In this document: piece after piece, positions 1-64,000 of the stretch
Numbering within the stretch: the first letter of the stretch is position 1
Layout of the letters: every line of letters starts with the position of its first letter
Assembly (NCBI RefSeq): GCF_041435115.1
Contig: NZ_CP108046.1
Location: forward strand, 682,001 to 746,000
Direction: 5' to 3'
Source: Streptomyces sp. NBC_00289
GTDB lineage: Bacteria; Actinomycetota; Actinomycetes; Streptomycetales; Streptomycetaceae
DNA: 64,000 bases
The notes under the pieces: generated by a model
What the model was told of the DNA's origin: nothing
Seen by the model: only the letters and a program-made list of their open reading frames with translations
The model's database searches: none
Program-made: the position numbers and the translations under genes

Positions 1-1
1 C

Positions 2-187
2 CCGTTCCACCCGCACCACATCCAGGTGCGGCGACCCAATTCGTACGAGGTCATCACACTCGCCGAAGGTCCCACTCCCCGTGACGGAGCGTCACCGGCG
101 CACGGTGGCACAGCCCCGCTTCACGAAAATCTTGCCAGGGCCCTGAACGCGGCCAGTGACGTACGAGTGAAAAAGGCGGCTTGTTGA
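2..187 (+). CDS. Partial C-terminal reading frame of an unrecognised protein
   Basis: An open frame enters from the window edge and stops with TGA at 185-187, giving 61 codons. The translation has a mixed protein-like composition (it contains EVITLAEGP and ends VKKAAC). I do not recognise it. It stops shortly before the istA fragment, so the IS21 left end may lie inside or just after it. The start is outside the window. Confidence 0.25.
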   Translation, partial: PFHPHHIQVRRPNSYEVITLAEGPTPRDGASPAHGGTAPLHENLARALNAASDVRVKKAAC

Positions 188-250
188 TGCGGTGAGTCCT
201 GTTGCTCGGCACTCTGCTGCTGGTTGGTAAGGGGCGGCGGAGGGCAGGGC

Positions 251-391
251 GATGATGTTGGACCCGCAACGCTGGTGGGAACTGCGGCGTTTCCGTGCCC
301 TGTTCGAGTCCGGTGCGGTGACTCTGACGGAGGTCGCCAAGGAGACGGGCCTGAACCGGAAGCCGGTCCGCATGTATCTGTCCGGGCAGGC
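251..391 (+). pseudogene. istA: IS21-family transposase IstA, N-terminal fragment
   Basis: From ATG 251 the frame reads MMLDPQRWWELRRFRALF, then a helix-turn-helix (GAVTLTEVAKETGLNRKPVR) and YLSGQA, as in actinobacterial IS21 IstA proteins. It is interrupted at about 391 by another element. Deleting 392-2724 joins it in frame to the fragment at 2725, giving GQAPGRAAEEVSNGRP, so both are halves of one gene. Confidence 0.75.
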
Positions 392-501
392 CCCAGACCT
401 CCGGTAGTGACCTGTGGATAACCTCGCTGACCTGCGTGCTTTCTGCGGTGCTGATTGTGTGAAAGTTGTTGAGATGGCTGGCGAATGGATAGGGTCTCCT
501 G

Positions 502-2697
<2,196 letters not shown>

Positions 2698-2724
2698 TCA
2701 AGAACCCGATTCCGGAGGTCTGGG

Positions 2725-3122
2725 CCCCGGCCGCGCCGCCGAGGAGGTGTCGAACGGCAGGCCACGCAAGAAGGCGGTGGACGAGGTCGCGCTGCTGATC
2801 GACGCGATGCTGAAGGCGGAGATCCTCATCAAGGGTGCGGTAGTGCACGAGCGCCTGGTGAAGAACTACGGCTCCACCATCAACTACCAGTGCGTCAAGC
2901 TCTCTATCTGCAGGAAGCCCGTCCACGAGTCGCCGAGGAACTGGGCATCTCACCGCGGGAGTTGGCGGGCATGCACCGCCGCTTCGAGGTCGTGCCCCGG
3001 GCCCAGGCCCAGGTCGACTGGGGCGACGAGGGCAAGGTTCTCGCCCACCTGAGCATCCCGAAGGTCTATTCGTTCCACATGACCCTGTCGTACTCCCGCG
3101 ATCCGTTCTGCTGCTTCACCAC
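2725..3122 (+). pseudogene. istA: IS21 IstA, middle fragment
   Basis: The frame resumes with SNGRPRKKAVDEVALLIDAM, shifts frame at about 2900, and continues with LYLQEARPRVAEELG and the DDE-type QVDWGDEGK up to DPFCCFTTS. The QVDWGD motif is the catalytic core entry of IS21 IstA proteins. Homology ends abruptly at about 3122, where minus-strand IS5-type sequence begins. Roughly 190 residues of IstA are missing between here and the piece at 3690. Confidence 0.75.
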
Positions 3123-3134
3123 CAGTGAGCTTCT

Positions 3135-3690
3135 TCAGCGTTGCTTCTCCAGGGTGAGGACGGCCTTGGCGATTGACGTGAGTGTGTTGGGACTGACGCG
3201 GGCTTTGCGGAAGATCCGCCAGGCTTTGAGTCGTGCGAAGGCCCGTTCGACGGGCGAGCGGAGTCGGGCGTGTGCCCGGTTGACGGCCTTCTCTTTGACG
3301 GTGAGCTCACGGTTTCGGTGTCTTTTGAACGGGTGTGGCGAACGTTCCGCCGGCACCCTGGTACGCCTTGTCCGCGAGGGCGGGGATCTTCAGTCGCTCA
3401 CGGATGGGGCGATGTTGTGGGTGCGGGCGGCGGTGATGTCCGCGGTCCGTCCGGGCAGGGCCGGCGAGTACCAGACGAGCTCACCGGCCGGGCCGGTGAC
3501 CGTCTGGATGTTCACGCCGTGCTTGCGGTGCTTGCCTGAATAGTCGTCCTGGCTGTTGCCCACGCGGTCGCATTCGGCGAGCGTGCCGTCGACGAGGATG
3601 TACTCAGGGCGGGCTTGCCGCAGCGCGTGAGTGAGAGAGGGCGCGCGGGCGGCCAGGTGGGTGATCACGCTGTGTACATGTGCGTGGGCG
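3135..3690 (-). pseudogene. IS5-family (DDE_4) transposase, 3' fragment
   Basis: Minus-strand pieces include ILVDGTLAECDRVG, PGRTADITAARTHN, IPALADKAYQGAGGTF and RSPVERAFARLKAWRIF, ending LTLEKQR. These follow the order of an IS5-type transposase with DDE_4 fold (D of VDGT, D of ADKAYQG, E of VERAFARLK). At least two frameshifts break it at about 3390 and 3320, and the N-terminal half is absent. It lies between two pieces of istA, replacing part of that gene. Confidence 0.8.
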
Positions 3691-4058
3691 GTGCTACTCG
3701 GTCCCGGCACGCAAGGTCCGCCCCCGCCAGCTGGTGGAGATCCGGGCCACCAAGTCGCAGATCAGCCTGCACTCGGCCACTGCGGCCGTCGGCGATGACA
3801 GCCTGCTGGCCGTCCATGCAAGGGCTGTCGGCCGTGGTGTCCGCGTCGTCGACGAGAGCCACTGAAGTGGCCTGCCCGAGGAGAACAACCGGCGGACCAC
3901 CACCGAAGTGTCCTTCTCCCCCGCAGCAGGACGCCACCTACAGGCAGGGCACCGGACCGCTCCAGGCCCTGCTCAACAGGGCCACGGCCACCCGGATCGA
4001 GGCTGGCCGCCGGCCGCTGTCGGTCTACGACGAACTCACCGGCACCCGGGAATCCGTA
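3691..4058 (+). pseudogene. istA: IS21 IstA, C-terminal fragment
   Basis: The sequence YSVPARKVRPRQLVEIRATK, SQISLHS and LLAVHARAVGRGVRVVDESH matches the C-terminal part of IstA. After frame changes it ends with GPLQALLNRATATR and RRPLSVYDELTGTR. No istB gene follows. Together with the fragments at 251 and 2725 this is one istA broken by two foreign pieces and several indels. Confidence 0.7.
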
Positions 4059-4059
4059 A

Positions 4060-4494
4060 TCAAAGTTCAGGCACACTCAGCCCAGGCCGCTCGTCATCCC
4101 AGCTCATCGAAATGATATTCCATCCAGAGCGGGTTTGTGAAAATTGAGTAGATATAACCCCCTTACTTTCAATTTTTCCCGAATGAGTCAAAGCCGACTT
4201 TCTATATACACTGAGCCGGTGCGCCATATTCCCAAATACTGTGGTGCTGGATGCAACCTCGAACTCACTAAACGAAAGCAACTCGCCGGTTATAATGGAT
4301 GTTTCCCGGGAAGTGATAAAATCCGAAACTGTCGACACTTCTGGCGCGCCAGAAGTGTTCCTGATCAGCCTTCCTTCGCTTGCAAAGATTCTCACTAGTC
4401 TGTCGCGGCAAGGATAACTTCCTTCACGAAAGGAAACAGCTTCAAAGAATCCGGCCATAAGTTGCTCGAGGACAACCTCTGCAGCTGCATTCAT
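4060..4494 (-). CDS. SnoaL/NTF2-like (nuclear transport factor 2 family) protein
   Basis: A protein of 144 residues from ATG 4494 (148 from GTG 4506). An AAGGAAG Shine-Dalgarno lies upstream of both; the start is uncertain. The C-terminus TRSGWNIISMSWDDERPGL is the typical last strand of small SnoaL/DUF4440-like proteins, which fold as cone-shaped alpha+beta barrels and serve as cyclases, isomerases or orphan binding proteins. The catalytic role cannot be inferred. Base composition is clearly AT-richer than the neighbours, and the gene is flanked on both sides by IS debris, so recent transfer is likely. Its stop lies next to the istA relic. Confidence 0.7.
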   Translation of the reverse strand: MNAAAEVVLEQLMAGFFEAVSFREGSYPCRDRLVRIFASEGRLIRNTSGAPEVSTVSDFITSRETSIITGELLSFSEFEVASSTTVFGNMAHRLSVYRKSALTHSGKIESKGVISTQFSQTRSGWNIISMSWDDERPGLSVPEL

Positions 4495-4506
4495 ACCACT
4501 CAACAC

Positions 4507-4880
4507 TCTTCCTTTTCGGAGCTGGTGAACATCAATGTTTGATTAAAATGCTGCATGATGGGAGTCAGGCATCTGTACGCGACACGAAGGGCGAGTTGAT
4601 CTTCAAGTTGCAGAAAATTAGCTAGCGCCGCTGTCGTCGAAGGACGTGGCGGTGGTGCAATCCGTCGACACGTATTACTCTATCGAGTGATATTTACTGG
4701 CAGACCGAATCGCCGCATGAGTAGCGCCCGCTCAAGATGAGTGCGTGCCTCAGAAACAGTCCAGTGGCGCATCGGGCGGGCCTTCCCCGTGAAGATGGGC
4801 ATGCGGTGATTGATCACGCGGCGAGCGTGAGTTCAACGGTGTAGTGGCGGTATTTGTTGCGTTGGGGCTGAGGTCGCCGG
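4507..4880. other. AT-rich intergenic stretch, no gene recognised
   Basis: This stretch continues the low-GC composition of the SnoaL-like gene up to about 4740, then returns to high GC. It probably holds that gene's promoter, on the minus strand. I see no convincing reading frame. Confidence 0.5.
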
Positions 4881-4883
4881 TGC

Positions 4884-5025
4884 GTGGACCGCACCGGGCT
4901 GACAGACGCGCTGGCCGGGGTGCTGCCCTCCAGCGCAGCGGCCGGCTGGCGGGACCGCGCCTGGGTACCGGTGCATCCGGCGATCGCGATCGCGCCGGGT
5001 GCGGCGAACTTCTCGGAGGCCGGTC
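4884..5025 (+). pseudogene. Possible IS1380-type transposase N-terminal scrap
   Basis: The plus frame DRTGLTDALAGVLPSS..AGWRDRAWVPVHPAIAIAPGAA resembles the N-terminal region of IS1380-family transposases. It is short, has no start, and runs into unrelated sequence, so the assignment is tentative. Confidence 0.35.
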
Positions 5026-5395
5026 CGCTCTCTCCTCAGCCACCCGCCACTGGCTCGCCTGCTCTTGCAAGTGGGCTGTGATGGGGTAGCCCTTGGCCTG
5101 ATTTGGCGCTGCGGCGCTCTTGCCGGTCTTCTTGTACTTCGGCTCCCAGGTGTTCAGGTCGAAGCACAGGCGCAGCGTGGCCCGCTGAGGAGTCGCCTCG
5201 AGGTTCAGGACAACGTCGTCCTCTTTGGCGGTGATCTTCGGTTCGCCTGTAAAGACGATGTCGCTCTGCATGTTGACGAAGACGGCGTCCTTCACGTCCC
5301 GTAGTTCCTTACCGGTGGCGTACTTGGCGATCTGTGTTCCTGCGAGCGAGGCCTTCGCATACGCCTTGATCTGTTCGGCGTTCAAGCTCCGGTAG
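5025..5395 (-). pseudogene. C-terminal fragment of an unrecognised, probably secreted protein
   Basis: Minus-strand frame running from about 5395 to about 5025: YRSLNAEQIKAYAKASLAG, ATGKELRDVKDAVFVNMQ, GEPKITAKEDDVVLNLEATP and CFDLNTWEPKYKKTGK. It reads as genuine protein and resembles C-terminal regions of Streptomyces hypothetical exported proteins, but no domain name can be given. It is fused in frame by chance to an IS1182 piece upstream and lacks its own start, so it is a truncated relic. Confidence 0.5.
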
Positions 5396-5396
5396 G

Positions 5397-5478
5397 TGGC
5401 AGCTGGACGCCAAGGGCCTGCTGCCGGGAGAACCCCTGATGGACGCCGGCTACATCTCCGCGCCCCGTCCGTGATCGT
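5397..5478 (+). pseudogene. Inverted IS1182-type scrap
   Basis: The plus-strand frame LDAKGLLPGEPLMDAGYIS resembles the IS1182-family core (LDARGLLPGEH-x-x-D-x-GY). It lies in the opposite orientation to the IS1182 fragment next to it, so an inversion or a second copy is involved. Confidence 0.45.
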
Positions 5479-6246
5479 GCGCTGGAACTGCTGGAGCCAC
5501 ACGGTCCGCAAGATGCCGACGGCCGGGACCTGCCGCAGCCAGGCTGGGGCGCCGGCCGCGAGGGTCGTTCCGAGGAACTGGTAGCCGTCGGCCGCGATGC
5601 GCCAGGTCAGTTGAGTCCGCTCGCTCTCGTCACTCGGCAGTCGGTAGGAGTCCACTCGAGCCTTGTACTGCTTTTGCCAGCCCCCGGGCATCCAGGAGGC
5701 GAGCCACTTGGGTGCTGCGACGGCAACCGCCTCCAAGGCGGCCCTCAGCGTCTCGCCGACGAACTCCAGGCGGTTGAGATCCCTCACCGCGGCGAGGATG
5801 TGGGTGGAGTCCGTGCGCTGTCGGCCCCGGCCCGACACAAGCTCCAGATCGTTTGAGCCGCACCAGCAGCAGGTCCAGGATCGTCTCTTCCAGTCCGTGG
5901 GCCAGGAGTCGGTCGCGGAAGCCCGTCAGTACGGTGAAGTCGAAGCCGGGTCGGCCAGCTCGAGGCCGAGCAGGTACTTCCAGTCGATTCTCGCTCGTAC
6001 TGCGTGGGCGGCCTGGCGGTCCGTCAGGTTCTCCGCGAACTGCAGCACACTGACCAGTGCCAGCTGCCCCGGCGCGACACCGGGTCGGCCACGCACACCG
6101 AATGCGGACCTGAAGATCTCGTCGTCGAAGAGCGGACCGAGCGCGTCCCGCACCCGCATCGCCAGGCAGCCCTTCGGGAACGCTTCTCGCGCCACCATTC
6201 GCGTCCCCTCAGGAACCTCCCGACCCGAATCTGCCCGCATCGACAC
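5460..6246 (-). pseudogene. IS1182-family transposase, N-terminal half, frameshifted
   Basis: From 6246 the minus strand reads AFPKGCLAMRVRDALG, FGVRGRPGVAPGQLALV, ENLTDRQAA and RARIDWKYLLGLELADP, the conserved N-terminus of IS1182 transposases. After frame changes near 5930 and 5840 it continues with GRGRQRTDSTHILAAVRDLN, RLEFVGETLRAALEA and VWLQQFQRT. The C-terminal catalytic part is missing. Confidence 0.8.
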
Positions 6247-6354
6247 CCGGCCCTCCGCCCTACGACCGAACCGCAGGCCTGCCGCCCAAGCCCCTGATCC
6301 TCAGGCTCCACCCCTCCACCATCAGCCAAGACCAAGAACAACGGCATTCACCCA

Positions 6355-6662
6355 ATTGGGCAACGGGGTCCGTCGATGTACTCGAACAGCGCGAGATTCG
6401 CCTCGGCCCGGGTGGTGAAGACGCGCCCGCGGATGCACTCTGCCTTGATCAGCATCCACAGATTCTCACATTGTCGCACGAGTCCCCGCCCGAGCCCATG
6501 GACACGTGGACGCCCGTCCGCAGCAGGTGAGTTGTCAGCTTCACGGACGTGCAACTGACAGCCGTGGTCAGCGTGGTGGACTAGCGTGCCGGGCTCGACC
6601 TCGCGGGAGGCGAGGGCGCACTCGAGGGTGGACAAGACCAGGTCGGCGTCCGCGCGGGCATT
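6355..6662 (-). pseudogene. IS3-family OrfB transposase, C-terminal fragment
   Basis: Minus-strand frames give ARADADLVLSTLECALASRE, PGTLVHHADHGCQ, CENLWMLIKAECIRGRVF and TRAEANLALFEYIDG. This is the C-terminal third of an IS3-type integrase core (HHADHGCQ carries the second catalytic Asp; the E lies in the CENLW region). At least two frameshifts are present and the N-terminus is absent. Confidence 0.75.
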
Positions 6663-6683
6663 CCTGACTCAGAAGACCAGAAC

Positions 6684-6753
6684 ACACGTCGAAGCTCCAG
6701 CTGAGTGGCGCGACTATTTCAGTCAGCCTACGACAACCAGAGCTTCGACGTGT
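6684..6753. repeat. 13-bp inverted repeat downstream of the RHS gene
   Basis: ACACGTCGAAGCT at 6684-6696 is the exact complement of AGCTTCGACGTGT at 6741-6753, with 44 bases between. It lies between the IS3 scrap and the end of the RHS gene. It could be a solo pair of IS ends or a long-loop terminator; I cannot decide. Confidence 0.6.
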
Positions 6754-6803
6754 TGACGGATTGGGTTACAAGTCACCTATGAGACGTCATTGTGACCTAC
6801 GCT

Positions 6804-9800
6804 TTAAGGGGTCTTTATCTCTTTCAGCTGTGCCGCCAACTCGGCCATCCGCCCTCTAGCCGTCGCAATTGATGCAGCCTGAACTTTTCGGACTTGACGC
6901 AAAACCTGAAGGTTGCTTATCGCTCGATCATAGTCCCAGAATAGGTTAGCCAGGTGATCGCCATAAGTTATGCCATTACTTACCTCTTCTGTAATTCCTT
7001 GCCAAACTTCGATTTCTTGAGAAAGGTCCGCTATCTCCCGCGTGGCATTGGTGATCAGACTGTCGGTGCTAGCCAGTTCTTTCGTCATCATACCCAAATC
7101 AGCGGATGCTCTCATTACCGAGAAACCCAACTTGGCTGCCGTGTTCATAGACATGGCGCCGCTTGCTTCCCACAGGGCGGCCCTCGCGGAGGTGTCTAGG
7201 AGAGAGAGTCCACCGCCGCCCTCGGGTAGCAGTCCGGTGAACTCCAGCTTCACAAGCAATACTTCAGCCGCCACGCAGGCATTGTCTCCACAGAGCAGCT
7301 GAGTGCCATCACTAAGTCTAACAAAGCCTACTTTCCCTGTCAGTTTAACTGCGGCTTGTGTATTTCCTCGAAGCGTGTCAAGCAACGTGTGATAGCCAAT
7401 GGGGTATGAGTCCGCGCCGGCGTAGGGGTCTGTAGTGTCGAGGGGAGTGACGGGGCCGCCGGTGGTGGCGCTTTCGGGTATGTCTGCGGCTATTTCGAGG
7501 TTGGCTCCGGTTTCGTCGCTGGTTGCGGTGTTGGCGTTGTTCCAGAGTTGTTGGGCGTTGGAGCCGCTGTTTTCTCCGGTGACGGAGTGGCTGAAGGTGG
7601 TGTCGTCGGTGGGGATGCCGTGGGTGGTGCCGGGGATGCCTTTGCCGGAGCGGTTTCCGCAGTCGCCGTCGGCGGTGGTGTAGCCGCCGGTGCAGGATTT
7701 GTAGCCGGTGGGGTCGGTGAGGTTGGTGGGGTTGTTTTCGGTGTAGGTGTAGCGGTTGAGGGCTTGGCTGGTGTGGTAGCCGGTGGTGTAGGGGTCGGGG
7801 GTGAGGAAGCGTTTGAGGGTGGGGTTGTAGATGCGGCCTTTCATGTTGATGAGGCCGAGGTCGTCGTCCATTTGGTGGCCGGTGTAGCCGTGGTGGGTGT
7901 CGCCGGTGGTGCCGGTGTAGGGGGTGGCGTCGTTTTTGGTGCGTTTGCCGAAGGGGTCGTAGTAGAAGGTGTCGCCGGTTTTGATGGTGCCGGTGGCGTC
8001 GGTGGTGGCGGTGATGCTGCCTTGGGAGTCGGTGAGGTGGTGCTGGGTTTCGGTGGTGTGGGTGGTTTCGTTGTAGACGAGTTGGGTGGTGATGCCGGCG
8101 CCGCCGGGGAGGTGGAAGACGTGTTTGACGGTTTTGGGGGTGGTGGCGGTGGCGCCGGTGGTGCGGCGTTCGTAGAGGCCGGGGAAGTGGAAGGTGACGG
8201 TGTCGGTTGAGGTCTGGGTTTCGGTGATGCGCTGGCCGTAGGCGTCGTAGCGGTAGGTGGTGGTTTTGCCGTTTTTGGTGATGGTTTTGGGCAGGTCGAA
8301 GGCGGTGTAGGTGGCGGTCTGGGTGGTGGCGGTGGCTTCGGTGACGGCTGTCTGGCGGCCTTCGCTGTCGTAGCAGAGGGTCTGGGCCGGGCCGCTGGCG
8401 GGGGTGTAGGAGGTGGCGGTGTGGGGGCCGGCGGTGGTGTCTGTGCCGCAGGTTTTCTTGTCGTAGGTGCGCTGGTCGCTGGTGTTGGTGGCCTTGTCGG
8501 TGACGCTCAGCAGGTTGCCGATGGTGTCGTAGGAGTAGGCCGCGCCGCGGGGGGTGGTGCCGCCGCCGGCGCCTTCGCCGCTCAGGGACCAGTTGGTGAG
8601 CCGGTCGAGGGTGTCGTAGGTGTAGGTGTCGGTGCGGTTGCTGTTTTGGGTGCGGGTTTCGATCTGCCCGTTGTCGAGGTAGCCGTAGCTGAACTTCTGC
8701 ACGGTGCTGGGGGTGGTGCCGGGTTTGGTGACGGTGGAGTCGTGGAGCTGGCCGGTGCCGCTGTCGTAGGTGTTGTCCAGGATGAGGCTGGTGCCGATGG
8801 TCGCCTTTTCCAGGGCGAGGTTGGGCTTGCGGGAGTTGACGGTGAACAGGTTGGTGGAGGCGCCGCCGGTGATGTCGGTGATGCGCTGGAGGTAGCCGTT
8901 GTCGTTGTAGACGGATTTGACGGTGGTGCGCTCACGGCCGGGTGTCTGGGGGTAGGCCATCGTGTCGGGCCGGCCCAGGGAGTCGTAGCCGATGTCGCTG
9001 GACAGTGTGGCGTTGGTGGCTGCCGCCGAGTCGGTGATGTCCTGGCCGGCCGGACGGCCGGCGGTGTCGTAGCGGTGGGTGGTGGTGATGTTGTCGGGGC
9101 TGGTGGCGGTGGCCGGTTTGCCGATGCCGTGGGCGGCGGTGTCGAAGACGAACGTGGACGTGCCGTCCTCGGTGGTGGAGGCGATGGTGCGGCCCAGGTC
9201 GTCGTAGCCGAACACCGTCTTGTGCTGTGACGTGTCGTGGATCTCGCTGTCGATCTGCCCGGTGCCGTAGTACGAGGTCTTGGTTATTCCGGTGTCGGGG
9301 TCCTCCAGCTGGGTGCGCCGGCCGAGGATGTCGTACTGGCTGGTGGTGATGTTGTTCTTGGGGTCGGTGACCGTTCTGGGCAGCCCGAACGGGGCGTAGG
9401 TGTAGGTGGTGGTCAGGTCCTGCGCCGCAGCGGTGCCTGCCTTGAGTGTTTCGGTGACGCTGGTGGTGCGGCCGTCGACGTCACTGAGGGTGCGGGTCTT
9501 GGCCCGGTTGCCGCCCGAGCCGGCCGGCTGGAGTACTTCACTTTCGAAGAACGAGGGATAGCTGTAGGTGTTTTGCACCGGGTGGCCGGCGGTGGAGCCG
9601 GGCAGGTCGGTGCTGATCGGCCGGTCCAGGGAGTCGAAGATTGTGCTGGTCGTTCCGGCCGGGGCGGCTCCGGTGGCCTGCACCATGCGGCCCAGCAGGT
9701 CATAGCGGCTGCTGGTTTTGCTGTCGGTGTTGACATCGAAACCGGTGACGGCAGTGTTCAGGGTCCGTCCCAGCGCGTCGGTGGCAACCGTGCTGGTGCC

Positions 9801-12800
9801 GGCCGTCTTGGGGGTAGTACCGCTGAAGTCGACCGTGCTGGTGGTGATTTTGGTGCCGTTGGTGCCGCCCTGCGTGTCCGGCCTGGCCGCATACGAGATG
9901 GTCGTCGAGGCGCTGCCGTCCGCGTCCGAGCGCACCAGCCGGCCCAGGTCGTCATACCGGCTGGACGTCGTCACGCCGTTGGCGTCCATCGAGGCCAGCG
10001 GCACGCCGTAGGCGGGGTGGACTGCGGTCCATACGGTGGGACGGTAGGCGTCCAGATCGTGCTTGGACCACACCTGGGAGGGATAGATCTTTTCATCCGG
10101 CTGCAGTTCGCCGAACATCTTGTCGTACTCGATGCGGGACTCCTGCGTCGGCATGCCCGCGGTGGTGCTGTCACCGTCGTCGACCTTCGTGCCCCGCAGC
10201 AAGCCCTCGGTGTCGTAGCTGTAGGTCGTCGTCGAGCGCAGATCAGGATCGGTGGAGTCCTTCTCCACCCACACCGTGTCGACCTGGCCCTTGGTGTTGT
10301 AGTGGCTGTCCACCGTGCGGGTCACCGCGGTGCGGCCGGGCTCAAAGCCCGTGGTCTTCCTCTTGGTCGCCAGCCCCGGCAGCCAGGTGGTGGCATCGAT
10401 CCGGTTGTCGAAGGTGGTCTCCTCGGTCACCGCAGCGCCGTGCTCGGTCAGCGTCGACACCTTGCGCAGGTTGCCGTAGGCGTCGTAACCGCCGGACTGC
10501 TCACCCGGCGTGATCAGCACCTGGCGCAGCCGCTTGAGCTGCGGATACTCCGCCGGTTCCTGCATGCCGGTCAGGTGCGAGGTCTTGATACCGTCCAGCG
10601 CACCGAAGGTCAGCCCGACCGACTGCTCCCACTCCTTGGTGGTGGAAGACGCGGGCAGGACCTGGAACACCTTCCCGCCGTGGACCTGGCGTACTTCCAG
10701 ATTGTCGTTGACGGTGCGGGTGACCCGCGCGATCGCGTTGGCCGGTTTGGCGGCCAGTTCGCTCGGGCTCAGCACCGGAACAATGGTGGTGACCGTCTTG
10801 GGCGCAGTGGCCTGCGGGTAGTAGCGGCCGTCGACCTTCAGCCGGTGCGCGTACTCGGTGGTGGTCTCCATCGGACGCTGCGGATCCCACGTCCGCACCG
10901 TGCCGAATCCGAGCCAGCCGCGGCCGCGGACATCAGCGATGGGGTCTTCATAGGAGTGGAAGGTGCGCCGCAGCTGGCCGGCACTGTCGACGGTGTCGGC
11001 GAGGTGGGCGCGGGAGGCGACCTCACGCACCACCGGCATTCCCGAGCGGCGGCATACCAGCGGATACGCGCACACCGTCTGGGTGACCATGTCCGGCCGC
11101 TCGGACCACTGCAGGCCGTAGGTGACCTCGGTTGACGGCCAGGCGGTGCCCTCGTCCTTCACCGACATCATCCGGCCGGCGTCCTTGCTGCTGCCGTCCT
11201 GCATCGTCAGCCGGACATCACCGGCCGCGGTGAAGTGGACCAGGTCGATGCGGCCGTCCGCGTTGAAGTCACCCAGCTGGGTGGTCGTGCGCCCCCGGCC
11301 GGGCACCATCGTGCCGGCATTGCCCGGCACATCCGCAGCCGGACGGAACTGCCCGTCACCACGCGAGAGCTTCAGCTGCACCCCCGCCGCGGTGAGCGCG
11401 AACACATCGTCACGGCCGTCGCCGTCCGCGTCCGCGATCCGCACATCCGGCTCCTCACCGGAAGCACCGACGGGAACCTGCAGCGTGCGGCCGGAAAACT
11501 CCAGACCCCGCCCGGTGTTCCACAAAATGTTCGACGCGCCGCCGGCCTTGGGAACCATCAGCGCATCGGCCAGGCCGTCACCGTTGAAGTCACCCAGCTC
11601 CGTTGAATGCGTCTCCATCAGATGCGGCGCCACCTTGTAGCCACGCTTGCCGCCCGCATCCACAAAACCCGGCTCGGTGACCGCATTGCCGGCCGCGTCC
11701 AGACGCAGCACATACGTCTCGGTGCCGTTGCGGCACCGCTCTTCCATCGTCAGCGGCGCATCCGGCTCCTCCGCATTACGCGGAGCACCCCGCTTCTTAC
11801 CCGGGAAGCCCACAATCTCATCATCCGGGCCCGGATTCAGCGGCGCATCCACCTGCGGCAGCCGCGGATTGCCCACCAGCTCCGCCCGACCGTCCCCGTC
11901 CACGTCCGTCGCCCGCACCGGGCAGCCGTAATCAAACACCGACGTCTGCGGCGCCGCGGCCGCAGCAAAACCAGAACCGGTGTTCTTCCGCACCGTGAAC
12001 CCGAACGACGTGCCCGAACCATTCGCCACATTGGCCGCCGGCAGATAGTCAATCCGCCCGTCACCGTCCATGTCCGCGAACTCAAAACCATACTTGCTGC
12101 CCGCAGCCCCGCCGCCGCCATCGACGAACGTGTGCTGGTCATCATCCCACTTGTACAGCCGCATCAGATGCTGCGGAGGAAGCCCGCCCAGACTGTACTG
12201 CCCGGCCAGCTCAACCTTCCCGTCCCCGTCCGCATCCACCGGGCGCATCTGCCCCACATGCGGCAAGCCCAAAACCAGGCCCGACCCGTGATGCTCAGCC
12301 AGCGGCTCAGCAGACGACTCCGACCGCTTCCCCAGGCGCACATGATGCTCCAGCGGAAGCGACGACGTGTCCTGCACACTGCGCCCCACCTGATACACAA
12401 TGTCCGACGCACCGTCACCATTCAGGTCCGCCACCTGCACAGCAGGCTTCTCATCCCGCTGCATATTCAGCACATCACCCACCGCGACGTGCTTGTCCGT
12501 GAACACCGGACCCGCATCATCACCGTAAGAGAACACCTTCGCCCGCGTAGCAGTACCCAGATAACCGGACTTCTTCACCGACCCCAACTCCAGCCGGCCT
12601 CCCGCCGATATCTGATAGTTCAGGTCGTACTGCCACACCATCTGCGGATCAACCGGATTCGGTGCAATCATCTTCACCGACGCAAGACGCTTGTTCCACG
12701 TCGACTTCACACCCCGGGCAAAGGACACCTCATCCTCAACACCCCGGTCCTCATACACAAAATCGACAGCACGCGTCGCAGCACGCCCCCCATTAGACGT

Positions 12801-13724
12801 GTAATCAATCCGGTCCGGAACAAACACCCCCTGCCCCGCCACCGGCTGCAGCCACGAATACGAAATCTTATTACCGTGAACATCCGACTCACTGCGCAGC
12901 AGCCACGTCACACGCCGCCCCGCACCCGAAGCGACCGTCGCCGCCGACGACACGGCCGGATCCGTCACCCGCGACGACACCTGCTGCACCACAGCCGCAG
13001 TGGAATCATCCACCTTCGCCTCAAACCGCAGCACCCGACCCGACTTCGTCGACACCACAAACGCATCCGGACCCAGCACCGTCGTATCCGGATCCACCAC
13101 CTTCGACACAATCCGCGCGAACGAATCCGTCTCCGTCCGGTACTCCGCACCCTCCGCACCATACGCGGCAGAACCCGCATTCACCTGCACCAGCTTCTGC
13201 CCGTCCAGGCAATACCGGTCCGACACATCAAACGCCACACCAGCCGTCACATCATCCTGAGCCTCACTCTTCGCACACCGCGAAATCTGCGACAGCCCAG
13301 AAACCGACCAGCCACGCCCCAGCGCCCCACTGCCACCAGACGACGCATAATCCAGCGACAACGACGGAGCCATCCCCGCCCGCCCCGCCGGCACCTCCAA
13401 CGGAACATGATACGTATAATCACCCGAAGCAGACACACCACCCTCACCCGGCAGATACGCCACCTTCGACGAACCCCCCGACACCGCACCACCCGGCACC
13501 GGCACATCCTTATGCCCCCCCGGCAAACCCGGCGGAACATCCGAACCCAACACCCCCGCCCGATGCCCCGGACCAACCCGCTCCCCCGCCACCACACCAG
13601 CCGGAGAAGCAGAAACCGGCACCCCCGAAAACAACGAAAACAACATCGCACACACCGTCGACAACGCCAGCCAGCCACACCTCCCCAACCCAAACACCCA
13701 ACGCAAACCCACACCTCTACCCAT
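6804..13724 (-). CDS. Secreted SpvB/FG-GAP/RHS-repeat protein, polymorphic-toxin-like
   Basis: A 2,306-residue protein from ATG 13724, preceded by GGGGTGG; GTG 13793 is an upstream alternative. Residues about 1-42 form a signal peptide ending near VPVSASPA. A SpvB-type domain follows (DYTYHVPLEVPAGRAGM, GRGWSVSGLSQISRC). Several FG-GAP/VCBS calcium-type repeats lie between about 430 and 870 (DLNGDGASDI, DADGDGKVEL, DMDGDGRIDY, DVDGDGRAEL, DFNGDGLADA). YD/RHS repeats fill about 1150-2000. The RHS core ends with RFLTPDP, LNRYTYTENNP and DPTGY near residue 2008. The last 298 residues are unrelated to RHS and AT-richer in DNA, as expected for a swapped toxin tip. The protein is presumably exported by Sec. 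Relatives include Tc-toxin TcaC/TcdB and RHS toxins. No immunity gene follows, only IS3 debris. The activity of the C-terminus is not recognised. Confidence 0.9.
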   Translation of the reverse strand: MGRGVGLRWVFGLGRCGWLALSTVCAMLFSLFSGVPVSASPAGVVAGERVGPGHRAGVLGSDVPPGLPGGHKDVPVPGGAVSGGSSKVAYLPGEGGVSASGDYTYHVPLEVPAGRAGMAPSLSLDYASSGGSGALGRGWSVSGLSQISRCAKSEAQDDVTAGVAFDVSDRYCLDGQKLVQVNAGSAAYGAEGAEYRTETDSFARIVSKVVDPDTTVLGPDAFVVSTKSGRVLRFEAKVDDSTAAVVQQVSSRVTDPAVSSAATVASGAGRRVTWLLRSESDVHGNKISYSWLQPVAGQGVFVPDRIDYTSNGGRAATRAVDFVYEDRGVEDEVSFARGVKSTWNKRLASVKMIAPNPVDPQMVWQYDLNYQISAGGRLELGSVKKSGYLGTATRAKVFSYGDDAGPVFTDKHVAVGDVLNMQRDEKPAVQVADLNGDGASDIVYQVGRSVQDTSSLPLEHHVRLGKRSESSAEPLAEHHGSGLVLGLPHVGQMRPVDADGDGKVELAGQYSLGGLPPQHLMRLYKWDDDQHTFVDGGGGAAGSKYGFEFADMDGDGRIDYLPAANVANGSGTSFGFTVRKNTGSGFAAAAAPQTSVFDYGCPVRATDVDGDGRAELVGNPRLPQVDAPLNPGPDDEIVGFPGKKRGAPRNAEEPDAPLTMEERCRNGTETYVLRLDAAGNAVTEPGFVDAGGKRGYKVAPHLMETHSTELGDFNGDGLADALMVPKAGGASNILWNTGRGLEFSGRTLQVPVGASGEEPDVRIADADGDGRDDVFALTAAGVQLKLSRGDGQFRPAADVPGNAGTMVPGRGRTTTQLGDFNADGRIDLVHFTAAGDVRLTMQDGSSKDAGRMMSVKDEGTAWPSTEVTYGLQWSERPDMVTQTVCAYPLVCRRSGMPVVREVASRAHLADTVDSAGQLRRTFHSYEDPIADVRGRGWLGFGTVRTWDPQRPMETTTEYAHRLKVDGRYYPQATAPKTVTTIVPVLSPSELAAKPANAIARVTRTVNDNLEVRQVHGGKVFQVLPASSTTKEWEQSVGLTFGALDGIKTSHLTGMQEPAEYPQLKRLRQVLITPGEQSGGYDAYGNLRKVSTLTEHGAAVTEETTFDNRIDATTWLPGLATKRKTTGFEPGRTAVTRTVDSHYNTKGQVDTVWVEKDSTDPDLRSTTTYSYDTEGLLRGTKVDDGDSTTAGMPTQESRIEYDKMFGELQPDEKIYPSQVWSKHDLDAYRPTVWTAVHPAYGVPLASMDANGVTTSSRYDDLGRLVRSDADGSASTTISYAARPDTQGGTNGTKITTSTVDFSGTTPKTAGTSTVATDALGRTLNTAVTGFDVNTDSKTSSRYDLLGRMVQATGAAPAGTTSTIFDSLDRPISTDLPGSTAGHPVQNTYSYPSFFESEVLQPAGSGGNRAKTRTLSDVDGRTTSVTETLKAGTAAAQDLTTTYTYAPFGLPRTVTDPKNNITTSQYDILGRRTQLEDPDTGITKTSYYGTGQIDSEIHDTSQHKTVFGYDDLGRTIASTTEDGTSTFVFDTAAHGIGKPATATSPDNITTTHRYDTAGRPAGQDITDSAAATNATLSSDIGYDSLGRPDTMAYPQTPGRERTTVKSVYNDNGYLQRITDITGGASTNLFTVNSRKPNLALEKATIGTSLILDNTYDSGTGQLHDSTVTKPGTTPSTVQKFSYGYLDNGQIETRTQNSNRTDTYTYDTLDRLTNWSLSGEGAGGGTTPRGAAYSYDTIGNLLSVTDKATNTSDQRTYDKKTCGTDTTAGPHTATSYTPASGPAQTLCYDSEGRQTAVTEATATTQTATYTAFDLPKTITKNGKTTTYRYDAYGQRITETQTSTDTVTFHFPGLYERRTTGATATTPKTVKHVFHLPGGAGITTQLVYNETTHTTETQHHLTDSQGSITATTDATGTIKTGDTFYYDPFGKRTKNDATPYTGTTGDTHHGYTGHQMDDDLGLINMKGRIYNPTLKRFLTPDPYTTGYHTSQALNRYTYTENNPTNLTDPTGYKSCTGGYTTADGDCGNRSGKGIPGTTHGIPTDDTTFSHSVTGENSGSNAQQLWNNANTATSDETGANLEIAADIPESATTGGPVTPLDTTDPYAGADSYPIGYHTLLDTLRGNTQAAVKLTGKVGFVRLSDGTQLLCGDNACVAAEVLLVKLEFTGLLPEGGGGLSLLDTSARAALWEASGAMSMNTAAKLGFSVMRASADLGMMTKELASTDSLITNATREIADLSQEIEVWQGITEEVSNGITYGDHLANLFWDYDRAISNLQVLRQVRKVQAASIATARGRMAELAAQLKEIKTP

Positions 13725-14060
13725 CACAACCACCCCAAAAAAATAGCCAATCACAAAAATGGCACCGGAACCCCAGCACCCTTCGACAGCCACTAGTCAG
13801 CAAATGAAACATCGCAGCGACCCTCACCACCGCCGCGCAGCCGAACACTCACGGAAAGGTGTTCGACACCTTTACAGGCACACAACATCAACACCCGAGT
13901 AGGCAGTACTCAGCCATCTCACGCTTACCAGCACCTCAAGCCCACGATCCCGTACCCACGCGGCACAGCCACGGCAGCTCTAGATCGTTATCCGGTCGGT
14001 GTCGGTGCTAGTCAGCGAGGTGGGGGCTGCCTGCGGACATGAAGGTAGCCGCCGCGATCA
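13725..14060. promoter_or_regulatory. Upstream region of the RHS gene with palindrome at 13855-13873
   Basis: AAAGGTGT-TCG-ACACCTTT is a perfect inverted repeat with a 3-base centre, about 130 bases upstream of the RHS start. Its size suits a dimeric repressor operator. The rest of this 336-base stretch shows no coding frame I trust. Confidence 0.45.
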
Positions 14061-14066
14061 TGACGA

Positions 14067-14500
14067 GATGTGACTCAACATCAGTACGCGGCAGCCGCCG
14101 CCACGGTAGCGCACGAGGGGCACTTGAGGTGTTTCGAAGACCTGATGGGACGGCTGGCCTGCAGCTTTCCCCGCCGGGAGACGCACGGGACGTTCATGAC
14201 CGGCCTGTTGATGGAGCTGGAGGACGTGAACTGCTGGACCCTGGCCGAGGCGGTCGGGCACCCTGGCCCGTACCGGTTCCAGCACCTGCTCTCCGCGCGA
14301 TTTTGGGACGACCAGGCCGTCCTGGACCGGACGGCGCCTGGCGGTTGACCTGCTGGACGACGGCGACGGCGTGCTGATCGCCGACGAGACCGGAGACGCG
14401 AAGTCCTCCACCGACGCGGTCGGCGCCGCCCGGACGGGATCCCTTGCCGCGCTGTCTGCCCTTGGCCGCGAGTTCGGCGTACGTACTGCTCCAGACATCG
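14067..14500 (+). pseudogene. IS701-family transposase, N-terminal fragment
   Basis: Plus-strand frame from about 14067: EDLMGRLACSFPRRETHG, FMTGLLMELEDVNCWTLAEA and HLLSARFWDDQAV. After a frameshift near 14345 it continues VDLLDDGDGVLIADETGDAK. NCWTLAE and the catalytic ADETG are hallmarks of IS701 transposases. The rest of the gene is missing. Confidence 0.75.
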
Positions 14501-14830
14501 GACCGCGGTGAGCCCGTACGTATGCAACACGCCCGTGCGGAGCGCTGTTCACCCTGCTGTCTCTGCCGCCCCACCCTCGGACTTGTCGGGTGAGGGGCCT
14601 CGTGTTTCCCAGACAGGCTTCTGACTGAGCCTTTTCCAACCTCGTGCGTTGGCTGGGCAGTTGGCTAGACAGGATGGTGTACCGCTGTGCGGTGTAGCCG
14701 ATCAAGGTTGAGGTGTGCGCGGGCTTGCTCCCGGGGCGCACACCCGCGAGAGGTTTCTGCTCCCTGCGCAGGAGGCGGCCACCGTGCAACTCTCCGTGGT
14801 GAACGGGCAGTTCAACGCAGGAGGTGCGCG
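14501..14830. other. Intergenic stretch before the IS256 gene
   Basis: No gene is recognised in this 330-base stretch. It probably contains the junction between the IS701 relic and the left end of the IS256 element; I could not identify that element's terminal repeats. Confidence 0.4.
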
Positions 14831-15994
14831 GTGGCCTTGTCCCAGTCTGACTTACTCCACCTACTGGAGTCACTACGTTCCGCGGACGGACTCGAACTCG
14901 TGCGGAGTGTGGCCGAGCGGATGCTGCAGGAGCTGATCGAGTCCGAGGCCTCGGCTCGGATCGGCGCCGAGTGGAACGAGCACACCGAGGCCCGCACCGC
15001 CTACCGTAACGGGCACCGCGGCAAGACCCTGACCACCCAGGCCGGCGACCTGGACCTGGCCGTCCCCAAACTGCGTACCGGCAGCTTCTTCCCCAGCCTG
15101 CTGGAGCGGCGGCGCCGCATCGACCAGGCCCTGTACGCCGTAATCATGGACGCCTACGTGCATGGCGTATCCACCCGCGCGGTCGACGACCTGGTCAAGG
15201 CCCTCGGCGCGGACACCGGGATTTCCAAGAGCGAGGTCTCGCGGATCTGCGGCGAACTCGACGGGCCGCTGTGCGCCTTCCGGACCCGGCCGCTGGACCA
15301 TGTCCGCTTCCCTTACGTCTACCTGGACGCGACCTACTGCAAGGCGCGGGTGAACCACCAGATCGTCTCCCAGGCCGTGGTCATCGCCACCGGCATCACA
15401 GAGGACGGCGGCCGCGAGGTCCTGGGGCTCATGGTGGGCGACAGCGAGACCGAAGCGTTCTGGTCCGAGTTCCTGCGCTCCCTGCGTGAGCGCGGCCTGT
15501 CCGGGGTCCGCCTGGTCATCGCCGACCACCACAGCGGCCTGGTCAAGGCGATCCGCAAGGTCATGATCGGCGCCGCCTACCAGCGCTGCCGTGTCCATTT
15601 CCTGCGCAACGTCTTCGCGGTGATCCCCAAGGACGCGGCCGAAATGGTCGCCGCGACCATCCGCACGATCTTCGCCCAGCCCACTCAGGCGCAGGTCCGC
15701 GCCCAGCTCGACACCGTCGCCGACATGCTCGGCGAGCAGTTCCCCAAGGTGAAGCAGATGTTCCTGGAAGCGAAGGACGACCTGACCGCCTTCGCGGCCT
15801 TCCCAGACCGACATTGGAAGAAGATCCAGTCCACCAACCCACTGGAACGGATCAACCGTGAGGTCAAGCGCCGGACCGACGTCGTCCAGGTCTTCCCCAA
15901 CGACGATGCACTCCTACGGCTGATCAAGGTAGGGTCGCCCGACGCCACCAGCGGACCGCCCGAACTACGCACCCCCGCCGCCGTGTTCACCTGA
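14831..15994 (+). pseudogene. IS256-family transposase, 3'-truncated
   Basis: GTG 14831 follows an AGGAGGTG site. The protein has the Mutator-type arrangement: GAEWNEHTEARTAYRNGHR near the N-terminus, VYLDATYCKARV with the first catalytic Asp, VRLVIADHHSGLVKAI with the second, RCRVHFLRNV, and STNPLERINREVKRR with the catalytic Glu. After NDDALLRLIK, IS256 proteins normally continue for about 20-30 residues; here the frame runs into VGSPDATSGPP, unrelated sequence. The 3' end is therefore lost at about 15930. It may be inactive. The IS256 copy at 33191 is a different lineage. Confidence 0.85.
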
Positions 15995-16140
15995 AGGGGT
16001 GGCCGCCCGCTCCGGCGCCGGAGTCAGTGGCGCAAGAACCCGCTGCAGATCCGCGAAGTGGTGCGCCCGTTCCTCCAGGCGCTCCTCCAGATGCCGTGCC
16101 CCAACTCGACGACGCGGGCGTGTTGTTCTCGGGGGAGCGC
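15995..16140 (-). pseudogene. Possible gene scrap ending near the IS256 break
   Basis: One minus frame (HLEERLEERAHHFADLQRVL, then APLTPAPERAAT) has a codon-like G/C third-position pattern and a helical sequence. It has no start and is not recognised. It lies just downstream of the ATPase gene on the same strand. Confidence 0.25.
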
Positions 16141-16167
16141 CAGTTCGTGTCGCGTTGCAGCCCTGGC

Positions 16168-16635
16168 TCAGCGGCGGGCAGTGTCGCTGGAGGCGTCGGA
16201 CAGGGCGATGCGGGCCGTGATACGTTTGCCGACCGGCTCCTGCTCGACAAACAGGCCCTCCGTGACGGCCCGGACGATCTCCAGGCCGTGCTGGCCGATC
16301 CTGTCCGGACCAGAGGCTTGAGGCGCTGGCACGGTGGGATCGCTGTCCCACACCACGACCTCCACCGCGCGGGCGGTGACACGCAGCTCCATCAGGACCG
16401 GGCCGGGGGCGTACTTGCGGGCGTTGGTGACCAGCTCGCTGACCACCAGCCGGGTGAGGTCTCGCGCGCGGGCGGAGACGGGCAGGTCGTACTCGGTGCG
16501 GGCCCGGTCGAGGAAGGCGAGGGCCTGGTGGCGGGCGTCGGCGATGCAGCCACCGTCTCCCTCCAGGGTGTGGCCGGCGCGCGCCAGGTACGCGTGCGGC
16601 GCCGTGCAGCCGTCAGGTTCGGCCTGAGATACCAC
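16168..16635 (-). CDS. RsbW-like ATP-binding protein (anti-sigma/serine kinase type)
   Basis: A 155-residue GHKL/HATPase_c protein from GTG 16635, with an AGGA site about 9 bases upstream. It has the N-box-like LTRLVVSELVTNARKYAPGP (about 62-81) and the G-box-like GPDRIGQHGLEIVRAV (about 118-133), typical of the stand-alone anti-sigma-type ATPases abundant in Streptomyces. These bind a sigma factor or phosphorylate a STAS partner. It is divergent from the STAS gene at 16800, with a shared 164-base promoter region, and the two may form a switch pair. No sigma factor is adjacent. Confidence 0.85.
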   Translation of the reverse strand: MVSQAEPDGCTAPHAYLARAGHTLEGDGGCIADARHQALAFLDRARTEYDLPVSARARDLTRLVVSELVTNARKYAPGPVLMELRVTARAVEVVVWDSDPTVPAPQASGPDRIGQHGLEIVRAVTEGLFVEQEPVGKRITARIALSDASSDTARR

Positions 16636-16799
16636 GTACCGTCCTCACTCCCCGGTTGATGCGCGCCAGTACCCGTGACATCCCTGCTCCATTCTTGTGT
16701 TGTCCCGCACACTTGTCTGGCTGCGTCGCGTTGTCGTCGTGGGGCAGAATCATCCGCGCATGCCATGAGCAGGCGAGTTGAGGGGTGGTTGAGGAGACG

Positions 16800-17164
16800 G
16801 TGAGCGACAACCCGAGGGACGACCGGCCAGACCGATTTTCCGTCAAACCCGCGGTGGTGGACGGTGTCCTTGTCGTGACCGTGTACGGCGAGATCGACCA
16901 CGACGTGAAGAACGACCTCGCACAGGCGCTGATCTCCGCCGACGGCACGGCTCCGCCCCGGATCGTGGTGGACCTCAGCGGTGTGACGTTCATGGACTCC
17001 AGCGGGATCAACGTCTTCATCGCCGCCCACCGCCGCGTCAGCGAAGCCCGGGGTGGCTGCGCATCGCCGGCGCCCAGGAGTCCCTCCTGCGTCTGATGCA
17101 CATGGTCGGCATCGACGCCCTCATCCTCTGCCACCCCACCGTCGAGCAGGCCTTGACGGCGTGA
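16800..17164 (+). pseudogene. STAS-domain anti-sigma-factor antagonist, one frameshift
   Basis: GTG 16800 lies 5 bases after GAGGAG (an in-frame GTG is at 16785). The first part reads VVTVYGEIDHDVKNDLAQAL and IVVDLSGVTFMDSSGINVF; the Ser of MDSSG is the usual phosphorylation site. Near 17050 the frame breaks at a GGGG run and resumes as GWLRIAGAQESLLRLMHMVG, ending EQALTA. One missing G restores a full-length protein of about 121 residues. It is divergent from an RsbW-like gene. A sequencing error is a real alternative to a pseudogene. Confidence 0.8.
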
Positions 17165-17239
17165 AAGGCTCTATTCCGGCTGCTCGGTGTCCCCGGCGTT
17201 TTCGGTGTCCGGCGAGCGCCGGCGAATCGCTGCGTTCAG

Positions 17240-17512
17240 CTACGCGTCCACCGCCTGCGGCGTCGGCACGCCCAGCGCCCAGGTGATCACTGTGTCCGCG
17301 ACCGTGAGCAGTCTGATGTCGGTGTGCTGGGAGACCTCCCGCAGGACCTCCAACCCCGCGGCCGGCGGCAGCCGGTACACCGCGGTGAGGAAACCGATCG
17401 CCTGGTCGACCACCGCATGGGAACCGATCGCCTGACGCAGTTGAGCGATCTCCTCCCGGAGGCCTTCCACCGTGTCGTCCGACACGGGCTGCAGGTCGCG
17501 GGAAGTCGTCAT
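17240..17512 (-). CDS. Small ANTAR-domain protein
   Basis: A 90-residue protein from ATG 17512 with GGAGAC upstream. Helical segments LREEIAQLRQAIGSHAVVDQ, AIGFLTAVYRLPPAAGLEVL and VSQHTDIRLLTVAD match the ANTAR fold (A-x-G-x-L and W-x-x-L-R-x-x-S-x pattern variants). ANTAR domains bind paired-hexaloop RNA antiterminators; here no sensor domain is attached. Stand-alone copies are common in Streptomyces. It lies among anti-sigma-type genes; its target is unknown. Confidence 0.75.
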   Translation of the reverse strand: MTTSRDLQPVSDDTVEGLREEIAQLRQAIGSHAVVDQAIGFLTAVYRLPPAAGLEVLREVSQHTDIRLLTVADTVITWALGVPTPQAVDA

Positions 17513-17555
17513 CACCAGTCTCCACACAGGGACGAACTACAACGTATCCCTGCCC

Positions 17556-17960
17556 CTAACCCCTGCCCGGTAGGCCCCCCGGACGTGAATACAGACCACA
17601 CGGGGGCGGGTTCTTCGCCGGCCGCAGCCGGCGAAGAACCCGAGAGGCTGATAGCCCAACCCCTCCCGCGCCGGGCCACAAGGCCAGGGACCCTTCTGCA
17701 CCACACCGGCACCACCAGCCACACGCCCAGCCACACGCCCTACCCTCGCCACCCTCCGGGACGCGGACGGGGTCGGCGAGGACCACCAGGTCACCACCGT
17801 CAGGCTGTTCGGTGACGGTATGTCCCTGTTGGACCAGCGTCCCCGCCACCGCCGCCTGGACCATCACCCTCTTGCCGCCGTCGCTCGGAGCATGGCCCGC
17901 TTGTTCACGAGCCACAGAGGCGAACGTGTTCGAGGAGGTCCAGCTGACCACAACACCCAT
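17556..17960 (-). CDS. Unrecognised small protein, C-terminus doubtful
   Basis: The frame from ATG 17960 (GAGGG 7 bases upstream) begins MGVVVSWTSSNTFASVARE and includes VMVQAAVAGTLVQQGHTV and PDGGDLVVLADPVRVPE. Codon third positions are coding-like for about the first 75 codons. Beyond that the frame becomes Trp/Cys-rich and runs through a perfect hairpin at 17608-17641, so the true gene probably ends earlier through a lost stop or frameshift. I do not recognise the family. Confidence 0.45.
   Translation of the reverse strand: MGVVVSWTSSNTFASVAREQAGHAPSDGGKRVMVQAAVAGTLVQQGHTVTEQPDGGDLVVLADPVRVPEGGEGRACGWACGWWCRCGAEGSLALWPGAGGVGLSASRVLRRLRPAKNPPPCGLYSRPGGLPGRG
17608..17641. terminator. Perfect 15-bp hairpin terminator
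   Basis: GGGTTCTTCGCCGGC (17608-17622), loop CGCA, then the exact complement (17627-17641). It sits 3' of the small gene at 17960 on the minus strand and upstream of the ANTAR gene, so it would separate their transcripts. Confidence 0.75.
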
Positions 17961-18190
17961 AGGCGCCCTCATCACCCGCAGCGCGGGAACACCGTCGCCC
18001 CTGTCCCCCAAACGCGGAGACCAACTTGCATCAGGTCAGAGCGCACCTGCGAGACGAGATCAGCAGACGCACATGGCATCAGAGCCGCGTGCCCGCTCCC
18101 GCTCAAACCATGCGAATGAAACTGCCGGCCTGCCCCCGTGGTCGAATTGTTCGGTAAGAGGCACGGGTACTGGGGACGCGAGGCGGATCG

Positions 18191-18666
18191 ATGGACCTGG
18201 CTGGGCAGGACGAGGGCCAGGAGCCGCTCGTAGAGCGTCCGATCATGGTCCTCGCCGGATTCGAGGGCAGTGAAGAGATCGCCGTGGCCCGCGACATGGC
18301 CCGCACCTTCCTCACCTGCGTACAAGCCGTCCACGGACTGCCCGTCTCGAAACGGGCCATGGGCATGGTGCAACTGGTGGTCAGCGAGCTGGTCACCAGC
18401 GCCCGCAATACGCGCTCGGACCCTGCCTGCTCGACCTGGAGATCATCGAGGGTGCCGTCCAGATCAGCGTGTGGGACAGCAGCCCCACCCCGCCCGAGCT
18501 GCTGGCAGCCGACCCCGGCCGGGTCGGCCAGCACGGCATCGAAATCGTCATGGCCGTGTGTCAGAGCTTCGCCGTCCACCGCGAACCCGTCGGCAATCGC
18601 ATCACCGTAGCCGTCACCCTCGCCGACGACCCCGGCGGCGACATCGCCGGCCACCAGATCTTGTAA
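18191..18666 (+). pseudogene. RsbW-like ATP-binding protein, one frameshift
   Basis: ATG 18191 follows GAGGCGG. The first frame reads GFEGSEEIAVARDMARTFL and MVQLVVSELVTSAR (N-box), then breaks at about 18408. The second frame resumes as YALGPCLLDLEIIEGAVQIS, then PGRVGQHGIEIVMAVCQSFA (G-box), and ends DIAGHQIL. One missing A in the Lys codon after SAR would give the normal ARKYAxGP motif, so a 158-residue gene is a single base away. It is a paralogue of the gene at 16168. Confidence 0.8.
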
Positions 18667-18801
18667 GGCCGCGTGAGCTGTCGTACACCGCGCGTGCCGC
18701 GCCAGGGACAGGATGAACATCCGGGAGATATGCCTCCATCCCGAAGTGGAGTGGTTTACTGATCTTTAAGGTCTTGCTTGACGACCTGTCAGTTCGGGCA
18801 T

Positions 18802-19299
18802 ATGGGCGGTATGGGGACTTCGAATGCCGCGCGTTGGGGGCCGGCTGAGCGGGAGGCGCGGCGGATGCAGGCCGCCGACCTGTTCGAACAGGATGTGAGG
18901 CAGGCGCATGTGGCCCGGCTGCTGGGGGTGTCCCGGCAGGCGGTCGGCCAGTGGCATGCGGCGTGGCGGGAGGGCGGTCGTGAGGCGCTTGTGGCGCGGC
19001 CGAACGGGTCCCGCTCGTATCTGACGCCGCAGCAGGAGCAGGAGTGGCTGCGAGAGTTACGACTCGGGGCGTCGGCGCACGGCTGGGAGGGCCAGGGCTG
19101 GACGCTCGCGCGTATCGCGCGCGTGATCGAGGAGAAGTACGGGGCGCGGTTCACGGTGCCGGGGGTGTGGTACCTCCTGGACCGTCTGGGCTGGTCGTGG
19201 CAGGTTCCGAAGACGCAGGCGGTCCAGCGCGACGAGGAGGCGATCGCCGCATGGCGCACGGAGACGTGGCCGGCGGTGTCCCATCCGGTCAAGCCGTGA
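18802..19299 (+). CDS. IS630 transposase, OrfA (helix-turn-helix part)
   Basis: 165 residues from ATG 18802; TTG 18778 and ATG 18811 are alternatives. A winged-helix/homeodomain-like DNA-binding region reads ADLFEQDVRQAHVARLLGVS then RQAVGQWHAAWREGG, followed by HGWEGQGWTLARIARVIEEK and VWYLLDRLGWSWQVPKTQA. The stop overlaps the OrfB start in a GTGA arrangement, so OrfB is probably made by frameshifting or coupling. Confidence 0.8.
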   Translation: MGGMGTSNAARWGPAEREARRMQAADLFEQDVRQAHVARLLGVSRQAVGQWHAAWREGGREALVARPNGSRSYLTPQQEQEWLRELRLGASAHGWEGQGWTLARIARVIEEKYGARFTVPGVWYLLDRLGWSWQVPKTQAVQRDEEAIAAWRTETWPAVSHPVKP

Positions 19300-19850
19300 C
19301 CGAGGGGCGCTGGATCGTCTTCGAGGACGAGTCCGGAGCGGCGCTCGCCGGCGTGGTGCGCCGCACCTGGGGACAGCGGGGCACCACTCCGGTGATCAAA
19401 CTGAACGGGTCGCGCGGGGACCGGGAGAACATGGTGGCGTTCGTCGCCTACAGGCCCGGGTTCGAGCCGAGGCTGCTTGTGTGGCACAAGAGTCGCGAGG
19501 GATACACCAAGGAGCACTTCCCGCTCCTGCTGACCATGCTGCACGCCCGCCTCGGCGGCCCCGTCACGCTCGTATGGGACAACTACTCCAGCCACACCAG
19601 CGCCGGGGTACGCGAGTGGGCTGAGGGGCAGGAGCGCTGGCTACGAATCGTCCAACTGCCGCCGTACGCCCCCGAACTGAACCCGGTGGAGCTCCTGTGG
19701 AAGATCGTCAAAGATCTCCTCGCGAACCGCGCATTCCGTTCGATTCGTGAGCTGGCAGAAGCCGCCGACGCCGCACTCAGCAAGATCAAGCAAGCCCCGC
19801 ACCTCCTGCGCGGATTCCTGGCCGGGACCGGGTTGGTATTGCTGGAATGA
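19296..19850 (+). CDS. IS630 transposase, OrfB (DDE domain)
   Basis: 184 residues; the frame opens at GTG 19296. The three catalytic acids are visible: FEDESGAALAG (D), VTLVWDNYSSHTS (D) and PYAPELNPVELLWKIVK (E, in the LNPVE motif). It ends LAGTGLVLLE just before the right inverted repeat. Nothing looks broken, so the element may be mobile. Confidence 0.85.
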   Translation: MTEGRWIVFEDESGAALAGVVRRTWGQRGTTPVIKLNGSRGDRENMVAFVAYRPGFEPRLLVWHKSREGYTKEHFPLLLTMLHARLGGPVTLVWDNYSSHTSAGVREWAEGQERWLRIVQLPPYAPELNPVELLWKIVKDLLANRAFRSIRELAEAADAALSKIKQAPHLLRGFLAGTGLVLLE

Positions 19851-20071
19851 CCGTCAAGCACCGAGATAAAGATCTGTACGTAGAATTGAGGAGCCCCGTC
19901 ACAGAGACGGCTGCGGCCAGCCGCCCTGTTGCGGAACAGGCATCGAGGCGACGGGTCGACGTGCCGATGACCCCCGGTCGGGCAGGAGTGCGCCGAATCG
20001 GCCGGGTGGTCGGGCTGGCATGAAACGGTGCGCCCGCGCCTTGCCCGGGTCACTGCTGTAGGGGGTCGCGG

Positions 20072-20416
20072 ATGAACTTCGCAGGTTTCAGGGCAGCGGT
20101 CGCCTGGAGAGACGACAGCGTCACAGTGGCTGCCTTCGGTGAACTGGACCTGGACAGCGGACCAGAGCTCTGGCAGGTACTCGGCTGCTGTCTGCACGGC
20201 CGCATCCAGCAGCTGGTGGTCGACCTCTCCGGCGTGACGTTCTGCGACTGCTCGGGCCTGTCCGTCCTGCTCCAGGCACGCGAACAATCCCTCACCGCAA
20301 ACATCGACCTCGTACTGGTCACCGCAAGGGCACCGGAGGTCACCCAACTGTTCAAGCTGACCGGAGCCGACACCTTGTTCGGCCTCACCACCTGCACCAC
20401 CGACGCAGCAGGGTGA
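20072..20416 (+). CDS. STAS-domain anti-sigma-factor antagonist
   Basis: 114 residues from ATG 20072, preceded by a GGGGG stretch. AAFGELDLDSGPELWQVLG, QLVVDLSGVTFCDCSGLSVL and the C-terminal FKLTGADTLFGL match SpoIIAA/RsbV-type proteins; the Ser of DCSGL is the expected phosphosite. It is intact, unlike the STAS gene at 16800. It lies next to the IS630 right end. It probably partners one of the RsbW-like proteins in this region. Confidence 0.85.
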   Translation: MNFAGFRAAVAWRDDSVTVAAFGELDLDSGPELWQVLGCCLHGRIQQLVVDLSGVTFCDCSGLSVLLQAREQSLTANIDLVLVTARAPEVTQLFKLTGADTLFGLTTCTTDAAG

Positions 20417-20530
20417 CGACCGACGCGCCCCTCCACCACCCCGACATCGACGATTCACGCTCGATCTCGGCCGCTGCGGCGCGCGGATGCGGCCGACGGG
20501 AGCGGCCTCGACGGTGATCGCTTCGCGTTG

Positions 20531-20734
20531 TCAGCCGCGGACGATGTTCTGGGCCTGCGGACCCTTCTGTCCCTGTCCGACCTAGTAGGTGACGTGCTCG
20601 CCTTCCGTGAGCTCGCGGTAGCCGCTGCCCTGGATCTCGGAGTAGTGAGCGAAGACGTCCGGTCCCCCGTCGTCCGGGGCGATGAAGCCGAATCCCTTCT
20701 CGGAGTTGAACCACGTCACAGTGCCGCTGGCCAT
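20531..20734 (-). pseudogene. Cold-shock protein with in-frame amber codon
   Basis: ATG 20734 follows AAAGGA. The frame encodes [20 protein letters not shown], then [20 protein letters not shown] and EHVTY, then TAG at 20584-20582, then VGQGQKGPQAQNIVRG and TGA. The total of 67 codons is the standard size of Streptomyces CspA-type single-strand nucleic-acid-binding proteins. RNP1-like KGFGFI and RNP2-like VFAHY are present. The amber codon at position 51 replaces what is usually Glu (GAG to TAG, one change) and removes the last strand. Confidence 0.85.
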
Positions 20735-20878
20735 GGGTCGATCCTTTGCTCATGCCGGGAACAGCCCTTCACCGGGCCCGCCTCCGACCCCTCGACAACA
20801 GGAGCCACCATCGTTGTACCCCCACTCCCGCGCCCACGCTTCCCGAGTTGGGTGCATCGTCAGCCGAACCGAAGCGCA

Positions 20879-21043
20879 TCAGGACCAAGACGGCAGCGGC
20901 CGCATCTTCGTGACCCTCAGTCCCAGCACGCGGAAACGCGCCAGCAGACCGAACAGATGCCCCTCATCCACGACGGTGCCGTAGAAGACCGTCTGCCTGC
21001 CCAGCAGCAGGGTGTCCAGCTCCGGGTACGGCCCTGGCTCGGC
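20879..21043 (-). pseudogene. C-terminal remnant of a small conserved Streptomyces protein
   Basis: The frame PGPYPELDTLLLGRQTVFYG, then TVVDEGHLFGLLARFRVLGL and RVTKMRPLP resembles the C-terminal half of a small actinobacterial protein with the pattern DTVLTG-x-x-x-D-x-x-x-L-x-G-x-L. A TAG stands just upstream in frame and no start is seen. Function unknown. Confidence 0.5.
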
Positions 21044-21187
21044 CTATGATCCGCCGGACGAGCCCTAATGCTGTCACCAGCAGGCCGCGGCTTCCGGTGG
21101 CCGGTCGGCCCGAGCCCGTTCGCGCTACGTCGAGGCGAACGAGCCGCGCCTGGGGGACAATACGCCCACAGGCATGAGGCGGGGGTG

Positions 21188-21507
21188 CTACTTTTCGGCC
21201 GTACCGGGATCGCTGCTGATGGACTCCTGGTAGACGTCCGCATAGGTGCGTGAGTCCTTGACCAGGTCGTCGCAGAACGCGGCGACATCGTTGCCGATGA
21301 GTTCCAAGACCCCCTTGCTCGCGACGACGCCTTCCTCGAAGAACTCGATGATCCCGGTGAGCAGGGGCCCGTCAGGCAGGTCGACCGGTCCGACCCTGAA
21401 CTCTGCATCTCCTCGTAGAGGATCCAATAGTCAGGCGGGAATGCCTTGAGTCGGGCCATGTGCACCCGCCACTGTTCCTTGCCCTCGATGCTGTCCTGGA
21501 GGGCCAC
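21188..21507 (-). pseudogene. DUF1048 protein, one frameshift
   Basis: GTG 21507 begins MALQDSIEGKEQWRVHMARL and KAFPPDYWILYEEMQ; the frame breaks near 21408 and continues FRVGPVDLPDGPLLTGIIEF, then NDVAAFCDDLVKDSRTYAD. One missing A (AGTTC for AAGTTC) would restore a gene of about 106 residues. DUF1048 proteins are small helical proteins usually encoded beside a PadR regulator, as here. It starts 1 base after the stop of the upstream DUF1048 gene. Confidence 0.75.
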
Positions 21508-21508
21508 G

Positions 21509-21853
21509 TCAGCCTCCCAGCCGACTCAATATCCTGGCGACGTTCCTGTTCAACTGCTCGCGCCGGCCGCGATAGGTTCGAGCCCCTTTTCCACCGGCCA
21601 GCGCGGTGCAGAAGCCGGGGATGTCGTCGCCGAGCACCTCCTGGACGGTCCGTCCGTCACTGCCACTTCGAGCAGCCCCAGGGCGGCGTCGAGGATCGGC
21701 ATCAGGTTGCGGCCGGTGAAGTCCCGTAGGGGAAGAGGTGTGCGACGATCTGCCCCCACGCCGTCCGGTAGTCGTCCGGCAGGGCCTCGGCCCGGGCTTC
21801 GAATGCCTTCTATTCCCTGGTGAGATCGCTTCCAGTGTCTCCCAGAAGTTCAT
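21509..21853 (-). pseudogene. DUF1048 protein, several frameshifts
   Basis: The gene starts MNFWETL at ATG 21853, overlapping the PadR stop in ATGA. Later segments in other frames are DFTGRNLMPILDAALGLLEV, TVQEVLGDDIPGFCTAL and REQLNRNVARILSRLGG. At least two indels separate them. The segment order matches a complete DUF1048 protein. Confidence 0.65.
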
Positions 21854-21952
21854 CTCCCGCCCTCCTTGAGCCTGTCGATGCGTGATGAGACGTACTGCCA
21901 CCTCGCCCAGAACTTCGCGAGCTCCTCCCGTCCGGAATCCTTGAGCGCGTTA
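21850..21952 (-). pseudogene. PadR-family regulator, C-terminal scrap
   Basis: Reading into the DUF1048 gene, the minus strand encodes ALKDSGREELAKFWARWQYV then SSRIDRLKEGGR and stop. This is the C-terminal helix of PadR regulators found before DUF1048 genes. The upstream part is replaced by the HAD gene, so a recombination joint lies at about 21952. Confidence 0.6.
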
Positions 21953-22663
21953 TTACCGGGCTGCGCTTACCTGGCCTATCAGACTTAGCAACCTTTGAGA
22001 GTCAGTTAGGTCGGGGATCACATGACTGGCGCCAGCACCTCTCAGTGCATCAGCTGAGGTTGTGCCGGAGGCGACTCCGATCACGTGAGCGCCCCCCTCC
22101 CGTCCCGTACGAACGTCCTCCAGTGAGTCGCCGATAATCACCGTCGAGTGCTTCGTGAAGGCTTGCCTGTATCGTGTACTGGCTTTTTCCTGGGCCACTC
22201 GCACCAAGGCAGGGCGGTGAGGGTCTTCAGAAGCGTATCCACCGATATCGAGGTCAAGGTATTCGTCCAATTCGAAGGTTTTCAACTTGACTTCCGCACT
22301 GCCTCGCAAATTCCCAGTTACCACCGTGGGAACGAACCGGGAATCTTGTTGCACGGCGGCTAGAGCCGCACGTGCCCCCGGCATAATCTGGCCTGTGTGA
22401 ATCAACTCGTGCCGGTGCAGAGCTAGTTGCTCAGGCATTCGCTGCACGATGTGCCGTGCAAGCTCCTCAATCCGTGCGGGTTCGACTGCGTTTGCACGGA
22501 GCAGCTCCTTCGCTGCCAGGGGCATCGTCACGCCGGTGCCTCGCTCGGGAAGCGTCTCAGCTGGCCGCCCTACTACCTCTTCAAAAAGTTCCCGATAGAC
22601 CAGCCGGTCAGTGTCACCGGTGTAGACGAGTGTGCGGTCGATGTCCCAAAGCACGAGGATCAT
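21953..22663 (-). CDS. HAD-superfamily hydrolase
   Basis: 236 residues from ATG 22663, whose start overlaps the stop of the XRE gene in ATGA, so the two are translationally coupled. Motif I is WDIDRTLVYTG (Asp nucleophile and acid/base Asp), motif II lies in VVTGNL, and motif IV in IIGDSLEDVRTGREGGA. The helical cap between about 15 and 90 is typical of phosphoglycolate-phosphatase-like enzymes. The substrate is unknown. Confidence 0.85.
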   Translation of the reverse strand: MILVLWDIDRTLVYTGDTDRLVYRELFEEVVGRPAETLPERGTGVTMPLAAKELLRANAVEPARIEELARHIVQRMPEQLALHRHELIHTGQIMPGARAALAAVQQDSRFVPTVVTGNLRGSAEVKLKTFELDEYLDLDIGGYASEDPHRPALVRVAQEKASTRYRQAFTKHSTVIIGDSLEDVRTGREGGAHVIGVASGTTSADALRGAGASHVIPDLTDSQRLLSLIGQVSAAR

Positions 22664-24153
22664 GCTGCGCCTCGCTCGCGCATGACGATGTGCCCGCGCT
22701 CGAGGAGGTCCTTCCCGGGGGAGATGGATACGAAGGGCTGCGCCTCATTGAGCATGCTCCGCAGGTGGTCGTCCAGACGGGCAGACTGAATGCCTTCAGA
22801 AAGGCTCAGGACCTCATGGGCGGTGGCGCAGCCAGCGTCTGTGTCGCCAGCGCGCATCTGTGCCGTCGCGGCTCGGGACAAGAACTGTGCGGTGGTCCGG
22901 GTTTCATCTCGGCTCAGCACATCATGTGCTGTGGCGAAGGCTTGTGCTGCCCGAGCCGGCTCCCCCAGGTCGAGGTAGCAACTGCCGGTTTGGCCGAGAA
23001 TCTCACCAGGGTTGATCCAGTACAGCCAGTGAGGATCATCTTCTCCTCGGCCACGCGCACAAAGCTCTTCTGCCTCAGCAAGCGCCGCCAAGGCATGGCG
23101 TGGTTCGCGGAGTCGGGCATGGCCTCGGGCCTGGCGGGTGAGGAGCATGGCGTTCAATGCCGGGGCCTCCTGTCCAGAGACTGCCTGGCGCGCGGTGCGG
23201 GCTGCAGCGATAGCGTCGCGCGGATCGCCGACGGAGTAGCTGTGGATTGCTAGGAATGCGAGGGCGCCGGCGCGCAGACGGGCATCTCCCGCTACGTGGG
23301 CTGCGCGCAGTGCAGCGAGGAAGAATTCTTGGGCAGCGTCGTGGTCACCACCGTCGAAGGTGTACCAGCCTGTCTGGGCGGCCGTGTCGGCGGCGACGGC
23401 CGCGAGACGGCGACCGTAAGAGTCGCTGTAGGAGCCGTTCTTCAGTAGGTGCAGAAGCGTCCGAAGATGAGCTTTAGCGGTGTGGACGAGACTCCCGCTT
23501 CCGCTCGTGGCGTCAACTTGCCGGAGGGCATCGGTGGTGCCTTGCAGGGAGCTGATTAGCGAGCCTGAGACGGCCGTGTCACCGGAGGCCGTGGCCGCCT
23601 CTGCAGGGGCAACGGTGGACTGCAGCATGTATTGGGTTAGCGCGGCTCCGCTCAGGGCGGATAGCACGCTGCGGCGCTTCATGGTGGAACCTCCGATAGC
23701 CACTTCAATTGAGGCCACCATACGGTCCGTGGTCCAGGGCAGAGCAGCTTCAGCTGAGCGGTTTAGTACAGTCTTCGCTGCATCGCCACGCAGTGGCGAC
23801 AGGAGTAGATGTTGCAGGTCAGAGGGTAGTCCCAGACCGTTGAGAAGGTCCAGGAGGGTATCGGGGCTACCGATCCGCTTCTGTCCGCGTTCGAGTCCCG
23901 AGATGAAGGACTGAGGTAACGCCGTCAGCTCGCGCACGGCCATCTGTGACAGCCCAGACCGTTTACGCACCAGGCGCAGCATCTCGCCGAAATCCCAGGC
24001 TGCCAGGGCCTCGTAGACAGCTTCGTCACGCCAGGCTCGATCGGGTATTCCCGGCGCCGTTCCCGTCTTCGCGCACAGCGCGCACAAGGCATCCGGGTTG
24101 TACTGGCTCAACTCAGTGGCACACCGGGCGCAGACACGGTTCGACGGTCTCAT
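22660..24153 (-). CDS. XRE-family transcriptional regulator with TPR-like repeats
   Basis: 497 residues from ATG 24153, with AAGGGG 9 bases upstream. The N-terminus has a CxxC-CxxC pair (CARCATELSQYNPDALCALC), possibly a zinc ribbon. The helix-turn-helix follows at about 50-105 (MLRLVRKRSGLSQMAVRELT then ALPQSFISGLERGQK). A long alpha-helical repeat domain fills the rest (for example DARLRAGALAFLAIHSYSVG, RHALAALAEAEELCARG). This fits Streptomyces regulators that bind a ligand or peptide through TPRs. It is divergent from the gene at 24332, so it may control the plus-strand locus. Confidence 0.85.
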   Translation of the reverse strand: MRPSNRVCARCATELSQYNPDALCALCAKTGTAPGIPDRAWRDEAVYEALAAWDFGEMLRLVRKRSGLSQMAVRELTALPQSFISGLERGQKRIGSPDTLLDLLNGLGLPSDLQHLLLSPLRGDAAKTVLNRSAEAALPWTTDRMVASIEVAIGGSTMKRRSVLSALSGAALTQYMLQSTVAPAEAATASGDTAVSGSLISSLQGTTDALRQVDATSGSGSLVHTAKAHLRTLLHLLKNGSYSDSYGRRLAAVAADTAAQTGWYTFDGGDHDAAQEFFLAALRAAHVAGDARLRAGALAFLAIHSYSVGDPRDAIAAARTARQAVSGQEAPALNAMLLTRQARGHARLREPRHALAALAEAEELCARGRGEDDPHWLYWINPGEILGQTGSCYLDLGEPARAAQAFATAHDVLSRDETRTTAQFLSRAATAQMRAGDTDAGCATAHEVLSLSEGIQSARLDDHLRSMLNEAQPFVSISPGKDLLERGHIVMRERGAA

Positions 24154-24331
24154 GGCGCGACCCCTTGGTCCGGATTTCCCACGGTCTCCACGATAGACCG
24201 GATCCCATATCCCCACAGAGATATCGCCGCAGGGATCAGTGCAGCGGCTGTCTGGTCTCACACTCTTGCCCACTGCACTGACCACTTGGTTGGGAGCCTC
24301 AACCACGTTGGCGCTTCGAAAGGAGGAGAAC

Positions 24332-24946
24332 GTGCGCGACACAGCGAGCACTCCGCTCCAGCCCCGCCTGCCGCTTCTCCACGTCGGCGGCGGCTGTACG
24401 CAACCACGTGGTGCGACATCCGCCGCCCCCGAGCCTCATCTTCGCAAAGTCCTAAAGGACGTGATGACGACGACAGCCGTAAAGACGCCTCGCACGGTGC
24501 GCCACCGCGAGGGGGACGTGATGAACGAGCGCTTTCAGGCCGCCCCCCGCCGTGAGGGCGCGCCTCCCCGTGCCGAGGATGCCTGCCAGGTCGGCGTCAT
24601 GCGTCGGATTGCCGCTGCTCGGCTCAGATACTGCGGCCTGACCGCGATGATGGACGACGTCATGGTGGTCGTTTCCGAACTCCTCACCAACGCCCTCCTG
24701 CATAGCGGCAGCCAGGACATCGGTTTGAGTATCACGCTCCGAGACCGCTTTCTGCGCATCGCCGTCACCGACGGACAGCCGGGCGCCGCCGCGACCCGCC
24801 GGCGCGGCAGCAATTACAGCGAGTCGGGGCGCGGTCTTCACCTCGTCCAGGCCATTGCGGCCATGCACGGCGGGAGATGGGGCACAGAGGGCGCCGGCGC
24901 GACCACCTGGTGCACTTTGGCCATTTCGGCGCCGGAGCGGCTGTAA
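24332..24946 (+). CDS. RsbW-like ATP-binding regulatory protein
   Basis: 204 residues from GTG 24332, directly after AGGAGG. A HATPase_c fold is seen in the second half: DVMVVVSELLTNALLHSG (N-box) and NYSESGRGLHLVQAIAAMHG (G-box). The first 80 residues are poorly conserved and translation could start later, at about 24461 or 24521. In Streptomyces such proteins often accompany XRE regulators, here encoded divergently. Confidence 0.75.
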   Translation: MRDTASTPLQPRLPLLHVGGGCTQPRGATSAAPEPHLRKVLKDVMTTTAVKTPRTVRHREGDVMNERFQAAPRREGAPPRAEDACQVGVMRRIAAARLRYCGLTAMMDDVMVVVSELLTNALLHSGSQDIGLSITLRDRFLRIAVTDGQPGAAATRRRGSNYSESGRGLHLVQAIAAMHGGRWGTEGAGATTWCTLAISAPERL

Positions 24947-25093
24947 CCCCGCCCGTTGACCTACCCACAGGGCCCGCGCCCTGGGCTGCCACCGAGCCTC
25001 GAACGCCTGGCCGCGGCATGTCCCTCAAGGGAGCGGCATCACCGACCCCGTTCCGCCTTACAGCTCTCGCAGACAAGAAGGAAGCAGCGATCC

Positions 25094-25753
25094 GTGCACA
25101 CCGTGAGCCAGCCGGGCCTGATCCCTTTCATCACCCAACGGGAGGGTGAACAGGCCGCGCCAGACAACCTCTTCATCCTCCAGCACGGGCCCGGCAGCTA
25201 CCGGCTCCACTACCGTGACGAGGACGTCAGGGACCGGGACCTGCGAGGCGTGCTGTGGGCGCGCTGCGCCTTCAACCCGGTCGACGAGCGCGGGATGCCG
25301 ACGGGTGCGCCGCTGTGGAAACTCATGCATCCCTACCGGCAGATGATGACGATGCAGGCGATGCGCTGCCAGGTGTGCACCCGGCACGCACGCACTCCGC
25401 TGGGCTTCGTCTTCCTCGCCGGGCCGCGTGACCACGGCCCTGGCCAGCCGCAGATCCTCACCAACCAGCCTCCCGTCTGCCCACGACATGTCCGCGCGGC
25501 CGCCGCGCTGTGCCCGCACCTGGAGGCGAAGCCGATGGTTTTCCTGGCCACCAGCGCCCCGTTGTACGGGGTGACCGGCACCCTCTACGGCCTGAATGGT
25601 GACGGCGTCCACGTGGTGGCGCAGCCCGACCACCCCCTGCCCTACGGGCACCCCAACCTGGCGACCTTCCTCGCCTCCCAGCTCATCCGCCGGCTCAGCA
25701 GCTTCCGCGTCCTCGACCTCGACACGCTGCAACGAGAGCTGGCAGAGGCATAG
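25094..25753 (+). CDS. Conserved-looking protein of unknown function
   Basis: 219 residues from GTG 25094 (AAGGAAG upstream); the open frame extends back to 24956 and GTG 25103 is also possible. Visible features are FILQHGPGSYRLHYRDEDV, a CxxC (RCQVCTRHART), PVCPRHVRAAAALCPHL, and a C-terminal helix (LATFLASQLIRRLSSFRV). The Cys/His arrangement suggests a metal-binding fold. I do not recognise the family. It lies between the ATPase gene and the transporter locus on the same strand. Confidence 0.65.
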   Translation: MHTVSQPGLIPFITQREGEQAAPDNLFILQHGPGSYRLHYRDEDVRDRDLRGVLWARCAFNPVDERGMPTGAPLWKLMHPYRQMMTMQAMRCQVCTRHARTPLGFVFLAGPRDHGPGQPQILTNQPPVCPRHVRAAAALCPHLEAKPMVFLATSAPLYGVTGTLYGLNGDGVHVVAQPDHPLPYGHPNLATFLASQLIRRLSSFRVLDLDTLQRELAEA

Positions 25754-26280
25754 ACCCCTGCCCGACAGCCCCAATGCCACCGGGCAGGCCTGAGCGCCCG
25801 GCGCGGGCCCCCGCCTCCCCCCGTCCCGCGCCGGACTCGCCCCACGTGACATGTAATCGATGGGAGAGGACCTTGACGACAGCAAGGGACCGCGAGGCGT
25901 TGCCGCTCGCACCGTGCGAAGGCCGTAGCCCCTTGCCCTGCGCGCACCAGGTTCGGCCCCCGAGCCGCTTCTGGACGCGGTGGGCCGCCGGTGTACAGAA
26001 CTCTCCTCGCGTCACTAGCGGCCTGTCATCCAGGTTCGTTCACGGTTGCCAGACCCGTTCTGGTCGGGCCCGTCCTGCTGCTGCAGTCGGCTCACGGCCG
26101 CTCCGGTGGTGCGGAAGCGTCGATAGGGCGCCCCAGGTCGCCGACGCCACCTGGGCCGGCGCCCGGGCCGCCCCGCTGCCGCCCCAGGGGTGAGCCCGAT
26201 AGCCACCTGCCGGCCTCCTATCGACGGCGACATCAACACCCCGCCTGCCACCTTCTCCCACCCGCTCACGAGGTATCCCA
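25754..26280. other. 527-base gap upstream of the transport/ligation operon
   Basis: I see no gene that I trust. A short frame from ATG 25860 (MGEDLDDSKGPRGVAARTVR) and an overlapping one opening at TTG 25873 after GGGAGAGG could be tested as small peptides. This is also the natural place for the promoter of the following operon. Confidence 0.35.
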
Positions 26281-27267
26281 ATGCCCGCCACTGAGCTGAC
26301 CCTGACCCCCCATCCGGCCGGAAACGACGAGGACTTACGCCTGGCCCTGGATGACTTACAACTCGACCGATGGCTATCCACCAAGACGCTGCTCACCCGC
26401 ACCAGGAGCTGGGCGCTACGGACTGCACGCAGCCAGGTTCTGGCGGCCGCCGCGGCCAAGGGCGATGCCATCGCCGCCTGGCTCGCGGAGGACCCGACCG
26501 ACGCCAACGCCCTGATGATGCAGGCCCGGGTACTGACAGTGCGAGCTCTGTCCGCCTACCGCCACACGGCAGACCGCCACACTCTGCTCCCCCAGCTCAG
26601 GGCCGCGCACACCGCGTGTCTGGAGGCGGCCCGCCGCTGGCCGGCCGACCCCGTGCCCGGGGTGTGCCTGCTGGCTCTCGCCCAAGTGGACTGCGATCCG
26701 GGTCGCCCCCTCCACCTCGGGAACTGGGCTGCGCCCCCAGAGGCTTTGCTGCCGTGCGGACCGTGGCCCGTACTCGACCAGGTAAACAGGAGGGACCACC
26801 CGAACAGGGAGGCCTACCAGCGGATGCTGCAGTGCTTCCAGGCGCGTGGCGGAGGCGCTGTCGACTTCGCCCGGTGGGCGTCCTCCCTTGCCGGTCCCGG
26901 GTCGGTGCTGCTCACCCTGCCCCTATACGCGTTCGTCGAGGAATACCGGCTGCGGACGTCGAGCGGGCAGGTCGCCCAGACGCTTCATTTCTGGGACAAC
27001 GAGCAGGTGAGGCACTACGCGGCGCGGGCGCGGGATGGATGGTTCGCCTACCTCACCGATCGCGGCACGGCCTCCCAGCTGGATCTGAACTATCTCGCCT
27101 ACACCCTCACCGCCTGTGGTCTGCCCGGCTCCGGCGAGGTGTTCGAGGCGATCGGCCCGTTCGCGACGCAGGCTCCCTGGCAGCACGTCAGTGAAAGCCG
27201 CTGGTGGGAGGAGGAGTTCCTGCAGGCGCGCACCTACGCGATGAAACCTGGACGCCGGCATCGATGA
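26281..27267 (+). CDS. Unrecognised alpha-helical protein
   Basis: 328 residues from ATG 26281 after a GAGG site. The sequence is rich in Ala, Leu and Trp with repeat-like helices (ALMMQARVLTVRALSAYRH, LRAAHTACLEAARRWPAD, PLYAFVEEYRLRTSSG), resembling a TPR-like fold. No signal peptide or membrane segment is seen. It ends 79 bases before the permease start, so it probably belongs to the same transcript. Function unknown. Confidence 0.7.
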   Translation: MPATELTLTPHPAGNDEDLRLALDDLQLDRWLSTKTLLTRTRSWALRTARSQVLAAAAAKGDAIAAWLAEDPTDANALMMQARVLTVRALSAYRHTADRHTLLPQLRAAHTACLEAARRWPADPVPGVCLLALAQVDCDPGRPLHLGNWAAPPEALLPCGPWPVLDQVNRRDHPNREAYQRMLQCFQARGGGAVDFARWASSLAGPGSVLLTLPLYAFVEEYRLRTSSGQVAQTLHFWDNEQVRHYAARARDGWFAYLTDRGTASQLDLNYLAYTLTACGLPGSGEVFEAIGPFATQAPWQHVSESRWWEEEFLQARTYAMKPGRRHR

Positions 27268-27346
27268 GAAGCCGAGCACCCCCGCCACTCCCCCAGTCCA
27301 GCACTATCTCGTCTCTCCTTCCCTTCACCCCAGAGGATCTTTTTCG

Positions 27347-28858
27347 GTGTCTTCGAGACATGCCGCCCACCGCCTGACGGATGACGATGCTGTCCTGGCC
27401 GGGCACGGCTACCAGCCCGTGCTGGCCCGCCGCATGGGCCCCTTCGGCAACTTCGCGATCTCGTTTTCAGTCATCAGCATCCTGTCCGGCTGCATGACGC
27501 TCTACGGCTTCGGCCTCACCACCGGCGGACCAGCCGTGATCATGTGGGGCTGGATCGGCGTCGGCCTGATGGTCCTACTCCTCGGCATGTCCCTGGCCGA
27601 GGTCACCTCCGCCTTCCCCACCTCCGGCGGCCTCTACTACATGGCCAACCGGCTCGGCGGACCGCGCTGGGCCTGGGTAACCGGCTGGCTGAACCTCCTG
27701 GGGCTGCTCGGCGCGATCGCCGGCATCGACTACGGCGCAGCCACCTTCGTCGGCGCCCTCGCCAACCTCCAGTGGGGTTTTGCGCCCACACCGGAAAAGA
27801 CGATGCTGATCTTCGCCGCGATCCTGCTGCTGCACGCCCTGCTGAACGTCGCCGGCGTCCGCCTGGTCAGCCTCCTCAACTCGATCTCCGTCTGGTGGCA
27901 CCTGGCCGGCGTCGCGGTCATCGTCGCCGTCCTGACCCTCGCCCCGACCGACCACCAAGGCGCCGGCTTCGTGTTCACACACGTCAACAACGACACCGGG
28001 ATCAGCAACGGCCTGTACGTGACAGCGCTCGGCCTGCTGCTGGCGCAGTACACCTTCTGCGGCTACGACGCCTCCTCCCACCTCTCCGAAGAGACCACCC
28101 AGGCGCAGATATCGGCGCCCAAGGGGATGGTCCGCTCGATCTGGGTCTCCTGGATCGCCGGCTTCATCCTGCTGGCCGGACTCACCTCCGCCATCCAGCA
28201 CTACACAGGCACCCAGACCAGCGCCACCGGCGTGCCGCCCGCGCAGATCTTCCTCGACACCGTCGGCACCACCGGCGCCAAAGCCCTACTACTCATCGTC
28301 ATCGTCGCGCAGCTGTTTTGCGGGAATGCCGAGACGGCTGCCGCCTCACGCATGGTGTTCGCGTTCTCCCGCGACGGCGCGATCCCCTTCGCCGCCCTCT
28401 GGCGTCGCGTCAGCCCCCGCACCAAAACCCCGGTCGCCGCGGTCTGGCTGTCGGTGGGCACAGCGCTCGCCCTGGCCGCGCCCTCCCTGTACTCGCCAAC
28501 CGCCTACGCCGCCGTCACCGCCATCAACGTCATCGGCATCACCCCCGCCTACGCCATCCCCGTCTACCTGCGCCTGCGCGCAGGCGACCGCTTCGAGCCC
28601 GGACCGTGGAACCTGGGTCGCTGGAGCAAGCCCATCGGCTGGACGGCCGTGACCTGGGTCGGCTTCGTCACCGTCCTGTTCTGCCTGCCGCAGGTCTCCC
28701 CCATCACCACCACATCCTTCAACTACGCAGGCGTGGCCCTGATCGCCGTCCTGGTGCTGGCCTGGATTTTGTGGATCACGAAGGGCCGGCGCACCTACCG
28801 CATCCCGGCGCTGGCCAACACGGCCACCCGCACCCCCCTGGCCGAGGACATCGTCTGA
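27347..28858 (+). CDS. APC-superfamily amino-acid/amine permease (GABA/BAT1-like)
   Basis: 503 residues from GTG 27347. About twelve hydrophobic segments are visible. The N-terminal consensus FGNFAISFSVISILSGCMTL, TTGGPAVIMWGWIGVGLMV and FPTSGGLYYMANRL is typical of the GABA/BAT1-like branch of APC transporters, which are proton-coupled importers of amino acids, GABA or amines. Its stop overlaps a possible ATG (TGATG at 28856-28860). The next gene is a glutamine-synthetase-like ligase, so the likely cargo is an amine that the ligase then acts on. Confidence 0.9.
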   Translation: MSSRHAAHRLTDDDAVLAGHGYQPVLARRMGPFGNFAISFSVISILSGCMTLYGFGLTTGGPAVIMWGWIGVGLMVLLLGMSLAEVTSAFPTSGGLYYMANRLGGPRWAWVTGWLNLLGLLGAIAGIDYGAATFVGALANLQWGFAPTPEKTMLIFAAILLLHALLNVAGVRLVSLLNSISVWWHLAGVAVIVAVLTLAPTDHQGAGFVFTHVNNDTGISNGLYVTALGLLLAQYTFCGYDASSHLSEETTQAQISAPKGMVRSIWVSWIAGFILLAGLTSAIQHYTGTQTSATGVPPAQIFLDTVGTTGAKALLLIVIVAQLFCGNAETAAASRMVFAFSRDGAIPFAALWRRVSPRTKTPVAAVWLSVGTALALAAPSLYSPTAYAAVTAINVIGITPAYAIPVYLRLRAGDRFEPGPWNLGRWSKPIGWTAVTWVGFVTVLFCLPQVSPITTTSFNYAGVALIAVLVLAWILWITKGRRTYRIPALANTATRTPLAEDIV

Positions 28859-28950
28859 TGCACACACAGCACAGCCACCAGCCGCCGACAGCGCCGACAG
28901 TCCGGCTCAGGGCCCGGGGCCGTCTGCGCCGCATGCAATGGAGATTCCAG

Positions 28951-30315
28951 ATGGCCACCACCGCGACCACCCCAGTCAAAACCCCCTGGCGGACCGGACC
29001 GGTCTCCCGGCAGATACTCGAAGACCTCGTCCACAGCAGGAGCATCACCGAGATCATGCTCGCGGTGCCGGACCTGCAGGGACGTCTCCAAGGCAAGATC
29101 TTCAACGCGCCGGTGTTCCTGAACCGCATGACGGCCGGCACCGAGATGTGCGCCTACATCCTGGCCACCGACATCGACATGACGCCCCTCGAGGGGTTCG
29201 CCTTCACCGGCTGGGATCAGGGCTTCGGCGATGTCCTCGTCAAGCCGGACTGGGACACCGTCCGGATGCTCCCCCACCGGCCCGGCACCGCCCTCATCAT
29301 CGGCGCACCCTTCCACGACGACCACACCTCCGTCCAGGTGGCCCCGCGCCACCTCCTGCAGACACAGATCGAGAGGCTGACACAGCTGGGGTATCGGCTG
29401 AAAGCGGGAGTGGAAGTCGAAGCCGTGCTCTACACCCAGGACACGTCAGGACGCGTACCGGCATGGCGCCACAACCTCGACTACGCCCTGCAACACCCGC
29501 CCCACATCGCCGACTTCCTCCACGACCTGACCAGCGCCCTCACCGACGCCGGCATCCCCTTCGAAGCGATCAAGACGGAGAGCGTGCCGGGACAGGTCGA
29601 AGTGAGCTTCGCCTACGGCGACCCCTTGCACGCCTGCGACGACTACAGCATCTTTTACGACATCACCCGCCAGGTGGCCGGCCGGCACGGCCTGGTGCCA
29701 GCGTTCATGGCGGCCCCGGAAACCGGCACTGGCAGCGGCCTGCATCTGCACCTGTCGCTGTGGAACGAGCACGACGATCCGTGCTTCACCCACCACCGCG
29801 GCCAAGAACTGCCACCACTGATGCAGCAGGCCCTTGCCGGACTGCTCTCCGCCCTGCCACACCTGGCGCCGCTGTACGCACCCACGGTCAACTCCTACAA
29901 ACGCTACCGCCCCCACTCCTTCGCCCCCGTCCGCTACAACTGGGGCTACGACCACCGCGGCTGCGCCATCCGCATTGCCGGACACGGCAACCACACCCGC
30001 CTCGAGGTGCGCCTCGCCGGCGCCGGCGCCAACGTCTACCTGGCACTCGCCGCCTACCTCGCCGCGATGATCCACGGCATCGAGGAAGAGCTGATGCCGC
30101 GGCCTGCCTGCGACGGCGACGCCTACCAGGACCGCGGCTCCATACCGCTCTACGCGGACCTGCTCGAAGCGATCCAGCATTTCGAGCACAGCACCCTCGC
30201 CCACAGCCTGCTCGGCAAAGACGTCGTCGCCCACTACGCCCTGGCGGCACGGGCCGAGGCCGACTGGCACCGCCAGCACGTCACCGACATCGAGCGCCAG
30301 CGTGGAATCCGCTGA
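28951..30315 (+). CDS. Glutamine-synthetase-like ligase (gamma-glutamyl-amide type)
   Basis: 454 residues from ATG 28951 with GGAG upstream; an in-frame ATG at 28858 would add 31 residues. The N-terminal beta-grasp has VPDLQGRLQGKIFN. The catalytic domain shows AGVEVEAVLYTQ (metal ligands), ESVPGQVEVSFAYGD, TGSGLHLHLSLW, KRYRPHSFAPVRYNWGYDH and TRLEVRLAGAGANVYLAL. True GlnA and PuuA usually have RIEHR-x-(P/A)-GADAN; here the Asp of GADAN is Gly, so specificity may be altered. Such enzymes join glutamate to ammonia or to amines using ATP. Pairing with an APC permease suggests gamma-glutamylation of an imported amine. Confidence 0.85.
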   Translation: MATTATTPVKTPWRTGPVSRQILEDLVHSRSITEIMLAVPDLQGRLQGKIFNAPVFLNRMTAGTEMCAYILATDIDMTPLEGFAFTGWDQGFGDVLVKPDWDTVRMLPHRPGTALIIGAPFHDDHTSVQVAPRHLLQTQIERLTQLGYRLKAGVEVEAVLYTQDTSGRVPAWRHNLDYALQHPPHIADFLHDLTSALTDAGIPFEAIKTESVPGQVEVSFAYGDPLHACDDYSIFYDITRQVAGRHGLVPAFMAAPETGTGSGLHLHLSLWNEHDDPCFTHHRGQELPPLMQQALAGLLSALPHLAPLYAPTVNSYKRYRPHSFAPVRYNWGYDHRGCAIRIAGHGNHTRLEVRLAGAGANVYLALAAYLAAMIHGIEEELMPRPACDGDAYQDRGSIPLYADLLEAIQHFEHSTLAHSLLGKDVVAHYALAARAEADWHRQHVTDIERQRGIR

Positions 30316-30622
30316 CCCCTGCCCGCGGCGGCAAGGCCGGGCGGACGATGGCCGGTGAACGAGCCCTCGCTCCCGGCCCTGTACGTGCACCACGTAAGGC
30401 GCGGCAAGCACAGGGCCGGAACTCGCTTCTCCAGGCACCACATCCAGCGACGGCACCGCCCCGCCGACCCCTGCCAGGTGGCCCGAACGCCGTCTGCCTG
30501 GTGCCCGCACGTCACGCATCAACGCCCAGCGCGGGGAGATGGCACCGAACCTCTCCCCACGGCGCGGCCACCGCTCCGCGCCAGGTCCCGAGAAGGTCCA
30601 CGCGACATCGAGGAGATACACC
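30316..30622. other. 307-base gap between ligase and radical SAM genes
   Basis: Two overlapping plus frames occupy it. One opens at ATG 30348 and stops at 30626, overlapping the radical SAM start, but its codon third positions are poor. The other opens at GTG 30355 (MNEPSLPALYVHHVRRGKHR) and has good G/C third positions for about 45 codons but runs on into the radical SAM gene. Either could hide a short precursor peptide; neither is convincing. Confidence 0.3.
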
Positions 30623-31483
30623 ATGACGACCGCAACCGACGAGGCTTTTGCCCGGCCGGCCGTGCCGGAATTCCTCGAGCTGGAGATCACCGGCACGTGT
30701 CAGTTCACCTGCCCGTCCCTGTGTTACGCCAAGGCCGGCCCCGCTGAAGGGCACGGCAGCATGACCAGTGACGACTGGAAGCGACTCATCAGCGAGGCAG
30801 CCGCCATCGGCGTGAAGAAGGTGCAGTTCATCGGCGGTGAACCGACCATGCACCCGGACTTCGAGGCGCTCGTGAATCGCGCCCTGATAAGCGGGCTCGC
30901 GGTGCAGGTCTACAGCAATCTCTACCGCGTCCGGCTCAATCACTGGCAGTTGTTCGAACACCCGAAGGTTTCCCTGGCGACCTCGTATTACAGCGACATG
31001 GCGGAGGAACACGAGCAGGTGACGGGTCGGAAAGGCTCCCACGCAGCGACCCGTGCGAACATCGTCCAGGCCATCAGCCTCGGCATCCCCCTACAAGTGG
31101 GAATCGTCAAAGTGTTTGAGGGACAACGCACAGCGCCGGCCCGCGATGAGCTGCTCGGCCTCGGCGTCCGCACGGTGAACACCGACCGCGCCCGCAGCGT
31201 CGGCCGCGGCGCGGTCCACCTCCCGAGCACCGCAGACCTGTGCGGCCGCTGCGCGGACGGACGAGCTGCGATCATGACCGATGGCACGGTCACCCCGTGC
31301 GTCCTCGGCCGCTTCCTGCCCACGGGGAACGCGAAAGACAACGGCCTCGCCATGGTGTTCCGCGGGCAGCAGTGGGCGGACACCGCCGCCCGCATCCCAC
31401 CAAGCGCCGCCTCGGCCTGCCCGCCCGACGATTCCGGGGACTGCGACCCGGCCAACACCGAAACCTGCGACCCTGCGTACTAG
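30623..31483 (+). CDS. Radical SAM protein with Cys-rich C-terminus
   Basis: 286 residues from ATG 30623, with CGAGGAG 8 bases upstream. The cluster motif is TCQFTCPSLCYAKAGP: Cys-x3-Cys-x3-Cys, one residue longer than the canonical Cys-x3-Cys-x2-Cys. VQFIGGEPTMHPDFEALV follows as the SAM-binding GGEP motif. The C-terminal part (LCGRCADGRAAIMTDGTVTP then CVLGRF, and CPPDDSGDCDP-x3-ETCDPAY) resembles a SPASM/Twitch domain that holds auxiliary iron-sulfur clusters. These families usually modify peptides or proteins. It is followed after 20 bases by a methyltransferase gene. The substrate is not identifiable here. Confidence 0.85.
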   Translation: MTTATDEAFARPAVPEFLELEITGTCQFTCPSLCYAKAGPAEGHGSMTSDDWKRLISEAAAIGVKKVQFIGGEPTMHPDFEALVNRALISGLAVQVYSNLYRVRLNHWQLFEHPKVSLATSYYSDMAEEHEQVTGRKGSHAATRANIVQAISLGIPLQVGIVKVFEGQRTAPARDELLGLGVRTVNTDRARSVGRGAVHLPSTADLCGRCADGRAAIMTDGTVTPCVLGRFLPTGNAKDNGLAMVFRGQQWADTAARIPPSAASACPPDDSGDCDPANTETCDPAY

Positions 31484-31503
31484 ACGAGAGGGCAGTTTAA
31501 GCG

Positions 31504-32637
31504 ATGAATTGGCTCCCGCAGGCCCGGCACCTGGCCCACGAGGTCGTACGGCCGGAATCCCGCTGGCACACCGCCGTGGCCACCGTGCCACGGCACCAGT
31601 TCGTACCCCGATGGTGGGAACAGGACGGCGAGGTCTGGAATCTCCGCGCCGGCACCGATGATCCCGCCGCATGGTTGAAGGCGGCCTACAGCGACCAGAC
31701 CCTGGTCACTCAGGTCGACGCCTGCCACGCCGACAACGCCAGCCCCGGCGACATCGTGCTCAGCGGCACGCCGACTTCCTCCTCGACGCTGCCCAGCCTC
31801 ATCGTACGGATGTACCGGCACGCGATGATCTCCGACGACGACCAGCTCCTGGTGACTACAGGCTCCGGCTACGGCACGGCCCTGGCCTGCGCCCGGCTAG
31901 GCGACGGCCGCGTGACCAGCGTTGACGTCGACGAGCACCTGGTGAGGATCGCACAGGAACGCCTCGATGCGCTGGGCGACCACCCCCGTATTCAGGTCTG
32001 CGACGTCACCGGCCGGCTGCCTGGCGCATACGACAAGATCGTCTCCACGGTGTCCGTGCGGCCCGTGCCGGCCTCTTGGCTGCGGGCACTGCGGCCGGGC
32101 GGCCGACTGGTGACCGCCATCGCCGGCACCGGACTGATCCTCACCGCCGACAAGACCGCGGACGGCGGCGCCGTCGGCCGAATCGAGTGGGACCGGGCCG
32201 GATTCATGCGCACCCGCCATGGCAGGGTCTACGACCATCCCGCACAAGGAGACACCTGGAAAGGGGCGTCGGAGAGGGAGGGTGAGGAGACCTTCACCAG
32301 CCGCTACCCGCTGCTGTACCCGCCGGATGCGTGGGACGTGATGTCGATGCTGGAGCTCAAGCTCCCCGGCCTGGACTACCGCCGCGCCCAGGACGGCGAC
32401 ACCCGCACGGTGTGGCTACTGCATCCCGACGGCTCCTGGGCCCGCGCCACAGCCACCGGATTCCTCGACTCACCGATCGTCCACCAGGCCGGACCTCACC
32501 GGCTGTGGCCTGAGCTCGAGCGCATCCGCCACCGCCTCAACCGAGAGGGCGCACTGCCCGTCTACGGCGCTCATGTCACCATCGACCAGGACGGCACAAC
32601 CACCCTCACCCGCGGGTCCTGGAAAACCACCCTGTAA
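31504..32637 (+). CDS. PCMT-like O-methyltransferase of the RiPP-maturase type
   Basis: 377 residues from ATG 31504. AVATVPRHQFVPRWWEQDG at the N-terminus, YSDQTLVTQVDA and TPTSSSTLPSLIVRMYRHA are typical of protein-L-isoaspartate methyltransferase relatives found in ATP-grasp and FxLD-type peptide clusters (families named from memory). The SAM site is LLVTTGSGYGTALACARLG, with Asp in VTSVDVDEHLV. About 150 extra C-terminal residues follow the Rossmann domain. Relatives methylate Asp side chains of ribosomal peptides, leading to aspartimide or isoaspartate. It probably acts with the radical SAM protein just upstream. No lanthionine synthetase or ATP-grasp gene is in the window. Confidence 0.8.
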   Translation: MNWLPQARHLAHEVVRPESRWHTAVATVPRHQFVPRWWEQDGEVWNLRAGTDDPAAWLKAAYSDQTLVTQVDACHADNASPGDIVLSGTPTSSSTLPSLIVRMYRHAMISDDDQLLVTTGSGYGTALACARLGDGRVTSVDVDEHLVRIAQERLDALGDHPRIQVCDVTGRLPGAYDKIVSTVSVRPVPASWLRALRPGGRLVTAIAGTGLILTADKTADGGAVGRIEWDRAGFMRTRHGRVYDHPAQGDTWKGASEREGEETFTSRYPLLYPPDAWDVMSMLELKLPGLDYRRAQDGDTRTVWLLHPDGSWARATATGFLDSPIVHQAGPHRLWPELERIRHRLNREGALPVYGAHVTIDQDGTTTLTRGSWKTTL

Positions 32638-33067
32638 CCGCGTGATCCGCCCCGGTCGGGCGTGGTGGACAGCGGACTGCACCCTGCGCCTCACCACCTC
32701 CGGCGCTTTGGCGCCATCGGCCTCCACGAACTTCGCGACCTCCTCGCTCCGTTTGTCCCGCAACCGGTCGCGGTAAGTCTTCTACCGCACGTAGGCAAGG
32801 CCGTCGGTGGTCACGGTGGGACGTCCGCTCGTCGCGGAGACAACAATCTTGATGGTGTGCTTGCCCGCAGCAGACCAGTTCTTGGTCCAGAGGGCGGTGG
32901 CCGTCGGTCGTTCATGCCCTCCTGCACAAGCTGCCGCACGGTAGACCCAACTTACCCGCCGGGCGGGCCCATCCGACCGCGATGCACTGACCGGCACCCG
33001 CACTTGCTGGTCCCGTCCGTGTTCGCGGTCATCCACCAGCCACCCGGACCCGGAACAGGACGCCTTG
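32638..33067 (-). pseudogene. Gene scraps, including a C-terminal jelly-roll-like end at 32782-32898
   Basis: On the minus strand ALWTKNWSAAGKHTIKIVVS then ATSGRPTVTTDGLAYVR and stop looks like the last strands of a secreted beta-sandwich protein. A second minus frame at about 32655-32780 (RLRDKRSEEVAKFVEADGAK) also reads as protein. Neither has a start. The rest of the stretch shows nothing I recognise. Confidence 0.4.
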
Positions 33068-33144
33068 ATGAGCAGCACTCCCCCGCCACCGCCGATCAGC
33101 GAGCCGGACCCCGCCACCTTCACCTGCTCATGCAGCCTGGTCGG

Positions 33145-34618
33145 GGAGTGTCATGAATCAGGTGTGGATCTCCCCGAAGGAGTGAGCCTGATGAGTACGA
33201 CGACTGGTCACCTGATCGAGACCGTGGAGGGCGTGTCGCTTGCCGAGGTCGGCGGTGGCGTCGAGGGTGCCGACGTGAAGTCGATGCCGGTGTCGCAGAA
33301 TGGTCTGTCCAGTGAGCTGCTGGAGGAGCTGGCCGCGCTCGCGGCCGAGAAGGTCCGCGGAGAGGGACTGCGGCTGATGGGCGAGGGCGGCCTGCTGCCC
33401 GAGCTCGCTCAGCACCTGATGCAGTCCGCGCTGGAAGCAGAGATGGACCAGCACCTGGCCGACGGGGTCGGCCGCGTCGGCGGGCGCGGGTCGCGCTCGG
33501 GCGGCAACACCCGCAACGGCTACCGGAGCAAGAAGGTGATGACGGAGGTCGGCGCCGTCACGGTGCAGATCCCGCGAGACCGTCTGGGCACCTTCCAGCC
33601 CCGGCTGCTGCCCAAGTACGCCCGCCGCACTGGTGCGTTGGACGACCTGGTGATCTCGCTGACCGCAAAGGGCCTGACCTCCGGCGAGATCGTCTCCCAT
33701 CTCGCCCAGACGTACGGGATGACGACAACGAAGGAGACCATCTCCACGATCACCGACAAGGCCCTGGAATCGATGGCGGAATGGCGCACCCGCCCGCTCG
33801 ACGCGGTCTACCCGGTCGTCTTCATCGATGCCGTGCACGTCAAGATCCGAGACGGTCATGTCGCCAACCGGCCCATCTACGTGGCCATCGCGGTCACCGC
33901 CGACGGCTACCGCGAGATCCTCGGCCTGTGGGCCGGCGACGGCGGCGAGGGCGCCAAGTACTGGCAGACGGTGCTCACCGAGATCAAGAACAGAGGCGTC
34001 CGTGATGTGCTGATGCTGGTCTGCGACGGGCTCAGCGCCCTGCCCGACGCGGTGAACGCCGTCTGGCCCCGGACTGTGGTGCAGACTTGCGTGGTTCATC
34101 TCCTGCGCGCGAGTCTGCGGTATGCCTCACGCCGCGACTGGGCCGACGTCGCACGCGACCTCAAGCCCGTCTACACCGCTGTCAACGAGGACGAGGCCCG
34201 GGCACGGCTGACCGACTTCGACGACAAGTGGGGCAAGCGCTATCCGTCGATCGCCGGGACCTGGGAGCGGGCCTGGAGCGAATTCGTGCCCTTCCTCGGT
34301 CTGCCCGACGCGATCCGGCAGGTCGTCTACACCACGAACGCGATCGAGTCCCTCAACGCCCGCTACCGGCGCGCGGCCCAGGCCTGCGGACACTTCCCCA
34401 ACGAGACCGCCGCCTTGAAACGCCTCTACCTCGCCACCCTCGCACTCGACCCCACCGGCCGCGGCCGCCAGCGCTGGAACAACCGCTGGAAAAGCGCTTT
34501 GAACGAGTTCGACGTTCTCTTCGACGGCCGCCTTACCGCCGGACGAGTGTAGGCCGACCAGCCCACCGAAAAACCTGTAGGCCAAACAGACGAACCACAC
34601 CTGAATCCTGATAGACCC
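33145..34618 (+). mobile_element. IS256-family element with 9-bp target duplication
   Basis: CCTGGTCGG occurs immediately outside both ends, at 33136-33144 and 34619-34627, as expected for IS256 transposition. The terminal repeats share the motif TCAGGTGTGG: the left end reads GGAGTGTCATGAATCAGGTG and the right end, complemented, GGGTCTATCAGGATTCAGGT. The 1,474-bp element has a single intact transposase gene, so it is probably a recent, potentially active insertion. Confidence 0.9.
33191..34552 (+). CDS. IS256-family transposase
   Basis: 453 residues from ATG 33191; the frame is open further upstream, to 33065. The Mutator-type core is complete: PVVFIDAVHVKIRDGHVANR (first Asp), VLMLVCDGLSALPDAVNAVW (second Asp), QTCVVHLLRASLRYA, and TTNAIESLNARYRRAAQACG (Glu). 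LSSELLEELAALAAEKVRGE and QHLMQSALEAEMDQHL form the N-terminal helical region. It ends LFDGRLTAGRV, the normal C-terminus. Unlike the copy at 14831 it is not truncated. Confidence 0.92.
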   Translation: MSTTTGHLIETVEGVSLAEVGGGVEGADVKSMPVSQNGLSSELLEELAALAAEKVRGEGLRLMGEGGLLPELAQHLMQSALEAEMDQHLADGVGRVGGRGSRSGGNTRNGYRSKKVMTEVGAVTVQIPRDRLGTFQPRLLPKYARRTGALDDLVISLTAKGLTSGEIVSHLAQTYGMTTTKETISTITDKALESMAEWRTRPLDAVYPVVFIDAVHVKIRDGHVANRPIYVAIAVTADGYREILGLWAGDGGEGAKYWQTVLTEIKNRGVRDVLMLVCDGLSALPDAVNAVWPRTVVQTCVVHLLRASLRYASRRDWADVARDLKPVYTAVNEDEARARLTDFDDKWGKRYPSIAGTWERAWSEFVPFLGLPDAIRQVVYTTNAIESLNARYRRAAQACGHFPNETAALKRLYLATLALDPTGRGRQRWNNRWKSALNEFDVLFDGRLTAGRV

Positions 34619-34810
34619 CCTGGTCGGCCCGTGCTCCGGTTGCCAGCGCCACACCCACAAGTACGGCGCCGGCCGCCTGCCCCTTTCTCTAGGGCGGATT
34701 CGGGTGTGGTGTGACGTGGGGTGAGGTGGGTTCGTTGAGCTCCTGGGACTCGTTCTCGGGGGGTGTGGCTCTGCGGCGGGTTGTTGCACAACTCGTGGCA
34801 GGAGATGCGG

Positions 34811-35983
34811 ATGCGGGCGTTCCCCGTGGTGATGCCGTCCGAGCAGACGTACTGGACGCTCCTTGACGACGACCTGGAGGTCGTCCCTGTAGCTGATCGG
34901 TGGCTTCGGAATCTGCGGTTCGGGCGGGACCGGGCGGAGCTGACGACGAAGTCGTACGCCGGTGGTGTCGCGCTCTACCTGCGCTGGTGCCGGTTGACGC
35001 GTCGGGAATGGACGGCGGCCGGCCGGGACCTCGGGCTGTTCATGGTCTGGTTGAAGTACACCCCGGCGCCCCGGCCGGAGAGGGTGCCGGTTGTTCAGCC
35101 CGGGCCAGGAGCGAAGCCGGTGCGCAGTGAGGGGCGGATCAACCGTGTTCTGGTGGCGGTGCGGGGCCTGCTGTCGTACGCCGTGTCGGTGGGCGAGGCG
35201 CCCAGGTCGGTGCTCGGGCAGATCTACGAGCTTTCCGACAGCCGGGATCTTCCGGCGGAGGCGCAGGGCGAGGACGGCGGCCTGTTCTACCGGCTGCGGC
35301 CGGTGCACGCGGTGCGCGAGCCGGAGACGCGGGTCGACCGGGCCGAGGACACCGAGTTGGTGGCCATGTTCGGCGCGTGCCACAGCGCGAGGGACCGGCT
35401 CGTCGTCCTGCTGGTGAGCAGGGTCGGGCTGCGCCGCGGCCAAGCGTCCGGGCTGCGGCGCAGCGATATGCATCTGCTGCCGGATTCCCGTGCGCTGGGC
35501 TGCGACTACCCGGGTGCCCATGTGCATGTGCGGCGGCGGCGGGAGAACGAGAACGGGGCGTGGTCGAAGTCGCGGCACGCGTGGGTGGCTCCACTGGACT
35601 TCCTGGTGGTGTCCGCGCTCGACCTCTACTACGAGGAGCGGTACCGGCTGCTGGGGTCGGGTGGGAGTGACTTCCTGCTGGTGAACCTGTTCCGGGCCCC
35701 GCTGGGTGAGCCGGTGTCCCCGGAGGCGATCGGGGAGCTGTTGGAACGGCTGAGCGACCGGGCCGGGCTGGACAGGAGGGTGGGCGCACACATGGCGCGC
35801 CGCTCGTTCGCGTCGAACGTCGCCGATGCGGGCGGCGCTCCGGATGAAGTGGCCGCGGTGCTTGGGCAGAGGAGTCTCGACTCGCAGGGGCCGTACGTGT
35901 TTCCGGATCCGCAACGTGTGCGGGCCGCGGTTGACCGGGTGCCCTCTCCGCGCGGGCTCTGCGGCCCGGAGGTGGAACGGTGA
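34811..35983 (+). CDS. tnpA: Tn554 TnpA-like tyrosine recombinase
   Basis: 390 residues from ATG 34811 (GGAG 6 bases upstream; ATG 34805 alternative). The N-terminal SAM-like core-binding domain contains TTKSYAGGVALYLRWCRLTR. In the catalytic domain, RVGLRRGQASGLRRSD holds the first Arg, HMARRSFASNVADAG the His-x-x-Arg pair, and SLDSQGPYVFPDP the Tyr nucleophile. The Gln in LGQRS stands where His or Trp is usual. The stop overlaps the next start (GTGA at 35980-35983). Confidence 0.85.
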   Translation: MRAFPVVMPSEQTYWTLLDDDLEVVPVADRWLRNLRFGRDRAELTTKSYAGGVALYLRWCRLTRREWTAAGRDLGLFMVWLKYTPAPRPERVPVVQPGPGAKPVRSEGRINRVLVAVRGLLSYAVSVGEAPRSVLGQIYELSDSRDLPAEAQGEDGGLFYRLRPVHAVREPETRVDRAEDTELVAMFGACHSARDRLVVLLVSRVGLRRGQASGLRRSDMHLLPDSRALGCDYPGAHVHVRRRRENENGAWSKSRHAWVAPLDFLVVSALDLYYEERYRLLGSGGSDFLLVNLFRAPLGEPVSPEAIGELLERLSDRAGLDRRVGAHMARRSFASNVADAGGAPDEVAAVLGQRSLDSQGPYVFPDPQRVRAAVDRVPSPRGLCGPEVER

Positions 35984-38488
35984 CGGGCGCGCGCGCCGCG
36001 ATCCCGCCAGCTTACGAGACGCTGGCGGCCGATGAGCGGCTGGCGGAGATCCTCCGGGCGATGGACGAGGACTTTCTGGTTCTGTTGGGGTGGGACTGGA
36101 ATCGGCGGGTGGTCACGTGGCCCCGGCAGCATCCGGTGATCGGTCTGCCGGACTGTCCCGTGCCGGGATGCCCCCTGGCGATCACTGTTCTGACGCGGCC
36201 GATGTGCGGCGGCTGCATGCTGCGGTGGAGCAAGTCCGACCTCCCCCTAGAGGAGTTCGTGCTCGTAACGAAGGCAGAAAGCCGTGGAGTGGGCCAGGTG
36301 CCGTGCGCGGTGCAAGGGTGCGAGCGGCCCGCCTCACCATTGCCGGCCTGCTGTGTGACGCGCACCGTGTTCAGCACACCACGGTCGGACTGCGTCCGTT
36401 GACCCTGGAGGAGTTCCTCGGCCATCCGAGCGTCACCGGGCTTGTCCGGCTCGGATCGTGCGAAGTCGCCGCGTGCTACCTCGACCGCACCGCCCGCACA
36501 CCCCCGTACTGCAAGGCACACCTCAACCGCTTCTACCGGGCCCGTAATGTGCCTGGGTTTGACGAGGCGCACTGGCGCCGGACGGACAAGGCGATCTGCA
36601 CCACGCGCGAGGCCAGCCTGCGCGGACTGCCCGACCAGCTCGTCGCAGAACTCCTTTTCGGCCTGTGGGTCCGCACCCGGCAAGGGTTCAAGTCCCGGCC
36701 CGAGTGCCTGCGCCAGCTGTACGACCGGCTGCGGCTTCACCAGGTACAGGAGCTTGCGGAGGTGACGGATCCGGCTGCTCACGGGCACAGCCGCGAGCAG
36801 GTCACGGTGATCCGGGCCTGGCAACGGGAGTTGCAGCTACTGAACATGACGCCGAGGCCGAACGTCTCAAGGACCGCTGGGACATGGTGGTCTTCGGACT
36901 GCCGGGCCACATCTCCTTCGCACCCGTACTGCAGGAACCACTGCGGGAGGCGATGAAGATCTGGGTGTACGACGACCTGCCCCGGCGCCGGAACAAAAAC
37001 GCTGTCCAGCACACCCGCGCGGTCATCGCGGCCATGGGCATGCTCCCGGAAAGCCTGCGGGTACAGCGCGCGGACCACGGCGCGGTGCCCGCGGCCTGGG
37101 GCCGCAGCGACATCCTCGCGTTCACCGACCGCATGGGCTACTTCACCTCGACTGGGCAGCTCACGCCCCGACGGCGCCTGGCCTTCACCCGGTACGCCCG
37201 CCGGGTCCTGCTCCGCTTCCGCACCCTCGGCCTCACCGCGCCCGGACAGCTGTTGGCAGGGATGCCCGTCGACTTCGCGATCCTGCCCGAGGACATGCCC
37301 GACAAGCCCGAGGACACCGAGGCCGGCCGCGACCTCCCGGACGAGGTGATGCGTGCGCTGTGCGCGCATCTCGACGAGTTGGAGACCATGAGCAGCGTCG
37401 AGGTCCGGGTTGCAACCGAGCTGCTCATCGACACCGGGCGACGCCCCGACGAGATCAACACCCTTCCCCTCAACTGCCTGGAACAGGACCCCGACGGCTC
37501 CGACATCCTGGTCTACGACAACCACAAGGCATACTGCCTCGGGCGGCGCCTGCCGATCGGAACCGAGACGGCCGCGACCATCCGACGCCAGCAGCAGCGC
37601 GTCCGCGCACGCTTCCCCGCCGTCGACCCCGCCCGACTGCGGCTTCTGCCGCGTCCCAAGGTCAACCCAGAGGGCACCAAGCCGCTCGTGGAGATCTCTT
37701 CCTACCACCGGGCCTGGGTGACGTCCCTGCCCGACCTCCTCGTGCCCGTCGTCGTCAGCGCCGACGACGCCCGGGTGACCCAGCTGGTGCCGTTCGACAA
37801 GACCCGCGTCTTCCCTTACGCCTACCGCCACTGCTACGCCCAGCGCCACGCCGACGCCGGAGTCCCCGTCGACGTTCTCAAAGAACTGATGGACCACCGG
37901 CTGGTCCACACCACCATGGGCTACTACCGCGTCGGCGAGGAACGCCGACGCGAGGCCGTCGACCGGGTCACCGCCCTGCAGTTCGACCGGCACGGCAACC
38001 GGGTCTGGCGCACCGCGCAAAGCCTGCTGGACACCGAGCACGTCCGCCGCGCGATCGGCGAGGTGGCCGTCCCCTACGGCGTCTGCCGTGAACCGTCCAA
38101 CGTCGCCGCAGGCGGCCACGCCTGCCCCCTGCGGTTTCGCTGCCTGGGCTGCGAGCACTACTCCACCGACGTCTCCTACCTCCCCGAACTCCAAGCCCAC
38201 CTCGCCGACCTGCTCCGTAGCCGCGAACGCCTCATGTCCGCGTTCGAAGCCGACGACTGGGCCCGTAGCCAGGCTATGCCCTCCGAGGAAGAGATCCGCC
38301 GCGTGCGCCGCCTGATCGAACGCGTCCGGACCGGTCTCGACGACCTCACCCCGGAGGACCGCGCTCAGATCGAGCAGGCCGTCACCCTCGTTCGCCGCAG
38401 CCGCACCGTCATGCTCGGCATGCCCCGCGTCCACCAGCCTTTGCCCGACGTCCGCCCCAGGAGGATCCCGACGCGACCACACCGATGA
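35980..38488 (+). pseudogene. tnpB: Tn554 TnpB-like tyrosine recombinase, two frameshifts
   Basis: Starting at GTG 35980, about 835 codons are read in three frames with breaks near 36325 and 36852. The first part has zinc-finger-like pairs (CPVPGCP, CGGC, CAVQGC). The second has LRPLTLEEFLGHPSVTGLV and CEVAACYLDRT. The third holds the catalytic domain: ELLIDTGRRPDEINTLPLNC (Arg), YAYRHCYAQRHADAGVP (His-x-x-x-x-x-His area with Arg), LMDHRLVHTTMGYYRVG (His and Tyr). A cysteine cluster CPLRFRCLGCEHY follows. A missing C in CCCC and a missing G in ATGGAC would restore one frame, so it may be intact in vivo. Confidence 0.8.
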
Positions 38489-39045
38489 GCGGCGGCCGCG
38501 AGGCCGGCACGGAACGCCGCCGTCTGCGCGTCCAGGACGCCATCACGACCGCCGTGCGCCACGGCACACCGCTGACCGCCTCGGCTATCGCCCGCGCAGC
38601 GGGTGTCGACCGCACCTTCCTCTATCGACACCGCGACCTGCTGGAAAGCTTGCGCACCACCGGCAGCCGCTGCGCTGAAACGCTTGGAGCGGGTCTGGAC
38701 ATCACCCAGGCGTCGCTGCAGGCCGATCTCGCCAACGCCAATGCCCGCGCCGGTCGCCTTGCAGGGCGGGTTCAGCAGCTGGAGGCACGTCTCTCTCAGC
38801 AGCTCGGTCAGCGGGCTTGGCAGGAGTCCGGACTCGGTGCCTCGGCTGACGTCTGTGACCTGCAGGCCACAGTGGCCCGTCTCGAACAGCACGTCGTGCA
38901 AGTGACCCGCCGGCTGGAGGAGCTGCAGGGCGATCTCGACGCGGCCAGATCCGCCAACCGGGAGCTGACCAGAGCACTTAACCAACGGGAGGTAGCGTCC
39001 CCGAGCCGGAGCCACCCTGAGGGGCCTCGACCAGGAAGGGGATGA
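38485..39045 (+). CDS. tnpC: Tn554 TnpC-like HTH/coiled-coil protein (DUF6262 type)
   Basis: 186 residues from ATG 38485, overlapping the tnpB stop in ATGA. Near the N-terminus a helix-turn-helix reads TASAIARAAGVDRTFLYRHR. From about 85 to 175 a charged coiled coil follows (LANANARAGRLAGRVQQLEA, ATVARLEQHVVQVTRRLEEL, AARSANRELTRALNQ). TnpC of Tn554 is an accessory factor that affects insertion orientation and frequency; here that role is inferred from position and fold. Confidence 0.8.
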   Translation: MSGGREAGTERRRLRVQDAITTAVRHGTPLTASAIARAAGVDRTFLYRHRDLLESLRTTGSRCAETLGAGLDITQASLQADLANANARAGRLAGRVQQLEARLSQQLGQRAWQESGLGASADVCDLQATVARLEQHVVQVTRRLEELQGDLDAARSANRELTRALNQREVASPSRSHPEGPRPGRG

Positions 39046-39057
39046 CGTGTCGCGGCG

Positions 39058-39138
39058 TTAGGCAGCGCGCTGAACTGCGAGGATGTGACCGAAGCGCTCC
39101 GCGTCCGTGGGCTGTGGGGTGACTTCTGTAATGGTCAC
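39058..39138 (-). pseudogene. 5' stub of a gene cut by the Tn554-like right end
   Basis: GTG 39138 follows AAGGGA and encodes MTITEVTPQPTDAERFGHIL then AVQRAA and a stop. It lies 49 bases downstream of the SDR stop on the same strand, as an operon partner would. The sequence up to QRAA resembles the N-terminus of coniferyl-type aldehyde dehydrogenases (LxxQRAAxLRxGxPS), but 26 residues are too few to be sure. Confidence 0.4.
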
Positions 39139-39186
39139 GATGGTGGTCCCTTGCTGCTGGTGGGGACGACGGAGGAGCAGTGCCGG

Positions 39187-39975
39187 CTAGGGGCGGGCCA
39201 TGCGGCCCATGATCCGGACGATCAGGCGGCGCGGCAGGATCTTGCTGGCGAGGGCGATCGGGCGGCCGTTGGTGATCACCGACGGGGGCGCGGAGCGGCG
39301 GTCGAGCGTGTCCAGGGCCATCTTGACGACGTGTTCGGGGGTGACTCGCTTCGCGCCGTAGTCGGCCGTCTCACTGCCGGCGGCGTCGTAGAACTCGGTC
39401 TTCGTGGCGCCGGGGCACACGGCCAGGACGCGCAGGCCGGTGCCACGGTTTTCTTCCCACAGCGATTCGGTGAAGCTGAGGACGAAGGCCTTGGTGGCGC
39501 CGTAGACGCTCAGGTACGGGGTCGGCTGGAAGCCCAGCAGGCTGGCGACGTTGATCAGGATGCCGGTGTCGGCGGAATTCAGCGGGTCGATGTAGGCGCG
39601 GCTGAGGTCGACCAGCGCGCTGACGTTCAGCGCGATCATGCTCTGCAGGCGGTCCGGGTCCTCGTCGGTGAGGGCGTTGTGGGTGCCGAAGCCGGCGTTG
39701 TTGACCAGTCCGGTGGCGTAGATGCCGCGCGATTCGAGTTCGGCGCGCAGGGTGCGGCCAGAGTCGGGCTGGCCGAGGTCGCGGGCGACGACGTGCACCG
39801 TGACGCCGTGGGCTCGGGTGAGTTCGTCGGCCAGGTCCTTGAGCCGGTCCGCGCGGCGGGCGACGAGTGCGAGATCCGCGCCGCGGCGGGCCAGTTGGTG
39901 GGCGAATTCCGCGCCGAGCCCGGAGCTGGCTCCGGTGACGATGACGGTCTGGCGGCGATAGTCAATTTTGCTCAT
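39187..39975 (-). CDS. Short-chain dehydrogenase/reductase
   Basis: 262 residues from ATG 39975. Classical SDR motifs: VIVTGASSGLGAEFAHQLAR (cofactor site), VNNAGFGTH, the catalytic Ser in VASLLGFQPTP, and YGATKAFVLSF (Tyr-x3-Lys). An Arg after the Gly motif (VARRADRLKDL) favours NADP(H). The C-terminal tail ASKILPRRLIVRIMGRM is basic. It is divergent from a TetR gene across a 72-base region with palindromes, so it is probably that repressor's target. Confidence 0.88.
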   Translation of the reverse strand: MSKIDYRRQTVIVTGASSGLGAEFAHQLARRGADLALVARRADRLKDLADELTRAHGVTVHVVARDLGQPDSGRTLRAELESRGIYATGLVNNAGFGTHNALTDEDPDRLQSMIALNVSALVDLSRAYIDPLNSADTGILINVASLLGFQPTPYLSVYGATKAFVLSFTESLWEENRGTGLRVLAVCPGATKTEFYDAAGSETADYGAKRVTPEHVVKMALDTLDRRSAPPSVITNGRPIALASKILPRRLIVRIMGRMARP

Positions 39976-39979
39976 AGCT

Positions 39980-40048
39980 GCACCATACGCACATGCTTGC
40001 ACTGAGTGCAAGAAGATGCATCTCGCGAAGAGATGTACCATTGGTGCA
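39980..40048. promoter_or_regulatory. Divergent promoter/operator region, SDR-TetR
   Basis: CTTGCAC-TGA-GTGCAAG at 39996-40012 is a perfect 7-bp inverted repeat. A second, CATCTC-GCGAA-GAGATG, lies at 40019-40035. TGCACCA (39980) and TGGTGCA (40042) are complementary outer arms. Both genes start within 30 bases of these sites, as expected for TetR autorepression plus control of the SDR. Confidence 0.6.
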
Positions 40049-40662
40049 TGACCCGGAATCCGGCACCCCTTCGTGAGCAGACCCGCTCGGTGGTTCGCGC
40101 GCTCCTCGCCAAAACCGCCCTCGAACTGTTCGCCGCCAAGGGGTACGACGACACGACACTCGAGGAGATCGCCGCGGCAGCCGGTGTCTCCAAACGGACC
40201 CTGTTCAACTACTTCCGCAGCAAGGAGGACCTCGCCCTCAACGGCCTGTCCGAGCAGGGGGAACTGATAGCCGCGCGGCTCGCCGAGCGCCCGGCCGACG
40301 AAGACGTCTGGACCTCGCTGCGTGCGGCGTTCCAGGTGCTCGAGGAGATCGACCTCACCGCCGAGCGCCGGCTCGAGATGATCACGCTGCTGTTCGGCAA
40401 CGAATCCCTGCGCGCCGGCCACGCCGAGAAGCAGGCCCGCTGGCAGGACCTGTTCGCACCGCTGATCGAGCCGCGACTGCCCGACTGTGACCACCGCGCA
40501 CTGCAGGCCCGCGCGATCGCGGCCGCGGCGATCACCTGCCTCCAGGCAGCGACAGAAGAGTGGATGCGCCTGGGCGGGCAGGCCGACACCTTCGACCTCT
40601 ACGACACCGCCGTACAGGCCATCCGCCGCCCCGCCTCACCACCAGAGACGACAACGACATGA
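40048..40662 (+). CDS. TetR-family repressor
   Basis: 204 residues from ATG 40048. The N-terminal HTH reads LAKTALELFAAKGYDDTTLE then EIAAAAGVSKRTLFNYFRSK. The C-terminal ligand domain ends QADTFDLYDTAVQAIRRPA. Its stop overlaps the next ATG in ATGA (40659-40662), coupling it to the mycothiol-dependent enzyme. It is divergent from the SDR. The inducing ligand is unknown, perhaps an aldehyde or related electrophile, given the neighbours. Confidence 0.88.
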   Translation: MTRNPAPLREQTRSVVRALLAKTALELFAAKGYDDTTLEEIAAAAGVSKRTLFNYFRSKEDLALNGLSEQGELIAARLAERPADEDVWTSLRAAFQVLEEIDLTAERRLEMITLLFGNESLRAGHAEKQARWQDLFAPLIEPRLPDCDHRALQARAIAAAAITCLQAATEEWMRLGGQADTFDLYDTAVQAIRRPASPPETTTT

Positions 40663-41462
40663 GCAAGCGCCTGCCCCCCGCCGACCTGCCGAACATGGCC
40701 GCCGCCCTGCGCGCCGAACGCGCCGAGATGCTGGACTTCACCAGCAGCCTCACCGACGACGAATGGACCGCGCCCAGCGCCGCGGCCGGATGGCGCATCG
40801 CCGACGTCGTCGCCCACATCGGTGCGACGGCGCGGAGCTTCTACACACCCGCCGGGCTGCGCACGAGCTTCGCCGCCAGCCTCGAACAGGCGAACCAAGA
40901 ACCCGTCGACCGACGGCGCCACTGGAGCCGTGCCAAGGTCGTGGCCGAGTACCAGCGCGCCGGCCGGCGAGCCACCACGCTCCTCGACGTCGTCAGACGC
41001 ACACCCGCCGCCCGCGTACGGGCACCGATGGCCGAACTCGGCCGCCACCCCCTGGGTCTGCTGATCGGCGGCGCACTCGTCTTCGACCACCACACCCACC
41101 TGCGCCACGACATGGCCCCCGCCCTCGGCCGGCCCGTGCCGCCCACCGATGCCGACAGGATGCGCGCGGTCGTGACGTGGATGATCGCCGTACTGAGCAA
41201 TCAGGTCGCGCAGGCACCGCTCGCCGGGCTCGACGCCCGCGTCGCACTGACCCTCACCGGCCCCGGCGGCGGCACCTGGTGGATCGACGAGGCAGGCAGC
41301 CTGGCTCCCTCCGACGGCCCGGTAGGCGCGCACATCACCGCCCCCGCACTGACCTTCCCCGACTGGGGCACGCAGCGCTCGTCCTGGCGCGACAGCGACG
41401 TGACACTCACCGGCGACACCGACCTCGCCGCCCGCTTCCTCGACACCGTCAACGTCATCTGA
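40659..41462 (+). CDS. Maleylpyruvate-isomerase-family mycothiol-dependent enzyme
   Basis: 267 residues from ATG 40659. RAERAEMLDFTSSLTDDEWT, AAGWRIADVVAHIGATARSF and the metal-binding-type GGALVFDHHTHLRHDMAPAL match the DinB-like MDMPI fold, whose His residues bind a metal and mycothiol. The C-terminal domain includes LTGPGGGTWWIDEAGS. Together with the SDR and TetR it forms a plausible detoxification unit. Confidence 0.8.
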   Translation: MSKRLPPADLPNMAAALRAERAEMLDFTSSLTDDEWTAPSAAAGWRIADVVAHIGATARSFYTPAGLRTSFAASLEQANQEPVDRRRHWSRAKVVAEYQRAGRRATTLLDVVRRTPAARVRAPMAELGRHPLGLLIGGALVFDHHTHLRHDMAPALGRPVPPTDADRMRAVVTWMIAVLSNQVAQAPLAGLDARVALTLTGPGGGTWWIDEAGSLAPSDGPVGAHITAPALTFPDWGTQRSSWRDSDVTLTGDTDLAARFLDTVNVI

Positions 41463-41955
41463 CGTGGCATCAGAGGCCCGCCTCCCAGGCAGCCCCGGAC
41501 CGCTTGTCCGCTCCTCTGGTGGCGGCGAGTTCCAGCCGGGGCATCACGGCTTCAAGCGCCTCGACGGCTTGTGATCGCCGGCCCACACCTCGCGCTGCCT
41601 TCTCAGGTGAGCAAAGTGAGTCTCCCTATGACAAGGCGCTATCGCTCGATTCAGCGATGGCGCCACACCTGTCGTGCCGGATATCCTCAACGACACCGAC
41701 GCTGAGCTGCACTGAGTCATCGAACTCCGCCTCGCGCTACACCTCTTACCCCAGAGAAGCCCCTGTGCCAGTGGTGCCTGGCCACCGTTCAGAAGAACTG
41801 GGGCACCAGCGTCCGCTTCACCAGCAACCGACCGTAGACACCTGCTGGCACATGGTTCGACGGCGTCCGGCTGGAGGATCCATCTGCGGAGCGGTTGTGA
41901 CACGACCGGGTGAAGACTGCACCATCGCAGAACCTCCGCGGCCGCCCACACGTAT
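41463..41955. other. Intergenic stretch before the first DUF6207 gene
   Basis: No gene is recognised in this 493-base stretch. Its last 40 bases (GCAGAACCTCC onward) resemble the sequence before the second DUF6207 copy at 46185, so they belong to the duplicated unit. Confidence 0.5.
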
Positions 41956-42172
41956 GCCCTGCATGGGACCGATCAACGAAGCACATGTGCAACAGCCGGG
42001 ACTGGCCGTGGTGGAGATCGCTGCGGAGGACGACCAGACCGCCCTTGCCGTCCAGGAACTGCTCGCCACACGGTGGGCGACCGCAACAACCGACCGCACG
42101 ACCCGAGATCCCGGACAGCCCGGCGTCCGGCTGCGCTGCTACCTCGACGTCCGCCAGGAGCTCACCACCTAG
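41956..42172 (+). CDS. DUF6207-type small protein, copy 1
   Basis: ATG at 41956 or 41965 opens a frame of 68-71 residues: INEAHVQQPGLAVVEIAAED, DQTALAVQELLATRWATATT and TRDPGQPGVRLRCYLDVRQE. The pattern PGLxVVxIxAxDxxT, L-x-x-RWAT and DPGQPGVRxRxY is characteristic of the Streptomyces DUF6207 family, whose function is unknown. No clear ribosome-binding site precedes it. A paralogue lies at 46219. A candidate RNA lies 1.25 kb further on, on the far side of a broken ligase gene. Confidence 0.75.
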
Positions 42173-42303
42173 CACCGGACAACGCGAGGCCAGCAAGGTC
42201 CCGCAGGGCGCCGACCTGCCGTGGTCTGCGGAGGCCAGGTCACGGTCCGAGGTGCGCACACCGCCCGGATTGCGGACAGACGATCTTGGTGAGACATGGG
42301 CCT

Positions 42304-43373
42304 GTGACCTGGACGCCGCCAGAGCCGATGCTCGCCGCCCGCGTGCCCGACCCCACTCTGCGGCCCGGGTGGGCCGCGGAGCCGAAGTGGGACGGCTTCC
42401 GGGCCCTGGTCTCCGTTGATGCGTCCGGGTCGTGCTGCGCTCGAGGCGCGGCACCGAGATGCTGCCGGCGTTCCCGGAGGTCAGGGCCGGGGCCGCGCAG
42501 CTGCCGGACGCGACCGCGCTGGACGGCGAGCTGGTCGTGTGGGACGCCGCGGGCCAGCCGCCTTCGAGCAGCTGCAGCACCGGCTCCAGCGTCGCGGCGC
42601 CCAGGCGGACCGGGCCGCGGGCGAGTGGCCGGCCCACTTCGTCGCCTTTGATCTGCTGCGGCTGTCGGGGACCGACACGAGCAGCTGGCCGTATTGTCGG
42701 CGCCGGGCCGCGCTGGACTCGGTGTTCGCCGACCGCCAGCTGTCGGAGCCGTGGGTGCTGTCCCCGACGACCACCGAGGCCGACACCGTCCGCGAGTGGC
42801 TGACGTGGTCGTCGGTCGGCATGGAAGGTGTGGTCTTCAAAATGCTCGAAGGCGCATACCGTCCGTCGGAGAGGGGCTGGCTGAAGTACAAACCGCGCGA
42901 GACGACCGAGGCGATCGTCGGCGCGGTCACCGGCACCCTCGCCGCCCCGCGCACCCTGCTGCTCGGCCGGTACGACGACACCGGTCATCTGCAGTACACC
43001 GGCGGCACCACCACCCTCACCCAGACGGCAAGCAGCACAGTCGCCGCGCTAATCGCCCTAGCTCAGCCCGGTCATCCGTGGACAGGCCGGTCGTTCTCCG
43101 CCGGGTGGGGCAGCCGCGAGAAGCTGGACATCATCCTGGTGAACCCCACGCTGAGGGTGGAAGTCGGCGTCGACGTCGCCCGGTATGCTGCCGACCGGTG
43201 GCGCCACCCCGCCCGCTTCCACCGTGCCCGCCCCGACCTCACCCCCACCGGAGGTCGCCGCCGCACTGGCGGCGGCACGCGGCGGCCTCGCGGACGCGGC
43301 TGAGTGCGCGTCCCCGCGGACAACCCTCCGACAATTGCGCTCGCTTGTCCCCCCGAACCCCGCAGCGCAGTGA
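42304..43373 (+). pseudogene. ATP-dependent DNA ligase (LigD-ligase-domain type), three frameshifts
   Basis: GTG 42304 begins MTWTPPEPMLAARVPDPTLR. The adenylation site EPKWDGFRALVSVDA (nucleophilic Lys in KWDG) follows. Frame breaks near 42428, 42555 and 43244 separate VVLRSRRGTEMLPAFPEV, ALDGELVVWDAAGQP, then AFEQLQHRLQRRG, SVGMEGVVFKMLEGAYRPSE, GWLKYKPRETTEAIVGAV and the OB-fold end DVARYAADRWRHPARFHRA. All core motifs are present in order. One missing base explains at least the first two breaks. It lies between the DUF6207 gene and its candidate RNA, unlike the second copy. Confidence 0.85.
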
Positions 43374-43383
43374 GCACGCGAAA

Positions 43384-43413
43384 CAGCCCCGTCCGAGATC
43401 CGGGACGGGGCTG
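43384..43413. terminator. 11-bp hairpin, bidirectional terminator
   Basis: CAGCCCCGTCC (43384-43394) pairs with GGACGGGGCTG (43403-43413). It lies directly after the ligase stop and 7 bases before the candidate RNA copy 1. Confidence 0.7.
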
Positions 43414-43420
43414 CATCGTA

Positions 43421-43524
43421 AGAACGTGGTCGTGAAGGGCGGTCGCCTACGCGGCGAAAGGCTCCATGAGGCTTCAGCCGAACGATCTTCCTCATGGGCT
43501 ATAGGTGAGGCCCGGGGACACTGT
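43421..43524 (+). ncRNA. Candidate structured RNA, copy 1
   Basis: This 104-base sequence is about 84% identical to 46599-46702 (17 differences counted by eye), and 9 of the differences fall in one stem. Here CCATGAGG (43464-43471) pairs with CCTCATGG (43490-43497). In copy 2 the same arms are CTGCAGGG and CCTTGCAG: four pairs are doubly changed and one becomes G-U. The 18-base loop keeps CTTCAGCCGAACGAT, and a 5' hairpin TCGCC-TACGC-GGCGA (43443-43457) is invariant. GGCT just 5' of the stem can pair with AGCC in the loop, a possible pseudoknot. The G-U pair favours the plus strand. I do not recognise it as a known family. Confidence 0.55.
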
Positions 43525-44050
43525 CCCCTCCATAACCACACCCTCTACAACCAGGACCCAGCCGCGGATGTTCCCGACCCAGGTGCCGGCCTTCGCAACG
43601 CTCCGGGATGCGCTCCTGGACCAACTGGCGCTCCAGCCCTCCGGACAAACGCCAGCCCTCACCGCTCAACTCGACCAACCGTCTCCTGGCCGAGCCCGGC
43701 GCCTGGGCAGAGGTCTTTCACACGTTCCAGCGCGCCATTGCACTCGCCGCCGGCGCCAACACCGACGGCCCTCTCGCTCTCGCCGTCTGGGCCGAAACGA
43801 CCCACGGCCCGACTTCGCCGAAGTCCCCCGGCTTGCTTTCCCTATCGCGTTTCCCGAGACCGGCCTCGGAAGGAGGACGTCTTGCGCCCAGCGGCTGGAA
43901 CCGGCCCGCGGCACTGACCGTTTCGAGTCGAGTCCGCCCACCACCGCTGATCGAGGAGGAGTCCGGGCAGCCGCCCATTGCTGCATTGCGCGGGGCGCGG
44001 AAAAAGTTCTGATGCAGTGGGACTGCCTGCCAGTGATATGCGCTGCTATC
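43525..44050 (+). pseudogene. Degraded reading frame of unknown type
   Basis: Several frames read in turn as protein-like: FATLRDALLDQLALQPSGQT, then NRLLAEPGAWAEVFHTFQRA and IALAAGANTDGPLALAVWAE, then DFAEVPRLAFPIAFPETG. This suggests a broken gene on the plus strand, but no family is recognised and the start is unclear. Confidence 0.3.
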
Positions 44051-44077
44051 TGCGTAGTGACGTCCGCCTTGCTGTGG

Positions 44078-44754
44078 TCAGGTCAGACCGAGGCTGCTGA
44101 GCGCGGTGGTCCAGTCGGTCACGATGGCCTGCTGCGCGGCGCCCAGGGTGATCTGGTGCTTGCCAGACGGCGGTGTGCAGCTTCGCCTCCACCGGGTCTT
44201 TCTTGTTGTTCACGCCGGAGCCGCTGCGGTGGCCGGGATCGGCCGGCTCCACCCACAGGTTGCGGTAGTCGTTGGGATCGCCACCCAACTGCAGGCTGAT
44301 CAGGTGGTCGTACTCCGCGTCGCCCATCCTGCCTGTGAAGCCGTAGGAGGCCGCATTGAGGGTCTTTTCCTTGCCGGTGACGTAAGTGGAGGGACGGATA
44401 CCGGAGGTGTAGCCGCCTTTGCAGCAGATCGTCGACTTCAGGTTCGCCTGCGTGACGGCCGGAGAGGTCGCACCGGGGGTGCAGGTCGGGTCTTCCAGCG
44501 GCTCACCGTGCTCATAACGGTAGGTGCAGGTACCGGCCCCCGGGCTGCTGCTGCACCGTGTACGTCTTCTGCGGGCCGGCGCCCACAGCGATCGACCGGA
44601 CGGACGCGCTGCCCGCCGCGGATCCCGTAGGCGTGCCCGCTGCCGGACTTGCGCTGCCGGCCCCGCCCAGGCCGCCGAGGGAGTCCGGGGAGCAGCCGGC
44701 CAGGAGCAGACATGTGAGCAGCACGGACGGTGCGGCGCGATGGGCGAAGTGCAT
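44078..44754 (-). pseudogene. Lipoprotein with HNH-like motif, two frameshifts
   Basis: ATG 44754 gives a lipoprotein signal (PSVLLTCLLLAGCSPDS, lipobox LLAGC). After a Gly/Ser/Ala linker the frame breaks in a G run near 44535 and resumes TCTYRYEHGEPLEDPTCTPG, VTQANLKSTICCKGGYTSGI and GDAEYDHLISLQLGGDPNDY then RNLWVEP. A second break near 44165 leads to HQITLGAAQQAIVTDWTTAL and SSLGLT. The DHL-x-x-L-x-LGG-(x)n-N-LW pattern resembles HNH-type nuclease cores, seen also in actinobacterial extracellular proteins. Two indels would have to be corrected for full length. Confidence 0.6.
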
Positions 44755-44948
44755 GACGATCCCTCAGCAGTGGGGAATAGCAGACGGGCAGATGCTCCCC
44801 TACCCGGCCATCGCCCCCCACGCGCGGGGTGGGACAGCACGCCCCGCAGAGCGGGAAAGGGAACCGGGTGAAAGCTGCGGTGCATGTCTTGGGCTGCTGG
44901 AGCGATCTGCAGCTACCTCCCCGGTAGGACCCTGTGGCGGGAGCGGTT

Positions 44949-44984
44949 GGGCGGCGCGCTGCCCGTCAGGGTGGCGCGCCGCCC
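44949..44984 (-). terminator. 11-bp hairpin downstream of the lamin-tail gene
   Basis: GGGCGGCGCGC (44949-44959) and GCGCGCCGCCC (44974-44984) are exact complements with a 14-base loop, 55 bases past the stop of the lamin-tail gene. Confidence 0.65.
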
Positions 44985-45038
44985 GGTGTGGCCGGTGGCT
45001 GACCTGTTGGTGGCGGTCACCGGCGGGGTGGGCGTGGG

Positions 45039-45545
45039 TCAGTGGCGGTTGCCGCCGTGGTGGCGGTCGTGGCCCCAGGAGACGGCGTCGACGAAGCGGT
45101 CGCGGTCGTTGCGCAGGGTTGCGGTGTCGGAGTGGTTGTCCCACACGTAGCTGCGGCGGTCTTGGTAGAGGTCGGTGTCGGTGTCGCGGCCCACGCCGGT
45201 GTGGATGCGGACGGTGTCGCGGCCCTCGAGCCAGAAGCGGTGCTGGAAGGTGTAGGTGTGGCCGTCCTCGTCCGACAGGGTCCAGCCGTCGAGGTTGACC
45301 GCGCGGCGGCCGGTGTTGGTGAGCTCCACCCACTCCTTGTTCAACGAGCGGTTGGAGCGGTCGTCGAAGCCCGGGGAGTTGTACTGCACATCGCTGATCT
45401 CCACCGCGGGACGGTGCGGACGGGCGTGGTCGGTGGCAGACGCCGGCAGCGCCACCGCCCCTACCAGGGCCCCGGCCGCGAGAGCGGCGGCGGCCAGACG
45501 GCGGGCGGTCACAGAAACGGAAACGGACACAGAGTCCCCTTGCAT
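45039..45545 (-). CDS. Secreted lamin-tail-domain protein
   Basis: 168 residues from ATG 45545 with GGGGAGGG upstream. A signal peptide ends near GAVALPASATDHA. The lamin-tail (LTD) domain follows: VEISDVQYNSPGFDDRSNRS, LNKEWVELTNTGRRAVNLDG and WTLSDEDGHTYTFQHRFWLE, ending VSWGHDRHHGGNRH. Secreted single-domain LTD proteins are frequent in Streptomyces; their role is unknown, perhaps in binding cell-wall or extracellular polymers. The His-rich tail could bind metal. Confidence 0.85.
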   Translation of the reverse strand: MQGDSVSVSVSVTARRLAAAALAAGALVGAVALPASATDHARPHRPAVEISDVQYNSPGFDDRSNRSLNKEWVELTNTGRRAVNLDGWTLSDEDGHTYTFQHRFWLEGRDTVRIHTGVGRDTDTDLYQDRRSYVWDNHSDTATLRNDRDRFVDAVSWGHDRHHGGNRH

Positions 45546-46184
45546 CGTGCGGGCACCCTCCCCCGGCGGCCCAGACGGGGGCGCCGAACAGGAACTGGTG
45601 CGGAGTGTGGGTGACGGCCGGTTTCGACCGCCACCCGCACTCTGTCCACTCCGCGACGCAGATGTGCAGAAAACAGGGCCTCGGTTACCTATTGCCCATA
45701 TTTCCGTGACTGTTGGATGCAGTGTCCATTTACGTCCTGCATGCTCGAGTTGACGAGCCAACAGCACGTGCATTCCTTCCGCACCTTGAGCTGCAGCTGC
45801 TGAACTCCGCACCACCAGAGGCGGCCCGCCACCCGAAAGTGAGTAACAGCAGGGCAGCGACATCGCCACGTCGACAGAGAGATTCCGTGGTGCCTGGCGG
45901 TGGGTGACCGGAGCGCGGCGGCGTCGTTGAACGGGATGCATCACCATTCGCCCCCCACGGGTGCAAGGCGGTAGAGGGTCCGCCCTGTGTCGGCAGACCC
46001 TCTGCCGCTCCGGACGCGGGTTCCGAGGCACCGCAGGCTGAGCTGGCTGGAGATTCCTGTGCCCGCGGCGTGCAGCCCAGGTCATCGCACAATGGGACCC
46101 GAAGGTGCCTCCACACCTGACCGGACCTTCCGGGCCGATCTGCCCGAGCCGCCCGCACACGGCCGGGCGAAGCGGCCCCGGCCG
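45546..46184. other. Intergenic stretch, no gene recognised
   Basis: This 639-base stretch separates the lamin-tail gene from the second DUF6207 unit. A moderately AT-rich patch near 45690-45760 may hold the promoter of the lamin-tail gene. I found no frame with both coding-like codon use and a recognisable sequence. Confidence 0.4.
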
Positions 46185-46218
46185 CAGAACCTCCAGGCGT
46201 GCGGGAACGGCTGGCCTT

Positions 46219-46424
46219 GCATGGGACCCGATCAACGAAGTGCACGTGCAACAGCCAGGGCTGGCCGTGGTGGAGATCGCGGCAGACGACGAGCAGACCC
46301 GCTTCGCCATCCAGGAACTGCTCGCCACACGGTGGGCGACCGCCACGGACCGCACGACCCGGGACCCGGGGCAGCCCGGCGTCTGGCTGCGCTGCTACCT
46401 GTACACCAGGAGCTCAACACCTAG
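46219..46424 (+). pseudogene. DUF6207-type small protein, copy 2, frameshifted
   Basis: ATGGGACCCGATCAAC has one more C than copy 1, which throws the start out of frame; downstream the other frame reads INEVHVQQPGLAVVEIAADD, EQTRFAIQELLATRWATATD and TRDPGQPGVWLRCYLYTR. It is clearly paralogous to 41956-42172, including upstream GCAGAACCTCC and downstream ACCTAGCACCGGAC. A second indel lies near the 3' end. Confidence 0.65.
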
Positions 46425-46554
46425 CACCGGACAGCACGAGGCCGGCGAGGTCCTGAAGCCCCGCTCCCCTCGTGCCGCCGCTGGCCGCCATAGCCGCAGT
46501 CGCAACTTGCGGGTGTTGCCCTCCGACCAACGACCGCAGCCCACAGCCCACACA

Positions 46555-46597
46555 CGCGTGTGGCTCCGGCCGGGTTCCCCGGCCGGAGCCACACGCG
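46555..46597. terminator. Perfect 20-bp hairpin terminator
   Basis: CGCGTGTGGCTCCGGCCGGG (46555-46574), loop TTC, and its exact complement (46578-46597). It stands between DUF6207 copy 2 and the candidate RNA copy 2, in the same relative place as the hairpin at 43384. Confidence 0.85.
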
Positions 46598-46598
46598 A

Positions 46599-46702
46599 AG
46601 AGCGTGGTCGTGATGTGCGGTCGCCTACGCGGCGAAAGGCTCTGCAGGGCTTCAGCCGAACGATGGTCCTTGCAGGCGAGAGGTGAGGCCCGGGGACAGT
46701 GT
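46599..46702 (+). ncRNA. Candidate structured RNA, copy 2
   Basis: Paralogue of 43421-43524. The stem is CTGCAGGG (46642-46649) with CCTTGCAG (46668-46675), enclosing an 18-base loop that keeps CTTCAGCCGAACGAT. On the minus strand the G-U pair would be an A-C mismatch, so the plus strand is the more likely sense. It ends GGTGAGGCCCGGGGAC like copy 1, and is followed directly by the degraded HTH-like gene at 46699. Confidence 0.55.
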
Positions 46703-47215
46703 TCGCCAAGAAGGCTTCGGAAGAGTTCGCCAAGCTCGGCCGGACAGCGGCATCGACAGACGGGTTGGTCGTCCGCACGGTCCAGCCCCGGGCTCACCCT
46801 GCTGTCATCCGCGCAAGTGCGGGGCTGGTCAAGCAGTTGGACGAAGTGCGGGCCGAGCGGGACGAACTGGCCGTGGCCGACCGACAAGGTACCGGTGGTG
46901 GCGGTGGGGCAGGTCGCCGGGCAGCCGGTGCTGCTGGTGCCGCACCGCGCCCCGGGCACGGATGAGCAGGCCCTGCCCTCTGAGTACCGGAAGCTTCTGG
47001 AGCTCGTGCACGACGCGGATGAGCCGGTCATGGTCAAAGACGTGTCCCGGCGCTCGGCGTGGGCATCGAGGCACGACACACCGAGGCGACGCGTAGCAAG
47101 CTGAACCGGCTCGCCGGGCGGGGCTGGCTGCGCAAGACGCCCACCGGGCGCTTCCACCCACGCCCTGTAGCCCGGCGCATGACGTCCGTCCTAGAGCGTG
47201 CGCCGAAAGTGGATC
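46699..47215 (+). pseudogene. Degraded winged-HTH-like protein gene
   Basis: From GTG/ATG near 46699 the frames give FAKKASEEFAKLGRTAASTD, LVKQLDEVRAERDELAVADR, then KVPVVAVGQVAGQPVLLVPH, YRKLLELVHDADEPVMVKDV and finally RHTEATRSKLNRLAGRGWLR then KTPTGRFHPRP. The last segment resembles a winged-helix end seen in Streptomyces proteins that accompany transposase-like genes. At least two indels break it. Confidence 0.5.
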
Positions 47216-47360
47216 AAGGTAGTGGTTGATCAATCGCGGCGAAATGAGGCGCTCACGCCTCGACCTGGTTTACCCGCTGCACCCCATCCGACGGGCCAGG
47301 CTCCCGATCTGGCATAAAGTGCCTGATCACATAGAGGGAGGGGGTGTTATCGTCCCTCGC

Positions 47361-47945
47361 ATGGCTGAACTGATCGCTCCCACGGGACGGCTGCATTCCT
47401 CGTGGCTCGCGGCGCGTGACGAGTGGCAGCCTGGTGCTCACCAGGACGGGGCCGGCCTGCGTCTGGTTGGTGACGATGACCTCGACAGCCCGAAAGGGTT
47501 CGCCTCATGGGCCGAGCGACTGCGGCAGCAATCGGACCGGTCGCTGCCTGTCGGGGAAGGGCGCGTCCACGCCACCCACTGGTGGATCATCGACGGCGAG
47601 ACGTACCTCGGGGCCATCGACCTTCGGCACTATCTGAACGCCATTCTGTTGGAAGGCGGCGGACACATCGGCTACAGCGTTCGGCCTTCTGCCAGGAGAC
47701 GCGGACTGGCCACGTGGGCACTGGGAGCGGTTCTCCTCAAGGCGCCGGCGCTCGGTCTGGACCGGGTCCTCCTCACCTGTGACGATGGCAACGTCGGCTC
47801 GGCGCGCACCATCGAAAGCAATGGCGGCGTCCTCGAAGATGTGCGCAGCACCGAAACCGGGGACAAGCGCCGCTACTGGATCACTCTCGATGACGCTGGT
47901 CACAGCCATTCATTGATGGCCGCAACGAGGACGGTCGCCTCATAG
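47361..47945 (+). CDS. GNAT-family N-acetyltransferase with replaced C-terminus
   Basis: 194 residues from ATG 47361. Acetyl-CoA-binding features are HIGYSVRPSARRRGLATWAL (motif A, R-x-x-G-x-A) and VLLTCDDGNVGSARTIESNG (motif B). The N-terminal part carries ATHWWIIDGETYLGAIDLRH. The last 15 or so codons overlap the antisense end of an IS5 relic, so the natural C-terminus has probably been replaced. An AGGGAGGGGG stretch lies rather far upstream, leaving the start open. Confidence 0.75.
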   Translation: MAELIAPTGRLHSSWLAARDEWQPGAHQDGAGLRLVGDDDLDSPKGFASWAERLRQQSDRSLPVGEGRVHATHWWIIDGETYLGAIDLRHYLNAILLEGGGHIGYSVRPSARRRGLATWALGAVLLKAPALGLDRVLLTCDDGNVGSARTIESNGGVLEDVRSTETGDKRRYWITLDDAGHSHSLMAATRTVAS

Positions 47946-48093
47946 CGGACGGCTAGCAGTCGTACCTCGTGGCCACGGCACCCTTGTAGTCCTCCGGTTC
48001 GAACTTCGGCGGGCTGCCAGGCTTCTTGCCCTACGGCAACAGTGGCTCCTGCACGGCCCATTGCTCGTCCGACAGATCTCCACGCGCCACAAA
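47900..48093 (-). pseudogene. IS5-family transposase relic with internal deletion
   Basis: GTG 48093 opens ARGDLSDEQWAVQEPLLP, an IS5-type N-terminus, then a TAG. The following KKPGSPPKFEPEDYKGAVAT then RYD joins directly to LAVRYEATVLVAAINEWL and stop, an IS5-type C-terminus. The central catalytic part is gone. Confidence 0.7.
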
Positions 48094-48289
48094 CCGAGAT
48101 CACGTCACGACCAAGATCCACTTTCGATACCCGCCCCAGCACCAGTCTGAGCGTTGCACCGAGTACGGAGTCAGTGCACCGCTCAGGGGCACGTCGGCAT
48201 CCCCGTTCTGTCTCACCTCGCCTGCTCGTGCGTCGGCGCGAAGCCGGAAGGGGGCTGTGGGCTGGGCGGGCGGGTGTTGTCCGGGGCGG

Positions 48290-48985
48290 TCACTCGCGCC
48301 GGCTGGCGCGGTCGGCAGTGAGGCGGGCCTCGAAGCCGTCGAGGAGGGACTGAAGGCCGAACGCGAAGGTGTTGTCGGGCGCTGCGGCGTACTCCGTGGC
48401 AGCCGTGGTGTCGAGGCGTTCGCGCAGGCGCGGGAATTGCATGGCGGTCTCGGTGGCGCGCGTCATGGCGTCGGCCATCAGTTGCTCGGCGTCTGCGCCG
48501 TTCTTCCTCAGCCGGCGGTTCAGCGAGACCTGCGCGGCAGGGCCGAGCGCGCTGCCGAGCACGAAGGTGAACACGGTGGCAGCCGCCCAGTCCGCGTCGG
48601 CGGCGGCGAAGCCCGCCTTTTCATAGATGGCGAGGCTGAGGTCGTTGTGCCGGGCCTGGCCGGGTCCGTGCAGGAGGTGGCTGCCGAATGCCTGGACGAG
48701 CCAGGGGTGCTGGGTGAGCATCGCGTGCATGCCGGAGGCGTGGGCGGTGGCGGCCGTGCGCCAATCGGTGGCGTCGAGATCGGGCAGCTCGACCTCGTGC
48801 CAGATCGCGTCGCTGGCGAGTCGGACCAGATCGTCCTTGGTCTTGATGTGCCAGTAGACGGCCGTGGCGGCCGAGCCGAGCCGTTTCGCCAGGCTGCGCA
48901 TGTTGAGGCCGTCCAGTCCCTCGTCGTCGAGCAACTCGATGGCCGCACGGACGATCCGGTCTGCGGTCAGTGTGTCTCGCGGCAT
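48290..48985 (-). CDS. TetR-family regulator (TetR_C-like)
   Basis: 231 residues from ATG 48985 with AGGGTGG upstream (GTG 48994 alternative). The HTH is DRIVRAAIELLDDEGLDGLN then MRSLAKRLGSAATAVYWHIK. The C-terminal domain (HPWLVQAFGSHLLHGPGQAR, DADWAAATVFTFVLGSALGP) resembles drug-sensing TetR_C proteins. It is divergent from a serine hydrolase across a 104-base region with three copies of a short motif, its likely operator. Confidence 0.88.
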   Translation of the reverse strand: MPRDTLTADRIVRAAIELLDDEGLDGLNMRSLAKRLGSAATAVYWHIKTKDDLVRLASDAIWHEVELPDLDATDWRTAATAHASGMHAMLTQHPWLVQAFGSHLLHGPGQARHNDLSLAIYEKAGFAAADADWAAATVFTFVLGSALGPAAQVSLNRRLRKNGADAEQLMADAMTRATETAMQFPRLRERLDTTAATEYAAAPDNTFAFGLQSLLDGFEARLTADRASRRE

Positions 48986-49001
48986 GGCCACCACCCTACT
49001 T

Positions 49002-49075
49002 GCACTTAGTTCATGCCAAGCCTTGCACTTTGTTCGAGTGGCGGTTTACGGTGCTCTCGTACTTAGTTCAAGTGG
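49002..49075. promoter_or_regulatory. Three-copy operator, TetR/serine hydrolase
   Basis: The motif ACTTWGTTCRW occurs at 49004-49014, 49027-49037 and 49061-49071. The last is within ACTT-AGTTC-AAGT, a near-palindrome; the middle is flanked by CACT and AGTG. Spacing and position between divergent genes suit TetR binding. Confidence 0.5.
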
Positions 49076-49089
49076 CCGAAGGGGGAGCA

Positions 49090-50466
49090 ATGTCGCAGGA
49101 CAAGCTGTCGGAGTTCGTCAAGGCGCAGGCCACGGAGCTCGCAGTGCCAGGTGTCGCCGTCGGGGTGCTCCTGGACGGCCAGGAGATCTACGCCTCACAC
49201 GGCATGACGAGCCTCAGCAACCCGCTGCCGGTCGACGCGAAGACACTGTTCCCTCTGGCGTCGGTGTCCAAGACCTTCACGGCGACCGCGCTGATGCGCC
49301 TGGTCGCCGAGGGGAAGGTGGACCTGGACGCGCCGGTGCGGCGCTACGTCCCCGAGCTGAAGCTCGCCAACGAGCAGGCCGCAGCGCAGATCACCGTCCT
49401 GAACCTGCTCAACCACACCGCGGGCCTGGACTGGAACCTGATCGACGACGGCGAGGGCGACCGCTCCCTGGCCGGGCTCGTGGCGAAGTTGCCCCAGCTG
49501 CCGCTGATCGCACCGCCCGGGGCCCGCGCCTCGTACAGCCAGGCCGGATACAACCTGGCCGGGCGGATCATCGAGAAGGTCACGGGCCTGCCCTTCGAGC
49601 AGGCCATGACCTCGCTCGTCCTGGAGCCGATGGGCCTTGCGGACACCGTGTACGGCCTGTCCGAGGTGATGGTCCGCAAGTTCGCTGTGGGCTACAACCG
49701 CGGCGACGACGGCGAACTGCATCCCGCCCGGCCCTGGGGAGCGTTCAAGGAGGGCGCGCGCGGCGACAACCCCGGTGGCGGCCTCGCCTCCTCGGTGAGC
49801 GATCTGCTGCGCTGGGCACGATTCCAACTCGGCGACGGCGATGGCGTCTTGCCCTCCCAGGCGCTGCACCGCATGCGGGAGCAGACGGTCGAGCTGCGCG
49901 CCAGCACGCTCGGCAACGGCTTCGGCATCTGCTGGTTCCTGCACGACCTGGACAGCCTCCACGGGATCGGCCACGGCGGCTCGGGTAACGGCCAGTTCGC
50001 CGAGCTGCTCATCGTGCCCGAGCGCAACTTCGCGGTGGTCTCCCTGGCCAACGCCGGCCCGGACGGCTACCCCTTCAACCAGTCCGTCGTGCGGTGGGCG
50101 ATCGAGCACTACCTCGGCATCGTCGAGAAGGCGACGGAGCCGGTCCCGTACGACGAGGGACAGGCCCAACAGGTCGTCGGCCGCTACGAGATCGACGCCA
50201 TGAACCTCGACATCGCCACCGACGGCACCCGCCTCACCCTGGCGGTCGGGATCAAGCCGGAGATCCGCGAGGCATCGGACGAGGAAATGCCCCCGGACTA
50301 CCCGGCCGCGGACATCGGCTTCCTTCCCGGCGACGGCGACGAGTACATCGTCACTGAGGGCGGCCTCAAGGGGCAGCGCGGCTACTTCTCCCGCGACGTC
50401 AATGGCGCAGTCACAGGCGTCGACCTCGCCAGCCGGCTCTTCAACCGTGTAACGGAGGCATCCTGA
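49090..50466 (+). CDS. Serine hydrolase, class C beta-lactamase/penicillin-binding fold
   Basis: 458 residues from ATG 49090 after GGGGGAGC. The catalytic tetrad is visible: SVSKTF (Ser-x-x-Lys) near residue 57, YSQAGYN (Tyr-x-Asn position, here Tyr-Ser-Gln) near 144, and GHGGSGNGQF near 296 (His-Gly-Gly in place of Lys-Thr-Gly). A C-terminal beta domain follows (VVGRYEIDAMNLDIATDGTR). No signal peptide is evident, so it may be a cytosolic esterase or peptidase. Expression is probably controlled by the divergent TetR protein. Confidence 0.88.
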   Translation: MSQDKLSEFVKAQATELAVPGVAVGVLLDGQEIYASHGMTSLSNPLPVDAKTLFPLASVSKTFTATALMRLVAEGKVDLDAPVRRYVPELKLANEQAAAQITVLNLLNHTAGLDWNLIDDGEGDRSLAGLVAKLPQLPLIAPPGARASYSQAGYNLAGRIIEKVTGLPFEQAMTSLVLEPMGLADTVYGLSEVMVRKFAVGYNRGDDGELHPARPWGAFKEGARGDNPGGGLASSVSDLLRWARFQLGDGDGVLPSQALHRMREQTVELRASTLGNGFGICWFLHDLDSLHGIGHGGSGNGQFAELLIVPERNFAVVSLANAGPDGYPFNQSVVRWAIEHYLGIVEKATEPVPYDEGQAQQVVGRYEIDAMNLDIATDGTRLTLAVGIKPEIREASDEEMPPDYPAADIGFLPGDGDEYIVTEGGLKGQRGYFSRDVNGAVTGVDLASRLFNRVTEAS

Positions 50467-50694
50467 TCCAACGCAGGAAGGGCGGTCCCGACCGGCCGCC
50501 CGTACTCACGGACACGACCCGTCTCCGCGGCAACGTTGGTGCGCTCTCGTCGGTACGGGGTGGTGCACATCCACCCGTAGGCCGACAACGCCCGGCGTGG
50601 CCGGTTCCGGGCGCAACACACGTGCCTTCGGCAGCAGTTGACGAAGGTTCTATCTTGCTGGCCCGAGGGGTCCAGATGTTCAGGGGATGGTGGA

Positions 50695-51624
50695 ATGGGC
50701 GAGGCAAGTGACGCTGCACGCTCGGTAGTCGTGCAGTTCCGGCGCGACGGATTCGTCGCGCCGGAGAGCGTGGAGCGTGCGGAGTTCGACGTCTGGGACC
50801 GGATGACCCCTGGCCTGGTACTGCTCGTCGCCTATCAGATACTGGTCAAACTGCGTGAGGAGGACGGCCGGACCGACCCCGGTCGTCCGGCGCCCGGGTC
50901 GGACGAGGAAACGGCCGAGTTGATGGCCAGGGCCATGCTGGGGGACGAGGCGGCGGCTTCGGAGACCTCACGACGCGACCTGATCACCCTCGACCGACTG
51001 CTGGAGCTCCTGGTCTCCGTGATCGCCGAGGAGTCGCTGTCCGAGGAAGCGGTGGACGCCCTGCTGGAGGCCGCGGAGGAGAGCTGCCTTGTCGTCGGGC
51101 CGTGGGACGAGAGGGACGACCGTCGGCCGCAGAGTGGCGAACTGATCGATCTTGGTGGCCTGTTGGTGCCGACGGAGCCCGGTCTGAAGATCGAGCTCAT
51201 GTCGTCCCGCGAGGACGGCTCCCTCGCCGGCGTCACCGTCATCCGCGGCCGGACCGCGATCCAGCTCCAGGCGTTCCGCGCACTCGGGGACACCTCCTGG
51301 GCGAGTGTCCGTGAGGATCTGGCCCGTACGATGCGCCGCCGGGGCGGCTCCGCGGAGGAGCGCGTCGGCCCCGCGGGGCCCGAACTCCAGGCCATCGTGC
51401 GGATCCATGGACCTCCCGGCAAGGACCGCCAGACCGCGCGGGTGCTGGGCCACGACGGCCCGGGGTGGATCCTGCGCGGCTTCGTGACGGGCGTCGGCGC
51501 GGAACCCGACAGCACCGAGGAGTGGCCCTACGCCACGTTCCAGGGCACGGTGGTCCGCCCGCCCTCCACTCCCTCGGCCACCGACGCGCTGATCCGGCTG
51601 CGGTGGCCGGAGTCGGGGGTCTGA
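50695..51624 (+). CDS. DUF3710-type protein
   Basis: 309 residues from ATG 50695 with GGGGATGG upstream. The N-terminal 120 residues are helical and acidic (VLLVAYQILVKLREEDGRTD, LDRLLELLVSVIAEESLSEE). From about 140, GPWDERDDRRPQSGELIDLG, IELMSSREDGSLAGVTVIRG and RVLGHDGPGWILRGFVTGVG match DUF3710, a common actinobacterial domain of unknown function. The usual DUF3710 protein lacks such a helical N-terminus. Confidence 0.75.
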   Translation: MGEASDAARSVVVQFRRDGFVAPESVERAEFDVWDRMTPGLVLLVAYQILVKLREEDGRTDPGRPAPGSDEETAELMARAMLGDEAAASETSRRDLITLDRLLELLVSVIAEESLSEEAVDALLEAAEESCLVVGPWDERDDRRPQSGELIDLGGLLVPTEPGLKIELMSSREDGSLAGVTVIRGRTAIQLQAFRALGDTSWASVREDLARTMRRRGGSAEERVGPAGPELQAIVRIHGPPGKDRQTARVLGHDGPGWILRGFVTGVGAEPDSTEEWPYATFQGTVVRPPSTPSATDALIRLRWPESGV

Positions 51625-51688
51625 GCATGCGACCACACAGGGGCTGCCGTTCCCGCATCGCCGTCGTCGCAGCCGCTCACTCCAGTAG

Positions 51689-52096
51689 TTACGCAGCCAT
51701 CGGTCATCTGGCCTTCTGGCCGCGCTGCCCGCCCCCACCGCGGCCGGAGAACGCTTCTGGTCCAACCTGTGGAGGTCCTCGGGCACCGCCTACCTGCTAC
51801 CTGCCAACATCAAGGCCAAGGTGCTGCAATCCCTGGCAGGCGAAGGAACCGCCCTGGCCCGACAGATCCTCTCGGCCATCGATGAGATGACCCCGCCCCA
51901 GCGCCTCGCAGCCGGGGAAGTGATCGGTCAAGCCCTCGCCGAGTCCGACCGTCTTCCCGACCTCAAGACACAAGTCATCGGGGAATTGTGGCTCCGCGAT
52001 CTCGAACTGACCGCCTGGCACGTCCTGCACGCCGACCACAGGTGGGACGATCCCGCCGGACGTAAAGCATTCCTCGACGCCTGGACAAGCCTCTGA
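51689..52096 (+). CDS. Unrecognised protein, probably 5'-truncated
   Basis: An open frame after TAG near 51686 reads LPAPTAAGERFWSNLWRSSG, TAYLLPANIKAKVLQSLAGE, IDEMTPPQRLAAGEVIGQAL and WVLHADHRW-like AWHVLHADHRWDDPAG, ending AFLDAWTSL. The first ATG/GTG is at 51821, which would drop a well-formed N-terminal part, so the start has probably been lost. Family unknown. Confidence 0.5.
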   Translation, partial: LRSHRSSGLLAALPAPTAAGERFWSNLWRSSGTAYLLPANIKAKVLQSLAGEGTALARQILSAIDEMTPPQRLAAGEVIGQALAESDRLPDLKTQVIGELWLRDLELTAWHVLHADHRWDDPAGRKAFLDAWTSL

Positions 52097-52273
52097 GCCT
52101 CTACTCCTTCAACGCTCCGACATCCGCACCGGCATACGGCGCTGGAGCCGCCAAACGGCGTGCCACCCGGCCTCGCCCCGAGCAGCCAGGCCTGCCGGCA
52201 GCCCGAGACGCGAGAAGCATCCGCGTCGTGTATCTCTGCCGACGCGGCGGGAGTGTACCTAGCGGCACGGCTT

Positions 52274-52660
52274 TTACCGTGCCGTCTGGCGTCCGGAAGC
52301 GGTGGTGGGCGCGGTCCGGCGGGAGCGCGTGGGCGGTGTGTCGGGCGCCTGGCCGCTTCGGGCGTGGGCGGCGTTGATGCGCTGGGCTTCTTCGAGTTGG
52401 TCTTCGAGGATGACGATGCGGCAGGCGGCCTCGATCGGGTTCCCCTGGTCGACGAGTTCGCGGGCGCGGGCGGCGATGCGCAGTTGGTAGCGGGAGTAGC
52501 GGCGGTGGCCGCCCGGGGAGCGCAGCGGGGTGATGAGGCGGGCTTCGCCGATGGCGCGCAGGAAGCCCTGGGTGGTGCCGAGCATCTCGGCGGCCCGGCC
52601 CATGGTGTAGGCGGGGTAGTCGTCGTCGTCGAGACGGCCGTAGGAATCGTCTGCTGTCAT
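52274..52660 (-). CDS. MerR-family transcriptional regulator
   Basis: 128 residues from ATG 52660 with AGAGGTG upstream. The winged helix reads AYTMGRAAEMLGTTQGFLRA then IGEARLITPLRSPGGHRRYS and RYQLRIAARARELVDQGNPI. No effector domain follows, only a basic Arg/Ser/Thr-rich tail. Small MerR proteins of this kind are common in Streptomyces. A strong hairpin stands 26 bases upstream of the start. Confidence 0.85.
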   Translation of the reverse strand: MTADDSYGRLDDDDYPAYTMGRAAEMLGTTQGFLRAIGEARLITPLRSPGGHRRYSRYQLRIAARARELVDQGNPIEAACRIVILEDQLEEAQRINAAHARSGQAPDTPPTRSRRTAPTTASGRQTAR

Positions 52661-52685
52661 CGCACCTCTTCGTAAAACGCGTCGA

Positions 52686-52718
52686 GGGGCCCTGGTGCCG
52701 TACCGGCACCAGGGCCCC
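52686..52718. terminator. Perfect 15-bp hairpin upstream of merR-like gene
   Basis: GGGGCCCTGGTGCCG (52686-52700), loop TAC, exact complement (52704-52718). It lies just before the MerR-like gene on that gene's strand, so it ends an upstream transcript or works as a leader attenuator. Confidence 0.75.
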
Positions 52719-53470
52719 GAAGGAACTGTCACACCATCTGCCGGCCCTCATGCTGCGCCGGCCTTCTGTTTCCGCGGGCCCGGCCTGAACGCTGCCGGGA
52801 GTGCGGGGATCGCGAATGCGTGACCGGAGACCACCTCACTATCGATGTCCTGCGGTACCCGGGCCCATGCATTCCGCCCGGGCGATCCTGATGGCGCTCA
52901 ACCCCTCCGTTCTTCCCTCTGGATCAATCACTTGCCAAACCGGTACTGCGTACTGCTGGTGGCCTTCAACAGCGCCACGTTTCGACAGCCAGCCCCGTCG
53001 CCCGTGCTGCACCTGCTCTGGCTTGGAACCCCGCTGCCGAACCTCCCGGTGCGCGCGCCCGCAGCCAGACGCCTTCACCGGGGAACCACTCGAAAACCGT
53101 GCTGCTGGTACTGCGGTACCGCTACGGCGGCCCCTGATCACTGCGGGCCACCCGGTCCGGCCGTCAGTCCCGTCGCCGTCCTAAGACCACGCTGGCTTCG
53201 GAACTCCACCGCCGTACCGTCTTGCGCACTGCAACTGCGTACTGCTGCCCGGCAGTTCATCTCTGCCGGGCCCTTCTCGATCTCGGCTACGAGAGAAACC
53301 ATAGCCGCACGATCACCCAATGTCTACTTCAGCCAGGATAGATTTTTGCGTTTCCGACAGCGAGGTAATCACCACCGAGCGTTATGCGTTTCCCGGCCCT
53401 GCATGGCCAGGGCACCCCGGTAGCCCGCACCGGCAGGCTCGGCCGGCACGCGGCACTCCTGCCGCTGCCG
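52719..53470. other. Long stretch without a recognisable gene
   Basis: About 750 bases show no coherent frame on either strand. Short, related sequences recur (TGCGTACTGCTG near 52946 and 53238, GGTACTGCGGTACC near 53107). An AT-richer patch at 53290-53400 may be a promoter. Confidence 0.4.
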
Positions 53471-53474
53471 AAAA

Positions 53475-54183
53475 TGCAGTGGGCGGCGGCGGTGCTCTAT
53501 AACGGCTTCGGAGATACGAGGAGGCCTACGCGGCTGCCAAGCGCGGTTGTGAGAAGCCACAGGAACTCGGCCTGTACCTCCAGTCGATGGTTGAGCTCAT
53601 CGAGGCATCAGCACGACTCGGAAGCCCGGAACACGCAACCGAGACGGGCCAAACAATCCACGACATGGCGCTGGCCAGCGGCACCGAATGGGCTCTTGGC
53701 ACCTCGGCCAGGGTCAGTGCTGGTGAGCGACGGGCAGGCCGCCGACGCTCTGTACCGCCAGGCGATCGAGCGGCTCGGCAACGCCGAGGTGCGGACGGAG
53801 CTCGCACGCGTCCAGCTTCTCTACGGTGAGTGGCTTCGCCGCGAGAACCGCCGCGCAGACGCCCGTGCTCACCTGGCCGCCGCCCACGAAATGCTCAACC
53901 AGGTCGGGGCCGAGGCGTTCGCGGGGCGTGCGCGACGCGAGCTGCAGGCCACGGGAGCGAAGGTTCGTAAACGCACCGCCCCGACGCATGGAGCCCTCAC
54001 TCCGTAGGAAGCGCAGATCGCTTGCCTCGCCGGCGACGGGCTCACGAACCCCGAGATCTGCGCCCAGTTGTTCATCAGTCCCCACGCCGAATGGCACCTC
54101 CGCAAGGTGTTCTCGAAGCTGGGCATTTCCTCCCGCAGGGAGATCCGACCAGGCAGCTCGAAGGCGAAGCGACGTCGGCCTAA
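53475..54183 (+). pseudogene. LuxR-family (TPR-LuxR) regulator, C-terminal part, broken
   Basis: Frames give VLYNGFGRYEEAYAAAKRGC-like sequence, LYLQSMVELIEASARLGSPE, then LYRQAIERLGNAEVRTELAR, VQLLYGEWLRRENRRADARA and HLAAAHEMLNQVGAEAFAGR, the usual end of large LuxR regulators. The LuxR HTH follows: [25 protein letters not shown] then QLFISP and [23 protein letters not shown]-to-TAG change (54006) and a lost codon in the HTH are added to upstream frameshifts. The N-terminal ATPase is absent. Confidence 0.75.
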
Positions 54184-54312
54184 ATGCTCACCGACTCGCG
54201 TTCCCACGCCGGCGCCTGGGGCGATTCCTCCTTGACCGGAGTTGCTCACGTTCTCTCCCAGATGTCATGCGGGCGAAAGCCGGTACGGAGCGGCCGAGAC
54301 GGCTGTCATGCG

Positions 54313-54435
54313 TCAGTCGACATCCACCAGTTCCCTCCGCAGTTGGGTGACGCGGGTCTGCAGTTCGGCCGCTTCTGCGGTCAGCGCCACCATCGCGACC
54401 GCGATATCGGTGCGTCCTTCATGGGTTTTGGCCAT
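54313..54435 (-). CDS. Small helical protein, 40 residues, unknown
   Basis: ATG 54435 stands 5 bases after AGGAGC. The product MAKTHEGRTDIAVAMVALTA then EAAELQTRVTQLRRELVDVD is a single amphipathic helix with heptad-like spacing. Good Shine-Dalgarno, G/C third positions and lack of overlap with any other gene favour a real gene. Function unknown. Confidence 0.5.
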   Translation of the reverse strand: MAKTHEGRTDIAVAMVALTAEAAELQTRVTQLRRELVDVD

Positions 54436-54572
54436 GGTGCTCCTGTGCTGTCGCCGCGTTGCCATGGGCAACCGAAGACACGTGTCGATTGCCTTGCGGC
54501 GGAATCCGGTGAGCCGTTCCCCGAAAGGATCGGGTGCCCCGTCCCGGAGAAAAGGGCCACCCGAATCGATGT

Positions 54573-55316
54573 CTACTGCTGCGCGAGCCAGTCGGCGAAC
54601 CTCGTGCCGGCGATGTGTGCGTCGGTACCCGGCAGAAGCGTGGTCTCCTCCAACTCGGCGCCCCAGTACGTCGCCTGCGGGTCGGTGACGATCTTGCGGG
54701 GGTCGTTCTGGGCGCTGAGTCCCATGCGGATGAACTGCTCGAGCTGGAACGCTTCGGGACCGGCGACCTCGACCACGCCGCAGACAGGGTCCCCGACCGC
54801 GGTGAGGCCGACGGCCGCGGCCACGTCGTCGGAGACGATGGGCTGGATCTTGGCATCGGGCAGGCGCACGGTGTCACCCTCGGTGACCCCGTCGGCGAGT
54901 CCCTTCGCGAACTCGAAGAACTGGGTGGCGTGCACGATGGAGTAGGGGTTGCCGGACGCCCTGATCAGGTCTTCCTGGGCCTGCTTGGCGCGGAAGTATC
55001 CGCTCTCCTGGAGGCGATCGGTGCCGACCACGGACAGTGCCACGTGATGCGCGACGCCCGCCTCGATCTCCGCCTTCAGCAGATTGGTCGTCGATGTGTG
55101 GAAGAAGTCCATGACGGCCTCGTCCTCGAACGAGGGCGAGTTCGACACGTCGACCACCACCGACGCACCCTGCAGGACTTCGGCCAGCCCCTCACCCGTC
55201 AACGTGTTGACGCCGGTGCTGGGCGCCGCCACGACCGCCTCGTGCCCGTGCTCGCGGAGCCTGGCGACCACCTTCGAGCCGATGAGCCCGGTTCCACCGA
55301 TTACTACGACCTTCAT
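54573..55316 (-). CDS. NmrA/atypical-SDR NAD(P)-binding protein (ECF41-linked)
   Basis: 247 residues from ATG 55316 with AAAGGA upstream. VVVIGGTGLIGSKVVARLRE is the nucleotide-binding site; VVDVSNSPSFEDEAVMDFF, HHVALSVVGTDRLQESGYFR then AKQAQEDLIRASG and YSIVHATQFFEF follow the NmrA/epimerase-like pattern. This is the class of 'E' gene often controlled by ECF41 sigma factors. Upstream, TGTCACA-N16-GGTC matches an ECF41-type promoter, and an ECF41 gene lies 394 bases further upstream. Confidence 0.88.
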   Translation of the reverse strand: MKVVVIGGTGLIGSKVVARLREHGHEAVVAAPSTGVNTLTGEGLAEVLQGASVVVDVSNSPSFEDEAVMDFFHTSTTNLLKAEIEAGVAHHVALSVVGTDRLQESGYFRAKQAQEDLIRASGNPYSIVHATQFFEFAKGLADGVTEGDTVRLPDAKIQPIVSDDVAAAVGLTAVGDPVCGVVEVAGPEAFQLEQFIRMGLSAQNDPRKIVTDPQATYWGAELEETTLLPGTDAHIAGTRFADWLAQQ

Positions 55317-55359
55317 GACGGGGTTCCTTTCGGGTTTCCCTGGTGCCTGTAGCAGTAGA

Positions 55360-55386
55360 GACCGGGCACGGGCCCTGTTTGTGACA
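55360..55386 (-). promoter_or_regulatory. ECF41-type promoter before the NmrA-like gene
   Basis: Read on the minus strand, TGTCACA (55386-55380) is followed after 16 bases by GGTC (55363-55360). The published ECF41 consensus, from memory, is TGTCACA-N16-CGTC. It lies 44 bases before the start codon. Confidence 0.6.
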
Positions 55387-55390
55387 ACCC

Positions 55391-55690
55391 CTATTCGACG
55401 AGTTTGGCCGCGGCCGAGACTTCCTCCACCAGCGAGGAAATCTCGTCGGGAACGGCCGGAATGCTCTCGCGGGTGACGCCCGTCGTCGGGGACCACACGA
55501 GATTGACCTGCAGAGCGGAATCCAGATCGGGGTAGTCACTGAGGTTGTGGCAGCCACGCGTCTCGCGACGCTCGAGGGCCGATTCGAGGGTGGCCCGGGC
55601 CGCCAGCGCGGCTGACTTGAGATCGAAGACGTGTGCGAGGTCCTGATAGTCCGCGATGTCCGGGTGGATGCCGACGGTCTCCATGCGCTT
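55391..55690 (-). pseudogene. C-terminal scrap of a succinate-dehydrogenase/aspartate-oxidase-type flavoprotein
   Basis: RRRARDKRMETVGIHPDIAD, ARATLESALERRETRGCHNL then SDYPDLDSALQVNLVWSP match the C-terminal helical domain of FAD-dependent fumarate/succinate dehydrogenase flavoproteins (RDxM, E-x-RG-x-H-x-R/L-SDYP-x-xD). The large FAD domain is missing. It lies between the sigma factor and the NmrA-like gene, in the same direction. Confidence 0.7.
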
Positions 55691-55709
55691 GTCACGCGCA
55701 CGGCGGCGT

Positions 55710-56624
55710 TCAGGAGGAGAACGTGGTGCCACAGTCCAGGGACGCCACGAAGGGTGCCAGCTTTTCCGGATTCATGACCCACATGGCCCGCTCGATGCCG
55801 CGTTCCGAGATGTCCAGGGTCAGCAGAACGACGGCCGTCCCGCCGGCCGAGACGAGGGCGGCAGGCCCGCCGTTGGCCTCGACCCAGTGGATCTCCTTCT
55901 GCGGCCAGAAGCGCGGGGCGAAGGCTGCAAGGTACCTGGAGACGTGCACCGAACCGACGACCGGAATCCTGGACGCCCCGCGCAGCCCGTTCCCGTCGGT
56001 GTAGCTGACCACATCGTCGGCGAGGATGCCTTCGAGCACGGCCAGATCGCCGGTCTGTGCCGCGGTGAGGAACACCTCCATCAACCGTCGGTGCTCGGTG
56101 GCCTCGACGGGCTTGCGACGCTCCGACGAGATGTGCTTGCGCGCCCGGCTGACCAGCTGGCGCGTATTGGTCTCGCTGGACTCCAGCATGTCCGCGATCT
56201 GCTGGTAGGGGTAGTCGAAGGCCTCCCGCAGCACATAGGCGGCCCTTTCCACGGGGTTGAGCCGCTCCAACAGGAAGAGCACCGCCGTGTCGAGCGCCTC
56301 GGCCCGCTCGGCGCCCAACTGCGGGTCCGCGCGCGTGTCGACCGGCTCCGGCAACCAGGGTCCGATGTACGACTCGCGCCGCACCCTGGCGGACTGGGCA
56401 ACGTTCAGCGCCAGCCGGGCGGTGACAGTGGCGAGGAACGCCTGCGGCTCGCGGACCACGTCACGGTCGGTGCCCTGCCACCGCAGCCACGCGTCCTGGA
56501 GCACGTCCTCGGCCTCCGTGGTGCTGCCGAGGACTCGGTAGGCGATGCCGAAGAGATGGGGACGCGCCGTCATGAACACGTTCGTCGCCTCGTCGAGGGA
56601 GTCCGTGTCGTCCCCGATACCCAT
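55710..56624 (-). CDS. ECF41-family RNA polymerase sigma factor
   Basis: 304 residues from ATG 56624 (AAGG upstream). Sigma region 2 reads ARPHLFGIAYRVLGSTTEAE then DVLQDAWLRW. The linker has YIGPWLPEPVDT, containing the WLPEP signature of ECF41 sigma factors. Region 4 is ERAAYVLREAFDYPYQQIAD then MLESSETNTRQLVSRARKHI. A C-terminal SnoaL-like domain follows (LAVLEGILADDVVSYTDGNG, RYLAAFAPRFWPQKEIHWVE), which in this family regulates activity in cis in place of an anti-sigma factor. Targets are usually neighbouring oxidoreductase/epimerase-type genes, as here. Confidence 0.9.
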   Translation of the reverse strand: MGIGDDTDSLDEATNVFMTARPHLFGIAYRVLGSTTEAEDVLQDAWLRWQGTDRDVVREPQAFLATVTARLALNVAQSARVRRESYIGPWLPEPVDTRADPQLGAERAEALDTAVLFLLERLNPVERAAYVLREAFDYPYQQIADMLESSETNTRQLVSRARKHISSERRKPVEATEHRRLMEVFLTAAQTGDLAVLEGILADDVVSYTDGNGLRGASRIPVVGSVHVSRYLAAFAPRFWPQKEIHWVEANGGPAALVSAGGTAVVLLTLDISERGIERAMWVMNPEKLAPFVASLDCGTTFSS

Positions 56625-56889
56625 GCGTGCCGCCTTCAGTTCCGACCCTGTTCCCGCAAGCGCTTGCCCATGGTACGGCGGGCGGGGCACCACCCACGAC
56701 GTAGTTGCCGGTCAGGCCCGAGGAGCTTGCCATGCCGAGTGTGTCACCACTTCCCCGGGTTACTTACCTGAAGCGCGAGGCCGCCCGGCAGGGACATACG
56801 CCTCCAGTCGGCGGTGGGTTACCGCCCTCCGCGTGAAGTCCACGTCCACTACGAGAAGTTACGAATCGTGGGCCGAGGGGCGGTGCGGC

Positions 56890-57513
56890 TCAGCCGGCAA
56901 ATTCGTCGACGCCGAGGGCGAAGTCCCAGTGACCCACTCCCTGACCGGCGAGGCCCACCGTGACCAGGCCCGCTCCTTCCAGCCAATGCGCCATCTTCAG
57001 GTCGCCGACGTCCAGCGGGCGCAGCCCGAGGCTCTTGACGAACTCCGCCACGCCCGCTTTGGCCTGCGCACTGTCGCCGGCGACGAAGACGACGGGCCGA
57101 CCCTTCTCCAGGACATGACGGAAGACGGTGTTGAACGCCTTCACCACGCTGGCGCTGGCCGGCACCACCTTGGCGGCTTCCTGCGCGATCGAGGTCTGCT
57201 CGCGGTGGGCCAGCCCATCGAAGGTGGAATTGAAGGGGTTGCTGATGTCGACGATGACCTTGCCCGCGAGTGCGTCGCCGTACCTAGCGACGGCCGGAAC
57301 GACGCCGTCGAACAACAGGGCCACGATGACGATGTCCCCGGCCGGGACGGCGCCCCACTCTCCCGTCGTGGCGCCGCCGCCGAGAGCCTTGGCCAGGTCA
57401 GCGGCCTTGGACTGATCGCGGCCCATGACCTCGACGGTGTTGCCACCCGCTACCGCCCGCGTGCCGATGGCGCGGGCCATGTTCCCGGTGCCGATGATGG
57501 TGATGCTGCTCAT
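56890..57513 (-). CDS. NADPH-dependent F420-reductase-like protein
   Basis: 207 residues from ATG 57513 with AGAGGG upstream. MSSITIIGTGNMARAIGTRA is the dinucleotide site, followed by VEVMGRDQSKAADLAKALGG, IVIVALLFDGVVPAVARYGD, GKVIVDISNPFN and VVKAFNTVFRHVLEKGRPVV. This matches the NAD(P)-binding domain of F420:NADP oxidoreductases and their relatives. A reductase is expected, but use of F420 is not certain. Confidence 0.82.
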   Translation of the reverse strand: MSSITIIGTGNMARAIGTRAVAGGNTVEVMGRDQSKAADLAKALGGGATTGEWGAVPAGDIVIVALLFDGVVPAVARYGDALAGKVIVDISNPFNSTFDGLAHREQTSIAQEAAKVVPASASVVKAFNTVFRHVLEKGRPVVFVAGDSAQAKAGVAEFVKSLGLRPLDVGDLKMAHWLEGAGLVTVGLAGQGVGHWDFALGVDEFAG

Positions 57514-57786
57514 GCGGTGTGCCCTCTTCCTTGTTCTGGAGCTTTCCATTTGTCTCGTTCGTGTCGGTCCTGGCCCAGCGCGTCGACTGCGGCGCACTGG
57601 GCCAGCCGCTACTTGTCAGGTACCTCGGCATCACCTCTGACGTGCCGCTTCAGGCTGCCGACTCGCAGTCGCCGTCTCCCGGAACATCGAGATCCCAATC
57701 CAGCGGACACCCAGCCAAGTAGGCCGCAAAGCTGAGTTACTCCAAGGAGTCAGGTCATGGAGATGGGACGACGGAGTCCATGATCG

Positions 57787-58226
57787 TTACTTCCCGTCCG
57801 TACGCAGTTCCCAGGACCACATGCCGAGGAGGTGGGCAAGGTGCCCCTGCGTCTCGACGGCGGACGGCAGCGGGCGCCAGAAGATGGTCACCTCGGCAAT
57901 CTTGCCGTCCGCGTCGAGCAGGATGTGGTCCATGCCGTTGACCATGGTGTCTTCGATCTGCAACCGAAAGAAGGCCGCGTGGTGGCTCTCGCCGGTAAGG
58001 ACCTCCCTCTAGCTGAGGTCGGTCGCCACCCTGCTGACGGTCTGTATGGCTCCCGTGACGGCCTCACGGCCAATGAGTGGCTCGTCGCCGAGCGGGCTGA
58101 TCAGCACCACGTTCTCAGCGAGTACACCGGGAGGGCGTCTTCGTCTGCGCCGCCGTGCATGCAGTCGATGAAGGACTGGATGGTGGCGCGGCGCGGGGCG
58201 AGTTTCGAGGACAGCTCCTTCGCCCG
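57787..58226 (-). pseudogene. SnoaL-like protein, frameshift and nonsense codon
   Basis: Minus frames: KLAPRRATIQSFIDCMHGGA then (new frame) VLAENVVLISPLGDEPLIGR and VTGAIQTVSRVATDLS, a TAG near 58011, then REVLTGESHHAAFFRLQIED, MVNGMDHILLDADGKIAEVT and IFWRPLPSAVET, ending RTDGK. This is the order of a SnoaL/NTF2-like domain. The TAG stands where Tyr is usual (TAC or TAT to TAG). It is followed upstream by an intact SDR on the same strand. Confidence 0.65.
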
Positions 58227-58277
58227 TGTCCACGCTGGTAAATGCGTGCGTGCCCCGTATTTGCCAGTGTCTGGCGG

Positions 58278-59012
58278 TTAGACGACGGTGGTGCCGCCGT
58301 CTGTGGTCAGTTCCAGTCCGTTGACGTAGCTGGAGTCGTCGGAGGCGAGGAAGAGTGCGACGGTGGCGATCTCCTCGGGGCGACCCATCTCTCCGCGGGG
58401 GATCAGGGACTCGAAGGCCTTCTTGGTGGCCTCGTCGAAGACTTCCTCCTGCTTCGCTGTGGCGACCTGGCCGGGGGTGAGTACGTTGACCCGGATCTTC
58501 CGGTCCTTGAGCTCGTTGAGCCACACGCGGGCCCAGGCCTGCTGCACGGCCTTGCTGCCGGCGTACACGCTCCATCCGGGAAAGCCGCGCAGGGAGGCGT
58601 TCGAGCCGGTCATGAAGATCGAGGCGCCATCGTTGAGCAGCGGCAGCGCCTTCTGCACCGTGAACAGGGTGCCGCGCGCGTTGAGCAAGAAGGCGCGGTC
58701 GAACTGCTCTTCGGTGATCTCGCCAAGCTTGGCCTGCTCACCCATTCCGGCACTGGCCCACAGGACGTCGATCGAACCCTTTTCCTTCTTGACCGTCTCG
58801 TAGAGGCGGTCAAGGTCGGCCAGCTCGGCCGCGTCACCCTGCACGGCGGTGACGTTGCGGCCGATCACCTTGACGGCTTCGTCGAGGGCTTCCTGCCGCC
58901 GGCCCAGGATGTAGACGTAGGCCCCTTCTTCAACGAACAGCTGGGCGCCGGCCAGCGCCATGCCGGTTGAGGCGCCGGTGATCACCGCTACCTTGCCATC
59001 GAGCTTTCCCAT
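58278..59012 (-). CDS. Short-chain dehydrogenase/reductase
   Basis: 244 residues from ATG 59012 with GGAGTG upstream. Motifs: VAVITGASTGMALAGAQLFV (a variant without the usual GIG), VLWASAGMGEQ, MTGSNASLRG (catalytic Ser) and YAGSKAVQQAW (Tyr-x3-Lys). The C-terminus SYVNGLELTTDGGTTVV is classical. It is divergent from a TetR gene and is probably its target; the operator-like sites lie between. Confidence 0.9.
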   Translation of the reverse strand: MGKLDGKVAVITGASTGMALAGAQLFVEEGAYVYILGRRQEALDEAVKVIGRNVTAVQGDAAELADLDRLYETVKKEKGSIDVLWASAGMGEQAKLGEITEEQFDRAFLLNARGTLFTVQKALPLLNDGASIFMTGSNASLRGFPGWSVYAGSKAVQQAWARVWLNELKDRKIRVNVLTPGQVATAKQEEVFDEATKKAFESLIPRGEMGRPEEIATVALFLASDDSSYVNGLELTTDGGTTVV

Positions 59013-59058
59013 GATCACTCCATTGAGCTGACGAGTATTCGGAACAGCCGAGACGTTA

Positions 59059-59131
59059 TGTACACCGGCCTGTGTGCTTAACGTATCCGAGGGCCGACTG
59101 GAGCGCAAGCTATGTATACCGATCAGTACCC
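59059..59131. promoter_or_regulatory. Two operator-like sites between SDR and TetR genes
   Basis: TGTACACCGGCCTGTGTGC (59059-59077) and TGTATACCGATCAGTACCC (59113-59131) share TGTAYACCGRYCWGT. Both are partly palindromic, as TetR operators are, and the second lies at the expected start of the TetR transcript. Confidence 0.55.
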
Positions 59132-59151
59132 GACTGCGTTAGACTGTGGAT

Positions 59152-59751
59152 ATGACGGAGCTGGAGAAGGGCCCCCAAGGCCGACGCCGCGGCCGGGGCG
59201 CACGCGAACGCATCCTCGGCGCGTCCCGGCAACTGTTCGGCGACCAGGGCATCAACCGCACCGGGATGGACCAGCTGTGCGCAGTGGCCGAGGTCTCGAA
59301 GCGCACCGCCTACCAGCACTTCACCACCAAGGACGAACTCGTCGCCGAATACCTTCGCCGATTCGATCCCGACGTCATGTCCGCGGTGTTCGACCGCACC
59401 GACCTCACCCCCCGCGAACGACTGCTCGCCGCCTTCGAGCTGCCCGCGTCCGGGACGCAAGAGCTCACCCCCATGTGCCCGTACATCGCGGCGGCCGTCG
59501 AACTCCACGACCCCCAACACCCCGCGTCCCAATACGCACGCGACTACAAGCAAGCCATCGCCGCGCGCCTGGCAGAAACCGCACGCGAAGCCGGCGCCAC
59601 CCACCCTGAACAACTCGGCGAACAACTGGCACTGCTCCTCGACGGCGCCGCGGCCCGCACGCGAGTCCTCAACACCGAAAGCTTCCCCACCGCCGCCGCC
59701 ATCGCCGCCGTCCTCATCGACAACGCCATCCCCACGACAGCCCAGCGATGA
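59152..59751 (+). CDS. TetR-family regulator
   Basis: 199 residues from ATG 59152 (GTG 59146 also possible). The HTH reads RERILGASRQLFGDQGINRT then GMDQLCAVAEVSKRTAYQHF and TTKDELVAEYLRRFD. The C-terminal domain includes TPMCPYIAAAVELHDPQHPA then SQYARDYKQAIAARLAETA. It probably represses the divergent SDR gene and itself. Confidence 0.9.
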   Translation: MTELEKGPQGRRRGRGARERILGASRQLFGDQGINRTGMDQLCAVAEVSKRTAYQHFTTKDELVAEYLRRFDPDVMSAVFDRTDLTPRERLLAAFELPASGTQELTPMCPYIAAAVELHDPQHPASQYARDYKQAIAARLAETAREAGATHPEQLGEQLALLLDGAAARTRVLNTESFPTAAAIAAVLIDNAIPTTAQR

Positions 59752-59759
59752 GGGTCGAG

Positions 59760-60314
59760 CACGATGAGGGTGGGTCGCTGTAGAAAGAGGTAGAGGTTTG
59801 CTCCACCCTTGAGGTGGGGGGCGAACCGGCCGTGCTCCAGGACACCTCCGCCTCCGAGGCGGCCTCCGCCGAGCTCGCGGACCTGCTCGACGACCAGATC
59901 GTCGCGCTGATGAACCGCTCGCGGCCGTCGTCCGAGCTTCCGGTGCAGGTGGATCCGAAGTAGGCGTACACCTCCACCTGCATGCCGGTGGTCGTCGCCC
60001 CACGCTCCCGCGCTGCGCCCTGACCTGCGGTTGCCCACGGGGTCTCGGCATCCTCCACCAGCGCGGCCGGCAGGCGCTTCTGGCTTCGTCTGCTGTCCGG
60101 CGCGGTAGCGCTGCAGGATGCGGGTCGAGACGCCCAGCTGTTCAGCCACAGCCTTCGTGGACTTCTTGGCGCCCGCCCGTGTAGAGGAATTCCACCTGAG
60201 CCTTCGCGGATTGCGGCGCGGGCCGGATGAACACCTTGCGCTCCGCGGCTTGAGGGCGTCCAGGCCCCTGCTGCGGCGCGGGGCCGGCGGCTGCGTGTCG
60301 TCGCTGTCGATCAT
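59760..60314 (-). pseudogene. tpg: Terminal protein (Tpg)-like gene relic
   Basis: ATG 60314 gives IDSDDTQPPAPRRSRGLDAL; frames then join as RPAPQSAKAQVEFLYT, AKKSTKAVAEQLGVSTRILQ then RYRAGQQTKP, and TTTGMQVEVYAYFG with SSDDGRERFI. Order and motifs (PAPQSAKAQVEFL, an HTH ending RYRAGQ, TTTGM) fit Tpg proteins that cap linear Streptomyces replicons. At least three frameshifts are present, and the last third is not recognisable. Its presence suggests a replicon-end or linear-plasmid origin. Confidence 0.55.
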
Positions 60315-60354
60315 TCATCCAGCAGACGCCCGTTGTCGGCGTCGGCTGAACCTG

Positions 60355-62090
60355 GGTTCTGGATCACTTTCAGTGCTAGGGCCACGGAGGGTCACCGAAA
60401 CCGCGATCATGAACGGCATCGCGCGGTGAGGAGGACCCGTTTGCGGAGCAGGTCGAAGTTGGCTCGGCCGAACATCTGCCGCTTCAACATCTTGATCTTG
60501 TTGTTCTGACCCTCGACCGCGCCGGAGCTGTAGCGAAGGCTGAGGCCGGCGACGACGGCATCGAGATCCTGGCCGAGACCGGTGACGAAGGTATGAAGGG
60601 CTGGCAGGTCCTCGGCCCGGACGCTCGTGATCCACTTGTTCAGGTCCCGGCCCTGACGGTTGTTCATGAGCTCGGCAAACGTGCGGACGTGGTGGGCGGT
60701 GCGGTCGAGCGCGGGGCAGCGAGCCAGGATCGCTTTGAGCTGCTGGGTCTGGTCCTCGGTGAGGCGGTCGGGATGGCGGGTGAGCCAGCTGGTCACATTC
60801 CGCACGGACGGCGTCTTGTGGGGCGGGTCGTGCGGAAAGTTCTCGCGGAGTTTGGCCACGTAGACCTTCACCACGTTCTCGCCGCCGGGGTAGCCACGTT
60901 CGCGTACTTCCTCGAACAGGCGGCGGGCGACGGTGCAGCCCTCCGCCCACCGCTGGTGCAGGTAAGGCTTGTAGGGGTCGAGAATGCTGGCTCGGCCGGT
61001 CCACCGGCCAACCAGGAGTTCGTCCGCGCTTGCCGCGTTGGCGAAGCGGCGGACGGTATTGCGGGCCAGCCCCTGTTGGCGGGCGATCGCGCGCAGTCCG
61101 ATGCCCTGCTCGAGGAGAGCGTGGATAGCCGCGTGCTGTTCCCGGATGCGGTCGGAGAGTCGGCCGGTTGTCCGCGGCCCTCTGGGAGAGGGCGGATCGA
61201 GGTTCGTGTTCTCCGTGTCCGCGACGGCCTGGGCCGTGGCGGCGTCGTGCGGCTCACGTAGCAGAGCGCGGTGTTGAACGACTGTCTTCTCGACGGCCTC
61301 AGTAAGGTTCGACCAGATGTGCCATCGGTCCGCGACGTGGATGGCGTTCGGGGCGCCGAGCCGTCCGGCCTCGGCATAGGCGGTGGAGCGGTCCCGACAG
61401 ATCACCTCGATGCCGGGATGGTCGGCGAGCCACTTGGCGACCGTCGACGTCGTCCGGTCCGGCAGCAGGTCGATGGGCTGACGGGTTTCGATGTCGATCA
61501 GGATCGTGCCGTACTTGTGGCCCTTGCGCAGCGCGAAGTCGTCCACCCCGAGCACCCGCGGTGTCGAGGTCTCGGGCTCCGGCAGGCGACGGATCAACCG
61601 CAGCAGTGTCGACCTGCTCACCCCGGCGGCCAGAGTCTGGGAGAGGCGGGCACCGGCACGGCCGGCCAGCATCACCGCCACACGCTCCAGCACTGTCTGC
61701 AGCCCGGCGCTGCGTCGGCCGTGCCGGACGGTCAGTCCGTCGACCTGCTCGGCGAACGTCGCCTGTCTGCACAAACGTTGGCCGCAGCGGAACCGCCGCA
61801 CCTGTAACTCGATCAGCACCGGACGCCCTCTGACCGAGCTGTCGGCGAGCCGCCGTACGTACCGGCTGTGCACCCGAGACGACAGCGTCCCGCACGCTGG
61901 ACATACGACCCGCTCCGCAACCGCCCGGGCCCGCACGGCCACCAACTCGCCGTCAGGCACAACGTTTTCGATCACGACACCTTGGACCTGGTGGAACCAC
62001 AGGTTCTGGAGGAGAACATCACCCACGACCGTTCATGATCGCGGTTTCGGTGACCCTCCGTGGCCCCAGCACTGAAAGTGATCCAGAACC
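60355..62090 (-). mobile_element. ISL3-family element with long inverted repeats
   Basis: 60355-60415 and the complement of 62030-62090 are nearly identical over about 61 bases (GGTTCTGGATCACTTTCAGT onward, one difference noticed). The single transposase gene occupies nearly the whole interval. No clear 8-bp target duplication is visible at the flanks, so the flanks may have been rearranged. Confidence 0.88.
60407..62026 (-). CDS. ISL3-family transposase
   Basis: 539 residues. The N-terminal zinc ribbon has VCPACGTLSSRVHSRYVRRL and FRCGQRLCRQATFAEQ. The catalytic region includes LGVDDFALRKGHKYGTILID (first Asp), VICRDRSTAYAEAG (second), HVADRWHIWSNLTEAVEK, and the C-terminal SSGAVEGQNNKIKMLKRQMF then GRANFDLLRKRVLL (Glu in VEGQNNKIK). 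This is the family layout, and the gene is unbroken. The stop lies inside the inverted repeat. Confidence 0.92.
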   Translation of the reverse strand: MGDVLLQNLWFHQVQGVVIENVVPDGELVAVRARAVAERVVCPACGTLSSRVHSRYVRRLADSSVRGRPVLIELQVRRFRCGQRLCRQATFAEQVDGLTVRHGRRSAGLQTVLERVAVMLAGRAGARLSQTLAAGVSRSTLLRLIRRLPEPETSTPRVLGVDDFALRKGHKYGTILIDIETRQPIDLLPDRTTSTVAKWLADHPGIEVICRDRSTAYAEAGRLGAPNAIHVADRWHIWSNLTEAVEKTVVQHRALLREPHDAATAQAVADTENTNLDPPSPRGPRTTGRLSDRIREQHAAIHALLEQGIGLRAIARQQGLARNTVRRFANAASADELLVGRWTGRASILDPYKPYLHQRWAEGCTVARRLFEEVRERGYPGGENVVKVYVAKLRENFPHDPPHKTPSVRNVTSWLTRHPDRLTEDQTQQLKAILARCPALDRTAHHVRTFAELMNNRQGRDLNKWITSVRAEDLPALHTFVTGLGQDLDAVVAGLSLRYSSGAVEGQNNKIKMLKRQMFGRANFDLLRKRVLLTARCRS

Positions 62091-62223
62091 AGGATTCGGG
62101 CGACGGCGAGACCCGTTCCCCTGTGGACAGAATCCGTGTCCGGGCGCCCACGTTGCGGGAGGGTTGACGGCGCAGGTCAGCAGATCGTGGGTGGAGGGCC
62201 ACGTCCAGAGCAAGAGGCCGGCC

Positions 62224-62442
62224 ATGGCGTTGCTGGAGTTCTCCGACCGGCTACCGCAGTGTTCACGCTGCCGGGGCAACCGCATCATAGGCGGGGTGGC
62301 CCCGCAGGACGACGAACAGGGGCGGCCGGTCTACCTCGGGCTTCGCGTCAAGGAGGGCGCAGGTCTGCTGATGGAGTGGACGAAGGAGTGCACGGCCACC
62401 CACGGCTGGTACCTGCCGGACACGCCTCCCGACCAGCCCTGA
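62224..62442 (+). CDS. Small CxxC protein, unknown
   Basis: 72 residues from ATG 62224 with AGAGG upstream; the frame is open further upstream. The product reads MALLEFSDRLPQCSRCRGNR, then GRPVYLGLRVKEGAGLLMEW and CTATHGWYLPDTPP. A single CxxC could be half a zinc site. I do not recognise it. It could also be the 3' end of a longer gene cut by the ISL3 element. Confidence 0.45.
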   Translation: MALLEFSDRLPQCSRCRGNRIIGGVAPQDDEQGRPVYLGLRVKEGAGLLMEWTKECTATHGWYLPDTPPDQP

Positions 62443-62621
62443 GCCGTCATCGGCAGAAGCTGCCGGGCGCGTAGCGCCGCCGCGTCGACGGGCAGCGCGG
62501 CCGCCGGGTCCGAAGGTGTCGAGGGCTGCGAGGCGATCTGGGCGCGGCAGTCCGCTGCGGATAGGGTGCAAAGAACGCGCGGCGCGGGCGCCCGGAGGAT
62601 GGCCGCGCCACACCTTGTGGG

Positions 62622-64000
62622 TCAGAGTTTGCCCAGGTACTCGGTGGCCTCGATCTCGTTCAGGTGGATGAGGACGTCATGTGACTGGCCAAGGGCGATC
62701 TTGTACGTCACGGGGTCGGGCCATCCGGCGCCGATGTTCCAGGTGACCCGCGACGTGTCGAGCCAGGCGCGCGCGGAGTTGGGGACCGTGCGCATGTCGA
62801 GGATGTAGTCGTCCTGACGGACCTTGTCCAGGGTCTCCTCGTTGGAGCCGGGCTTCGCGGCACCCACGCTGTAGGTGCGCATCACGTTGTCGTCGGTGCC
62901 GAACGCCTTGAAGGAGCCCTTGAAGAAGCTGAAGCCGATGCTGACGTACTTCCTGCCCAACGCGTCGCGCAGGAACGCCCCTTGGGTCTTGGGGTACCGC
63001 TCGTCGAAGGAGTCGTACGACACATGGGTGTTGTGCGCCGACAGCAGGATCCGGTCGCCGGTGTGCTTGTTCCACCAGGCCACGTTCTCCGCCATCACCT
63101 GGTCACGGAGCCTCATCATCTCCGCGACCTGGGCCTCGTCGGTGATGTCGAGGGAGTAGCCCTTGGCCATCTGATGGATGGCCCTGGCGTGCTGCACGGT
63201 CCACAGGTGCTCCTGCCGGTCGGCGCCGGAGCCGGGGCGCTGCTTGCGCAGCAGCTCGTACACCTTCCCGGTCCGCTCCGCCCGCTCCTCGCGCTCGGCC
63301 AGTGGCAGCTTCAGGTAGTCCCCGCTGTAGGTGCCGGCGTCGGTGGTCGGCGCCAGGCCGCGGTACAACTCGGCGACGCGCTCCAGCAGTTGCGGATACT
63401 GGCGCGCCACCTGGTCGGTCACCTTCTCGTACAGTTCCGGCCCGGCGTATCCCATGTCGTTGCCCATGAACTGCACCTTGTCCTTCGGGTGCTGGCGGTT
63501 GTAGTCCCGCATCCACTCGATGAGGTTGATGTAGTCCTGGTTGTTCCAGATCCGGTACGCCCCCTGGAACTCCTCGTTCGCTATGTCCTTGAGGTTGCCT
63601 TTGCCGTTCAGTACGTAGTCGTTGAGCCGTAGACCGCTGCTCCAGGCGAGCTCAAGGGAGAAGGTCCGGAAGCCCTTCTGCTCCACCAGGTAACGGAAGA
63701 CCCGGTGCTTCATGCGGAAGAAGTCCTGCGATCCGTGGCTGGCCTCGCCCAGACCCACTACCTCGGCGTCCGTGACCATACGGCCCAGCGCGTCCAGGTC
63801 CCGCAGACTGCCTTCGGGCTCGGTGCTCCTCAATGTGTGGGCACTGCGCTCGATGGCATCGACCACGCCGCCCGCCCGTTGCCCTGTGGCCGATGTCTTG
63901 GAAAGGCCGGCGGACGCTGGAACCTGAGTCGGTGACTTGTCCATGGCATCGCCGATGGCCGGAGTGGCAACCGCCACGGCACCGAGGGAGAGGAGGACCG
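62622..64000 (-). CDS. Erythromycin-esterase-family protein, partial at window edge
   Basis: The stop is at 62622 and the frame is open to the edge, so the 5' end is missing; the last visible residues upstream (LLSLGAVAVATPA) look like a signal peptide. VTDAEVVGLGEASHGSQDFF carries the GEASHG motif, with VQFMGNDMGYAGPELYEKV, RDQVMAENVAWW and ILLSAHNTHVSYDSF completing the erythromycin-esterase/EreA-like pattern (catalytic His and Glu). Many Streptomyces members hydrolyse unknown esters or peptides rather than macrolides. It is probably exported. Confidence 0.88.
   Translation of the reverse strand, partial: VLLSLGAVAVATPAIGDAMDKSPTQVPASAGLSKTSATGQRAGGVVDAIERSAHTLRSTEPEGSLRDLDALGRMVTDAEVVGLGEASHGSQDFFRMKHRVFRYLVEQKGFRTFSLELAWSSGLRLNDYVLNGKGNLKDIANEEFQGAYRIWNNQDYINLIEWMRDYNRQHPKDKVQFMGNDMGYAGPELYEKVTDQVARQYPQLLERVAELYRGLAPTTDAGTYSGDYLKLPLAEREERAERTGKVYELLRKQRPGSGADRQEHLWTVQHARAIHQMAKGYSLDITDEAQVAEMMRLRDQVMAENVAWWNKHTGDRILLSAHNTHVSYDSFDERYPKTQGAFLRDALGRKYVSIGFSFFKGSFKAFGTDDNVMRTYSVGAAKPGSNEETLDKVRQDDYILDMRTVPNSARAWLDTSRVTWNIGAGWPDPVTYKIALGQSHDVLIHLNEIEATEYLGKL

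Follow-up and report, generated by a model that had tools for sequence, protein, structure and literature searches.

A predicted small noncoding RNA family with stress-type promoters in the class Actinomycetes, present in two copies in a 64,000-nt stretch of the Streptomyces sp. NBC_00289 chromosome

The 6C RNA of actinobacteria is composed of two hairpins with runs of about six C in their loops, and, like other Hfq-independent C-rich RNAs, it pairs with G-rich ribosome-binding sites. To our knowledge, RNA-level control in the actinobacterial SigR/SigH stress response has been little studied. Corynebacterium glutamicum and other Actinomycetales are described as having no Hfq homologue (PMC4046766), and the same is stated for mycobacteria (PMC4109619). 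Ms1 RNA, a structured small RNA of many actinobacterial genera, is ~230 nt long and in S. coelicolor (scr3559) occupies a single site between SCO3558 and SCO3559 (PMC9130861). Conserved intergenic Streptomyces sRNAs also include scr1434, with its very stable stem-loop and C-rich loop, sar6912, svr1031 and others; we set these beside the present element by description only (PMC3765725; PMC2422843, including its Table 1). The promoter consensus is GGAAT-N18-19-GTT for S. coelicolor SigR (PMC9205884), GGAAYR-N17-GTT for M. tuberculosis SigH (PMC4803200), and GGAAC-N17-18-cGTT for C. glutamicum SigH/SigE (PMC10012870).

The 64,000-nt stretch analyzed here (the window) contains a repeat pair, 43400-43524 and 46578-46702, with 79% identity over 125 nt. 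The original prediction of a structured RNA relied on the inner 104 nt (43421-43524 and 46599-46702), and its counts of 17 mismatches, 9 of them in one stem, matched the sequence exactly. The compensatory stem is real and represents hairpin P2 of a larger RNA, the outer stem P1 and CCCCGGG segment of which had been overlooked (Table 1). The "loop core" described as 18 bases was printed with 15 letters. The strand was also read differently: promoter, hairpin and G-U/A-C counts all favor minus. An A-U to G-U change between the copies is indeed found on the plus strand, but it becomes an A-C mismatch on the inferred RNA strand; this pair sits in copy 2, which has no promoter. Strong hairpins do adjoin both copies, but on the inferred strand they lie 3' of the element, not 5'. 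A DUF6207 gene was said to precede both copies, but at copy 1 a DNA ligase fragment (42416-43300) intervenes, and such a gene was not a feature of the family in the contexts examined.

Table 1. Predicted parts of the RNA element in the window
Feature	Position	Strand	Basis
Copy 1, predicted RNA gene, P1 start to end of terminator-like hairpin, ~155 nt	43386..43540	-	Family alignment, covariation, promoter/hairpin positions, fold
Copy 1 promoter: GGAAC (43574-43570), 18-base spacer, GTT (43551-43549)	43549..43574	-	Motif match
Copy 1 P1, 5' strand, pairs with 43426-43439	43526..43539	-	Alignment covariation
Copy 1 P1, 3' strand	43426..43439	-	Alignment covariation
Copy 1 unpaired segment CCCCGGGCCTCACC	43504..43517	-	CCCCGGG conservation
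Copy 1 hairpin P2, arms 43490-43499 and 43461-43471, conserved loop	43461..43499	-	Covariation; compensatory stem of the original prediction
Copy 1 hairpin P3, TCGCC-loop-GGCGA	43443..43457	-	Covariation
Copy 1 terminator-like hairpin, 26-nt inverted repeat, then TGTTTCG on the minus strand	43386..43411	-	
Copy 2, degenerate; P2, P3, CCCCGGG segment and P1 3' strand kept	46604..46695	-	
Hairpin 3' of copy 2 with a perfect stem of 20 bp; lies downstream of the convergent DUF6207 gene as well	46555..46597	-	

The start and end of copy 1 are predicted positions, with P1 beginning 9 nt past the GTT of the promoter; its minus-strand fold has an energy of -69.5 kcal/mol (z -2.95 versus shuffles). 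The repeat is well beyond what chance would give: a BLAST search of the same genome with copy 2 retrieved copy 1 at 1.3e-25 and four more copies, the weakest of which, a truncated one, scored 2.8e-8. Further copies thus exist, one of the points on which the original prediction was to be judged. All six are located in the chromosome arms and four appear complete, each with a promoter of its own. The other two, copy 2 included, look decayed by sequence: copy 2 (L001) has neither the promoter (no GGAA[CT]-N17-19-GTT upstream) nor the 5' strand of P1, and its model score is 76 bits versus 115.6-124.1 for the four complete copies.

To describe the family, 155 loci with an exact match to a 17-mer core were collected. 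Removal of eight chance matches (L057, L059, L073, L096, L112, L146, L150, and L164) and two truncated elements (L030 and L082) left 145 loci for promoter and context counts. Duplicates occur among these because the unnamed and named collections overlap; counted with flanks, 137 were distinct, whereas the context counts below still include the duplicates. Set A2 comprised 136 distinct rows minus L001 and L006, i.e., 134, of which the 66 below 90% identity were kept. Sets A3 and A4 were drawn from 51 and 46 hand-chosen loci, respectively, and either set contained 52 matches. Set A5 consisted of 35 short-form matches picked by eye, leaving out L250 (near-identical to L248) and L265 (no element).

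The 17-mer core was present in 59 of 121 Streptomyces-genus genomes, in every one of which the reversed control pattern gave zero matches. With the long and short forms together, elements were found in 60 of 101 Streptomyces-genus genomes and in 26 of 40 genomes drawn evenly across the class (the present genome included), with up to seven copies per genome. An earlier search of the phylum, which used a long-form-only model, had matched 11 of 346 genomes, one short form among them. In another set, 22 of 35 genomes were positive, which is no unbiased rate because they had been picked for weak or absent earlier matches. Judged by these matches, the family is spread through the class Actinomycetes.

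Covariation across the family was strong, and the original reading of selection on RNA structure is right. In the long form, 217 cells were changed on both sides of a pair, compared with 71.0 in shuffles (reached in 0 of 500) and 27-51 when the pairing was slid; the short form gave 72 versus 24.8 (again 0 of 500) and 11-35, respectively. The number of pairs with double changes, a weak covariation measure, was 17 versus 14.4 in shuffles for the long form (reached in 24 of 500; 15 when slid by one) and 12 versus 8.6 for the short form (9 of 500). The sequence of P1 varies among copies, with pairing kept. On the minus strand, G-U outnumbered A-C by 83 to 45 in the long form and by 52 to 17 in the short form; long-form P3 alone ran the opposite way (2 versus 16). 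CCCCGGG was present in 64 of 66 A2 rows and 35 of 35 A5 rows. The invariance of the A2 loop is partly built in because members were found by the exact 17-mer, and this 17-mer takes in one strand of the two innermost pairs of P2. The model spans 122 positions before the terminator-like hairpin, and a perfect stem of at least 8 bp followed 86 of 133 long-form elements, leaving 47 without one, versus 28 of 600 control windows. The element is a structured RNA, almost certainly one that is read from the minus strand, and we infer its transcription from the sequence signals.

Two other readings of the sequence did not survive. The proposed GGCT/AGCC pseudoknot showed no covariation, and of its four pairs one is broken in 13 of 66 sequences and another in 5; an alternative extension of P2 (GC/GC) holds in 66 of 66. 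A coding explanation is disfavored by the covariation and by one-base indels in the loop. One frame on the RNA strand was closed in 66 of 66 sequences, the others being open in 50 and 45, and those on the opposite strand were open in 36, 11, and 52 of 66, counts that have little meaning in GC-rich DNA. Neither a coding nor an insertion-sequence explanation, both of which were to be checked, found support in the tests that were run.

Of the 137 distinct long-form elements, 126 had a GGAA[CT]-N17/18-GTT motif before the predicted RNA start, and in 123 the spacer was 18 bases long. With duplicates included, GGAA[CT]-N17-19-GTT was found in 134 of 145 elements (exactly 18 bases in 131), and the same promoter pattern was found in 0.385% of 20,000 random 55-nt windows. 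In A4, 45 of 52 matches had a promoter under a wider rule (GGAAN-N16-20-GTT or GTC), while GGAAN-N17-19-GTT was found at 17 of 27 weak matches. One of the ten weak matches without it, L265, was a chance match; seven of the nine others had a TANNNT box in the same place, a pattern seen in 2.9% of random windows from the same loci. Predicted stress control is not universal in the family. With a -35 GGAAY, a -10 GTT, and 17-19 bases between them, the promoter fits the published consensus sequences of the SigR/SigH/SigE type, and the passages of the source papers that deal with such promoters do not name the RNA (PMC9205884, PMC4803200, PMC10012870).

As had been supposed, no Rfam 15 family scored above its threshold on the element: covariance models gave 0 matches in the window at gathering cut-offs. 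When 8 loci (E ≤ 5) and 14 divergent loci (E ≤ 1) were scanned, only a weak match to 6C (RF01066) touched the conserved part. This match, in L052, had 30.3 bits (E 3.9), below the cut-off of 47. It took in the last part of the element, with portions of P3 and P1, as well as the hairpin that follows, but neither the CCCCGGG segment nor P2; the 6C model had no match in the other seven of the 8 loci. 6C and the element are both actinobacterial RNAs with C-rich stretches, but the P2 and P3 loops of the element contain no C-runs. The element is likewise a structured small RNA of many genera, as is Ms1 (PMC9130861), but it is shorter (~90-160 nt), often multicopy, and mostly preceded by ECF-type promoters. 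Instead of the fixed site of 6S/Ms1 by a SCO3558-type HAD hydrolase, it occupies several contexts; an HAD-like gene, whether or not a SCO3558 homologue, was near 34 of 145 loci. The family is without a match in the RNA catalogue searched (Rfam 15), and it was not found by name in the literature passages searched; an earlier anonymous detection of the RNA, for example in a supplementary sRNA list, is quite possible.

We consider it most probable (roughly 60%) that each repeat in the window is a copy of a minus-strand gene for a small noncoding RNA, and that this RNA belongs to a class-wide family, mostly with a stress promoter, that acts in trans through a conserved partner. The same gene could instead encode a trans-acting antisense RNA, the unpaired C-rich CCCCGGGYYYCA of which would base-pair with mRNAs at their G-rich ribosome-binding sites. 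This alternative is a reasonable but rather unlikely one. In its favor, the segment is rich in C, is largely free of pairing in the consensus, and ranks with the best-conserved parts, and C-rich stretches in mycobacterial sRNAs have been discussed (PMC4109619). However, complements of CCCCGGGCCTCAC with at most one mismatch numbered 67 in the same genome (five being the element's own copies) versus 58 for the reversed control, and the single other exact site was antisense inside a 566-codon frame, protein-kinase-like by eye; this search is a weak test because it covered one genome and one 13-mer only. In addition, seeds of mRNA-pairing RNAs are expected to drift across a class, whereas the CCCCGGG seed hardly drifts class-wide. 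Pairing with rRNA was rejected: the genome has six sites with GTCAGGCCCGGGG, but the two of them that were examined had no sequence in common apart from GTCAGGCCCGGGG and no Rfam match.

It is improbable that the RNA and its hairpin form a cis-acting leader that controls the following gene as an attenuator or in the manner of a riboswitch, although such a role may exist within one Streptomyces subtype. In a tblastn survey of four marker genes around the 145 loci, at least one was nearby at 55 of 61 loci with a CCACAGG-type P2, a single Streptomyces subtype, and in L065 (a Pseudonocardiales MAG), L151, and L166 a small gene soon followed the RNA with no obvious terminator. Yet only 1 of 25 CCATGGGG-type loci shared the marker context, and downstream genes varied between lineages, with a constant family only within the one subtype. 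Behind copy 1, three minus-strand frames were scanned without a Pfam match, and the recognized gene is on the plus strand. Oxidoreductase and epimerase genes located downstream of the RNA are among the markers, and the downstream genes of such a leader would be a short-chain dehydrogenase, an epimerase, a small protein before urease genes, and a formate-dehydrogenase-like gene. The plus-strand RNA with a loop pseudoknot of the original prediction is very improbable. The stem pairs there too, with one copy 2 pair as G-U, and the fold is slightly more stable (z -3.29 versus -2.95), but the orientation of promoter and hairpin, the G-U/A-C counts, and the pseudoknot without covariation argue against it. 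It is scarcely credible that the element is the end of a mobile element, or a palindrome that spreads, with duplication in the chromosome arms. The six copies in the arms and the up to seven per genome would fit, but P1 differs in sequence between copies that keep the pairing, the four complete copies have their own promoters, the five window proteins scanned include no transposase, and the family extends across the class.

In the trans-acting RNA that we favor, a SigR/SigH- or SigE-type sigma factor would turn on transcription under thiol, heat, or envelope stress. Action in trans is inferred from the variable neighbors and from the terminator-like hairpin at the end of many copies. The sequences show a three-way junction of P1, P2, and P3, backed by covariation, and a near-invariant unpaired CCCCGGG segment. 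Class-wide conservation of CCCCGGG and of the P2 and P3 stems suggests a conserved partner; less certainly, this would be a protein or ribonucleoprotein bound via the invariant junction and hairpins. Such binding is tentatively preferred over pairing with many mRNAs. By analogy, and quite tentatively, an ancient stress-sigma RNA might bind core machinery (RNA polymerase, the ribosome, or an RNA-binding protein) as a thiol/envelope-stress counterpart of the stationary-phase 6S/Ms1; we regard this as unlikely. The element would add a new family to RNA catalogues, and its covariance models and clear promoter make sigma dependence testable. A class-wide RNA that bears the stress response's own promoter signature would represent a testable RNA arm of that response.

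The repeat pair of the original prediction was confirmed in the window sequence, and the 104 bases described there form the inner part of an RNA element, read in the wrong direction if, as we infer, the RNA lies on the minus strand. On that strand, copy 1 consists of GGAAC, 18 bases, GTT, a 14-nt arm of the outer stem P1, CCCCGGGCCTCACC, the inner hairpin P2 with its conserved loop, the inner hairpin P3 and the second P1 arm, and its 3' end carries a 26-nt hairpin followed by TGTTTCG. Copy 2 has kept P2, P3, the unpaired CCCCGGG segment (which lies between the P1 5' arm and P2) and the P1 3' arm; where the P1 5' arm would be expected its sequence is unrelated, and a scan upstream of this copy found no promoter-like pattern.

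Predicted RNA elements and neighboring genes in the window
Feature	Window coordinates	Strand	Basis or remark
RNA copy 1	43386..43540	-	
RNA copy 2	46604..46695	-	
DUF6207 gene (PF19711)	41600-42169	+	Pfam
DUF6207 gene (PF19711)	46105-46419	+	Pfam
DNA ligase gene	42073-43303	+	DNA_ligase_A_M Pfam match, profile 90-204
Lamin-tail-domain protein gene	45042-45530	-	domain scan; between both RNA copies

We put the probability that these elements constitute a structured RNA family at about 95%. Among long-form sequences, 217 double-changed cells were counted versus 71.0 in shuffles (none of 500 reached 217) and 27 to 51 when the partners were slid out of register. The number of pairs with double changes is less telling, at 17 of 29 versus 14.4 in shuffles, 24 of 500 of which reached 17; P1 contributed 11 of these pairs, P2 six and P3 none. 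The four inner pairs of the long-form P3 are almost invariant, and its outermost pair is open in 19 of 66 sequences. The exact 17-mer that served to retrieve the sequences determines the P2 loop together with one side of the two innermost P2 pairs, so this loop and these pairs are not independent evidence; P1 and the remainder of P2 are. The short form gave 72 double-changed cells versus 24.8 in shuffles (0/500) and 11 to 35 when slid, with double changes in 12 of 24 pairs (8.6 in shuffles; 9/500). Were the RNA on the other strand, its G-U pairs would read as A-C. The counts of G-U versus A-C, 83 versus 45 (long form) and 52 versus 17 (short form), favor the minus strand of the window; the long-form P3 alone opposes it (2 versus 16, nearly all at the outermost pair). 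In all likelihood, the RNA is encoded on the minus strand and has its own predicted promoter.

The main contig of NBC_00289 (10.6 Mb) holds six copies, the two in the window and four elsewhere, namely, three full copies near 1.66, 1.92, and 9.76 Mb and, at 9.85 Mb, one that is truncated. Of 121 Streptomyces genomes, 59 contain the exact 17-mer (reversed control, zero), and a covariance model built from 66 diverse copies (R1) found one to seven copies in each of 60 of 101 genomes (E ≤ 1e-4). Neither form was found on model search in Streptomyces genomes G002, G004, G008, and G010; in another (G088), which lacked a long-form match, the short form was present (locus L259). One 10.3-Mb single-contig genome (G091) has equal-scoring copies (122.1 bits) at C1:100953 and C1:10165577, mirror-placed about 0.1 Mb from the two ends, perhaps in terminal inverted repeats.

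Two successive covariance models (R2 and R3) reached further than R1. Under strict filters (E ≤ 0.02), a class-wide search matched 111 of 394 genomes and 49 of 137 genera; with more sensitive filters (E ≤ 0.01), matches came from 26 of the 40 genomes in an evenly drawn class sample, representing 23 of 35 genera. Two phylum-wide draws, which share genomes and both count our own, gave 11 of 346 and 16 of 376 matching genomes, all within the class. E-values are only a rough guide, since one of 27 weak matches, L265, shows none of the motifs despite an E of 5.3e-5; it was rejected as a chance match.

The RNA occurs in two forms that have P1, CCCCGGG, and P3 in common. In the long form, found among the matches listed in named records of Streptomyces, Actinacidiphila, Actinomycetospora, and a Pseudonocardiales bacterium, P2 has a large and conserved loop, built around GAUCGUUCGGCUGAAG; the P2 of the short form reads approximately GCCGCUNCGAGCGGC. 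CCCCGGG is present in 64 of 66 long-form rows of less than 90% identity (A2) and in all 35 short-form matches (A5), and a P3 GNRA loop in 47/66 and 35/35, respectively; 17 of the 66 long forms, those of the window included, have a five-base P3 loop.

Just before P1, GGAA[CT]-N17-19-GTT was found in 134 of the 145 elements kept from loci with the 17-mer, compared with 77 of 20,000 random windows (126 of 137 once duplicate sequences were removed). The -35 part was GGAAC in 113 and GGAAT in 21, and the spacer was exactly 18 bases in 131. For SigR of S. coelicolor, the published consensus is GGAAT-N18-19-GTT (PMC9205884); that of SigH in M. tuberculosis is GGAAYR-N17-GTT (PMC4803200), and that of SigH/SigE in C. 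glutamicum is GGAAC-N17-18-cGTT (PMC10012870). Control by a stress sigma factor thus appears very likely in Streptomyces. As an excerpt of PMC10771440 gives an 18-bp spacer in 59 of 100 S. coelicolor sigma-E sites and a -35 similar to GGAACTT, the predicted promoter is possibly compatible with sigma E as well. Among the 27 weak matches, 17 have GGAAN-N17-19-GTT and ten, including L265, lack it. At the promoter position, a TANNNT box is found in seven of the remaining nine (2.9% in random windows of the same loci), so the driver seems to have switched between lineages with the start position kept. Tandem RNA copies, two or three per locus, occur in L226, L230, L232, L237, and L151, and every copy but one of the two in L151 has a GGAAN-N18/19-GTT of its own. 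In the 80 nt downstream of the long form, a perfect stem of 8 bp or more is present for 86 of 133 distinct elements, compared with 28 of 600 random windows.

One or more of four marker genes occur nearby in 55 of the 61 loci whose P2 is of the CCACAGG type and in 1 of 25 CCATGGGG-type loci. These genes encode a DNA polymerase X/PHP-like protein and a HAD-type hydrolase, before the RNA, and a short-chain dehydrogenase and an epimerase, behind it; 146 of 148 placements keep this order on the RNA's strand, the exceptions being two polymerase-like genes. In six of 28 loci (22 of the 28 with the short form), an uncharacterized gene of about 200 amino acids is the closest gene-like frame to one side of the RNA; this family accompanies the short form in L180, L240, L242, L244, L249, and L257, and two members scanned had no Pfam or NCBIfam match. 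Other neighbors vary from locus to locus. Each window copy has a DUF6207 gene on its plus-strand upstream side, and DUF6207 was not observed as part of the family's surroundings in the other contexts examined. A frameshift appears to interrupt the DNA ligase gene: what we take to be an EPKWDGFRA-like motif lies in a frame different from that of the Pfam match. In S. flaveolus (L104), a frame that on visual inspection resembles the lamin-tail gene is situated about 2.5 kb away from one of the RNA copies.

The variable neighbors and the hairpins behind the RNA favor a trans-acting molecule, which it probably is. A role as a leader is possible in L065, L151, and L166, where the RNA directly precedes a small gene whose start is of the MKGDR type (the L065 protein had no Pfam match). 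A urease gamma gene is also present in L065 (Pfam) and L166 (by eye), and in L179 and L216 (genomes G317 and G623) the long form lies close upstream of what is presumably a formate-dehydrogenase-like gene. As for the mode of trans action, sites complementary to the CCCCGGG segment are not enriched in the NBC_00289 genome (67, five of them the RNA's own copies, versus 58 for the control). The CCCCGGG segment and the short-form P2 and P3 stems are nearly constant across the class, a pattern that a conserved partner or a compact fold would account for more readily than base pairing with many mRNAs would. That the RNA works through a conserved partner is a tentative proposal, somewhat short of an even chance.

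No Rfam 15 family reached its cutoff on the element; a weak 6C match (30.3 bits; cutoff, 47; E = 3.9) touched the end of one copy. Ms1 (PMC9130861, in the passages available) differs in length and genomic place. The RNA is not described in the portions consulted of PMC3765725 and PMC2422843, whose sRNA tables lie in supplements, or in those of PMC9130861, PMC10771440, PMC6344877, PMC9205884, PMC10012870, PMC4803200, PMC4046766, PMC4109619, PMC11678152, and PMC8388888. Since published sRNA tables sit in supplements, the transcript may well have been detected already under an anonymous name, scr1434/sar6912/svr1031 being one candidate. What looks new is the recognition that the RNA belongs to a family that spans the class and has a stress promoter.
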